A stretch of 42,007 nucleotides of DNA, taken from Alphaproteobacteria bacterium (GTDB lineage Bacteria > Pseudomonadota > Alphaproteobacteria > Caulobacterales > Aquidulcibacteraceae). The notes beneath the pieces are model-generated. The model was not told where the DNA came from and ran no database searches. It was given only the letters and a program-made list of their open reading frames with translations. The translations under genes were made by a program, and so were the position numbers. Positions 1-42,007 of this stretch are shown piece by piece; the stretch's first letter is position 1, and each line of letters opens with the position of its first letter. The stretch is from assembly GCA_027485915.1 (NCBI GenBank), contig JAIXQA010000072.1:1-42007 (forward strand), in the 5' to 3' direction.

Positions 1-280
1 GTTTGCGTCGTATTCCGGGCCAGTCCGTTAATCTGGCCCACTCTATTTGGCGCGGACCACGCGCCCCGGCCCCTCTGCTTGCTCTAGCCAAGCACAAGGC
101 ACACCCCCGGTGGTTTTCCACGCGGGGCTATGGGTGTTGGGGGAGGGGAAGGCATAGATGCGTAAAACCTAAAAGATCGCGTTGCGAAGCCTTTCATCGT
201 GCGCATCAACGCGCCTTTACACCTGGCTCCCTTACCGCGCCTCCTTCGGCGGGGGTGAGAAGATAGGTCGACACGAAGAC
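1..280. other. Non-coding left edge rich in inverted repeats
   Basis: No convincing gene is seen between the window edge and the end of metH2. The stretch is G+C rich and carries several short perfect inverted repeats: 17-23 with 33-39 (GGGCCAG/CTGGCCC), 49-54 with 60-65 (GGCGCG/CGCGCC), 77-82 with 90-95 (TGCTTG/CAAGCA), and a nested C-rich/G-rich stem around 104-127. Such a string of hairpins could be a structured RNA or the 3' untranslated region of metH2. I could not match it to tmRNA, RNase P RNA, SRP RNA or a cobalamin riboswitch by their conserved motifs. The reading frame that crosses it on the plus strand has an Arg/Pro/Ala composition typical of chance translation. Confidence 0.4.
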
Positions 281-2971
281 CTAAGCCTCTTGTATGACCT
301 TGGCTGGCTGGGAAGGGTCATAGGCCAAGATGGGGGCAAGCCAGCGTTCGGCCTCGCGCATCTCCATCCCCTTGCGGATGGCGTATTCGCTGACTTGATC
401 GCGGTCGATCCGACCGACACCAAAATACTCCGCTTGTGGATGGCTAAAATAGAGGCCGGAAACAGAGGAACCTGGCAACATGGCAAGGCTTTCGGTAAGC
501 TTCATGCCAACCTTAGCTTCTGCATCCAAGATACGGAATAGTTGATGTTTTTCGCTATGGTCTGGTTGCGCTGGATAGCCGGGCGCTGGCCGGATGCCGC
601 GGTATTTCTCGCCAATCAAATCATCCACCGCCAATTGCTCATTGGGTTCATAGCCCCAATGGTGTTTGCGCACCAATTCATGCATCCGCTCAGCGAAAGC
701 TTCTGCCAAGCGATCGCATAATGCTTGGAACAAAATGGCAGAATAGTCATCATTGGCGTCTTTAAACGCTTGGGTGCGTTCCCGCTCGCCATGGCCCGCC
801 GTGACCGCAAAGCCACCAATCCAATCATCGACGCCTTCTGGTGCGACGAAATCTGCAAGGGCTAAATTAGCGCTGCCCTCGCTTTTGATCATCTGCTGGC
901 GCAAGGTGTGGAAGGTTGTTTCGCGCTTGGTACGGGTTTCGTCTTGCCAAACGGCAATATCGTCCCCAACCCGATTGGCAGGCCAGAAACCAATCACACC
1001 TTTGGCCGTGACCCATTTTTCAGCAACCATCTTGTCGAGCATCGCGCGTGCATCGGCGTAGAGCGGTCTTGCCGCTTCACCCACAATCTCATCGTCCAAG
1101 ATGGCGGGGAATTTGCCGTGTAATTCCCAGGTGGCGAAGAACGGCGTCCAGTCAATCACAGGCACCAAATCCGCCAGTGGATAATCAACGAAAACTTGGG
1201 TGCCGATAAAGTTAGGCTTCGGCGGCTGATAGACAGAAAAGTCCAACTGAGCGGCATTAGCTCGGGCCGCTGCCAATGTCGCACGCGGGCGCTTATCTTG
1301 GCCAGCAAAATGGGCCAAGCGGGCGCGCTCTTGATCGTCGCGGGTTTCTTGGATCAAATCTTGACGATCGTCGCCCAACAGCTTTTGCACAACAGGCACG
1401 GCGCGACTGGCGTCGGTCACATAAAGCACAGGGCCCTTATAATTGGGCGCAATCTTCACAGCCGTATGTGTGCGCGAGGTGGTTGCCCCGCCAATCAACA
1501 AAGGCATATCGCCAAAGCCTTGCCGCTCCATCTCACTTGCCACCCAGCTCATCTCGTCCAAGGAGGGCGTGATCAGGCCGGACAGGCCGATGATGTCGAC
1601 CTTATGCTCTCGGGCGGCTTCAAGAATTTTCTCGCAGCTAACCATGACGCCCAGATCGACGACATCAAAGCCGTTACATTGCAGCACGACGCCCACAATA
1701 TTCTTCCCAATATCATGCACATCGCCCTTCACGGTCGCCATCAGGACTTTACCCGCGGCTTGATCTTGCGTGCCAAGGCGCAACTTCTCTTCTTCCATAT
1801 AAGGCAGGAGATGGGCGACTGCTTGTTTCATCACGCGGGCAGATTTCACCACTTGCGGCAAGAACATTTTGCCCGAACCAAAGAGGTCACCAACCACATT
1901 CATCCCGTCCATCAACGGGCCTTCAATCACGTGCAAAGGCCGCTCAGCTTCGAGGCGGGCGGCTTCGGTATCTTCAACAATGAATTCGGTGATGCCATGA
2001 ACGAGAGAATGTGCCAGCCGCTCACGAACCGGCGCTTCTCGCCACGTCATGTCCTTTACGGCTGCCTTCTGCCCTTCCTTGCCACGATAATTCTCAGCCG
2101 TCTCCAGCAATCGCTCTGTCGAGTCGGCGCGACGGTTTAGGATCACATCTTCGCACCGTTCGCGAAGTTCCAGATCGATGGAATCATACACCGCCAATTG
2201 GCCAGCGTTCACAATCCCCATGTCCATGCCTGCTTTGATGGCATGATAGAGGAAGACGGCATGCATGGCTTCGCGCACTGGCTCATTCCCCCGGAACGAG
2301 AAGGAGACGTTGGACACCCCGCCCGACACATGGGCGTGGGGTAAGGTTTCACGAATGATCCGTGTCGCCTCAATAAAGGCGACGCCATAATCATTATGCT
2401 CTTCAATGCCGGTCGCAACCGCAAAGATATTTGGGTCGAAAATGATGTCTTCGGGTGGGAAGTCGAGCTTATCGCGCAAGAGGTGATAGGCGCGGGTACA
2501 GATCTCAACTTTGCGATCGACCGTATCGGCTTGGCCCAATTCATCAAAGGCCATCACGACAGCGGCAGCCCCATAGCGGCGAACCTTCTTGGCTTGCGCC
2601 AAGAATTGGGCTTCGCCCTCTTTCATCGAAATAGAGTTCACGATCGGCTTGCCTTGGGTGCATTTCAGGCCGGCCTCGATGATTTCCCACTTAGAGCTAT
2701 CGATCATCAAGGGCACTTTGGCGATATCAGGCTCAACCGAAATCAGATTCAAGAAGGTCGTCATCGCTTTGACGCCATCGATCAGCGCCGCATCCATATT
2801 GATGTCGAGCACATTTGCCCCACTCTCAACCTGTTGCAACGCAACCGCCAAAGCGGCCGTATAGTCATCATTCTCAATGAGCTTACGGAACTTGGCCGAG
2901 CCGGTCACATTGGTCCGCTCACCGACGATGACGAAATTTGAAAAGGGATTGTTCAAAGTGTTCTCGATCAC
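281..2971 (-). CDS. metH: Methionine synthase, folate/cobalamin/activation half (MetH2)
   Basis: This is the C-terminal three-module part of cobalamin-dependent methionine synthase. It takes the methyl group from 5-methyltetrahydrofolate onto cob(I)alamin and passes it to homocysteine held by the separate MetH1 protein. The 896 residues read in order as a pterin-binding barrel (about 1-290), the cobalamin cap and Rossmann domain (about 300-540), and the AdoMet-dependent reactivation domain (about 580-890). The B12 signature DVHDIG is at 417-422, with His419 as the expected lower cobalt ligand, followed by GLSGLITPS and GGATTS. The activation domain has the RPAPGYP motif near 793-799. The start is GTG at 2971, overlapping the metH1 stop as GTGA, so translation is probably coupled. 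A split metH is common in Alphaproteobacteria. It is the last gene of the operon. Confidence 0.95.
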
Positions 2972-4038
2972 GCTGCAGCAGTAAAGGGTTCAAGGCCCGA
3001 AAGCCTCAAGGCGGTTTGGATCACGGGGGCGACGCGCGGCTTACCATGGCTGGCGGCATGGGCGATATGATGGATATGGTCCGGTGTCGTCCCACAGCAG
3101 CCGCCCATCACATTGACCAAGCCCTCTTGTGCCCAAGGCGTCATGGTGTGGCACATATCATCTGGCGTCTCATCATAGCCGCCAAAGGCATTGGGCAGGC
3201 CCGCATTGGGATACACCGAAACCCGGCACGTAGCCACGCGCGACAGCTCTGCCAAAAAGGGGCGCATTTCGTTGGGGCCCAAGGCGCAATTGAGGCCGAT
3301 TGACCAAGGATTCACGTGGCGCACCGCATTCCAGAAGGCTTCTACGGTCTGACCCGATAAAGTTCGCCCAGAGCGATCCGTAATCGTCCCCGAAATCATG
3401 ATGGGCACCGCCTCGCCACGTTCTTCCAAAACTTCGGAAATCGCATAGAGCGCGGCTTTGGCCACCAAAGTATCAAAAATGGTCTCAACCATCAAAAAGT
3501 CGACACCGCCGTCGAGGAGACCGAGCGTCTGCTCACGATAAGCAACAACCATTTCATCAAAGGAAGCCGCACGATAGCTTGGATCATTGACATCAGGAGA
3601 TAAGGACAATGTTTTATTGGTTGGCCCAATCGAGCCAACAACCGCTTTGGGTGCATCGGCTGTTTCAAAAGCCAAACAGGCTTGGCGGGCAAGCTTGGCT
3701 GCCTCAAAATTCAGCTCATAGGCAAGGGGCTCAAGCGCATAATCGGCTTGGCTAATCGTGGTCGCATTAAAGCTATTGGTGGAGATAAGGTCTGCACCAG
3801 CCTTCAGAAAGGCCTCATGAATGCCGATGATCAGATCTGGCTTAGTGATCACCAACAGATCATTATTGCCCTTCAGCGGATGACCGTGATCGGCAAAGCG
3901 GGAGCCGCGATAATCATCTTCTTCCAGCTTAAACGTCTGAATCATTGTGCCCATAGCACCATCCAAAATCAGGATACGTTCCTGAGCGATGGACTCGATC
4001 TTGGCCAAACGGTCTTGGCGGCTTGGAAAATGGGTCAT
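2968..4038 (-). CDS. metH: Methionine synthase, homocysteine-binding half (MetH1)
   Basis: This is the homocysteine S-methyltransferase module of methionine synthase as a separate protein of 356 residues. It binds zinc and homocysteine and receives the methyl group from methylcobalamin on MetH2. The barrel begins with [11 protein letters not shown]. The zinc cysteines are visible as GLNCALG and, near the C-terminus, GGCCGTTP, which give the three thiolate ligands expected for the family. I chose ATG at 4038 because it overlaps the metF stop as ATGA. The longer reading frame to 4164 would run into metF and its extra residues do not resemble the family. Downstream it overlaps metH2 by four bases. 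MetH1 and MetH2 must work together, as neither alone has all modules. Confidence 0.95.
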
Positions 4039-4907
4039 GCCGCATCCTTCTCGGTGACAGGTGTTTTCAAACCCAACCGCCGACACGTGGCCAGCGCCAA
4101 CTCTGCGCGGTTGAGAGTATAAAAATGGAAACGGTCGACGCCTTCGGCTTGCAACTTCAAGCAAAGGTCAGCTGCGACAGAAGCGGCCACCATGTCGCGA
4201 ACCTCTGGGCTTTGGTCGAGGCCCTCAAAGGCTTGTGCAAACCAAGCTGGGATGCTGGTCCCGGTCGACGTCGCCATGCGTGTGTAGCCCGCAACATTGC
4301 CAACGGGCATGATGCCGGGCAGCAAGGGGATGGTAATGCCAGCCTTGGCGGCTGCATCACGGAAGCGCAAATAGACCTCCGCCTCACAAAAGAATTGACT
4401 GATGGCCCGTGTCGCACCTGCGTCAATCTTGGCTTTCAACACATCAATATCATGGTTTAGGCTCGGACTTTCAGGATGTTTCTCAGGATAGAAACTGACC
4501 GACACGTCAAAATCTGCAATGCGGCGCGCCGCCGCAGTCACTTCGGTGGCATTGACATAACCATCTGGATGCGGCTGAAACTGGGTGCCGACACCTGTTG
4601 GGGGGTCGCCACGAAGGGCAACAATATGGCGCACACCTGCTGCCCAATATTCGCGCAAAACCTCATCAACTTCAGCCTTTGACGCAGCAACACAGGTAAG
4701 GTGGGCCGCTGGCTGCAAACTGGTTTCGTCCAAAATGCGTTTGACGGTGCGGTGCGTACGTTCACGGGTAGAGCCACCGGCACCATAAGTCACCGATACA
4801 AAGTCTGGCGATAGGGGTGCTAAGCGGGAAATTGCGTCCCACAGTTTGGCTTCCATCGCCTCTGATTTCGGCGGGAAAAACTCAAAAGAAATCGTGGGAT
4901 GGTTCAT
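4035..4907 (-). CDS. metF: 5,10-methylenetetrahydrofolate reductase MetF
   Basis: This flavoenzyme makes 5-methyltetrahydrofolate, the methyl donor used by the MetH pair encoded just downstream. It has 290 residues, the normal length for a bacterial MetF. Visible family motifs are FEFFPPK near the N-terminus (the Glu is the catalytic acid), SVTYGAGGS, LRGDPP, YPEKHPE, ISQFF and the late HFYTLNR. Start ATG at 4907 overlaps the sahR stop as ATGA, and its own stop overlaps the metH1 start the same way. It therefore sits in the middle of a translationally coupled four-gene operon and should share the promoter and operator in front of sahR. Confidence 0.96.
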   Translation of the reverse strand: MNHPTISFEFFPPKSEAMEAKLWDAISRLAPLSPDFVSVTYGAGGSTRERTHRTVKRILDETSLQPAAHLTCVAASKAEVDEVLREYWAAGVRHIVALRGDPPTGVGTQFQPHPDGYVNATEVTAAARRIADFDVSVSFYPEKHPESPSLNHDIDVLKAKIDAGATRAISQFFCEAEVYLRFRDAAAKAGITIPLLPGIMPVGNVAGYTRMATSTGTSIPAWFAQAFEGLDQSPEVRDMVAASVAADLCLKLQAEGVDRFHFYTLNRAELALATCRRLGLKTPVTEKDAA

Positions 4908-5896
4908 GATGTGATCCTAGAAACTAAAGGTTCGTTTGCGGATACGGTCGAAGCCGGATTATGCAATGCGGCCTTCCACAATGTGACTGCAAGCCCAGAC
5001 TGACCCGCCTCAGGGGCAATATGCTCAACCGTGTCCACAACGAGGCCAAACTGCTCGCACCAAGTTGAAACTTCATGGTCGGCAAAGCCTAAGCGACGAT
5101 GCGCATGGGCTTGGCGAAGTTCTTCAAAGGCGTGCGGTGCAAAATCTGCAATCAACAAAGTGCCCCCAGGCTTAAGGATGCGGGCGGCTTCTTTAATGGC
5201 GGCTTGGGGTTCTGGCAGATAATGCAGCACTTGGTGAATGGTGACCAGATCAGCACAATCATCAGCATAGGGCAGGCCTAAAATATCGGCTTGCCGGACA
5301 GAAGCCTGTCCGCTGCCTGTGTCATCCAAGCGCGCGCGGGCAAGGGCCAGCATCTTGCGACTGGAATCCACACCTTCCGCACGGCGTGCCTGCGGGGCAA
5401 ATAGTTCGATCATGCGGCCTGTGCCAGATCCCAAATCAATATGGAGACCAAACTTCTGCCCTGCGACGGCCTCTACCAAGCGCGCTTCAACCAAGGCCTC
5501 TGGCTGATGCAACCGCCGTAATGCGTGCCATTCATCTGCCGCTGCTTCAAAGTATGCACGCGCAACTTCTTCTCGCTGGACTTGCACCTGCGCTAACCGT
5601 TCGAGGTCCCGCAGAAGCACAGAATCATCCTTATCCACCTCCCCCAAGATGGCGCGGATAATACGCCCTGCAGATCCATCAGTTTTTAAGCGAAAGAATA
5701 CCCATGCACCTTCAGGTCGACGTTCAAGCAAGCCTGCTTCGGCTAAAAGCTTTAGATGGCGCGAGACCCGCGGCTGGCTTTGGTTCAGCACAGTCGACAT
5801 TTCTCCAGCCGCTAATTCGCCACGCGCCAACAGAACCAAAATCCGCAAACGCGTTGGTTCCCCGATGGCTCTGACGATGTCGACAATCGTATCCAT
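4904..5896 (-). CDS. sahR: SahR-type ArsR regulator with SAM-methyltransferase-like sensor domain
   Basis: This 330-residue protein joins an ArsR-type winged helix (about 1-85, recognition region around QSQPRVSRHLKLL) to a class I methyltransferase fold (about 140-300). The cofactor-binding motif IDLGSGTG is at 153-160, and a later LPEP/LKPGG region is typical of this fold. This architecture matches SahR, an ArsR-family repressor that senses S-adenosylhomocysteine through a methylase-related domain and controls SAM-cycle genes (ahcY, metE/metH, metF, metK). Its place as first gene before metF-metH1-metH2, with a 4-base overlap, fits that role. Family knowledge predicts repression relieved by S-adenosylhomocysteine; nothing in the sequence proves the ligand. 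It could instead be an active methyltransferase, which I consider less likely in this context. Confidence 0.85.
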   Translation of the reverse strand: MDTIVDIVRAIGEPTRLRILVLLARGELAAGEMSTVLNQSQPRVSRHLKLLAEAGLLERRPEGAWVFFRLKTDGSAGRIIRAILGEVDKDDSVLLRDLERLAQVQVQREEVARAYFEAAADEWHALRRLHQPEALVEARLVEAVAGQKFGLHIDLGSGTGRMIELFAPQARRAEGVDSSRKMLALARARLDDTGSGQASVRQADILGLPYADDCADLVTIHQVLHYLPEPQAAIKEAARILKPGGTLLIADFAPHAFEELRQAHAHRRLGFADHEVSTWCEQFGLVVDTVEHIAPEAGQSGLAVTLWKAALHNPASTVSANEPLVSRITS

Positions 5897-5915
5897 GCTT
5901 TATCCTAACATGAAG

Positions 5916-5935
5916 ATATAAACATATCTTTATAT
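5916..5935. promoter_or_regulatory. Candidate SahR operator (20-bp palindrome)
   Basis: ATATAAACATATCTTTATAT is self-complementary at 18 of 20 positions. It lies 20-39 bp in front of the sahR start, covering the -10 element and part of the spacer of the predicted operon promoter. A regulator bound there would block transcription of sahR and the met genes, giving autoregulation. The link to SahR is inferred from position and symmetry; I did not compare it with a published motif. Confidence 0.6.
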
Positions 5936-5945
5936 GATATGGCAA
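5917..5945 (-). promoter_or_regulatory. Predicted promoter of the sahR-metF-metH1-metH2 operon
   Basis: On the minus strand TTGCCA (5940-5945) and TTTATA (5917-5922) are separated by 17 bases, a reasonable housekeeping-sigma promoter. The -10 box falls inside the 20-bp palindrome, as expected for a repressed promoter. The A+T-rich block stands out from its G+C-richer surroundings. Confidence 0.45.
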
Positions 5946-6010
5946 GGACTTTATGCGACTGCACAGAGAAAGGTGTTTGAAGTCGCGAAAAACCTCCATA
6001 CAGAGTTCTC

Positions 6011-6478
6011 ATGACAGAAGCTATGCCACAGCCCTTCCCAGTAACAATTCACACCGATGGTGCCTGCTCAGGCAATCCCGGGCCCGGCGGATGGGGGGCG
6101 ATTCTGCAATTCAATGGCAATGAGAAAGAAATTTTTGGCGGGGAAACGCCAACGACCAATAATCGCATGGAGTTGATGGCCGCAATCATGGCGTTAGAGA
6201 GCCTTAAGCGCCCCTGCCCGGTCATTCTATACACCGACAGCCAATATGTGCGTCAAGGGATTACCGAATGGATCCATGGCTGGAAGAAGCGGCAATGGCG
6301 CAAGGCCGATGGAAAGCCTGTGCTCAATGCCGATCTTTGGCAGCGCCTCGACCTAGCCAATAAGTCACACAAAGTAGATTGGCGGTGGGTCAAAGGCCAC
6401 GCTGGTGACCCCATGAATGAGCGCGCAGACGCTCTGGCCCGTCAAGGCACAGAGCTTGCCCGCTCCCAAAAGGCCTAG
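6011..6478 (+). CDS. rnhA: Ribonuclease HI
   Basis: This enzyme cleaves the RNA strand of RNA-DNA hybrids in the cytoplasm, removing primers and R-loops. The 155-residue protein has the full RNase HI set: Asp16 in [11 protein letters not shown], Glu54 in NNRMEL, Asp76 in YTDSQYV, and Asp140 in NERADALA, with the helper His130 in VKGHAG. The basic WKKRQWRK stretch is the handle region of E. coli-type enzymes. It is divergent from sahR. Its TAG stop overlaps the stop of ilvD on the other strand within a CTAG tetranucleotide. An alternative in-frame ATG lies four codons downstream of the chosen start. Confidence 0.96.
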
Positions 6479-8199
6479 ATATCCGCATACATATGGGTTT
6501 CGGCGGCTGCCCCTTCATGGGTCACAGCCCCCAAATAGGCTGGGCCGACCAATTTTGCGTATTTGGCAATCGCACCGGAATTATAATTGGTCTTACGGGG
6601 TTTCCAAGCAGCGCGACGCTGCGCCAGAACTTTCTCTGAGACCTCCAGATCAATCGTTCCAGCTTGTGCGTCAATCGCGATCATGTCGCCATTCTCAACC
6701 AAAGCGATTGGACCACCAACAGCAGCTTCTGGTCCGACGTGGCCAATACACATGCCGCGGGTTGCCCCAGAGAAACGGCCATCGGTGATGAGGGCAACAT
6801 CGCCACCGCGACCGAGGCCATAGAGGGCTGCTGTGGTCGACAACATTTCACGCATGCCAGGTCCGCCACGGGGCCCTTCATATCGAATCACCAGAACTTC
6901 ACCGGCTTCAAAGGCTTCGTTAGACACCGCTTCAAAGCACGCCTCCTCGCCATCAAACACGCGGGCTGGGCCACGGAAGGTCAAATTGGCAAGGCCAGCA
7001 ATTTTGAGCATTGCACCTTCTGGGGCCATCGAGCCCCAAAGGCCGACGACGCCGCCATTCTCGGTCAGAGGCGCTTTGACAGGGTGGATCACCTTTTGAT
7101 CCGGGTTCCACGTAACTTCTTCAATGTTTTCACCCAAGGTTTTGCCAGTCACCGTCATGCAATTGCCATCGATCAGCTTCTCATCGAGCAAGGCGCGCAA
7201 CAACATCGGCATTCCACCTGCTTCACCCATATCTTTGGCGACATATTGACCGCCTGGCTTCAAATCTGCGATCCAAGGTGTCAGCATGAAGGCATCTGCC
7301 ACATCTTTCATCGTGAACTCGATACCCGCTTCATGTGCCATAGCGGGTAAATGAAGCGCGGCATTGGTCGATCCACCGGTGGCTGCCACCACAATCGCCG
7401 CATTTACAAAGGCTTCACGGGTACAGATATCGCGAGGGCGCAAGTTACGGGCGATTAAGTCCACAACCGCATGACCGGAAGCAACGCCATAGGCATCGCG
7501 ATCCAAATAGGGAGCTGGCATCGAGGATGATAATGGCAAGCTAAGTCCAATCGCTTCAGCAACACAGGCCATGGTATTGGCAGTGAACTGGCCACCGCAA
7601 GCCCCGTCGCTGGGGCAGGCATGACGCTCGATCTCGCATAATTCTTCAAAATCCATCCGGCCAGCAGCATGGGCTCCAACAGCCTCAAACACTTCCTGAA
7701 CGGTGATATCTTTGCCTTTGTGTCGGCCAGGCAGGATGGACCCACCATAAAGAAAGACGCTGGGCACATTGAGGCGCAACATCGCCATCATCATACCGGG
7801 CAAGCTCTTGTCGCAGCCAGCAACCCCGACCAAAGCATCATAAGAATGGCCCCGGATCGAAAGTTCTACCGAATCGGCGATTACTTCGCGCGATACTAGT
7901 GAGGAACGCATCCCTTCGTGGCCCATCGCGATCCCGTCCGTAACGGTGATGGTACAAAATTCGCGCGGGGTAGCGCCGGCTTCCTTCACGCCCGCAGCCA
8001 CGGCATGGCCTTGACGCATCAAAGCCGTATTGCAAGGCGCACTCTCGTTCCAGCATGTGGCAACGCCAACAAAGGGGGCTTCAATCTCGCGCGTACCGAG
8101 GCCCATCGCATAATAATAGGAGCGGTGTGGGGCACGAGCAGCGCCTAGCGTAACGTGGCGGCTTGGCAGTCTTGATTTATCCCAGATGCGAGTGGTCAT
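6475..8199 (-). CDS. ilvD: Dihydroxy-acid dehydratase IlvD
   Basis: IlvD dehydrates 2,3-dihydroxy acids to 2-keto acids in valine, leucine and isoleucine synthesis, and depends on an iron-sulfur cluster. From the chosen start it has 574 residues. The cluster cysteines are seen in [21 protein letters not shown] and [14 protein letters not shown], a pattern like the [2Fe-2S] IlvD/EDD enzymes. I chose ATG at 8199 because GAGGA lies about 8 bases upstream on the minus strand; the reading frame extends seven residues further to a less likely start. Some relatives act on sugar acids (L-arabonate or gluconate dehydratases), so substrate is by family resemblance. It stands alone, convergent with rnhA and downstream of rlmE by about 120 bp. 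Confidence 0.9.
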
Positions 8200-8321
8200 G
8201 GCTTTTCCTCTTTGGTCCACAGCCTTATGGCTCGGGATGTATTTTTTTTAAAGCGGATGAATGGTTTTGTGACCGTTTGTTGCAGGCCAAAGGGGCCGAC
8301 ACGCCCATTCTTTGAATACGC

Positions 8322-9068
8322 CTATCCCTTAAACCCAGTTGCCACCATGAACAGCTCCACACTTTCGGCGCGGCTTGAAGGTGGTTTTGCGTGGCGGACT
8401 TCTCTGAAGGACTGCTTCAAGAGTGTCAGAATCTCAGTCTCAGTACCGCCTTGGAACATTTTGGTGACAAACGCCCCACCCGGGGCCAAAACGCGCATCG
8501 CAAAATGGGCTGCGGCCTCGGATAGGGCAGCTGTGCGCAAGTGGTCGGTCTGTTTGTGCCCGACGGTATTGGCAGCCATGTCACTCATGACCAAATTGGG
8601 GGCACCGCCTAACAAATCGATGAGGTGATCTTCCATCCCCTCGGCGAGGAAGTCCCCTTGAATAATCGTGGCCCCCTCAATCGGGTCCATAGACAAAAGA
8701 TCAATACCGACGATCGCGGCCGCGCCACGGCGCGCAACAACTTGGGTCCATCCGCCGGGGGCGGCACCAAGATCAATTACGCGTCCATGATTTGGAATGA
8801 GATTGAATTTCTCATCCAATTCAATGAGTTTATATGCAGAGCGCGCACGCCATCCATCGGCGCGAGCCTTGTGGACATAGGGATCGTTTAATTGCCGTTC
8901 AAGCCAGCGGGCTGATTGTGCGGTACGATTCTTGCCCGTCTTAACTCGGGTAGGTGTGGCGCGCGTATCGGTTTGGCCGACATCAAACACCACCCGGCGC
9001 CGACGCTCTGGAAGCGCTGGTGGCGGTCCCTTCTTGGCCCATTTTCCCTTATCTTTTTCATCGCTCAT
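8322..9068 (-). CDS. rlmE: 23S rRNA 2'-O-methyltransferase RlmE (FtsJ/RrmJ)
   Basis: This enzyme methylates the ribose of the conserved uridine in the A loop of 23S rRNA (U2552 in E. coli), helping late large-subunit assembly. The 248-residue protein has a charged N-terminal tail of about 45 residues. The FtsJ fold follows, with the SAM motif VIDLGAAPGGW and the K-D-K-E tetrad: Lys80 (SAYK), Asp163 (MSDMAAN), Lys203 (FVTKMF) and Glu238 (SVELF). It starts with ATG overlapping the stop of the ppx/gppA gene as ATGA, so the two are co-translated. Confidence 0.95.
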   Translation of the reverse strand: MSDEKDKGKWAKKGPPPALPERRRRVVFDVGQTDTRATPTRVKTGKNRTAQSARWLERQLNDPYVHKARADGWRARSAYKLIELDEKFNLIPNHGRVIDLGAAPGGWTQVVARRGAAAIVGIDLLSMDPIEGATIIQGDFLAEGMEDHLIDLLGGAPNLVMSDMAANTVGHKQTDHLRTAALSEAAAHFAMRVLAPGGAFVTKMFQGGTETEILTLLKQSFREVRHAKPPSSRAESVELFMVATGFKG

Positions 9069-10129
9069 GATTTAGTCCGCCTCCGCCTACGCCGGCGGCG
9101 CGGTGGTTCTAGCATGGTAAGGATTAGCCCTTCGCGCAGACCACGATCCGCCACTCGAAGTCGAAGGCTGGGCCAACGGTCTAGGATCGCTTCTAAGATT
9201 GCCGCGCCAGCGAGGACAAGGTCCGCACGATCTGGTCCAATGCAGGGTTCAGCTGCCCGACCGGCCTTATCCCGCGCAGTTAGGTTTGCGATTGCGGCAC
9301 GCGTATCGGCTTCCGATATCCAAAGACCATCGACTAGCCTGCGTGAGTAACGGGCTAAGCCCAAATGCACCCCGGCGAGACTGGTAACAGCGCCAGAGGT
9401 ACCAACAATATGAGCTTTGCCGGAAATCAAATGGTCGCGCACTTCTTCTGGCGCACGAAAGCCTGCTACATGATCTGAGGCGCATTGCTTCATGGCAGCA
9501 TACCAATTGAGGGTGTCGCCATGTTCCGGAAACTGGTCGGCCAACGTAACTACGCCAATCGGTGCTGAGAACCAGTGTTCAAGTTTCGGTCTACGGTCCA
9601 ACCCGCGGTTAATCGCCCAAGATAGCTCTGTCGAACCACCGCCGATGTCAACGACTAAGGCCCCAACACCCTCAGGATCAAATAAGTCCGCGCAGCCAAT
9701 AACAGCTAAGCGTGCCTCCTCATTCGGGCTTATGACTTCAAACCGAATTCCGGTTTTCCGTGTGATTTCTTTCAAGAATGATGGACCATTGCGTGCAGCG
9801 CGGCAAGCTTGGGTAGCAACGCAACGAACGCGTGCGGGCTTATGCCGCGCGATTTTTTCTGAGCAGGCCTGAATGGCGGCGTAGGTGCGCTGCATCGCCC
9901 GATCCGATAACAGACCGGTCGCAGACAGGCCTTCCCCTAAGCGCACAATTCGAGAGAAAGAATCGATCACACGGAAGCCGCCCGGGGCACGCTGTGCCAC
10001 CAGTAGACGACAATTATTCGTCCCAAGATCCAAGGCAGCAATGCACTGCGCAGGATCGTGCGACGCGTGGACGCTCTGTGTCGGGCTATGAACCATTCCC
10101 GTCGCAGGCGTTGAAAGGCCGCCGGCCAT
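9065..10129 (-). CDS. ppx: Exopolyphosphatase / pppGpp phosphatase family protein (Ppx/GppA)
   Basis: It belongs to the ASKHA-fold Ppx/GppA phosphatases, which remove phosphate from polyphosphate ends or convert pppGpp to ppGpp. Both phosphate loops are visible: AALDLGTNNCRLLVA near the N-terminus and VVDIGGGSTEL in the middle, with CVATQACRAARN and GTSGAVTSLAG between and after. The chosen start (354 residues) follows AGAGG by a good spacing. The frame runs upstream to 10546, but that part would overlap the divergent hspQ gene and looks non-coding. The C-terminus is very basic, with a run of eight arginines, which is unusual and may bind polyphosphate or RNA. It overlaps rlmE by four bases. 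Whether it prefers polyphosphate or pppGpp cannot be told. Confidence 0.88.
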   Translation of the reverse strand: MAGGLSTPATGMVHSPTQSVHASHDPAQCIAALDLGTNNCRLLVAQRAPGGFRVIDSFSRIVRLGEGLSATGLLSDRAMQRTYAAIQACSEKIARHKPARVRCVATQACRAARNGPSFLKEITRKTGIRFEVISPNEEARLAVIGCADLFDPEGVGALVVDIGGGSTELSWAINRGLDRRPKLEHWFSAPIGVVTLADQFPEHGDTLNWYAAMKQCASDHVAGFRAPEEVRDHLISGKAHIVGTSGAVTSLAGVHLGLARYSRRLVDGLWISEADTRAAIANLTARDKAGRAAEPCIGPDRADLVLAGAAILEAILDRWPSLRLRVADRGLREGLILTMLEPPRRRRRRRRTKS

Positions 10130-10227
10130 GCCAAACCTCTGTATGCGCCGATACTTAGCGCTTCGTTGTACCCATCGTATCACTCTATTGGCGAAGGGCA
10201 ATCTCTGCGCATGCTTCGGATGAGGTG

Positions 10228-10255
10228 CTTGCACGGCGAAACAATCGTGCATAAC
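10228..10255 (+). promoter_or_regulatory. Possible heat-shock-type promoter of hspQ
   Basis: CTTG at 10228-10231 and CATAAC at 10250-10255 are separated by 18 bases, and the pair lies about 30 bases before the hspQ start. This resembles the CTTG-spacer-C-T/A-rich layout of alphaproteobacterial sigma-32 promoters, but the -10 match is partial. hspQ is heat inducible in E. coli, which makes the reading attractive. Confidence 0.3.
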
Positions 10256-10284
10256 TCTTGTATCTAGGAAAGGAGAGCCCTCGC

Positions 10285-10617
10285 ATGTTAAATCAAATTG
10301 CCAAGTTTCGGATCGGAGAGATCGTGCGGCACCGCCTCTTTCCATTTCGCGGCGTGATCTATGATGTCGATCCCGAGTTCGCCAACACGGAAGAATGGTG
10401 GCAGGCAATCCCAGAAAACCTGCGGCCACGCAAGGATCAACCATTCTATCATCTCTTAGCGGAGAATGATGAGACCCATTATGTGGCCTATGTGTCTGAA
10501 CAAAATTTATTGCCAGATACGTCCGGTGAACCTGTGGAACATCCAACCGTCGCAGAACTCTTTGCAGACTTTGATGGTAAGGCCTATGTGCGCAAGACGG
10601 ATATAAAGCTCAATTAG
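10285..10617 (+). CDS. hspQ: Heat shock protein HspQ (YccV-like)
   Basis: HspQ is a small cytoplasmic protein. In enterobacteria it is described as a specificity-enhancing factor for the Lon protease and as a hemimethylated-DNA-binding protein. The 110-residue product shows the family pattern: FRIGEIVRHRLFPFRGVIYDVD, then EEWWQAIP, DQPFYHLLAE, YVAYVSEQNL and a C-terminal FDGKAYV. ATG at 10285 was chosen because AAAGGAG sits about eight bases before it; a TTG nine codons upstream keeps the frame open but overlaps that ribosome binding site. phhA follows 32 bases downstream on the same strand and may be co-transcribed. Confidence 0.92.
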   Translation: MLNQIAKFRIGEIVRHRLFPFRGVIYDVDPEFANTEEWWQAIPENLRPRKDQPFYHLLAENDETHYVAYVSEQNLLPDTSGEPVEHPTVAELFADFDGKAYVRKTDIKLN

Positions 10618-10649
10618 CGCCGAAAATTGCGAGAAGCAGGGGGTATGTT

Positions 10650-11510
10650 ATGAATACCAAAGATATGGACAGCGTCCCTCCTCTGCACGCTGCTGCCGAT
10701 TGGACAATTGATCAAAACTGGGTAGCTTACAGCAAAGATGAGCACCAGCGATGGACCCGTTTGTATGAGCGGCAAATGCAAATCTTGCCGGGTCGCGCCT
10801 GCCAAGCCTTTCTAGACGGGCTGTCCGTTCTCGATCTTCATGGTGATGGAATTCCTGAATTCAAAGCCTTAAATCAGCAACTTGAGGCCATTTCAGGTTG
10901 GACGATCGTAGCCGTTCCCGGCCTCATCCCGGACATCGTCTTTTTTGATCATTTGGCCAATCGTCGCTTTCCTGCAGGAAATTTCATTCGGACCGAAGCT
11001 GAGTTCGACTATATTGAAGCACCCGATGTCTTTCACGACATTTTCGGCCATGTGCCGATGCTCACCAATCAAGTCTTTGCCGATTATATGCAAGCCTATG
11101 GCCAAGGCGGATTACGCGCGATGAACTTAAACAGTCTTGACGCGTTGGCGCGCCTTTATTGGTATACGGTTGAATTTGGCTTGATTGCCTCCGAAGATGG
11201 ACCCCGGATTTATGGTGCGGGCATCCTGTCTTCGCCAGCGGAAAGTTGTTTCTGCTTGGAATCCCCCTCTCCAAACCGTATCGGCTTTGACCTGATGCGG
11301 GTGATGCAAACGCGCTATCGGATCGACGATTTTCAGGAGACCTATTTCGAAATCCTGGACTTCAACGACTTGTTCGAAGCAACATCACAAGATTTTGCGC
11401 CATTATACAAAGCACTTGAAACAGCACCGAGCTATGCGCCGGGGGCAATCCGCCCGAATGATCGGCTGATCCAAGTAGGTGACCAAAGCTACGCACAACT
11501 TAGCCACTGA
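10650..11510 (+). CDS. phhA: Phenylalanine 4-hydroxylase
   Basis: This non-haem iron, pterin-dependent monooxygenase turns phenylalanine into tyrosine, the first step of phenylalanine breakdown. The 286 residues match the bacterial single-domain type without the regulatory domain found in animals. The iron ligands are His129 and His134 in FHDIFGHVP and Glu175 in YWYTVEFGL. VPGLIP and the SPAESCF region complete the active-site cleft. ATG at 10650 has a G-rich ribosome binding site (AGGGGG) about seven bases upstream. No pterin carbinolamine dehydratase (phhB) or tyrosine-breakdown gene is adjacent in the window. Confidence 0.95.
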   Translation: MNTKDMDSVPPLHAAADWTIDQNWVAYSKDEHQRWTRLYERQMQILPGRACQAFLDGLSVLDLHGDGIPEFKALNQQLEAISGWTIVAVPGLIPDIVFFDHLANRRFPAGNFIRTEAEFDYIEAPDVFHDIFGHVPMLTNQVFADYMQAYGQGGLRAMNLNSLDALARLYWYTVEFGLIASEDGPRIYGAGILSSPAESCFCLESPSPNRIGFDLMRVMQTRYRIDDFQETYFEILDFNDLFEATSQDFAPLYKALETAPSYAPGAIRPNDRLIQVGDQSYAQLSH

Positions 11511-11630
11511 TCAAGTACCACCTAATTCCAGAACCTTTAAACCGACTAAGCCGCTCGGAGTGCGTGCGTGCTGCTTTGTGCCTTGGTTTCAAGATTTGGT
11601 TAGCCAAAAAGAAAAGTGCCCTGATCAAAC

Positions 11631-11659
11631 AAAAAGGCCCGGCGAAACCGCCGGGCCTT
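11631..11659 (-). terminator. Intrinsic terminator of the ompA-like gene
   Basis: A perfect 11-bp stem (11634-11644 with 11649-11659, AAGGCCCGGCG/CGCCGGGCCTT) closes a 4-base loop and is followed on the minus strand by a run of T. It lies just after the stop of the ompA-like gene. On the plus strand there is no T run, so it is unlikely to end phhA transcripts efficiently. Confidence 0.92.
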
Positions 11660-11680
11660 GTCGTTAGACTGTGCCTCAGA

Positions 11681-12910
11681 TCACTGGAAGCTGAAGGTTA
11701 CTTCTGCACGACGGTTCAAGGGTTCCTTGACGCCATCAGCAGTTGGCTTAGCTGGCTTGGATTCACCAAACGCTTCACCAGTCATCAGATCACCTGGGAC
11801 GCCACGGGCGACCAAAGCTTCACGGACAGCAACAACACGCTTCTGAGACAACTCGATGTTGTATTGTGGCTTACCCGACAAGTCGGCGTGACCTTGGATC
11901 AAGGCAGTCCGATAGTTGCAGCTCTGCGACGACAACTCTTGCACCGCATTATCCAACACGCTGGTCGCTTCCGCAGTCAGGAACGACTTGTTGTGCTCGA
12001 AATACACAACGAGCGAACGACCGTCACACACTGGTGGTGGTGGCGGAGGTGGTGGTGGCGGAGGTGGTGGTGGTGGAGGCGGAGGAGGTGGTGGTGGTGG
12101 TGGCGGAGGGGGTGGTGGTGGCGGTGGTGGTGGCGGAGGTGGCGGTGGTGGTGGTGGAGCTGCGAATGAATAACGCAGACCAAAGCCAAGGCCACCAATG
12201 CCTGGCAAACCGCTGGTACCAGAACCAGCACCCAAAGTCAGAGGCGTTGTGGTAGAACCACCAATGCCGTTCGAACGAACGCGACCGGTACCTGCAAACG
12301 ACAAGTCAGCGACGTTGACATAGGTGTAGGTGATGTCTGCGTTCAAGCGCTCAGACAACTTCAAGCCGAGACCAGCCATCAATTGCCAAGCAAAACCGGT
12401 GTCGCTGTCATTGATCGAGACTGCAGATGCACGGCTCAAAGCCAACAATGGGTTGGATGCGTTTGTTTTGTCGAACGAACCAGCCAGCAAATCAACACGA
12501 GCCAAACCGACGCCAGCGCCGATGAATGGGTTGAGGTTGCCGTCACGGTTAAAGTCATAGAGCCCGTTGACCATTGCGGTCCAGACGCCAACGTTTCCAA
12601 CAGTCGAAGAGACGCCGCTGTCTTTGAAGCCAGCGTTACCCTTGGCCAATTGTGCTTCAACGCGGAAACCGTTTTCGAAACCATAGCCTAATGCAATGTT
12701 TCCGCCCCAGCCGCCGTCACCCTTGGCACCCTTGCCAACCATGTATGGCGACTGACCCACGCCCGATGGGTTTACAGGAGCATCAATATCAACGCTGCCA
12801 CCGATGCTGTAGCCAGTGCCTGCGCTACCGTACCAACCGTCAGCGGATACGATGCCTGGCACGGCTGCCAACGCGACAATCGCAGAGGCGCAAAGCCAAA
12901 TTCTCTTCAT
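11681..12910 (-). CDS. OmpA-family outer membrane protein with 42-proline linker
   Basis: This 409-residue secreted protein starts with a clear Sec signal peptide (cleavage probably after IVSA, about residue 23). An N-terminal beta-barrel of about 240 residues follows, rich in alternating Gly/aromatic strands, then 42 consecutive prolines (about 252-293), then an OmpA C-terminal domain that should hold peptidoglycan. In that last domain GHADLSG and LSQKR supply the Asp and Arg usually contacting diaminopimelate. So the protein likely spans the outer membrane and tethers it to the wall across a rigid polyproline rod. Making such a run should need elongation factor P. A promoter lies upstream and an intrinsic terminator directly downstream, so it is a single-gene unit. 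The linker is far longer than in classical OmpA. Confidence 0.92.
   Translation of the reverse strand: MKRIWLCASAIVALAAVPGIVSADGWYGSAGTGYSIGGSVDIDAPVNPSGVGQSPYMVGKGAKGDGGWGGNIALGYGFENGFRVEAQLAKGNAGFKDSGVSSTVGNVGVWTAMVNGLYDFNRDGNLNPFIGAGVGLARVDLLAGSFDKTNASNPLLALSRASAVSINDSDTGFAWQLMAGLGLKLSERLNADITYTYVNVADLSFAGTGRVRSNGIGGSTTTPLTLGAGSGTSGLPGIGGLGFGLRYSFAAPPPPPPPPPPPPPPPPPPPPPPPPPPPPPPPPPPPPPPPPPPVCDGRSLVVYFEHNKSFLTAEATSVLDNAVQELSSQSCNYRTALIQGHADLSGKPQYNIELSQKRVVAVREALVARGVPGDLMTGEAFGESKPAKPTADGVKEPLNRRAEVTFSFQ
12032..12157 (-). repeat. 42-codon proline tract in the ompA-like gene
   Basis: On the minus strand 42 successive CCN codons occur without interruption. CCA is the commonest, mixed with CCG and CCT and a single CCC, so the tract is not a pure trinucleotide repeat. 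The mixing should lower slippage, yet the region is still a likely length-variable site. Antisense frames here read as poly-Gly, poly-Trp/Arg or poly-His and are artefacts. Confidence 0.95.
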
Positions 12911-12961
12911 GGGTCTATTTCCCTCATAAATCGATAACGCCCGGTTGGGCGCTCCACAAAC

Positions 12962-12989
12962 GTAATAAACGATGAAATTGAGAGGTCAA
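12962..12989 (-). promoter_or_regulatory. Predicted promoter of the ompA-like gene
   Basis: On the minus strand TTGACC (12984-12989) and TATTAC (12962-12967) are 16 bases apart. The transcript would begin about 45 bases before the start codon. Its leader carries a small G+C-rich hairpin at 12938-12951 (CGCCC/GGGCG, 4-base loop), which might stabilise an abundant outer-membrane protein mRNA. Confidence 0.5.
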
Positions 12990-13137
12990 CCACTTGCTTA
13001 AGGGTTAGTCATGTTCGAAACCGCAATTTTGCGTGTTAACTGCAACAGTGTGGCAATAGCGCCTCACGCGTGCAAACAGCCATAAGGTTCCAGTACAATA
13101 CTGCTATTGCTGTATTTGGGTTTGATCAGAATAACTA

Positions 13138-13213
13138 TGGTGAGCCCGCCGGGGTTCGAACCCGGGACCTACTGATTAAAAGTCAGTTGCTCTACCGGCT
13201 GAGCTACAGGCTC
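13138..13213 (-). tRNA. tRNA-Lys (anticodon TTT)
   Basis: Read on the minus strand the sequence folds as a standard cloverleaf. The seven-base acceptor stem GAGCCTG pairs with CGGGCTC (one G-T pair), the D arm contains AGCCGGTAGA, the anticodon stem ACTGA/TCAGT encloses the loop CTTTTAA with anticodon TTT, and the T arm has GGTTCGAACCC. The discriminator base is A and the CCA end is encoded (13138-13140). A promoter lies about 45 bases upstream. It lies upstream of the ompA-like gene in the same direction. Confidence 0.97.
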
Positions 13214-13257
13214 CCAAAAATGGGCATCGCGATTCCGCGGTCCGGGTGTGAGCGGCG

Positions 13258-13286
13258 CTGATAAGCACAGGCCTGCCGACAGTCAA
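13258..13286 (-). promoter_or_regulatory. Predicted promoter of tRNA-Lys
   Basis: TTGACT (13281-13286) and TATCAG (13258-13263) on the minus strand are separated by 17 bases and lie about 45 bases before the mature tRNA end. The rest of the approximately 300-base gap up to 13513 shows no other gene or strong signal. Confidence 0.45.
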
Positions 13287-13513
13287 TGCCCTCAGGTGAA
13301 GTTCATGGGCGAATCGACAAGGTAGGCACCCTGTTTTTCTGTTTCTTTTACATCATTATCGTCCAAACGGGATCTGTAACCACTTAAGCATTGGCCCTGC
13401 TAGTCCGTAACTGGCGGCCTGCGTGCAAGTTAGGCTTGACCAACCTAGCCTGAGCAAGGCAAGTCATCGCGGGGACGATTTGGAACACGCCGCACGAAAG
13501 TGGAAATGACGCC

Positions 13514-14107
13514 ATGTTCAAAAGTGACCTTCCCAAGTTTGATCGCGCTAAGCCGCGCAACGGACTGGGCTTAACGCTCGTTTTGATGACACTGAGTGCA
13601 GCCGTTTCGACAGGTTGCGCCAGCACGGGTGGTGCCAACAACCAAGCCGCCACTACCACCGCTTCAAGCCGTGGTGACGACAATGGCCAAGCCATCCGTG
13701 CTGCTGCTTCTGATGCCGCGGTCCAGCCCTTCCGCGACTTCGGGATGGTAAAGCGGAAGGTCCCGCCTGCCTTAGCCCGAATCGGAGATCCCTATGCGCC
13801 GCCTTCGGGGCAAAGCTGCGAATGGATTTTGTATGAGATCCAACAATTAGATGCCGCCCTGCAGGGGGATGTCGAAGCCCCAGCCGGCCACGACGAAAGG
13901 TCTATAGCCACCAGGGGTGGGACCATGGCCAAACAGGGGGCGACCGAGGCCGTTCGGGGCGTGGGCTCTATGCTGGTGCCACAACGCAGCTTAGTACGTA
14001 TGCTGACGGGGGCTTCTAAAGCTGACCGCTTATATGCCGAGGCTGAACAACGCGGGATGGTTCGCCGCGGTTATCTGCGCGGATTGGCCGATTCGAAAAA
14101 ATGCTGA
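13514..14107 (+). CDS. Putative lipoprotein of unknown function
   Basis: The 197-residue protein has a basic N-terminus, a hydrophobic segment (about 18-33) and a plausible though imperfect lipobox ending in Cys35 (AVSTGC), so it is probably a lipid-anchored envelope protein. A low-complexity Ser/Thr/Ala/Asn stretch follows, then a compact region with RDFGMVKRKVPPAL, DPYAPPSGQSCEW and EIQQLDAAL. I do not recognise a named domain, but these motifs look like a conserved alphaproteobacterial family. The last third contains a Gly-rich segment (about 136-155) that could be membrane-active. It is convergent with tgt, with only 13 bases between the stops. Its own promoter is not obvious. Confidence 0.75.
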   Translation: MFKSDLPKFDRAKPRNGLGLTLVLMTLSAAVSTGCASTGGANNQAATTTASSRGDDNGQAIRAAASDAAVQPFRDFGMVKRKVPPALARIGDPYAPPSGQSCEWILYEIQQLDAALQGDVEAPAGHDERSIATRGGTMAKQGATEAVRGVGSMLVPQRSLVRMLTGASKADRLYAEAEQRGMVRRGYLRGLADSKKC

Positions 14108-14120
14108 TGTAAGCGTTGGC

Positions 14121-15245
14121 CTATTTGGCCGGATCAAAGCCCCAACGTTGGCGCAGAGCCGCGCGGACTTCGTCAAACTGACCTGCTGCGATCGCCGTAC
14201 GCAGATGCGCCATCAAATCCTGATAGAATCCCAAATTATGCCACGACAGAAGTGTCTGACCCAAGATTTCTTCTGCCTTGAATAAATGGTGCAGATAGGC
14301 TTTCGACCATTGGCTGGACGCAGGGCACGTGCTTTCTGGGTCGATTGGGTCTTTATCCTCGGCAAATCGCGCATTCTTGATGTTAATAGGACCGTCCCAA
14401 GTCCAAGCTTGGCCGTGCCTGCCCGCCCGTGTTGGCAACACACAGTCAAACATATCCACCCCGCGCGCGACCGCTTCAAGCAGATCAATTGGCTTACCCA
14501 CGCCCATCAGATAGCGCGGCCTGTCTTGCGGGAGTTCAGGCACCGTGACATCGAGCGTCTGACACATAAGTTCATGCCCCTCGCCAACCGCTAGACCACC
14601 AATGGCATAGCCATCGAAGCCAATCGACTTGAGCGCAGCGGCAGACCGCGCACGCAAATCAGGAAAAACCGAGCCTTGCACAATCCCAAACAAAGCCTGC
14701 GCTGCGCGCGTTCCGCCAAAGGCCTCCTTTGACCTTGCTCCCCAACGCGCCGATAATTCTAATGAAGCCAACGCCTCTTCGTGGGAGGAGCCAAAGGTCG
14801 TGCATTCATCCAATTGCATGATGATGTCGGCGCCGATCAGGTCCGCCTGCAGTTCGATCGAACGCTCGGGCGTCAGCATATGTTTAGAGCCATCGATATG
14901 GCTACGAAATTCAACGCCTTTCTCGCTCATCTTGCGTAGGCCAGCCAAGGACCAAACTTGAAAGCCACCCGAATCAGTCAAGATCGGCTTGTCCCAACCC
15001 ATAAAGCGATGCAGGCCACCCAATCTCGCTAACCGCTCACCACCTGGGCGCAACATCAGATGATAGGTGTTTCCCAATAAGATGTCGGCACCCGTCGACT
15101 TTACTTGGTCGATGCTCATAGCCTTTACCGTGGCTGCGGTCCCGACCGGCATAAAGGCAGGTGTTCTGATCTGACCACGCGGCGTTTCAAAAACGCCTGT
15201 GCGGGCTAAACCATTTGTAGCGTGGCGGGTGAAGGTAAAGGTCAT
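14121..15245 (-). CDS. tgt: tRNA-guanine transglycosylase (zinc site altered)
   Basis: Tgt swaps guanine-34 of GUN-anticodon tRNAs for preQ1 in queuosine synthesis. The 374-residue product has the usual barrel. The expected catalytic aspartates are in LTDSGGFQ (Asp91) and FDCVLPTR (Asp267), with the preQ1-recognition stretch IGGLAVGE. The C-terminal zinc motif is unusual: bacterial enzymes carry C-x-C-x-x-C plus a His, but here the aligned positions read Ser305, Cys307, Ser310 and His336, so two of four ligands are gone while flanking residues ([12 protein letters not shown]) are conserved. The start at 15245 overlaps the queA stop as ATGA; the frame extends six codons further. It is the last gene of the long gyrA-to-tgt series. 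Confidence 0.93.
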
Positions 15246-16306
15246 GAAGTGGGTGCTTTCCAAAGCAAGCTCGCGTCGCCGTAGGAATAAAAACGATAGC
15301 GCGCGTCGATGGCATGGCGATAGACCTCGTGCAAAGCATCCATGCCAATCAAAGCTCCTACCAACATCAAAAGTGTTGACTTGGGCAAATGGAAATTAGT
15401 GATGAGGCCGTCCACGATTTTGAAACGATACCCTGGCGTAATGAAAATATCTGTATCCCCACCGCCATACGTAATCTGACCATCTGGATCGACGATGGAT
15501 TCCAAAGTCCGCAAACTGGTGGTGCCTACGGCAATGACCCGACGACCTTCCGCCTTCGCCCGCGACACTGCTGCAGCTGTCTGCGCGCTGACTTCATACG
15601 TTTCGGCATGCATCACATGGTCTTGGATTTTGTCTACTTTGACCGGCAAGAACGTGCCCGCGCCCACATGTAATGTGACCCAATGGCGCTCAATCCCCGC
15701 TGCATCCAAAGCCGCTAAAAGGTTCGGCGTAAAGTGGAGCCCGGCCGTTGGTGTGGCCACAGACCCTTCTGCGCGTGCATAGACTGTTTGATAATCCTGC
15801 GCATCTTGGGCATCCACCGCACGCTTGCGTGCAATATAGGGTGGTAGAGGCATAGAACCAAATTGTGCAATTGCTTGATCGAGTTCAGCTCCAGATTTGG
15901 AAAAGGCTAAGGTAACTTCGCCCGCCTCACCAATGCCGATGACATGAGCCTGAAGGGCATCCTGAATGGTCAGGACATCGTCCAAAGCCACCCGTTTTGC
16001 TGGGCGCACAAAGGCTTTCCATTGGCTGGAGTTCACGCGCTGATGCAGACTAATGTCAACCCCAACCGGTCCACCAACTGGACCGCGTTGCGCGCGCGTG
16101 GACTTAAGAGAGGCTGCCAAAGTACGCGTGTCATTGAAAACGAGGACGTCGCCCGCACGCAAGAACTTCGGTAAGGCTTTCACGATGGCATCTTCGATAG
16201 GGTGTTCGGGCCGAGATACCAACAATCGAGCAGCATCGCGTGGCACTGCTGGCCGCAGGGCAATCAAATCCTCGGGCAGGTTAAAATCAAAGTCAGAGAG
16301 TTGCAT
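15242..16306 (-). CDS. queA: S-adenosylmethionine:tRNA ribosyltransferase-isomerase QueA
   Basis: QueA adds the ribosyl part of S-adenosylmethionine to preQ1-modified tRNA, forming epoxyqueuosine; it works directly after Tgt. From the chosen start it has 354 residues. Family motifs include [55 protein letters not shown] and [14 protein letters not shown]. The ATG at 16306 lies 14 bases inside the end of the upstream nucleotidyltransferase-like gene, so the genes overlap; no strong ribosome binding site is visible, which suggests coupling. Its stop overlaps tgt by four bases. Confidence 0.96.
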
Positions 16307-17093
16307 AATGGTCTGTCGGGTCCGAAGGGTCGAGAAGCGCCTCAATTGCGGCGACCAGCGCGGCCGGCAAGGGTGCAAGGCGATGAAGTTCGGTCAAAAT
16401 AATTTGAGCCGCTTCCAGAGAATGGCCATAGCCTGCGCACGCTTGCTTCAACCAATCAATCCGATCTGGCCAGAACTGCTCAACCCTACGGCTTGGATTG
16501 AAGGGGTCTATGCTTTGCCCGTCACCTTCACCAGCTTGCATGACCTTCAAGACGAGATCGAGAGCACTTCCTTGGATCATGCGTTGAGCGGCCAGCACTT
16601 CGCCCCGGCGAAATCGACCAAGACCAACATAGATGCAGGTCAAAGCCTCCAAAACCGCCCAAGCGGGTTCAATGGGGTCTGCCTGGCGACATGGGCTCAA
16701 TAAGCTTAAGTCAAAATCCGCACGCGACCAGATCAACCGTCCGGCTTGGAAGGGAATGCTGGGCAATTGCTCCGGCGAGAACACTGCAAACTCGGCAAAA
16801 ATCTCATCTTCGAACAACACTTTCCAGCCATCTGGCGTATTGCGATGTTCAAAGACAATGGGCTTAACTGCGGTTAGCCAGACCAAATCACCGCGCAATT
16901 CGTGCACGATTCTTGGCTCAGCCACGACAAAGAAGTCGAGGTCCGAGAAGTGATCTGCCCGCGCCATTTCCAAACCAACGGACCCTAAGCCCAACAGGGC
17001 CAAAGTTCCGTCTTTTTGGGCTAGGCTTGCTGCGATGGCATCCAAACGGTCCAGCAGTCGCTGCACCGCCGGGCCTATCGTAGCATCCCTCAT
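16293..17093 (-). CDS. Nucleotidyltransferase-fold protein of unknown substrate
   Basis: The 266-residue protein carries the polymerase-beta-type nucleotidyltransferase signature: LGLGSVG (Gly37-Ser38) followed by SDLDFFVV with Asp51 and Asp53 as likely metal ligands. The remainder is mainly helical and ends in a Leu/Ala-rich region like the C-terminal helical domain of antibiotic-modifying nucleotidyltransferases (aminoglycoside or lincosamide type). It may therefore adenylylate a small molecule or a protein, but the acceptor is unknown and I would not call it a resistance gene. It overlaps the cyclophilin gene by four bases at its start (ATGA) and queA by 14 bases at its end, placing it firmly inside the operon. 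Confidence 0.7.
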   Translation of the reverse strand: MRDATIGPAVQRLLDRLDAIAASLAQKDGTLALLGLGSVGLEMARADHFSDLDFFVVAEPRIVHELRGDLVWLTAVKPIVFEHRNTPDGWKVLFEDEIFAEFAVFSPEQLPSIPFQAGRLIWSRADFDLSLLSPCRQADPIEPAWAVLEALTCIYVGLGRFRRGEVLAAQRMIQGSALDLVLKVMQAGEGDGQSIDPFNPSRRVEQFWPDRIDWLKQACAGYGHSLEAAQIILTELHRLAPLPAALVAAIEALLDPSDPTDHYATL

Positions 17094-17560
17094 GCGACGT
17101 CTGCTGCAACTTTCATTGAGATGATTTTGCCAGGCGCACGTGGTGGCTCACCCTTTGGGAGGGCGTGGACAGCTTCCATACCGGAAGCAACTTTGCCCCA
17201 AACCGTATATTGGCGGTCTAGGAAGGTGGCGTCATCCAAGCAGATAAAGAACTGGCTATTGGCTGAATGGGGCGCATTGGTGCGCGCCATCGAGCAAACA
17301 CCTTCAACATGTGGCTCTGCGTTAAATTCAGCTTTGAGATCTGGCTTCTTTGACCCCCCCATGCCGCTGCCATTAGGGCAGCCACCTTGGGCCATGAAGC
17401 CATCGATCACGCGATGGAAGATGATTCCATCATAAAAGCCTTCACGAGCCAATTCCTTGATGCGCGAAACATGGCCTGGGGCCAAGTCTGGGCGCAAGTC
17501 AATCGTGACCGTGCCGGTGCTAAGTTCTACAATTAGTGTGTTTTCGAGGTCTTGGCTCAT
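17090..17560 (-). CDS. ppiB: Cytoplasmic peptidyl-prolyl cis-trans isomerase (cyclophilin)
   Basis: This is a 156-residue cyclophilin without a signal peptide, so it should act in the cytoplasm as a prolyl isomerase helping protein folding. The catalytic arginine is in FHRVIDGFMAQGG, and NSQFF and the MAR segment line the active site. It ends with VWGKVASGMEAV and an Ile/Lys-rich strand. ATG at 17560 was preferred because GGAG lies seven bases upstream; another in-frame ATG lies four codons before it. It follows the secreted cyclophilin gene after 91 bases and overlaps the nucleotidyltransferase-like gene. Confidence 0.93.
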   Translation of the reverse strand: MSQDLENTLIVELSTGTVTIDLRPDLAPGHVSRIKELAREGFYDGIIFHRVIDGFMAQGGCPNGSGMGGSKKPDLKAEFNAEPHVEGVCSMARTNAPHSANSQFFICLDDATFLDRQYTVWGKVASGMEAVHALPKGEPPRAPGKIISMKVAADVA

Positions 17561-17651
17561 AATCATCTCCATGTCGCAAGGCGTCCTAAACGCAGAAGCG
17601 CGCGCGGCAAAGCCCTTGGGGTCGATTCATCTCAGCGGGCAGTTGGCTGAA

Positions 17652-18812
17652 CTAGCGAACGATCCGGCCTTCTGGTGCCAAATCGCAATTGGAAAAAGCC
17701 GCTCCCCGTTGCTCAAGAGTAGTCTTAAGTTTGGCTTGGAAGCTCGGCCCGTCCGTACGTTGCACCATCACAGTAGGCCGATCTTGCTCCGGTACATCTG
17801 CCAAAACCCGCACCGTAATCATTTTGTCTGGGTCAACGACGGGTTCGCCCACCTTAAAAGCACGAATGACATCGGTGCCAACAACGGCTCGACCCCAAAT
17901 CGTGTAGCGGCGATCCAAAGTTGGATAGGCTGCGCGCATTAAGAAGAATTGGCTATTCGCCGAATTCTCGTCACTGCCGCGGGCCATGCTGGCCACGCCC
18001 AAGCAATGATTGCCCCAAGCCGCGACCTTTTTGTCCGAAGTCCGTTCCATCAACAGATCAGTTTGAGACGTAACTGGAATAGTGCCCATCCAGCCAATGC
18101 TCGCTCCCCCACGATCGACAGCACGAACAAAATTTGAGCCCGCACCACGGCGGAAATTAAACTCCGCCCGCAAGTCTGGTTGATCAGAGCCACCGGTACC
18201 ATCCCCCTTAGGATCACCACCTTGTGCCATGAAGTCCGCAACCACACGGTGAAAGGAGAGCCCATTATAGAAGCCTTCACGCGCCAGCATTTTTACGCGC
18301 GCCACATGACCTGGTGCTATTTCAGGGGCTAATTCGACAATGATGCGTCCTTTTGTTGTTTCAAAGATCAGCGCATTTTCAGGGTTCAGCACGCGCCAAT
18401 CTTCGGCTGGGAAAGCAACTTTGGTTGTAGCCGCCGGGACAGCTGAGCCTGTTGCCGCCGTAGCGGGTTTTGCTGCGCCAGGCGCTGCGGTTGGGTTGCT
18501 CCATTGCGCGACAGCGGCAGTTGGCTTTGCAGCCGCAGCCTTTGTCGCACCCGTTGCAGCAGGCGCAGCGGTGGGACGCGCACCCGCAGGCGTGGAGGCC
18601 ACCGCTTGCTTTGCTGCCGACGCTTTAGTCGCAGTCGCTTTAGGTGCTGTCGTTTTTGGTGCTGGTGCTTTTTTAGCAGGCGCCTTTTTTGCCGCTGGGG
18701 CTTCCCCCATGGGCACAACACGCAAAGCTGGGCCACTCGACTGAGCATAAACAACAGCGCCACCTAGCAAGGCAAAGCCAAAGCAGCCCAAGGCAAGAAC
18801 TTGCTGTCTCAC
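17652..18812 (-). CDS. Secreted cyclophilin with Lys/Ala/Pro-rich N-terminal region
   Basis: The 386-residue protein begins with a Sec signal peptide (cleaved probably after VYA, about residue 23). About 100 residues of Lys/Ala/Pro/Thr-rich low-complexity sequence follow, then a cyclophilin domain (about 150-340). FHRVVADFMAQGG supplies the catalytic arginine and ANSQFFL the core strand. The domain contains an insertion around LLMERTSDKKVAAWGNH and a C-terminal extension with one further Cys. It should fold proteins in the periplasm; the basic repeat region resembles histone-H1-like tails and may contact the cell wall. GTG start at 18812 overlaps the coaD stop as GTGA, with GGAG about nine bases upstream. 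Confidence 0.9.
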   Translation of the reverse strand: MRQQVLALGCFGFALLGGAVVYAQSSGPALRVVPMGEAPAAKKAPAKKAPAPKTTAPKATATKASAAKQAVASTPAGARPTAAPAATGATKAAAAKPTAAVAQWSNPTAAPGAAKPATAATGSAVPAATTKVAFPAEDWRVLNPENALIFETTKGRIIVELAPEIAPGHVARVKMLAREGFYNGLSFHRVVADFMAQGGDPKGDGTGGSDQPDLRAEFNFRRGAGSNFVRAVDRGGASIGWMGTIPVTSQTDLLMERTSDKKVAAWGNHCLGVASMARGSDENSANSQFFLMRAAYPTLDRRYTIWGRAVVGTDVIRAFKVGEPVVDPDKMITVRVLADVPEQDRPTVMVQRTDGPSFQAKLKTTLEQRGAAFSNCDLAPEGRIVR

Positions 18813-19294
18813 GTGAATTTCTCCTTCAGAGCATGAACGACATTTGGGCTCACAAAGGGCGTCACGTCGCCGCCTAGACGGGCAATTTCCTTCACAAGCC
18901 GCGAAGCAATCGCCTGATGCTGGACATCCGCCATGTAGAACACCGTTTCGATTTGCGGATTGAGCTTCTGGTTCATTCCAACCATTTGAAACTCATATTC
19001 AAAGTCAGATACTGCACGCAGGCCTCGGACAATGCAGGATGCGCCGACTTGTTCCGCAAAACTGATAAGCAAACCCTCCATGGGCCGCACTTCAATTTCA
19101 CCAAAGGCCAAGAATTGCTCCGTGTCTTTGACGACCATCGCAACCCGCTCTTCCAGGGTGAACATCGGACCTTTATCGCGATTTATCGCAACACCAATCA
19201 CCAGCTTGTCGAATAATTTGATGGCCCGACCGACCACATCCAAATGGCCTAAAGTGATGGGGTCAAATGTTCCTGGATACAGACCTACACGCAT
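18809..19294 (-). CDS. coaD: Phosphopantetheine adenylyltransferase CoaD
   Basis: CoaD joins AMP to 4'-phosphopantetheine, the next-to-last step in coenzyme A synthesis. The 161-residue protein has the nucleotidyltransferase signature GTFDPITLGH and the later VRGLRAVSDFEYE segment, both diagnostic for CoaD. ATG at 19294 has GGAGGAG about seven bases upstream; a TTG directly before it is ignored. It follows gyrA after 36 bases and overlaps the secreted cyclophilin gene by four bases. Confidence 0.96.
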   Translation of the reverse strand: MRVGLYPGTFDPITLGHLDVVGRAIKLFDKLVIGVAINRDKGPMFTLEERVAMVVKDTEQFLAFGEIEVRPMEGLLISFAEQVGASCIVRGLRAVSDFEYEFQMVGMNQKLNPQIETVFYMADVQHQAIASRLVKEIARLGGDVTPFVSPNVVHALKEKFT

Positions 19295-19330
19295 CAACGT
19301 CTCCTCCGTGTGGCGAGGGGGCTGACACCT

Positions 19331-22135
19331 CTAGCTGCTTGGAGCAGCTGGTGAGGCATCTGTACCCTCCGCTGGGCCTTCGGCATCATCTGACCCCATA
19401 TCGGCCAGACGTTCCACCGAGACCACACGCTCGCCTTCTGAAACGCGGATGATCATAACACCTTGAGTGGAACGACCGGCCCGCCGGATCTGATCTACAC
19501 GGGTCCGAATCAATTGACCACCATCGGTCACCATCATCACTTCATCGCTCTCTTCGACTGGGAAAGCTGCAACAAGTTGACCGCCACGACGTGACAAGTC
19601 GTGCGCAACAATACCCTTCCCTCCCCGATTGGTGACGCGATATTCGTAAGACGAGGCCCGCTTGCCCAATCCTTCTTCTGCAACCGCTAAAACAAATTGT
19701 TCGCGGGCCGACAGCTCTGCGTAGCGTTCTGGTGACAATTGGGCGGGCCCGGCGTCGCCTTCAGCGCCCTCGTCCATCACATCTGTTTGTGTGGCATCAA
19801 CTTCTTCGCCTTGAACCGACCGGCTCTGTTTGATGTAAGTTGAACGCTCTTCCGCCGTCACATCGACATGGCGCAGGATCGACATCGCGATAACTTCATC
19901 ACCCTCTGCCAACGTGATGCCACGCACACCCGTTGAGTCCCGGCCCTTAAAGACACGTACATCAGTTGCTTGAAAGCGGATGCATTGGCCAAGACGGGTT
20001 GTCAGCAACACGTCATCCTGATCGGAGCAAATGGCAACGTCAACGATTTGGTCATCCTCATCATCGAACTTCATGGCAATCTTGCCACCGCGCGCCACGC
20101 GTTGGAAATCGGCCAAGGAATTGCGACGCACATTGCCTTTGCGCGTGGCAAACATGAGTTCGAGAGCACCCCAGCTATCCTCATCCTCGGGCAGCGGCAT
20201 CACCGTCGTAATTTTCTCGTCTTTCTCGATCGGCAAAATATTGGCGATCGAGCGGCCTTTGGTGCGTGGATCGCCCTGCGGCAAACGCCATACCTTCTCA
20301 CGATAGACAATGCCCTTAGATGAGAAAAACAGGATCGGCGCGTGGGTCGAGGCCGCGAACAAGCGAACCACGAAATCTTCGTCCTTGGTCTCCATGCCTG
20401 AACGACCGCGGCCACCACGGTTTTGGGTGCGATAGGTCGAAAGTAGAGTCCGTTTAACATAGCCTGCATGAGATACGGTAACGACCATATCTTCGCGCTC
20501 GATGAAGTCTTCATCATCCAGGTCAAGATCGGCCTCAATAAAGACAGTGCGGCGCGGCACGGCATAAGTATCGCGCACATGGGTCAGCTCAGTGCGGATG
20601 ATCTCAATGACGCGAGCGCGTGAGCGCAAAATATCCAGCAAATCGGCAATCTTGGCGGCCAAAGAGCGAACTTCGTTGGACAGCTCATCGCGCCCCAAGC
20701 CGGTCAGGCGCTGCAATCGCAAATCCAAAATAGCGCGCGCTTGGTCTTCGCTCATCCGTATCGTGCCAGCCTCAGTTAAGACTGAGCGCGGGTCGGCGAT
20801 CAATTGGATGATGGGGGCTAAGTCGTGCGCAGGCCAATCGCGGCTGGTCAAAGCCAAACGGGCAGATGCTGGATCGGGGGATTCCCGAATTAAGCGCACC
20901 ACTTCGTCGATGTTAGCAACTGCAATCGCCAAACCAACCAGATCATGACCGCGTTCGCGCGCTTTGTTCAAACGGTGTCGGGTTCGCCGCGCGATGACTT
21001 CTTCTCGGAAGGTCAAAAACGTCTCAATCAAACCACGCAAAGACAATTGAATTGGGCGGCCACCCACTAAGGCCAACATATTGACGCCAAAGGAGGTTTG
21101 CAGCTGAGAATAGCGATAAAGCTGATTGAGCACGACTTCAGCCGAAGCATCGCGCTTTAGTTCAATCACAACCCGCATGCCACGACGGTCACTTTCGTCG
21201 CGCAGGCCCGAAATGCCTTCAACACGCTTCTCACGCACCAATTCGGCGATGCGCTCAATCATGGAAGACTTGTTCACCTGATAGGGTATTTCCGAGATGA
21301 TAATCGCTTCGCGATCACCTCGCATCGACTCGACCGACGTCTTACCGCGCATAATCACCGAGCCGCGTCCTGTCAGGAGGCCGTTGCGAGCCCCAGTTCG
21401 ACCAACAATTTCGCCACCAGTTGGAAAATCTGGGCCCGGCACGATTTCGAGTAATTCTTGATCCGACAGACTGGGATTGTCCAAGATCGCCAGGGTCGCG
21501 TCGCAAATTTCGCCCAAATTATGCGGTGGAATATTGGTCGCCATTCCAACGGCAATACCGCCGGCGCCATTGACCAAAAGGTTTGGATACTTGGCAGGCA
21601 AAACGACAGGTTCGCTTTCTGAACCATCGTAATTGTCCTGAAAATTGACGGTCGACTCATCAATATCGTCCAAAAGCGCCATAGCGACTTTCGCGAGCTT
21701 GCTTTCGGTATAACGCATCGCAGCGGGTGGATCGCCGTCTACCGATCCAAAGTTTCCCTGGCCATCGATCAAGGGCAAGCTCATGGAAAAGTCTTGCGCC
21801 ATTCGAACCATAGCGTCGTAGATCGCACTATCGCCGTGTGGGTGATATTTCCCCATCACGTCACCTACAATCCGAGATGACTTCACGTGCTTCTTGTCTG
21901 GCGTATAGCCGCCCTCACCCATGGCATACAAAATCCGTCGATGCACAGGCTTCAAACCGTCGCGTGCATCCGGCAGAGCCCGCGCCACAATCACACTCAT
22001 CGCATAGTCCAAATAAGAGGACTTAAGCTCATTCTCGATCGAGATTGGCGTAATGCCCTTCACATCGACAATCACTGTCTCTGGGCGGTTGGGTTCAATC
22101 GGTTCTGCGCCGTCTGTTTCTGGGGTATCGGTCAA
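19331..22135 (-). CDS. gyrA: DNA gyrase subunit A
   Basis: GyrA is the breakage-reunion subunit of DNA gyrase. From the proposed start it has 934 residues. The catalytic tyrosine is Tyr142 in AAMRYTE. The quinolone-determining positions are Ser103 and Asp107 (E. coli 83 and 87), as in susceptible enzymes. The C-terminal pinwheel has a GyrA-box variant, QNRGGRG, and an acidic insert of about 50 residues (around VDATQTD to LSPERYAEL), a feature I associate with alphaproteobacterial GyrA. No ATG precedes the conserved core in frame; TTG at 22135 gives an N-terminus MTDTPETDG and lies downstream of a predicted promoter, so I prefer it to the 46-codon longer frame. GTG codons further in are possible alternatives. 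It is the first gene of a long minus-strand series. Confidence 0.95.
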
Positions 22136-22195
22136 AGGGTAAGCCGTCTGTTTGTGATCAAGATGGTTGCGATTCGGACGCAACCTTGAACCGCT

Positions 22196-22225
22196 ACTGT
22201 AGCATTCGCCTGTCCGCAGGTCCAA
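22196..22225 (-). promoter_or_regulatory. Predicted gyrA promoter
   Basis: TTGGAC (22220-22225) and TACAGT (22196-22201) on the minus strand are separated by 18 bases. A transcript from here would start about 55 bases before the TTG start codon. This position argues against any gyrA start upstream of about 22190. Confidence 0.35.
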
Positions 22226-22263
22226 ACTTCGTGCATGCAATTGCCGCCTTTTGGTGATAGAAG

Positions 22264-23337
22264 ATGTGGGCAATGACCGGAATGGATGATCCCCTGCCTC
22301 TCAGCCAGCAACAAGGGCCAAAGCGCCTGAAGCCAGCACGTCAGTTTCGCGCTTATTTACCTACTCTGGGGTCTATTGGCGTCATGCTGGGATGTGTCGG
22401 GGTGGTTGTCACGCTTCTCCAGCCAAAGCCCGCCTATGAAGGTCGTCTAGTCGGTGAAATCGGCGATGTCCGTATTTATGCGGTGCCAACAGCTGAAAGT
22501 GAGGAAAGCCTGGTCGTGTGGCGAGGCGGCAAGAAACTAGCTCTAAGGCCGAAAGCAACAGAAAACCCAATTCTGCAATTTGACCTTTCTTCGGCTGATC
22601 GACAAGCGGTGGGATCTCGACACCCAGACCTCGTCGTCGATGGCTGGTCCGGTGGCATGCATTGTTGTCTAACTCGATTTATCTTCGACGGCCCGACGGG
22701 AAAGTTTGTAGCCAAACTGCCCTTGGGAGGCAGCGGCGCATCTCGCTTTGTGCCACTGCCGCGCTCCGATTCATTTGCTGCGGCCTTCTTGGCCTTTGAT
22801 GATGTAACATTGGACGGCGAGAGTCTCAGGCTTGGAACCTACTTACCTCCAATCTTATTGGTTTGGAAGGGCACCAGTTTTGGCCTTTATCTGGATGCCA
22901 TGAAGGCCACGACACCGGAAAGTCACGCGCCATTTCTATTGGCAGAGGCGTTTGAAGAGGCTCAATTGGAACTGGGCAGCGGGCTTCAGGTAACAGAGTC
23001 TGGATCCAAAGGTGATCTAGCTAAAACCTTGGACCTGACTGCAGCCGCTCGCAAAACGGCCATGGAGGCAGCTGCACTGGACCCCAGCAACGCTACAAGC
23101 TTTACTCCACTGTTCGGATTTTTGAACGAATTTGTTTATAAGGGCCAAGCTGCGGCAGGCTTCACTGCCGTTCAAAATGCCCAAGCTGCAACGCCCGAGG
23201 CCCTGCGCACAGCACTCATAACCTATGCGACACTGCTGCGCAGGTCCCAATGGTTTGACGATTTAAATCGACTGAATGACGGTCAGCTCCTTGCCCTGTT
23301 AGAACAGATTGAAAGCTCGGCAGGAGCCGCGCCTTAA
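22264..23337 (+). CDS. Membrane-anchored protein of unknown function with SGGMHCC motif
   Basis: I do not recognise this 357-residue protein. It has a basic cytoplasmic N-terminus (about 1-32), one transmembrane helix (about 33-52, [18 protein letters not shown]), and a large outer portion expected in the periplasm. The first half of the outer portion is beta-rich and contains [14 protein letters not shown]; a tryptophan-Ser-Gly-Gly followed by paired cysteines suggests a conserved family and perhaps a disulfide or metal site. The second half (about 215-350) is Ala/Leu-rich and helical, possibly TPR-like. The start is uncertain: in-frame ATG codons lie at 22264, 22273 and 22282. It is divergent from gyrA and convergent with the ThDP enzyme gene. 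Confidence 0.7.
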
Positions 23338-23393
23338 GAGTCCGACACTTTGAATCCATCACCCTTTTTGATGAATTACCTAAGAGTAAGACA

Positions 23394-25742
23394 TCAAAAG
23401 TGTAGGTCTGCTGCTGCGTCTAATATGGCGTCGCAATCAAGCCGATAAGTCCGATAAAGGTCTGGCAAATCGCCAGTCTGGCCAAATTGCTCAACACCCA
23501 ACGCACGGACCCGATGGCCCAAAACCGAGCCAACCCACGAGAGAGTCGATGGTGAACCGTCGAGCAAAGTGATCAGCCCTGCCCGCATATGCAGTAGGCT
23601 CAAAAGTTGTTCGATGTGACTGGTCAAACGCGGCCCGCCTGTCCAGCGTGCGCGGCCTGCAGCCGTCCACCCCCGATGCAATAAATCTGGCGAGGTAACC
23701 GCCAAAACTCCGATACCGGGGTAATCTTCCTTCAAAGCCTCAAACCCAGCCAGCGCTTCAGGTGCCAAGGCCCCGCAATAAATCAAGGCGAGTTCCGCCC
23801 CAGCACTGGGTGGGATCAACCAATATGCACCTTGCAATGCCCCCGCCGACCAGGTGTTGTCTGATCGAGCGGGTTGAGCAACTGGGCGGGTCGAGAGGCG
23901 AAAATAATGACATCCCCCAGCCTCGTCCTGCAGATCAACAAAGCTATGACGCATCAAGAGGGCGAGTTCATCTGCAAAAGCAGGCTCCCAATGGGTGAGG
24001 CCCGGCTGGCCCATGCCAATCAAAGGCGTGTTGATTGACTGGTGCGCGCCACCCTCCGGTCCAAGGGTCAAACCCGAGGGCGTAGATACGACGATGAAGC
24101 GCGCATTCTGGTAGATTGCATAATTGAGGGCATCTAAGCCGCGGGCTATAAATGGGTCGTAGAGCGTGCCGATTGGAAACAGGCGCTCGCCAAAATGTTC
24201 TCCAGCTAGTCCAAACGCTGCCAAATTGAGGAAGAGATTATTCTCCGCAATACCCAACTCAACATGTTGGCCTGCGCCTGAGCCCGTCCAAATCTGCGGG
24301 CTGGCGATCTTACGGTCCTTGAACACGTCTTTGGTTGCAGTACGCGAGAACAAACCGCGCCGATTTACAAAGCCACCTAAATTGGTGGAGACTGTCACGT
24401 CTGGTGAAGTGGTGACGATCCGGGCGGCAAAGTCGCTCTCCGTCTTAGCGATATCAGCAAGGATTTTGCCAAAAGCCGCTTGGGTGGATTGCTGCTCCCC
24501 GCTTGGTACATCAAATGCGTCAGGAATGGCGATAGGAGGTGGATTGAAACGCCGCTGCACCTCGGCTTGGAAAGGTGCCTGAGCGATCAAAGTGCGGACA
24601 CCGATCTCCGCCTCTGCGCTTAGCCCAGCAAGAGCATCCCATTCTTGTCCCTTGGGAACGCCCAATGTCTCGCGTAGGACTTCAATTTGACTTGGCGTCA
24701 TCAGGCCAGAGTGATTGTCCTTATGGCCCTGAAAGGGGAGTCGCCAGCCTTTTACCGTATAGGCGATGAATAATTTCGGGCGGTCATTCAGTGAAGCTTG
24801 CTCAAAAGCCTCAACCAGAGTTTCAAGACAATGCCCCCCTAACTGGGTCATCAGGTTGGAAAGTGATGCATCATCATAGCTCGCGATTAGGATCTGCCCC
24901 TGAGCAGGCAAGTCTTGTTGCAAACGTTCCCGCCACGCAGCGCCACCTTGGTAACTCAGCGCCGCATACAAGTCATTTGGACAAGATTCGATCCAAGCTT
25001 TTAGAAAATCGCCACCAGGCTTGGAAAAGGCTTCTAACTGCCGTTTTCCATATTTGAGGGTCAAAACATCCCAGCCAACGGTTTCAAAAATATCGTCAAA
25101 ACGGTCCCACATGCGCTCTGAGGTGGTGGCATCCAAGCTTTGGCGGTTATAGTCGACTATCCACCAAATGTTGCGCAAATCGTGCTTATAGGCCTCGATC
25201 AAGGCCTCATAAATATTGCCCTCGTCCAGTTCTGCATCCCCGAGCAGCGCAATCATGCGGCCCATCGATTCTGCTGGTACACGCCCGCGGGCTGCCAAAT
25301 AGTCCTGCACTAAAGACGCAAAGGCAGTTACGGCAACGCCAAGGCCGACCGAGCCCGTGGAGAAATCGACGTCGTCCTTATCTTTTGTCCGACTCGGATA
25401 GGATTGCGCGCCGCCTAGACCACGAAATTTCTCTAATTGTTCCCGTGATTGTCGGCCAAACAAATATTGTGCGCCATGAAACACCGGGCTCGCATGCGGC
25501 TTTACCGCGACCCGATCTTGTGGACGAAGCGCCTTAAAATAAAGCGCCGTCATCAGGCTTGTCATCGAAGCGCAGGATGCTTGATGCCCCCCAACCTTTA
25601 GCCCATCGCGATTAGGCCGCAGATGATTTGCGTTATGAATGGTCCAAGAAGCCAGCCACAATAGGCGTTCTTCAAGGGTTGCAAGGGCTGACAATTCACG
25701 CGGAGACAAAGTAGGCTTTGGTGCGGAGGCGATGGCGTTCAT
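23394..25742 (-). CDS. Thiamine-diphosphate enzyme, pyruvate dehydrogenase E1 / transketolase-like
   Basis: The 782-residue protein has the layout of homodimeric ThDP enzymes related to pyruvate dehydrogenase E1 (AceE) and transketolase. The N-terminal half holds the cofactor motif GDAELDEGN (168-176) closing with DYN (197-199), and GGHQASCASM near residue 51. The middle domain carries VELGIAENN, in which the Glu should activate the cofactor, and the C-terminal third is the regulatory fold. It is shorter than E. coli AceE (about 890 residues) and longer than ordinary transketolase (about 660). No E2 or E3 lipoyl gene is adjacent, so it may work alone or with distant partners. Substrate is unknown. 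It starts 53 bases after the RND pump gene on the same strand and might be co-transcribed with it. Confidence 0.8.
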   Translation of the reverse strand: MNAIASAPKPTLSPRELSALATLEERLLWLASWTIHNANHLRPNRDGLKVGGHQASCASMTSLMTALYFKALRPQDRVAVKPHASPVFHGAQYLFGRQSREQLEKFRGLGGAQSYPSRTKDKDDVDFSTGSVGLGVAVTAFASLVQDYLAARGRVPAESMGRMIALLGDAELDEGNIYEALIEAYKHDLRNIWWIVDYNRQSLDATTSERMWDRFDDIFETVGWDVLTLKYGKRQLEAFSKPGGDFLKAWIESCPNDLYAALSYQGGAAWRERLQQDLPAQGQILIASYDDASLSNLMTQLGGHCLETLVEAFEQASLNDRPKLFIAYTVKGWRLPFQGHKDNHSGLMTPSQIEVLRETLGVPKGQEWDALAGLSAEAEIGVRTLIAQAPFQAEVQRRFNPPPIAIPDAFDVPSGEQQSTQAAFGKILADIAKTESDFAARIVTTSPDVTVSTNLGGFVNRRGLFSRTATKDVFKDRKIASPQIWTGSGAGQHVELGIAENNLFLNLAAFGLAGEHFGERLFPIGTLYDPFIARGLDALNYAIYQNARFIVVSTPSGLTLGPEGGAHQSINTPLIGMGQPGLTHWEPAFADELALLMRHSFVDLQDEAGGCHYFRLSTRPVAQPARSDNTWSAGALQGAYWLIPPSAGAELALIYCGALAPEALAGFEALKEDYPGIGVLAVTSPDLLHRGWTAAGRARWTGGPRLTSHIEQLLSLLHMRAGLITLLDGSPSTLSWVGSVLGHRVRALGVEQFGQTGDLPDLYRTYRLDCDAILDAAADLHF

Positions 25743-25795
25743 CTCTACTCTTTAGCGATAGCGGCCGAAACTTGCCAGTACCGCCCACGAAACTG

Positions 25796-28700
25796 TCATT
25801 CGGCGGCGGCAGCTTGGGCTTGGCTTTCGAGACGTTCAAAGTCCTCAATGGCTTTCGCACGCGCTTCCGGGCTTCCGGTAAAGCGGGCGAGCAACATGTA
25901 TACGACCGGCACAACATAGAGCGTCAAAGCGGTCGCACATAGAACACCAAACACGACCACAACACCAATATTGGCGCGAGCTTCACTCCCAGCACCACTC
26001 GACAAAGCCAGCGGCAACGCACCGGCTACCGTCGCAACCGAAGTCATCAAGATTGGACGCAAACGCAGATCTGCCGCTTCGGTAATCGCATCGCGCACCG
26101 CCCGGCCTTCATCTCGCAATTGATTGGCAAATTCGACAATCAAAATCCCATTCTTCGCTGCCAAAGCGACGAGAATGATTAGCCCAATCTGGGAATAAAT
26201 ATTGAGGGTAAAGCCAGCTGCATAAAGGCCAAACAGACCACCGGCGATTGCCAATGGCACCGTGATCATAATCGTAAGCGGATGAACAAAACTTTCAAAC
26301 TGGGCCGCCAAGGTCAAGAACACGATCAAAATCGCCAAAGCGAACGCAAAGCCAATTGCCGACCCAGCTTCTTTGAATTGCTGCGATTGGCCGGTGTAGT
26401 CGATTTTCATATCCGGCTTCATGTCCGCCTTGGCTGCCTCTTCCAACCACTTAACCGCCTCGCCGATCGAATAGCCCTTATTGAGGTTCGCGATAACAGT
26501 AACCGCACGCAGTTTGTTCACGCGCGGCAAATCATCCGTGCCGCCTAAATTTTTAGTCGTAACTAGGTTGGACAGCGGCACAAGTTCGCCCGTACGGTCA
26601 GAGCGCACATAAATGCGGCCCAATGCCTCAACACTTTGCCGCTCACGCCGATCGACTTGGAGGATAACATCATACTCCTCACCCTCGGCAGGATAAGTAC
26701 CGACTCGGCGTAGACCTGTTGTGGCTTCCAAAGTTCGGCCAATGGATTGGACTGACACACCAAGGGCGGCGGCGCGCTCGCGATCGATCACGATTTCGAT
26801 CTTAGGCGAGATCGGCTCATAATTCATCCGTATGCGGGCAAAACCCTCGTTGGAACGACCCTTGGCAACGATTTTCTCGGCGACGGCAGCCAATTCTTGA
26901 TAATCGCTGCCACCAAGAACAATGGCTACCCCGTCATTACCACCGCCGCCGCGCCCGCCAGAAAACGCGTTCTGCATTGAGGCCCGAAACTGCGCTCCTG
27001 GAATGCCAGACAGTTTGCGGTTAAGCTCATCCACAATGTCGTTTCCATCGCGGCGCGTACCCCATTCAGCCAAAAACACCCGACTTAGGCCACGGTTCAT
27101 GCGGTTTGTGCCTTGATCTTGGAAGTTAGGGGCAATCACCAAAGTCCGGGTCGCCTCACCGCTTTTGACATATTCAGCCAGCACAGGCTCAATCTTTGCA
27201 ACAATCTGACGCGTATAAGCAAAACCAGCCCCTTCGGGTCCGCTGAATTGCACCGTAATGTTGCCGCGATCTTCCAGCGGGATAAGCTCGCTCGGCAATT
27301 TGGTTGCAAAAAAGCCGGCAGCCAAAATAGCTATTCCCATAACAGCAAAGGCGGTACTCGGGGCCTTCAAGCTCGCTTTGACCGAGGTGGCATAGGATGC
27401 CCTAACCGCATCAAACGACTTGTCGATAAAGGCTGAAAGCTTGTTGGTCTTATCTGCTGGACGTAGCAGCAACGAACCCATCATCGGAGTCAGCGTCAAC
27501 GCGACAAATGCCGAGATTGTTACAGCCGACGCAATGGTTACCGCCAATTCGACGAACAAACGGCCCACAAAACCGCCTGTAAACAAGAGTGGTGTAAAGA
27601 CTGAAACCAACACAGCAGTTGTCGCAATTACTGCAAAAGCGACTTGATTGGTGCCGCGCTGCGAGGCGATCAGGGCAGGCTCACCCTGGTCAATCCGACG
27701 CTGAATATTTTCCAAAACCACAATGGAATCATCGACAACCAAGCCAATGGCAAGAACCAAGGCCAAGAGTGTAATCAAATTGATCGAAAAGCCGAAAACG
27801 CCCAAAACGCCAAAGGTCGCAATCAAGCAGACCGGAATGGTCGCGGCTGGCAGCAAGGCGGCGCGGAACGAGCCGAGAAAGAGGAAGATCACGAGGATCA
27901 CCAGAACAATGGCCTCCCCCATCGTTGTCCAAACACCGGAGATTGCCCGCTCAATGAAGACTGTCGAATCGAAGGCGACGACGATGGTTGTCCCCTTTGG
28001 CAGGGTTTTGGCGATGACATCATTTTGCGCCCGAATGGCTTTCGCAACATCAAGGGCATTGGCGTTAGATTGCCGCACGATGCCAAGACCAACCTGATTA
28101 ACGCCATTGCCTCGGAAAATCCGGCGGTCATCTTCCGGTTCTACCGCAACACGGGCCACATCTTCCAAACGCGTCACGCGGCCATCGCCACTGCGGCCAA
28201 TCGGCATACGACGGAATTCTTCGGCAGTGCGATAACCACGCGCAATTCGCATCGTATAATCGCGCTCTTGCCCTTCAATCGTACCTGCAGGCAATTCAAC
28301 GTTCTGGGTCCGAAGTGCGGCATCGACATCATCGGGCGTGAGCCCGCGCGCCGCCAGCGCTTCGGTGTCCAGCCAGACGCGCATGGATTGGCGCAGCCCA
28401 CCAAACACGCGAACCGTTGCCACCCCATCAATCGCGCTCAGGCGATCGACCAAAGTTCGCTCTGCAAAGCTCGTCAATTGTGCCGTCGTCAGGTTACTAG
28501 ACGCCAGATTCAGGAACATGATTGGGTCTGAATCAGCATCGGATTTTTCGACTTGAGGCGGATCAACACCTTGCGGCAAGCGGTTTTGAATTCGGCTTAC
28601 GGCAGCACGCACGTCGTTCGCCGCTTCATCGAGGTTTCGGGACAGCTTGAATTCAACCCGAATAGAAGACCGCCCATCGCGGCTTGAGGCTTGGATCGAG

Positions 28701-28933
28701 GCCAAGCCTTCAATTCCAGTTAGCTGATCTTCAATGATCTGGGTAATCCGAGTCTCGACGATGTCCGATGACGCCCCACGATATTGCGTGGTGATCGAAA
28801 CAATGGGGGGATCGACCGCGGGCAATTCCCGAAGAGGCAGGGTGCGAAAAGCAATCAGGCCGAATGCAATTAAAAGCAGGCTGGCAACAGTGGCCAGAAC
28901 GGGGCGTTTGACCGAGACGTCTGCTAAAAACAT
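25796..28933 (-). CDS. RND-type efflux pump, inner-membrane transporter (HAE1 family)
   Basis: This 1045-residue protein is a proton-driven drug/toxin exporter of the AcrB/MexB group. It has a first helix near the N-terminus, two large periplasmic loops, and two six-helix bundles. The proton-relay aspartates lie in LAIGLVVDDSIVVLENI (helix 4) and the partner lysine in ALAAKNGILIVEFAN (helix 10), which distinguishes it from metal-exporting HME members. A Gly-rich loop (FSGGRGGGGND) lies in the second porter loop. It starts one base inside the stop of the membrane-fusion protein gene (TGATG), so the two are one unit. No outer-membrane channel gene is nearby, so it probably uses a TolC-like partner encoded elsewhere. 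Confidence 0.95.
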   Translation of the reverse strand: MFLADVSVKRPVLATVASLLLIAFGLIAFRTLPLRELPAVDPPIVSITTQYRGASSDIVETRITQIIEDQLTGIEGLASIQASSRDGRSSIRVEFKLSRNLDEAANDVRAAVSRIQNRLPQGVDPPQVEKSDADSDPIMFLNLASSNLTTAQLTSFAERTLVDRLSAIDGVATVRVFGGLRQSMRVWLDTEALAARGLTPDDVDAALRTQNVELPAGTIEGQERDYTMRIARGYRTAEEFRRMPIGRSGDGRVTRLEDVARVAVEPEDDRRIFRGNGVNQVGLGIVRQSNANALDVAKAIRAQNDVIAKTLPKGTTIVVAFDSTVFIERAISGVWTTMGEAIVLVILVIFLFLGSFRAALLPAATIPVCLIATFGVLGVFGFSINLITLLALVLAIGLVVDDSIVVLENIQRRIDQGEPALIASQRGTNQVAFAVIATTAVLVSVFTPLLFTGGFVGRLFVELAVTIASAVTISAFVALTLTPMMGSLLLRPADKTNKLSAFIDKSFDAVRASYATSVKASLKAPSTAFAVMGIAILAAGFFATKLPSELIPLEDRGNITVQFSGPEGAGFAYTRQIVAKIEPVLAEYVKSGEATRTLVIAPNFQDQGTNRMNRGLSRVFLAEWGTRRDGNDIVDELNRKLSGIPGAQFRASMQNAFSGGRGGGGNDGVAIVLGGSDYQELAAVAEKIVAKGRSNEGFARIRMNYEPISPKIEIVIDRERAAALGVSVQSIGRTLEATTGLRRVGTYPAEGEEYDVILQVDRRERQSVEALGRIYVRSDRTGELVPLSNLVTTKNLGGTDDLPRVNKLRAVTVIANLNKGYSIGEAVKWLEEAAKADMKPDMKIDYTGQSQQFKEAGSAIGFAFALAILIVFLTLAAQFESFVHPLTIMITVPLAIAGGLFGLYAAGFTLNIYSQIGLIILVALAAKNGILIVEFANQLRDEGRAVRDAITEAADLRLRPILMTSVATVAGALPLALSSGAGSEARANIGVVVVFGVLCATALTLYVVPVVYMLLARFTGSPEARAKAIEDFERLESQAQAAAAE

Positions 28934-30420
28934 CAGCCGCCGCGCCCATCTTGCTTGGCTACAACAGGGGCTCCTTTGGAATCGGCCGATTTAGCTGCCG
29001 ATGCACCTCCGACTGGCTTAATGGGCTGGCCATCCCGCAAACCCACCAAACCTTCGGTTATAACCATGGCGCCAACGGGTAGACCGCTGATGATTTCAGC
29101 AAAACCATCCCGACGCATCCCAATGCTGACTGGTACACGTTTGGCTTTCTGCCCCTCCTTGCCGTCGCTGACAGCAATAAAAACAAAGCTCGAATTACCT
29201 TCTTCAAGCAGCGAGACTTCAGGCACTGCGGGCATGCGACGATCTGGCGCCATAAGGTCGACACTCATCAACATGCCAGGTCGTAAACGGCCGTCATTGG
29301 GAATATAGGCGCGCGCACGAATGGTGCGAGATCTTGGATCAATCCGCGTATCCACAAACCGCACTGTTGCCTTGTAAAGCTGATCCGGGATCGCAGACGA
29401 CCGAATCGCGACCTCAGTTCCGACCTGTAACGAACTAAGGCGGGTCTCGGGAACATCGAAGTCGACTTTGATTTGCGAAATATCATCCAAGGTTGCTAGT
29501 ACATCACCTGGACGCGCTAACTGACCTGGACTGACAGTGCGCAGACCAATCCTTCCTGAAAAAGGCGCTCGTATGATGCGATCTGAGAGGCGCGATTGCA
29601 CAGAATTGGTGCGTTGGGACACGCTTTGCGCCCGAGCGCGGGAAGATTGCGCACGCTGATCTACACTTTGGGCACGACGAGTCAGTGCATTGGCGCGCGC
29701 CTTTTGGGTTTCTATCCGCTGAGAGGCTCCCTCAGCGCGTTCTTTGGCGACTTGCAAGCGGGATTCAGCCGACTGCAATTGTGCCCGAGCGGAATCGAGG
29801 CGCGCTTTTGAAGCAAAACCACGATCCGCAAGGGCGGTGACGCGATCAAAATTCAACTTAGCTTCGCTGCGAACTGCTTCAGCTTCTATAATGCCAGCAC
29901 GCGCAGCTTCTAGGTCGCGGCTAACGGCGTTAATCTCATTATAGGCGGCATCAGCCTCTGCCCGTGCGGCGGCGGCTTCCTGATAGACACCATCCGCATC
30001 ATCAAAGGCTGCCGCAACATCATTACGCGCCCCGCCCAGGTCAGCCGATTGCTCGGTCCGTGCCAGAACGATCAAGATCGCGCCGCGCTCTACAGTTTGA
30101 CCGCTTTCAAAGCGAACTTCATCGACAACATCTTGGACTTTCGATGTGACCGTAATGGATTCATTGGCTAAGGCTGTCCCGGGAATTTCAACGCGGTCTG
30201 AAAAAGCGCGCACTTCTGCTTTCGCCAACGCAACTGTGGCAGGGCGCGCCCCGCCCTTACCCGCTCCGCCTTTACTTTGCCCAGCAGATGCACCAGCTGT
30301 ACCGCCTACGCCAGACTTACCAAACAGACCCACTTCCTTTAGCAACACAAAGGCAAACATGGCGACAAAAGCCGCCCCGGCCAACGCAAAGAAAAAGTGT
30401 CGTCTTAGAAATTCAGGCAA
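28933..30420 (-). CDS. RND pump membrane-fusion (periplasmic adaptor) protein
   Basis: The adaptor links the RND pump encoded next to it to an outer-membrane channel. A single N-terminal transmembrane segment (HFFFALAGAAFVAMFAFVLL) anchors it; there is no lipobox. A lipoyl/barrel half-motif (ESITVTSKVQDVVDEV) precedes a very long alpha-hairpin of about 170 residues, and the second half-motif (IIRAPFSGRIGLRTVSPGQ) and beta-barrel follow. The end of the hairpin is built of near-identical heptads (RAQSVDQ, RAQSSRA, RAQSVSQ). The start is uncertain: I prefer TTG at 30420, with GGAG about nine bases upstream (495 residues). The frame continues to 30558, but that part looks non-coding and contains a TATAAT box. 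Confidence 0.88.
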   Translation of the reverse strand: MPEFLRRHFFFALAGAAFVAMFAFVLLKEVGLFGKSGVGGTAGASAGQSKGGAGKGGARPATVALAKAEVRAFSDRVEIPGTALANESITVTSKVQDVVDEVRFESGQTVERGAILIVLARTEQSADLGGARNDVAAAFDDADGVYQEAAAARAEADAAYNEINAVSRDLEAARAGIIEAEAVRSEAKLNFDRVTALADRGFASKARLDSARAQLQSAESRLQVAKERAEGASQRIETQKARANALTRRAQSVDQRAQSSRARAQSVSQRTNSVQSRLSDRIIRAPFSGRIGLRTVSPGQLARPGDVLATLDDISQIKVDFDVPETRLSSLQVGTEVAIRSSAIPDQLYKATVRFVDTRIDPRSRTIRARAYIPNDGRLRPGMLMSVDLMAPDRRMPAVPEVSLLEEGNSSFVFIAVSDGKEGQKAKRVPVSIGMRRDGFAEIISGLPVGAMVITEGLVGLRDGQPIKPVGGASAAKSADSKGAPVVAKQDGRGG

Positions 30421-30501
30421 AACAAGTGTCTCCGAGACAGGCTTTTCTTTGGCTTCAACGCATGGTCCACAAAACTTTAGCGTGGGGCTAACTGCCTTGT
30501 C

Positions 30502-30507
30502 ATTATA
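30502..30507 (-). promoter_or_regulatory. Possible -10 element for the RND operon
   Basis: A perfect TATAAT on the minus strand lies about 80 bases before the preferred start of the adaptor gene. No good -35 box is found at the right distance, so an activator may be needed or the match may be chance. Confidence 0.28.
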
Positions 30508-30617
30508 AACCCCTGCACTTTTATCGCTATTGACGCAACTTGTATGGTTCCGCGTCAAAGTGCGGATGACTACGGCACGTCCTACACGGAATTAGGGCAC
30601 ATCGCTGGGCTTTCCAG

Positions 30618-31376
30618 TCAAAATCGCTGCCAAAGTCCAATCACGATGCCACGATCTGCGAAGGTTGATTCCTGCGAAACAGCTTGCCGCCACCCCACCT
30701 CAATGGAGAGTTTTTCAGAGATTGGACGGACGTAACTAATTTGGGCGCGAACGATCGGCTTCGTGCAGCCATTGCCATCGCCAAATGCCTTCAAAATAAT
30801 ACGTTGATCCTTATCCATTTTTAGCCCAAAAGTAGCATCAAAACGGCCACCAAACCCTGCGTCACTACAGGACCGTGAGGCAGCCTCGAAATTGACCCAC
30901 GCCTTCTGCCCAAAACTCTTTCCAACTGCTAGTCGCGTTTCCATGCCATATGCCCGGTTTGCGTCCCGACCCGCGCTTGGAATGGAGAAACCGCTAATTT
31001 GGGAGGAGACCGCAAGTGTGTTGGTGACCAGAAGCTTCCGTCGGGTCCCAATTAAAACCTCGTCTACCTTCCATTCTGTGGATTGCGATTGGACAGCTCG
31101 ACTGATGGACGGTGCAACGACCAACGCCCAGCCGCGATTGAGGCCATATTCAGAATAGAGTTCAAAAGAGGCACCGGCCGGACCTTGATCTCTTGTCACT
31201 TCGACGAGATTGGCGATTATCACCCCATTTCGCGGGTCCGGCACCCATGCACCAGCCGTAGCGGTGGCTGGAACATACGCCAGCCACCCACTCAAAAGCC
31301 CCGAAAGAAGCTTGATTTGCCTTATGTATTGAACCCGGGCGATTGGCGTGCCACCTTGCGTAACAGGCCCGGCCAC
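30618..31376 (-). CDS. Secreted beta-rich protein of unknown function
   Basis: The predicted protein (up to 252 residues) has a hydrophobic segment ending in ATATA-G (about residue 41) that looks like a signal peptide. Alternating hydrophobic and polar strands with many Gly, Arg and aromatic residues follow, ending in WQRF. A C-terminal aromatic residue and strand pattern suggest an outer-membrane beta-barrel or periplasmic protein. I do not recognise the family. The start is unclear: the only in-frame start before the signal peptide is GTG at 31376, giving a long n-region and a 55-base overlap with the upstream aldolase gene; a TTG within the hydrophobic stretch would cut the signal peptide. 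It lies between the aldolase and the RND operon, all on the minus strand. Confidence 0.6.
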   Translation of the reverse strand: MAGPVTQGGTPIARVQYIRQIKLLSGLLSGWLAYVPATATAGAWVPDPRNGVIIANLVEVTRDQGPAGASFELYSEYGLNRGWALVVAPSISRAVQSQSTEWKVDEVLIGTRRKLLVTNTLAVSSQISGFSIPSAGRDANRAYGMETRLAVGKSFGQKAWVNFEAASRSCSDAGFGGRFDATFGLKMDKDQRIILKAFGDGNGCTKPIVRAQISYVRPISEKLSIEVGWRQAVSQESTFADRGIVIGLWQRF

Positions 31377-32167
31377 GCCAACATACCGCCGAGTGCCTGA
31401 GTAAATGCAGGTTTGACTTGCTGGCCCACCCGCTCTTCCATCGCCTCATCGCAGGTTAAAAGCTCTCCACCAGCTTGGGCGAGAACCTGCATCTTGCAAG
31501 CGCGCTCGAGATAAAACATACGCATGAAGGCAGAAGCGGCAGACTCACCCACCGTCAACGTGCCATGATTGCGCAGGAGCATGAAATTCTTCGTGCCAAT
31601 ATCAGCGACTAAACGCTCGCGCTCATCCAGATCAAGCGCAACACCTTCATAATCGTGATATGCAAGGTCCGCCGTGCAAGCCATGGCGGTCTGCGAAATT
31701 GGCAAGAGACCACCTTTTTGCGCGCTTACCGCAACCCCAGCATCACTGTGGCAATGGATCACGCACATCGCATCCTCGCGGGCAGCATGAATAGCTGAAT
31801 GTATGGTGAAGCCTGCGGGATTTATGAAATAGGGCGTTGGCTCAATGACATTGCCGTTCAAATCCACCTTGACCAAAGATGAGGCCGTGATTTCGTCAAA
31901 CATAAAGCCGTAGGGATTGATCAAAAAGTGATGGTCGGGCCCAGGCAAGCGTAACGAAATATGTGTGAAGATCATATCGTCCCACCCATATAGCGCGATC
32001 AAACGGTAAAGGGCGGCACAATCAACACGCGCACGCCACTCGGCGTCATCAACTTTATCGCCGTAAATTGGGGCAGCGCTGGCCATCATACCCGTCAGCG
32101 CAGGTGCTGCCCCTGCTGGCAAAGCTGTTCCACCATGGGAGCCTGAATTCTGGATATGAGCATTCAT
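31322..32167 (-). CDS. Class II aldolase/adducin family protein
   Basis: The 281-residue protein belongs to the zinc-dependent class II aldolase/adducin fold (fuculose-phosphate aldolase-like). Metal-binding histidines are visible as His138 and His140 in CVIHCHSD and His201 in LLRNHGTL. DDMIFTHISLR and FLINPYGFMFDEIT are typical of the longer bacterial branch whose substrates are mostly unknown, so no sugar-phosphate specificity should be assumed. A 35-residue Gly/Ala-rich N-terminal extension precedes the domain. ATG at 32167 has GTGGAGG about eight bases upstream. It is divergent from the first DUF2336 gene; the shared upstream region contains a 7-bp inverted repeat. Confidence 0.85.
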   Translation of the reverse strand: MNAHIQNSGSHGGTALPAGAAPALTGMMASAAPIYGDKVDDAEWRARVDCAALYRLIALYGWDDMIFTHISLRLPGPDHHFLINPYGFMFDEITASSLVKVDLNGNVIEPTPYFINPAGFTIHSAIHAAREDAMCVIHCHSDAGVAVSAQKGGLLPISQTAMACTADLAYHDYEGVALDLDERERLVADIGTKNFMLLRNHGTLTVGESAASAFMRMFYLERACKMQVLAQAGGELLTCDEAMEERVGQQVKPAFTQALGGMLAWPGLLRKVARQSPGFNT

Positions 32168-32251
32168 TTAACGTTACCTCCACTACGGGGCTGGAACTTT
32201 CGCCCGTCTTTTGATTTCGGTCAAGTTACCTGCAGAAACTCCGCCTACTTA

Positions 32252-32270
32252 AGAATGTCGTTTACATTCT
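32252..32270. promoter_or_regulatory. Inverted repeat in a divergent promoter region
   Basis: AGAATGT (32252-32258) and ACATTCT (32264-32270) form a perfect 7-bp inverted repeat around five bases, midway between the class II aldolase gene and the first DUF2336 gene. The size fits a dimeric regulator site. No regulator can be assigned from the window. Confidence 0.35.
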
Positions 32271-32303
32271 GGTAACCACACCAACCTTACCGATTATACC
32301 GCA

Positions 32304-33392
32304 ATGTCGAACAATAGCACCAACCACCCTCTCATTATGCTCGCGGAAAACAGTTCGCGAGAGGCGCGCGAGGCATTGGTGGCGGCTACAGCGGCGCAGT
32401 TTCTGGATACTGGCGGTGAAGCCAGTTTGATGGAGCGGACCCTTTTCTCTGATATTCTGGTTAAGCTCTATAATTTTGCACGCCAAGAAGTCAGACTCAA
32501 ACTCTCTGCAACTTTAGCGATGGCCGATTGGGCTCCGATTGATTTGGTGCGTGAGCTTGCCTTAGATTCCTTTGATATCGCTCAGCCAATCCTCGCTTTT
32601 TGCCCAATTCTAAATGACGATATCCTAGTAGAGGTCGTCAAGGCTTGTGGGTTTGACCATCGCGCCACAATTGCCGAGCGTTCGTGCATTGGGGAGACTG
32701 TTACGGAAAGTCTGATCGAGACTGAAGACGCGAAAATTCTCAATACATTAGCAAAAAATGTGACAGCGCGCATCGCAACCAAGGACTTCGAGCGCGCGAT
32801 GAATGTGTTGAAGGATACGCCCGACTCACTCAACGCACTAATCACCCGACATGATTTACCACCAAGCCTAGTTGCGGCGGCATTTGCCATTGCAGGTGCT
32901 GAAGCGCGTGAGGTAATCACCGCCCGGGTCTCGCCGCGCATAGCAAGCCGCCTTGTAAACGTCATTGCAGATTCAACGGCCGACATTGCAGCGACCATCA
33001 CCAAAGGGCTTTTTCATCACCCGATGCCTGAAAGGGTCGTCGAGACCGTTCGGAAAACGGTCCGGAATATGGATGTGACGCCTACGCCAGGCTTTCTCGT
33101 TGCCGCGCTGATGCGCGGGGAGCGGGAACAATTTGTCCGTGGCATCGCGCGCATCCTTGAACTGCCTGTTGCAGGCGTTAGTCGGAAGTTGGTGGGTGCC
33201 GATACCGAGAGCATTGCGCTTGCGGCGCGGGCTGCGAATTTTGATTCTTCGATAGTTCGAACAATTTATGAGACCTTGGAAACGCGCTCTATCCCTTGGA
33301 CCATTGGCGACGACCGCACGGTCGCGCTTGTGTGGATGCGCTGTTCCCCAGGCGCAGCCCGTATCGCCTTTGCAAAAGGCATGGCCAACTAA
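32304..33392 (+). CDS. DUF2336 protein (first of two)
   Basis: This 362-residue, almost wholly alpha-helical protein belongs to DUF2336, a family seen mainly in Alphaproteobacteria. It has no signal peptide or membrane helix, so it should be cytoplasmic. Repeated helical units are seen, for example VRLKLSATLAMADWAP followed by IAQPILAFCPILNDDILVEVV, which recalls HEAT-like solenoids used for protein binding. The same pattern recurs in the second DUF2336 protein at 35986-37134 (SPVLSDEDLVEIL). The function is unknown. Between the two lie an NAD kinase, an Hpt protein and an EAL-domain protein, so a role in signalling is a reasonable guess only. Confidence 0.8.
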   Translation: MSNNSTNHPLIMLAENSSREAREALVAATAAQFLDTGGEASLMERTLFSDILVKLYNFARQEVRLKLSATLAMADWAPIDLVRELALDSFDIAQPILAFCPILNDDILVEVVKACGFDHRATIAERSCIGETVTESLIETEDAKILNTLAKNVTARIATKDFERAMNVLKDTPDSLNALITRHDLPPSLVAAAFAIAGAEAREVITARVSPRIASRLVNVIADSTADIAATITKGLFHHPMPERVVETVRKTVRNMDVTPTPGFLVAALMRGEREQFVRGIARILELPVAGVSRKLVGADTESIALAARAANFDSSIVRTIYETLETRSIPWTIGDDRTVALVWMRCSPGAARIAFAKGMAN

Positions 33393-33458
33393 TAAAGGGT
33401 AGATGCTACCCCCAGCTTTGGTTTAGAGGGGTGCATAGGCTTTAGTTGGACCCAATGC

Positions 33459-34241
33459 ATGACATCTTCGCGCAGACGCCTTGAACGCATCGCCTTTGTT
33501 GCCAGTGCGCGACCGGAAGCTCGCGAGGCGATGATGCGGATGCGACATCTATATGGCTCAGTCAAAGAAAGCGATGCGGATGTCATCGTGGCTCTTGGCG
33601 GCGACGGCTTGATGCTAGAAACGTTGCGGCGGCATATGGACGATGGCATCCCTGTATTTGGCCTGAACCAAGGTACAATTGGCTTTTTGATGAATGATTA
33701 TCGAGAGGGCGACCTGCCGGATCGGATAGCCGCGGCGAAAGCTTCAGTTATTCATCCCTTGCGTATGTCCACCATACAGGTGGACGGCCAGATCCATGAC
33801 CATGTTGCCATCAACGAAGTTTCGCTTCTTCGCCAAACCCACCAAACCGCTAGGCTCCGGATCGTTGTCGATGAGGCCGAGCGGCTAAACGAAATCATTT
33901 GTGATGGCGTGTTGGTTGCAACTCCAGCGGGTAGCACGGCCTATAATCTTTCAGCCCATGGTCCGATATTGCCTTTAGGGTGCGGACTTTTGGCGCTTAC
34001 ACCCATCAGTGTCTTCCGCCCGCGCCGATGGCGCGGCGCGCTACTTCGGCGGGAATCACATGTTCGCTTTGAAGTACTTGACGCAGATCTTCGCCCCGTT
34101 GCTGCCTCCGCAGATAGTCAGGAAGTGCGCAATGTCTCTAGCGTTAGCATTCGCGAAGATCGTTCGCGCAGCATGGTGATGTTGTTTGACCCAGATCGGT
34201 CATTAGACGAGAGGATGCTGGCCGAACAATTTGCTCAATAA
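33459..34241 (+). CDS. nadK: NAD kinase
   Basis: NadK phosphorylates NAD to make NADP. The 260-residue product shows all key parts: IVALGGDGLMLET with the GGDG loop, GLNQGTIGFLMN, the NEVSLLR strand, and the CDGVLVATPAGSTAYNLSAHGPI catalytic and nucleotide-binding region. The length is normal for alphaproteobacterial enzymes. ATG at 33459 starts the frame; another ATG five bases upstream is in a different frame. It follows the first DUF2336 gene after about 65 bases in the same direction. Confidence 0.95.
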   Translation: MTSSRRRLERIAFVASARPEAREAMMRMRHLYGSVKESDADVIVALGGDGLMLETLRRHMDDGIPVFGLNQGTIGFLMNDYREGDLPDRIAAAKASVIHPLRMSTIQVDGQIHDHVAINEVSLLRQTHQTARLRIVVDEAERLNEIICDGVLVATPAGSTAYNLSAHGPILPLGCGLLALTPISVFRPRRWRGALLRRESHVRFEVLDADLRPVAASADSQEVRNVSSVSIREDRSRSMVMLFDPDRSLDERMLAEQFAQ

Positions 34242-34369
34242 TTCAATATTTTTACACCCTGCCCAATACAAGGTGTTAGTATTGGCCCAAAATTCATCAG
34301 CCCAATTAAAGGTCTTTCATAATCTATTAAACGCAATTTGTTACATTTTGAGCTCGATTGGAGTATCCG

Positions 34370-34861
34370 ATGTCAAGCCAAGACGACCAAGTTGAATTTA
34401 TCTCGCCGCCCAATCGCTTGAAAGCGAAATTAGGCAATCGACTTGGCGGATTTGACGCCGCTGCGATTGCGCGGGCTGAAGCCGCCCTCGCCTCCATGTC
34501 AGATCAATTTGCTGGATGGTTGAATGACGAGTTGATCAAGCTAGAGGCCGCTTATGCTCTGGTCAACAAAGCAGGCTCTGGTGAACATGAGCTTGAAGAA
34601 TTCTATCGCCGCGCACACGACCTTAAAGGCCTCGGTTCCACCTATGGCTTTCCAATTGTTTCACAGTTTGCCGCCTCTTTATGCAAGCTGATCGATAGCC
34701 CTGAAGGTCGCGCAAAGGCTCCCCGTCAAATTCTTGACGCCCATGTCGGTGCCATCGTTGCGGCAGTAAAGCAGAATATCAAGGACAGCGATCACCCAAT
34801 CGGCAAGGCTTTGTTGATTGAGTTGCAAACTCAGGTAAATCGCTACGCCGCAGCCCAATAA
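34370..34861 (+). CDS. Histidine phosphotransfer (Hpt) domain protein
   Basis: This 163-residue protein is a stand-alone Hpt domain: a four-helix bundle that passes phosphate between receiver domains. The phosphorylated residue should be His83 in RRAHDLKGLGSTYG, and the following helix SQFAASLCKLID is typical. The first 30 residues are a polar tail. ATG at 34370 was chosen because TGGAG lies six bases before it; the frame extends four codons to a TTG. A strong terminator ends the unit. No histidine kinase or response regulator is encoded nearby, so its partners are elsewhere. The degenerate EAL protein is encoded just downstream. Confidence 0.88.
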   Translation: MSSQDDQVEFISPPNRLKAKLGNRLGGFDAAAIARAEAALASMSDQFAGWLNDELIKLEAAYALVNKAGSGEHELEEFYRRAHDLKGLGSTYGFPIVSQFAASLCKLIDSPEGRAKAPRQILDAHVGAIVAAVKQNIKDSDHPIGKALLIELQTQVNRYAAAQ

Positions 34862-34888
34862 GTGGCTGACCGTCTTTGAAGCAATCGT

Positions 34889-34915
34889 AACCCGGCCGTC
34901 TGGCCGGGTTTTTTT
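34889..34915 (+). terminator. Intrinsic terminator of the Hpt gene
   Basis: A perfect 9-bp stem AACCCGGCC/GGCCGGGTT (34889-34897 with 34902-34910) with a 4-base loop is followed by an unbroken T run. It ends the Hpt transcript and separates it from the EAL-domain gene. Confidence 0.93.
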
Positions 34916-35023
34916 GTTATCGAATACGTTTAAAATTGTGGCGACCGACCTGAGAGGCGCTTAAGGCCTCGCTGATATGAAACCCTGACCGCATAGAGCA
35001 GCATAGGGATCAGGATCGTAGCA

Positions 35024-35989
35024 ATGGTGTCGCAAGTTGTCTCTTTGGCGCGGGTCGAATTGCTTCAAAGCCTCGCTGCGGGCGAAATTCAGCTGGCTTT
35101 TCAGCCGCAAGTAGACTTAACCACCAAGGCTATTGTCGCGTTTGAAGGTGTTGCCCGATGGCATCATCCAAAACTTGGCCAATTATCACCGGGCCTTTTC
35201 TTTAGCCTTGCAGCCAAAGAAGGTCTGATCGGGGTGATTAGCCGGACGTTGGCTGCTCAAGCGGCACGGGCTGTCCATACCTGGCGCAATCATGGTTATG
35301 GCATGGATATCGCCATCAATGTGTCGACCTCTGACGTGATGGACCCCAGTTTTGCCAGAGACTTGAATGATTGTGTGCTGAGCGAAGGTGCAAGACCCGA
35401 GTGGATGATTCTTGAGATCGACGAGGAAGAATTGGTCTGCGCCGGAAACCAAGGCTTGGCTTGCCTAGAAATTCTTGCTGGATATGGCTTCAAGATCGCG
35501 CTCGATGCCAAGGGACCACCAAGCCTTGCACTGGATAAACGTGCGCGGGTCCTGTTTTGTCAACTAAAATGCGGCGGCTCCACTATGTTGTCTGTCGCCA
35601 GTCGCCTTCACTCAGTCGGTGCCAGTGCCTTCATGCGCCGCATCCAAGCGGCACAGGCTGCCGGCATGCCTGTTGTCGCTGTTGGAGCAGAGTCGGCCAA
35701 AGCCATTCGCCAATGTTACCAAATTGGCTTTACCCGTCTGCAAGGACATTTTGTCTCCCCGCCGTTGAGCTTTCAAGCCGCTTCGGAAATGCTCTTGGAA
35801 CAACCGACGGGCTTAGACGACGCACCGGGCGAAGCCCTCGAAGCAATCGGCACCGATGAAGCGGTTCAACTTCCAGCCAATCCATTGGCAGAAGACAAAG
35901 CAGAAGCACCACCCGCCCATAGCCCATTGCAGCTTTTTAGTTTGGAAGATCTGTCCGAAGCAGACCAAGCCAGTTCCGCTGCCGCCTAG
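35024..35989 (+). CDS. EAL-domain protein, probably catalytically inactive
   Basis: The first 250 of 321 residues form an EAL domain, the fold of cyclic-di-GMP phosphodiesterases. Some key residues remain: Glu41 (the signature reads EGV, not EAL), Asn99 in AINVSTSD, Glu131 in ILEIDEEE and Asp161. Others are lost: the DDFGTG loop reads DAKGPP, the KID lysine region is replaced, and the Glu of the usual AEGVE reads Val220 (VAVGAES). It is therefore likely a c-di-GMP sensor or protein-binding module rather than an enzyme. The last 70 residues are acidic and Pro/Ala-rich, probably disordered. No GGDEF or receiver domain is fused. Its stop overlaps the stop of the second DUF2336 gene in CTAG. Confidence 0.85.
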   Translation: MVSQVVSLARVELLQSLAAGEIQLAFQPQVDLTTKAIVAFEGVARWHHPKLGQLSPGLFFSLAAKEGLIGVISRTLAAQAARAVHTWRNHGYGMDIAINVSTSDVMDPSFARDLNDCVLSEGARPEWMILEIDEEELVCAGNQGLACLEILAGYGFKIALDAKGPPSLALDKRARVLFCQLKCGGSTMLSVASRLHSVGASAFMRRIQAAQAAGMPVVAVGAESAKAIRQCYQIGFTRLQGHFVSPPLSFQAASEMLLEQPTGLDDAPGEALEAIGTDEAVQLPANPLAEDKAEAPPAHSPLQLFSLEDLSEADQASSAAA

Positions 35990-37134
35990 CCTACAGCGAC
36001 TCGCTTTTCCTCCGCTTCTTCGCGGACATAATCCAGCTTTTCGAGAAGATAATTAAGGTCTTCGTCTGGAATCGATTGGAAGCGGGTCAAAACGCGCTCA
36101 ATCATACGTTTCCGGAAACGTGTCCGGTCATCGGCTGTCCCATCAAATTCTGTCTCATGGAGAACTTCGATGGCGGCGCGGAATGCTGGATAGAGGCTCG
36201 GCGGCATATTGGCCCGCTCAAAAATAGCGCGGAGCCCCATAGTACCGCCGTCATGCACCAAGAGCCAAGCCTTGTTGTGCGCAATGCCTGCCAGCTCTGC
36301 AAACGCATACTCGACCAAACGTACTTCGCCTTGGCAAAGGGCGCGTAAGACAAAACTTGGCGTCAATCGACCGTTGAGATGCAATTGCTGTACATAGCGC
36401 TTCATGTCGGACTGAAGGCCTGCTTGCGCGATCAAGTCGATGCCTGCGCGCTCACGGGTGTTGGTAGCCAAATCAATCGCCATTTGTGGCGGCATGGCAT
36501 GCTTCTCAACCAAGCGGTCAAATAGTTCACCAGTAAGCCGCGCAGCTAGTTTTTCGGAAACAAGAACCGGCAAAATTGGACGCTCAATCATGGCTTCCTG
36601 CAGTGAACGCACACTTGGGAAGCGATCGAGGGCGCGGGTCATGCCGACCTCATTGAACGCTGCCCCGTCATTATGCAGCGCTTCTATAATGGCCCCATCA
36701 ACGCTATGTGTGCACAAGGCGGTGGTAACTATTTCAGAAAGCGTTTCCCGACGAGCAATTGCATATTGGCGTGCGGGCTCTGCCGATTCCAATATCTCAA
36801 CTAGGTCTTCATCGCTCAACACCGGGGAGCTTTCGAGCAATGGTATGGCTATGGAATCAATATCACGCGCCAATTTTGCGGCAATTTCTGGCGGAAGATT
36901 TGGTGAAGCCTTCAGGGTAACTGCCAGCGCGCGGCGAACGCGCTCAGCCGCCCCTGCAACAACGATCTGCAGGATCTGCTCGGCATACTGACGCTCTTCA
37001 TCTGTCAACGTCACCGTATCGATGCGCCGACATAGCCGATAGCATGCCAAAGCACGATCCTCATCGGTATCGCCTTTGATCAAAGCCCGAATGTCTGCTT
37101 CACTCAGATTTACGCGTAGCGTTGAAACGCCCAT
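35986..37134 (-). CDS. DUF2336 protein (second of two)
   Basis: This 382-residue helical cytoplasmic protein resembles the DUF2336 protein at 32304-33392: both have a VRxxLxxTL helix, an IAxPxL helix and a (S/C)P(V/I)L(S/N)D(D/E)xLVEx helix, but they share little outside this core and differ in their C-termini. The C-terminus here is rich in charged residues (KLDYVREEAEEKR) and could form a coiled coil. I chose ATG at 37134, with GGGAG about ten bases upstream; the frame goes eight codons further. It is divergent from the CoA-transferase gene and convergent with the EAL gene, sharing a CTAG at their stops. Function unknown. Confidence 0.8.
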   Translation of the reverse strand: MGVSTLRVNLSEADIRALIKGDTDEDRALACYRLCRRIDTVTLTDEERQYAEQILQIVVAGAAERVRRALAVTLKASPNLPPEIAAKLARDIDSIAIPLLESSPVLSDEDLVEILESAEPARQYAIARRETLSEIVTTALCTHSVDGAIIEALHNDGAAFNEVGMTRALDRFPSVRSLQEAMIERPILPVLVSEKLAARLTGELFDRLVEKHAMPPQMAIDLATNTRERAGIDLIAQAGLQSDMKRYVQQLHLNGRLTPSFVLRALCQGEVRLVEYAFAELAGIAHNKAWLLVHDGGTMGLRAIFERANMPPSLYPAFRAAIEVLHETEFDGTADDRTRFRKRMIERVLTRFQSIPDEDLNYLLEKLDYVREEAEEKRVAVG

Positions 37135-37295
37135 GACACATCGCTCCCAGAACCACATTTGCCGTGATTCGCAACACAGCTAAGGTGCGCCGTTAGGGTT
37201 AATAGCGTCTTTACACAGGTAAGCACTTGGGCTGTTGTGATGCAGGTCGAGTATATATCCTAAAATCAAAAATCAGAATCTTCAGGGGAAACACC

Positions 37296-38501
37296 ATGCT
37301 GCTCAAGGGTCTTAAAGTCATTGAATATGCCACCTATATCGCAGCACCCGGCGCAGGTGGCTTGATGGCGGATTGGGGAGCCGACGTTATTAAGATCGAG
37401 CCTCCTGGCGGCGACCCTATCCGCCGCTTCTTCGATACGATTGGCTCGGATATCGCCGAAAATCCGGTCTTTGATCTCGACAATCGCGGCAAGCGCTCCA
37501 TCATCATTGATACGGCCCAAGATGACGGGCGCGATTTAGTTCGAAAATTGGTTGCGGACGCCGATGTCTTTATCACCAATGTCCGCCCAGGTGGCTTGAC
37601 GCGCGCGGGCCTGGATTATGCTGCCCTGTCTGCCATTAATCCACGCCTCATCTATGCCAATGTTACCGGTTATGGCCTTGAAGGCCCAGATGTCGACCGT
37701 GCAGGGTTCGACGTCGCAGCCTTTTGGTCGCGCTCTGGCTGGGCACGTTTGACGGCACCAAAGGGCGTGGAGCCATTTCCAATTCGCACTGGTGTAGGTG
37801 ATCACATCTGCTCGCTGTCAACCGTCGCGGGCATTTTAGCTGCACTTCATGGCCGTCAAAGCACCGGAAAAGGCCAGCATGTCGATGCGTCATTGTTGAG
37901 AGCTGGCACCTATACTTTGGGGTCGGATATGTCGATCCAAATGCGCTTTGGACGACTGGCCTCCACTCGGCCGCGCCATGAAGCGGTCAATCCATTGGCT
38001 AATTTCTTTCAGTGCCGCGACGGTCGCTGGCTGACCCTACTACCCCGGCAAGGCACCGCCGATTGGCCTCTTTTCTGCCAAGCTCTCAGCCTTGAAGAGC
38101 TGCAGTCCGATCCCCGTTTTGCGACTTCCAAAGCCCGACGTGAGAATGGTCCTACCTTGGTTGCCTTAATGGATGAGGTCTTTGCGTCACGCGATTTCGC
38201 CGATATTGCCAAGCGACTGGATTCGCATGATTTGGTTTGGGCTCCTGTACAAAGCCCGGCTGAGACCGTTGCTGACCCACAGTTTTTGGCGGCTGGCGGC
38301 ATGACTCACATTGAGGATGGCGAAGGTGGTACAAAAGCCTCTCCTTCAGGCCCCATCCGCTTCCCCGGCATCCCAGAGGCGACTAAACGCCCTGTGCCAA
38401 CTCCGGGAAAGGATGCCCGCGCGGTATTAGCTGAGGCTGGGTTTACTCAGGACGAAATCGAGGCTCTTCTGGCAAAAAACACCGTCGCCGAAAAACTCTA
38501 G
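37296..38501 (+). CDS. Family III CoA-transferase (CaiB/BaiF)
   Basis: This family moves coenzyme A between organic acids through an aspartyl-CoA intermediate; relatives include formyl-CoA transferase and alpha-methylacyl-CoA racemase. The 401-residue protein starts with the typical LKVIEYATYIAAPGAGGLMADWGADVIKIE region (the first family block) and has NVTGYG. The expected catalytic aspartate is Asp169 in TGVGDH, and GKGQHVDASLL follows. Substrate cannot be read from sequence. ATG at 37296 has AGGGGA about eight bases upstream; the open frame to 37227 is not needed. It is convergent with the small membrane protein gene, their stops overlapping in CTAG. Confidence 0.9.
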   Translation: MLLKGLKVIEYATYIAAPGAGGLMADWGADVIKIEPPGGDPIRRFFDTIGSDIAENPVFDLDNRGKRSIIIDTAQDDGRDLVRKLVADADVFITNVRPGGLTRAGLDYAALSAINPRLIYANVTGYGLEGPDVDRAGFDVAAFWSRSGWARLTAPKGVEPFPIRTGVGDHICSLSTVAGILAALHGRQSTGKGQHVDASLLRAGTYTLGSDMSIQMRFGRLASTRPRHEAVNPLANFFQCRDGRWLTLLPRQGTADWPLFCQALSLEELQSDPRFATSKARRENGPTLVALMDEVFASRDFADIAKRLDSHDLVWAPVQSPAETVADPQFLAAGGMTHIEDGEGGTKASPSGPIRFPGIPEATKRPVPTPGKDARAVLAEAGFTQDEIEALLAKNTVAEKL

Positions 38502-38935
38502 GCCCGTTCATGGGCCGGCCACCATAATGGGCCAACGGCGATCAAGAGTACAAATATATTGAAGACTGCATTGGATGGATTGCCCGAGGCAATCGACCCT
38601 GCGCTGTCGAGGCAAAACCAGGTTAGGATACTGGCTAGAGCAGTGCGTCGAACCGCCTCTGGCGCAAGATCATAAACCCATGTCGACAAACACCAAATCA
38701 TGACGCCCCAGCCGGCCAAAAATCCACCTGTCAGGGCCGAAAGAAAACGTGTGTCGGGTGATGCAAACGTCGTTGCCCCATCCAACGGCCAACTGAGTAG
38801 GTCTAAGGTCCAACGGGCGGGTTCGAGGGTAGGCGCCATGGTGCCGAGAAAAAAGACCGGACCAAATGAGCCGACCACAACGGCGGTTACTTTCAGCCAG
38901 ACCTTATGTAAGGGTTGGCTCATGGCCAAATTCAT
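38498..38935 (-). CDS. Four-helix membrane protein (paralogue of the one at 40374)
   Basis: The 145-residue protein has about four hydrophobic segments: near residues 12-32, 64-85, 93-112 and 120-137. Conserved features are GWGVMIWCLSTWV, WFCLDSAGSIASG and a following Asn-rich turn. The same arrangement occurs in the protein at 40374-40799 (GWAVMIYGV, WYVIDGICSIATG), so the two are paralogues. No function is known to me. ATG at 38935 overlaps the stop of the epoxide-hydrolase-family gene as ATGA; a GTG upstream and an ATG four codons downstream are alternatives. Confidence 0.75.
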   Translation of the reverse strand: MNLAMSQPLHKVWLKVTAVVVGSFGPVFFLGTMAPTLEPARWTLDLLSWPLDGATTFASPDTRFLSALTGGFLAGWGVMIWCLSTWVYDLAPEAVRRTALASILTWFCLDSAGSIASGNPSNAVFNIFVLLIAVGPLWWPAHERA

Positions 38936-39321
38936 CCAGTTGGCCACTGTGCTAGAATGGTCGCTGCATCAAAATAGTCTCGCCAATAAGTGATGAGGCC
39001 ATCCTTGACTTCAAATACACCGGTCACTGGCAATTCGACCCACTTATCTTTAAGACGATGGCGATCCAGACGTTCCAAGAAGACAATCTCACCGCTGCCA
39101 GACTCGCGCAGGATTTTGAATTCATTCTCGACTGTGGGCGAGAAAAAAGGTTCCAGCACAGCTCGAATGCCTTGTGGACCGATCACCTCCCCAATGGGCG
39201 GTGGGTTGATGTAGACACATGTGGGAGACACCAAGGCCAATGCCGTGTCATAGTCCAATGGTTCCATTGCCTTCAAAAAGCGGCGGGTGATTTCGAGGGC
39301 TTCGTTGGCGGTATTGGTCAT
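38932..39321 (-). CDS. Limonene-1,2-epoxide hydrolase family protein
   Basis: The 129-residue protein has the cone-shaped SnoaL/LEH fold. The residues that make limonene-1,2-epoxide hydrolase active are all present in order: Tyr37 and Asn39 in VYINP, Arg84 and Asp86 in ERLD, and Asp115 in WRDYFD, matching Tyr53, Asn55, Arg99, Asp101 and Asp132 of the Rhodococcus enzyme. So it could hydrate an epoxide rather than be an inert SnoaL-like protein. It is shorter at the N-terminus than the Rhodococcus enzyme (149 residues). It is co-translated with the small membrane protein downstream and encoded next to the XRE regulator. The natural substrate is unknown. Confidence 0.8.
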   Translation of the reverse strand: MTNTANEALEITRRFLKAMEPLDYDTALALVSPTCVYINPPPIGEVIGPQGIRAVLEPFFSPTVENEFKILRESGSGEIVFLERLDRHRLKDKWVELPVTGVFEVKDGLITYWRDYFDAATILAQWPTG

Positions 39322-39404
39322 CTATCTCTCCCCATCTTAAGTTTGACGAGATTGTCCTCTTTTGAAAGCCGGCGCAATTACGTCTCGGGTTATTGCCCGC
39401 TGGT

Positions 39405-40226
39405 TTAGGTAGCAGCTCGGAATAAGGCTTCTGTCTCGGGGTCCGCTGGAAAAAGAGTTTCTAAGCGCAGCTCGTCCGCCGTAATGTCTTGGGCAGTCCC
39501 AAATGTTGCCACCACCGCGAACATGGAGACCTTGAGGCCCTGGACCTCCATATTGAAGGGTATAACCGGCACCAGTGACGCTTCTGCGGCAGACCAGAGA
39601 ATATGCGGGTCCTGAAAGGGTGCGAGCTCATCGAGCACAGCTTTCATCTCCATCCCGGCTAAAGCTTCGGCTTCGCGTTGAGCGCGCTGCCACATCAGGG
39701 GGCCAACGGCTGCCCAATTAGTAACAAAGGGGCGGATCCCATTCGGGTGAAAAAAAAGACGCATCAAGTTGCGTCCCTCACCGCCAACACGGCTCCAAAT
39801 ATCATCGCCTAACATTGCCCCTAACTGATCAAAGGCCCGATTAGACAGTCGCACATTCCAAGCGCGATCTAAGGCGATGGCCGGGAAGGGCTCGTGCGCT
39901 GATAACATCATCCGGATAGCCGACATGACTTGGCTCATTTGGGGATCATCCAAATTGCGGGTTTTGAATATCGGTGCAAAACCTGCTGCTGTCAGCCACG
40001 CATTGCGTTCACGTAACGGAACCTCCAATGTCTCGCTGAGCTGCAGGATCATATTGCGGCTAGGGTTGGCGCGTCGCGATTCCAAAAAGCTGACATGGCG
40101 CTGTGAGACACCAGACATAAGTGCGAGATCCAATTGGGATAAACGCCGCTTTTGACGCCAATCCCGCAATAGTTTTGCAAAACTCCCGTCCGTTTCAGCT
40201 GGCCCGGTATGGACATACATTGTCAT
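39405..40226 (-). CDS. XRE-family regulator with MmyB-like ligand-binding domain
   Basis: Residues about 16-75 form an XRE helix-turn-helix (LLRDWRQKRRLSQLDLALMSG, then VSQRHVSFLESRR). Residues about 105-265 match the MmyB-like transcription-regulator ligand-binding domain, recognised by AIALDRAWNVRLSNRAFDQL and LMRLFFHPNGIRPFVTNW. Such regulators bind a small hydrophobic ligand, and genes for oxidoreductases or hydrolases often lie beside them. Here it sits between the LEH-family and haloalkane-dehalogenase units, making it the best candidate controller of both. ATG at 40226 has GGGAGG about seven bases upstream; ATG two codons later is also possible. Confidence 0.9.
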   Translation of the reverse strand: MTMYVHTGPAETDGSFAKLLRDWRQKRRLSQLDLALMSGVSQRHVSFLESRRANPSRNMILQLSETLEVPLRERNAWLTAAGFAPIFKTRNLDDPQMSQVMSAIRMMLSAHEPFPAIALDRAWNVRLSNRAFDQLGAMLGDDIWSRVGGEGRNLMRLFFHPNGIRPFVTNWAAVGPLMWQRAQREAEALAGMEMKAVLDELAPFQDPHILWSAAEASLVPVIPFNMEVQGLKVSMFAVVATFGTAQDITADELRLETLFPADPETEALFRAAT

Positions 40227-40341
40227 AGATTGCCTCCCACTGTGAAGCGGAACCTGACATGCCCCCGCAGGCAGTTCAATGACGTGCGAAGTAATTGCGA
40301 AGACGCCGGGGCGCGGCCATGCTCGCCTAAGTTGGGAGGGC

Positions 40342-40354
40342 CTAGGGCCCCTAG
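40342..40354. promoter_or_regulatory. 13-bp palindrome before the second membrane protein gene
   Basis: CTAGGG and CCCTAG flank a single C, about 20 bases before the start at 40374 and just ahead of its ribosome binding site. It lies in the gap between the divergent XRE regulator and its right-hand neighbour, so it may be an operator. I did not find an identical site before the epoxide-hydrolase gene. Confidence 0.3.
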
Positions 40355-40373
40355 AACAATCAAGGAGTCAAGA

Positions 40374-40799
40374 ATGTCGGCTTTTTGGCGTGCTTATTTT
40401 GGGTTATTTTGTGTCTCGCTGGTCTTGTTCGGTGCCGTTCTAAGTGCCGGTGCGTTTGCACCGACCAGCGGCCCGGTAACCCTCTTATTGTCCATCTTAT
40501 CTGGCGGCGCAGCAGCTGACTTCACCCCTGCCTTGCGCTTCTCTTTGGGCTTAATGGGGGCAATTACAATTGGCTGGGCCGTCATGATTTATGGGGTCAT
40601 GCGCGTTGCCTTCACACAGGGCATTCAAGCGCGCCCATTGTGGGATGCCATCACGGCTGGCTTGATGAGTTGGTATGTAATTGACGGGATCTGCTCTATC
40701 GCAACAGGTTTTGCTCTCAACATCATTCCCAACACTGCTTTAGGGGCCATGTATTTGATTGGCCTTACCCAAAGCGGCGCCCTAAAGACCATTCGCTAA
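40374..40799 (+). CDS. Four-helix membrane protein (paralogue of the one at 38498)
   Basis: This 141-residue protein has about four membrane segments (near residues 7-29, 55-78, 93-112 and 117-135). GWAVMIYGV and WYVIDGICSIATG match the equivalent parts of the minus-strand protein at 38498-38935, so they are paralogues from an old duplication. ATG at 40374 has AAGGAG seven bases before it. The haloalkane dehalogenase gene follows after 21 bases, so the two are likely co-expressed. The function is unknown; export of a product or chloride handling are guesses without sequence support. Confidence 0.75.
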   Translation: MSAFWRAYFGLFCVSLVLFGAVLSAGAFAPTSGPVTLLLSILSGGAAADFTPALRFSLGLMGAITIGWAVMIYGVMRVAFTQGIQARPLWDAITAGLMSWYVIDGICSIATGFALNIIPNTALGAMYLIGLTQSGALKTIR

Positions 40800-40820
40800 T
40801 TCAAAAGGACAGGACGAAAC

Positions 40821-41738
40821 ATGGACGCGCTTCGAACACCAGACGACCGCTTTCAAGTTCTTCCCGATTTTCGCTATGTGCCTCATTACATGAGCGACCT
40901 ACCCGGTTATGAGGGCCTACGTGCAGCCTATTTGGATGAAGGACCTGCTAACGCCGAACAAGTCTTTCTATGTCTTCATGGTCAGCCAACTTGGAGCTAT
41001 CTTTATCGAAAGATGATCCCTGTATTTGTCGCCTCTGGTGGGCGCGTTATCGCCCCTGATCTTTTTGGCTTTGGGCGATCCGATAAGCCTGTTGACGAAG
41101 AGCGGTACGGATTTGACTTTCATCGCAATTACCTAATCGCACTCGTAGAGCGACTTGATCTGAAAAATGTCACGCTTGTTGTCCAAGATTGGGGCGGGCT
41201 GATCGGCCTCACGTTGCCGGTTAATCAACCCATTTCGGCGCGTATCAATCGCCTCATTATTATGAATACAACTTTGGCAACTGGCCACTCGCCAAGCGAC
41301 GGCTTTTTGGCTTGGCGCGCCTATTCGGGGGCCAGGCCCAACTTGGCCATAGGTGCTCTCATGCACCGCTCGACGCCGCATTTGAGTGCAGAAGAGGCAG
41401 CAGCCTATGACGCCCCCTTCCCCAATACAGATTTTAAAGCCGGGGTTCGTGCCTTCCCCAAGCGCGTCATGACCGACCCGGGCATGGAGGGTGTGGATAT
41501 ATCCCTCGCTGCGAGGACTTTCTGGGCCGAACATTGGCGTGGTCAAAGCTTCATGGCTTGGGGCGCAGCAGATCCGGTCTTTGGTCTGGAAATCATGGAA
41601 GACATGCATCAATTGATCCGGGGCTGCCCAGCACCACTGATCCTTCGTGAGGGTGGGCATTTCGTGCAAGAGTGGGGCGAAGAAATTGCCCAAGCTGCGC
41701 TAAAGAGCTTTGCAGCTGGTCTTGGGCGCGCAGGCTAA
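40821..41738 (+). CDS. Haloalkane dehalogenase, HLD-I type (DhlA-like)
   Basis: This alpha/beta hydrolase should split carbon-halogen bonds with water. At 305 residues it aligns nearly end to end with Xanthobacter DhlA (310 residues), which begins with the similar NAIRTPD. The complete HLD-I pentad is visible: nucleophile Asp123 in VVQDWGG, halide-binding Trp124 and Trp165 (GFLAWRA), acid Asp251 (GAADPVFG) and base His280 (GGHFVQEWG). The oxyanion loop reads HGQPTW, with Gln in place of DhlA Glu56, as in other HLD-I members. Subtle changes could give another activity such as epoxide hydrolysis, but both Trp residues argue for dehalogenation. It follows the small membrane protein gene after 21 bases. 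Confidence 0.9.
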   Translation: MDALRTPDDRFQVLPDFRYVPHYMSDLPGYEGLRAAYLDEGPANAEQVFLCLHGQPTWSYLYRKMIPVFVASGGRVIAPDLFGFGRSDKPVDEERYGFDFHRNYLIALVERLDLKNVTLVVQDWGGLIGLTLPVNQPISARINRLIIMNTTLATGHSPSDGFLAWRAYSGARPNLAIGALMHRSTPHLSAEEAAAYDAPFPNTDFKAGVRAFPKRVMTDPGMEGVDISLAARTFWAEHWRGQSFMAWGAADPVFGLEIMEDMHQLIRGCPAPLILREGGHFVQEWGEEIAQAALKSFAAGLGRAG

Positions 41739-41879
41739 GCCTGCGACACAATCAGCCGCAATTGACAGGTGATAAGGGCTTGGTTGGGCAGGTGGCCATA
41801 GCGTCTACCCCATGTGCCATGTTCAAGATCTGATGCAAGGTGCGCAGTCCCATCCGCAAGGCAAGGGCCGCTATTGGTA

Positions 41880-41910
41880 GAAGACCGGCTACCGATGGCA
41901 GCCGGTCTTC
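41880..41910. terminator. Hairpin between convergent genes, possible bidirectional terminator
   Basis: A perfect 11-bp inverted repeat, GAAGACCGGCT (41880-41890) with AGCCGGTCTTC (41900-41910), surrounds nine bases. It lies between the haloalkane dehalogenase gene and the convergent transporter-like gene. There is no T run on either side, so it would be a weak intrinsic terminator or a 3'-end stabiliser. The rest of the gap 41739-41932 shows no gene. Confidence 0.45.
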
Positions 41911-41932
41911 ACAACGAGCCTAGCCTTAGCAA

Positions 41933-42007
41933 CTACTCATCTAAACGACGTTTGAAGGTTTCAGGCAAGAAGAATAAGCCCAGAACGGCTGTCAAACCTG
42001 CGATTAA
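41933..42007 (-). CDS. C-terminal end of a transporter-like membrane protein (partial)
   Basis: The last 24 codons of a minus-strand gene enter the window: a hydrophobic helix with Leu/Gly/Phe residues, then LPETFKRRLDE and a TAG stop. A final helix followed by LPET and a short charged tail is typical of major facilitator transporters (sugar/organic-acid type). Too little is present to name the substrate. Confidence 0.55.
   Translation of the reverse strand, partial: LIAGLTAVLGLFFLPETFKRRLDE

Follow-up and report, generated by a model that had tools for sequence, protein, structure and literature searches.

Organization of the locus

Within the window, by which we mean the whole 42,007-nucleotide stretch of contig JAIXQA010000072.1 (assembly GCA_027485915.1), five genes form a cassette at the positions given by a first-pass annotation: two membrane protein genes (M1 and M2), an LEH-family epoxide hydrolase (LEH), an XRE/MmyB-type regulator and a DhlA-like haloalkane dehalogenase (HLD) (Table 1). 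The M1 and LEH genes overlap by 16 bp, the M1 stop end overlaps the end of a convergent CoA-transferase gene by 4 bp, and HLD follows M2 after 21 bp. The regulator and M2 are divergent genes separated by a gap of 147 bp.

Table 1. Genes and candidate operators of the cassette, with positions in the window
Feature	Position	Strand	Details
M1	38498..38947	-	149-aa membrane protein, GTG start; separate clade in tree
LEH-family epoxide hydrolase	38932..39321	-	129 aa; PF07858
Operator 2 (candidate)	39375..39395	+	CAATTACGTCTCGGGTTATTG; 0 mismatches; 54-74 bp upstream of LEH start
Regulator, XRE HTH + MmyB-like ligand-binding domain	39405..40226	-	273 aa; PF01381, PF17765
Operator 1 (candidate)	40277..40297	-	CAATTACTTCGCACGTCATTG; 0 mismatches; between regulator and M2
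M2, helical membrane protein, M1 paralogue	40374..40799	+	141 aa
DhlA-like haloalkane dehalogenase	40821..41738	+	305 aa; NCBIfam PRK00870

The genome that carries the window is 3.31 Mb in size, and the layout is common to its genus, Aquidulcibacter/Ca. Phycosocius. Members of this genus are freshwater, algae-associated bacteria. LEH, HLD and the regulator are retained in two genomes with an incomplete cassette, G004, where M1 is missing, and G002, which is without M1 and most of M2. In one reduced genome, G008, the cassette genes and operators are jointly absent: the regulator domain, LEH, HLD, M and the operator were all unmatched at the thresholds used. SpbR, a neighbour of the cassette, is intact in G008.

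Predicted enzymes

LEH matches PF07858 with an E-value of 2.1e-38 (131.8 bits against a cut-off of 24), and its residues Y37, N39, R84, D86 and D115 align to the active-site positions of solved LEHs, with Tyr, Asn, Arg, Asp and Asp being the LEH active-site set. All five are invariant in 8/8 genus copies, and the PDB matches are the LEHs 5aih and 2bng, the best at 53.5 bits. By family and active-site set, LEH is a predicted epoxide hydrolase.

HLD scores 325.8 bits against the haloalkane dehalogenase profile PRK00870 of NCBIfam, which has a cut-off of 265 bits, and its top PDB matches, 2xt0 and DhlA (1b6g), give near full-length alignments, in which D123, W124, W165, D251 and H280 fall on the DhlA pentad; the full pentad claimed earlier is thus present, consisting of a nucleophile Asp, a His, a second Asp and two halide-binding Trp. 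At the position of DhlA Glu56, HLD has Gln55, and Gln is found there in 8/8 genus copies (two partial); we did not treat Glu at this position, which HLD does not have, as strictly required for the family. Profile and pentad make HLD a predicted subfamily I haloalkane dehalogenase. It is retained in 8/8 cassette-bearing genus genomes (two cut by contig ends), including G002, and its median dN/dS is 0.072, with dS saturated.

Outside the genus, HLD occurs in other surroundings. Among the 22 of 40 non-genus HLD places that were fetched, no M1-, M2-, LEH- or MmyB-like gene was found in the flanks (up to 1.5 kb), and an operator of the kind described below was found at two or fewer mismatches within 250 bp in 0/22, two of them having three mismatches (a genus fragment, L059, is excluded from the 22). 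HLD as a regular regulon member was rejected, since no such linkage was seen at these places outside the genus. The proposed chemical relay between dehalogenation and epoxide opening is incomplete: hydrolysis of a vicinal dihalide yields a halohydrin, and in the available text of PMC5539299 a haloalcohol dehalogenase precedes the epoxide hydrolase in the published chain. A scan of six genes, the CoA transferase and HLD being the outermost, found no halohydrin dehalogenase.

The membrane protein family

M1 and M2 are homologous (31% identity over 105 aa, E 4e-10), which supports the paralogy that had been noticed. M1 is 59-83% identical to genes of Bacteroidota, Ignavibacteriota, Chloroflexota and Alphaproteobacteria and about 30% identical to M2, and the two fall into separate clades of the tree, which has some long branches and stars on 12 of its 37 inner branches. 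M1 and M2 thus represent lineages that separated long ago, and the arms of the cassette are not the mirror duplicates that their arrangement had suggested; a local duplication of a membrane-enzyme unit was rejected on account of the separate clades.

At E 0.1, neither M1 nor M2 can be assigned to a family of Pfam or NCBIfam, weak Pfam matches (best E 0.05) were judged noise and discarded as a source of identity, and nothing in the PDB matched the M fold at E 0.001 or below. The predicted structure of M2 (pLDDT 94.1, pTM 0.84) has helices at residues 3-25, 33-42, 52-110 and 114-133, which in our own reading suggests a four-TM protein. Given neither a family nor a PDB fold match, any role assigned to M is a guess.

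A third M gene, M3, lies in the same genome, unlinked to the cassette. In a wider census, 219 places (hits shorter than 180 bp excluded) were reduced to 90 distinct M genes, 21 in the genus and 69 outside it. No HLD lies within 2 kb of any of the 69 (flanks under 600 bp on one side in seven), and together with the fetched HLD places, which lack M, this speaks against M as a partner of the dehalogenase. Moreover, 64/69 have neither LEH nor HLD nearby, so numerically the paralogues do occur mostly without such enzymes, an outcome that the first-pass annotation had named as counting against its proposal. The part that stood concerns LEH, as an M-LEH neighbourhood recurs at five non-genus loci; four of these five genes came via the LEH search, the rate otherwise being 1/65. 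Among all 20 listed non-genus LEH places at 50% identity or more, M directly adjoins LEH in four and lies across a regulator gene in one. At one locus of another family (L225), M1 (75%) stands beside LEH (74%), and we abandoned the idea of M1 as an addition made within the present genus. The genome G393 has the order M2-operator-MmyB-operator-LEH with one mismatch per site, and M1 and HLD were not found in the 18 kb taken. One non-genus family-level M gene (G010:C41) has MmyB. The impression that LEH is never linked to M/MmyB elsewhere, drawn from 20/21 family-level non-genus M genes, was overturned at the order level.

Regulator and candidate operators

The regulator combines HTH_3 (PF01381) with MLTR_LBD (PF17765), both over cut-off, which agrees with the XRE/MmyB type assigned before. 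It is the sole PF17765 match in its own genome (G000) at E 1e-5, and the cassette regulator is the sole PF17765 protein in 7/8 genus genomes possessing one; the MltR structure was not among its three phmmer matches. Both regions that had been named for regulator binding hold one conserved palindrome each, consistent with the suggestion of a single regulator for both arms.

The candidate operator is a 21-bp palindrome, CAATNAC-N7-GTNATTG, with the wider consensus CCATKACCTC-N-GAGGTAATTGC, and its pattern was derived from this genus. Its distribution is nearly private to the cassette. The symmetric pattern has exactly two places in the own genome, both in the cassette, and 15 in nine genus genomes, 13 of them in the cassette (the reversed pattern, used as a control, has no place in any of the nine), while the relaxed pattern adds one further place in the own genome, before M3. 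Operator 2 is a conserved block of the regulator/LEH gap in the genus alignment. At three mismatches the window holds ten sites, shuffles average 5.6 and 10/100 of them reach ten; weak matches therefore prove nothing. With one regulator and similar sites on both arms, regulation appears to be what holds the cassette together.

The operator is also conserved across genera. In 60 family genomes the relaxed pattern gave 35 places (reversed control 0 in 60/60), which by coordinates are 13 in the cassette, seven before M3, 11 before other M genes, one before an MmyB-like gene and three unexplained. Of 31 non-genus gaps selected for being flanked by MmyB and M genes, 28 were used after removal of near-duplicates, and 27/28 carry the operator at two or fewer mismatches (shuffles 0.5% per gap). 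The regulators in most MmyB/M pairs elsewhere are only 32-41% identical to that of the cassette. Among LEH homologues of at least 50% identity, 10/20 have the operator upstream (three or fewer mismatches, within 200 bp; shuffles 2.8%), compared with 0/14 distant LEHs. Those with their own LEH-upstream site include L226, L231, L237, L238 and L240, where neither M1-M3 nor MmyB has a homologue in the fetched stretch, and six of the 20 (L228, L229, L236, L242-L244) have neither a site under the same limits nor an adjacent MmyB/M unit. In addition, 28/69 non-genus M genes show no site at two or fewer mismatches in the 220 bp scanned, including all six Bacteroidota M1-type genes; for at least one of the 28, L109, a site lies farther upstream, beyond these 220 bp. 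The exact operator core also precedes other MmyB-linked genes and so marks a regulator clade, not M or LEH alone. From the 27/28 gaps and the 10/20 LEH homologues, M and LEH appear to belong to the core of an MmyB regulon that related genera and families share, whereas HLD looks like a local addition, made in this genus only.

Proposed regulon and alternative explanations

We consider it probable that a single regulator governs a regulon of which this is the main locus, with M and LEH as widely shared members and HLD as one that joined in the genus. The MmyB-like regulator would bind the 21-bp palindrome as a dimer and act, as a repressor or an activator, through operator 1 on its own gene and on the M2-HLD operon, through operator 2 on the LEH-M1 operon, and through the third copy, elsewhere in the genome, on M3. 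By a hint from its family, the PAS-like domain might sense an amphipathic lipid-like effector, upon which LEH may remove reactive lipophilic epoxides and HLD halides, with the M proteins possibly acting in the membrane. The lipid-ligand hint comes from MltR, one distant homologue.

A dedicated partnership of M1 with LEH and of M2 with HLD, as membrane-bound enzyme-partner modules for linked halogenated and epoxide substrates, would fit the overlap of M1 with LEH, the place of M2 immediately 5' of HLD and the M-LEH adjacency in other genera (4/20 close homologues, one more across the regulator, and M1-LEH at L225). We nevertheless regard it as quite improbable, as HLD is near 0/69 non-genus M genes, M3 and 64/69 of those genes are without either enzyme, G002 and G004 retain the enzymes without M1 (G002 also without most of M2), and halohydrin dehalogenase is absent from the scanned cassette genes. 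Somewhat less improbable, though still unlikely, is that HLD is a passenger behind M2, accidentally co-transcribed and functionally unlinked to LEH, so that only M and LEH are genuine members; the G393 cassette has no HLD in the 18 kb taken, and the 22 fetched non-genus HLDs have no operator at two or fewer mismatches within 250 bp and no linked M1, M2, LEH or MmyB genes, but HLD persists in all eight cassette-bearing genus genomes, even in G002, and its low dN/dS, read with saturated dS, also speaks against a passenger.

The regulator might instead govern M genes only, with LEH a bystander and the palindrome at 39375 a relic, and 18/35 family operator places do precede M genes, the cassette aside. 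This is very unlikely in view of the genus-conserved operator 2 in the regulator/LEH gap and the own upstream site of 10/20 close LEH homologues.

The preferred one-regulator reading can be extended, tentatively and with considerable doubt, to an undescribed alphaproteobacterial lipid-epoxide response, in which a lipophilic effector in the PAS-like domain would switch on LEH and M, which would jointly clear or export reactive lipids at the membrane, HLD having been added in the algae- and cyanobacteria-associated Aquidulcibacter/Phycosocius against halogenated lipophilic compounds of the host. Many bacteria without obvious pollutant exposure retain LEH and HLD genes; given one candidate regulator and an operator of defined sequence, the inducer of the regulon would point to the natural substrate class. 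Two further subjects become accessible from genomes through this locus, a Pfam-less membrane family (69 distinct non-genus genes) and the operator that a clade of MmyB-type regulators uses.

Comparison with known systems

The enzymes and the regulator family are known, and the regulon is apparently undescribed: we could not find a description of it or of the cassette in the available text of the open literature, the scope of the search. The main text of PMC12565409, on XRE motifs, contains none of four operator strings, and that of PMC10008586, on Phycosocius, contains neither 'dehalogenase' nor 'epoxide'.

In fold family, active site and size, the cassette LEH is similar to limonene-1,2-epoxide hydrolase (PF07858; PDB 5aih, 5aii, 2bng, 1nww), but its best PDB match is modest in bits, as given above, and no terpene gene is present among the scanned cassette genes. 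HLD shares with subfamily I (DhlA 1b6g; 2xt0) the D-W-W-D-H pentad, the profile and the near full-length alignment, and differs from DhlA in having Gln for Glu56, in following a membrane-protein gene and in its MmyB-type regulator. EchA is an alpha/beta-fold enzyme. The DhaA-HheC-EchA trichloropropane pathway likewise has both a haloalkane dehalogenase and an epoxide hydrolase, but, as described in the available text of PMC5539299, it is engineered and includes the haloalcohol dehalogenase HheC and EchA, neither of which is in the cassette.

A further parallel is with MmyB/MltR regulators, which, in the available text of PMC3406030, also join an XRE HTH to a PAS-like MLTR_LBD and face a divergent target over a short gap (147 bp here); a divergent target that uses the same upstream region is usual for MmyB-type regulators and is found for 15/16 in S. 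coelicolor. The MltR crystals contained a fatty acid, and the authors describe its natural ligand as unknown (Xu et al. 2012, PMC3406030). In that account the targets in actinomycetes are linked to SDR/MDR and antibiotic genes, whereas those of the cassette would be an unnamed membrane family and LEH, and the 21-bp operator stands at several loci per genome here.

Layout and conservation of the cassette

The five-gene layout proposed in the first-pass annotation was borne out, all open reading frames lying where they had been described. In a Pfam profile scan, the product of the limonene-1,2-epoxide hydrolase family (LEH) gene matched PF07858 with a complete set of active-site residues. The haloalkane dehalogenase (HLD) exceeds the NCBIfam cut-off for that family and aligns over nearly its full length with DhlA and 2xt0, while differing in that codon 55 encodes Gln at the position of DhlA Glu56 in 8/8 genus copies. 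The two small membrane proteins, M1 and M2, share 31% identity across a stretch of 105 residues. A CaiB-type CoA-transferase gene adjoins the cassette, as does the SpbR gene in all genus loci extending far enough.

Features of the cassette and its surroundings in the window
Feature	Position	Strand	Remark
SpbR-family protein (DUF2336)	35986-37158		over NCBIfam cut-off; adjoins EAL-domain gene
CoA-transferase	37299-38501	+	
M1		-	
LEH		-	
Operator	39375-39395		before LEH
MmyB-type regulator		-	XRE HTH and PF17765
Operator	40277-40297		regulator/M2 gap
M2		+	
HLD		+	
HLD codon 55	40983-40985		

The window, a complete contig of 42,007 bp, belongs to a 3.31-Mb genome of 82 contigs (G000), with A. 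paucihalophilus TH1-2, Ca. Phycosocius bacilliformis BOTRYCO-2 and Hyphomonadaceae bacterium UKL13-1 as inferred genus-mates; a 2023 study places Phycosocius near Aquidulcibacter and ties it to freshwater blooms (PMC10008586). The cassette is present in 8/9 genus genomes, with all five genes in six (G000, G001, G003, G005, G006 and G007, counting G006 and G007, where HLD is cut by a contig end). M1 is missing from G004 and from G002, in which M2 is reduced to a frame of 66 codons (L032:7607-7744), apparently by an in-frame internal deletion; G002 retains HLD downstream of the shortened M2, as well as both operators. In G008, the smallest genome of the genus (2.5 Mb), the regulator domain, LEH, HLD and M were all unmatched at the thresholds used, and since no M gene matched, the unlinked M3 is absent along with the rest of the regulon; its CoA-transferase gene is broken and SpbR is intact (L208, L209). 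Median pairwise dN/dS among genus copies is 0.02-0.08 for all five genes, which, dS being saturated, indicates purifying selection and nothing more.

A shared operator

Alignment of the two intergenic regions from 8 genomes revealed one conserved block in each, and both blocks are the same palindrome, CAATNAC-N7-GTNATTG. Below 3 mismatches, it matches the window only at the two cassette places, while the 10 matches at 3 mismatches are within chance (shuffle mean 5.6; 10/100 shuffles reach 10). Exact matches in the whole genome are likewise confined to the cassette, and the 9 genus genomes hold 15 places, 13 in the cassette and 2 stray, against 0 for a reversed-pattern control. A relaxed pattern added one place in the genome, C65:10434, directly before M3, and this operator is found in 5/5 genus copies tested, with 1-2 mismatches, beginning 71-78 bp before the M3 start.

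The association extends beyond the genus. Among 60 family-level genomes, the relaxed pattern occurs at 35 places, of which 20 are in the genus (13 cassette, 7 M3), 11 precede other M genes, 1 precedes an MmyB-like gene and 3 are unrelated. Of the non-genus M genes at this level, 15/20 examined have a divergent MmyB gene within ~1.5 kb and 0/20 have LEH or HLD nearby; the remaining, 21st gene also has MmyB. The operator is present at no more than 2 mismatches in 27/28 distinct MmyB/M gaps (shuffles, 0.5%). Across the class (289 genomes), the exact core ATTACCTNNNAGGTAATTG occurs at 7 places in 6 genomes, each beside an MmyB-like match (a remnant at L202, cut by the contig end at L207); 2/7 are M-linked and the others precede other genes. 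The operator is therefore a property of the regulator clade, with M as its commonest but not its sole target here. At L202 (G086), as read from translations, the operator precedes a gene for a small membrane protein and has a SnoaL-like gene close by.

The M family

None of 17 M members matched Pfam better than E 0.05. Structure prediction for M2 gives a helical bundle with high confidence (pLDDT 94), for which a PDB search found nothing at E 0.001 or better. Residues G62, G67, W68, W100, D104, S108, N116 and N120 (M2 numbering) are invariant over 38 members. Among 69 distinct non-genus M genes, 32 have MmyB within 2 kb and 41 have the operator at no more than 2 mismatches. M1-type genes with 59-78% identity (L116, L118, L119, L120, L122, L126, L130) lie in Bacteroidota, Ignavibacteriota and Chloroflexota, as far as the groups can be inferred, pointing to horizontal spread; the operator was not found at the Bacteroidota genes. 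Some M1-type genes, among them those of L122 and L126, adjoin TetR-like genes, as read from translations.

LEH and HLD as proposed regulon members

LEH homologues occur in 55/299 order-level genomes. Among all 20 listed non-genus places at 50% identity or more, 7 have MmyB or M nearby (L225, L227, L230, L232, L233, L234, L235), and 10 have the operator at no more than 3 mismatches within 200 bp (shuffles, 2.8%), beginning 59-103 bp before the start. M1 and LEH diverge around a perfect operator in L225. Beyond those 10, LEH lies directly behind an operator-bearing M gene in three (L232-L234), and the LEH operator of L235 is farther upstream, adjoining MmyB; 6/20 have neither operator nor M/MmyB arrangement at this threshold. 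The operator was found in 0/14 distant homologues (30-43% identity). L230, in G393, runs M2, operator, regulator, operator, LEH, with M1 and HLD not found in 18 kb, and may represent an older form of the cassette.

HLD homologues with 54-63% identity occur in 14/51 non-genus family genomes. Linkage to M1, M2, LEH or MmyB was seen at 0/22 non-genus loci fetched, those 14 included, and the operator at no more than 2 mismatches lies upstream of none of the 22 (two at 3 mismatches). HLD is thus best read as a genus-level recruit, presumably carried by the M2 promoter. A second haloalkane-dehalogenase-like gene (G000:C7:62237-63079) shows 41% identity and coincides with none of the exact or relaxed operator places; the seven further genus genomes that carry the cassette have counterparts of it at 40-43%.

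The first-pass annotation viewed the cassette as two enzymes, each with a membrane partner, a pairing to be sought in other genomes. It recurs for LEH, near 5/69 distinct non-genus M genes (4 of the 5 found through the LEH search), and fails for HLD, near 0/69. The cassette is real and conserved, and a regulon explains it better than two enzyme-partner units. Operator sites, gene order, conservation and co-loss can be read directly from the sequences. Of the 8 genus genomes that encode a PF17765 protein, 7 have the cassette regulator alone (G006 has two), which supports its probable binding to the operators. By analogy with MltR (PMC3406030), its effector might be lipid-like, and the output of the regulon could be detoxification.

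A relay from vicinal halides to epoxides would be incomplete without a halohydrin dehalogenase, and none was present among the scanned cassette genes; the engineered DhaA-HheC-EchA pathway includes such a step (PMC5539299). It seems likelier that two classes of reactive lipophiles are handled side by side than that the enzymes form this relay. The enzyme families and the regulator family are already known; with no description in the literature we searched, what is apparently new is the operator, its link with the M family and the recruitment of the two enzymes, LEH and HLD.
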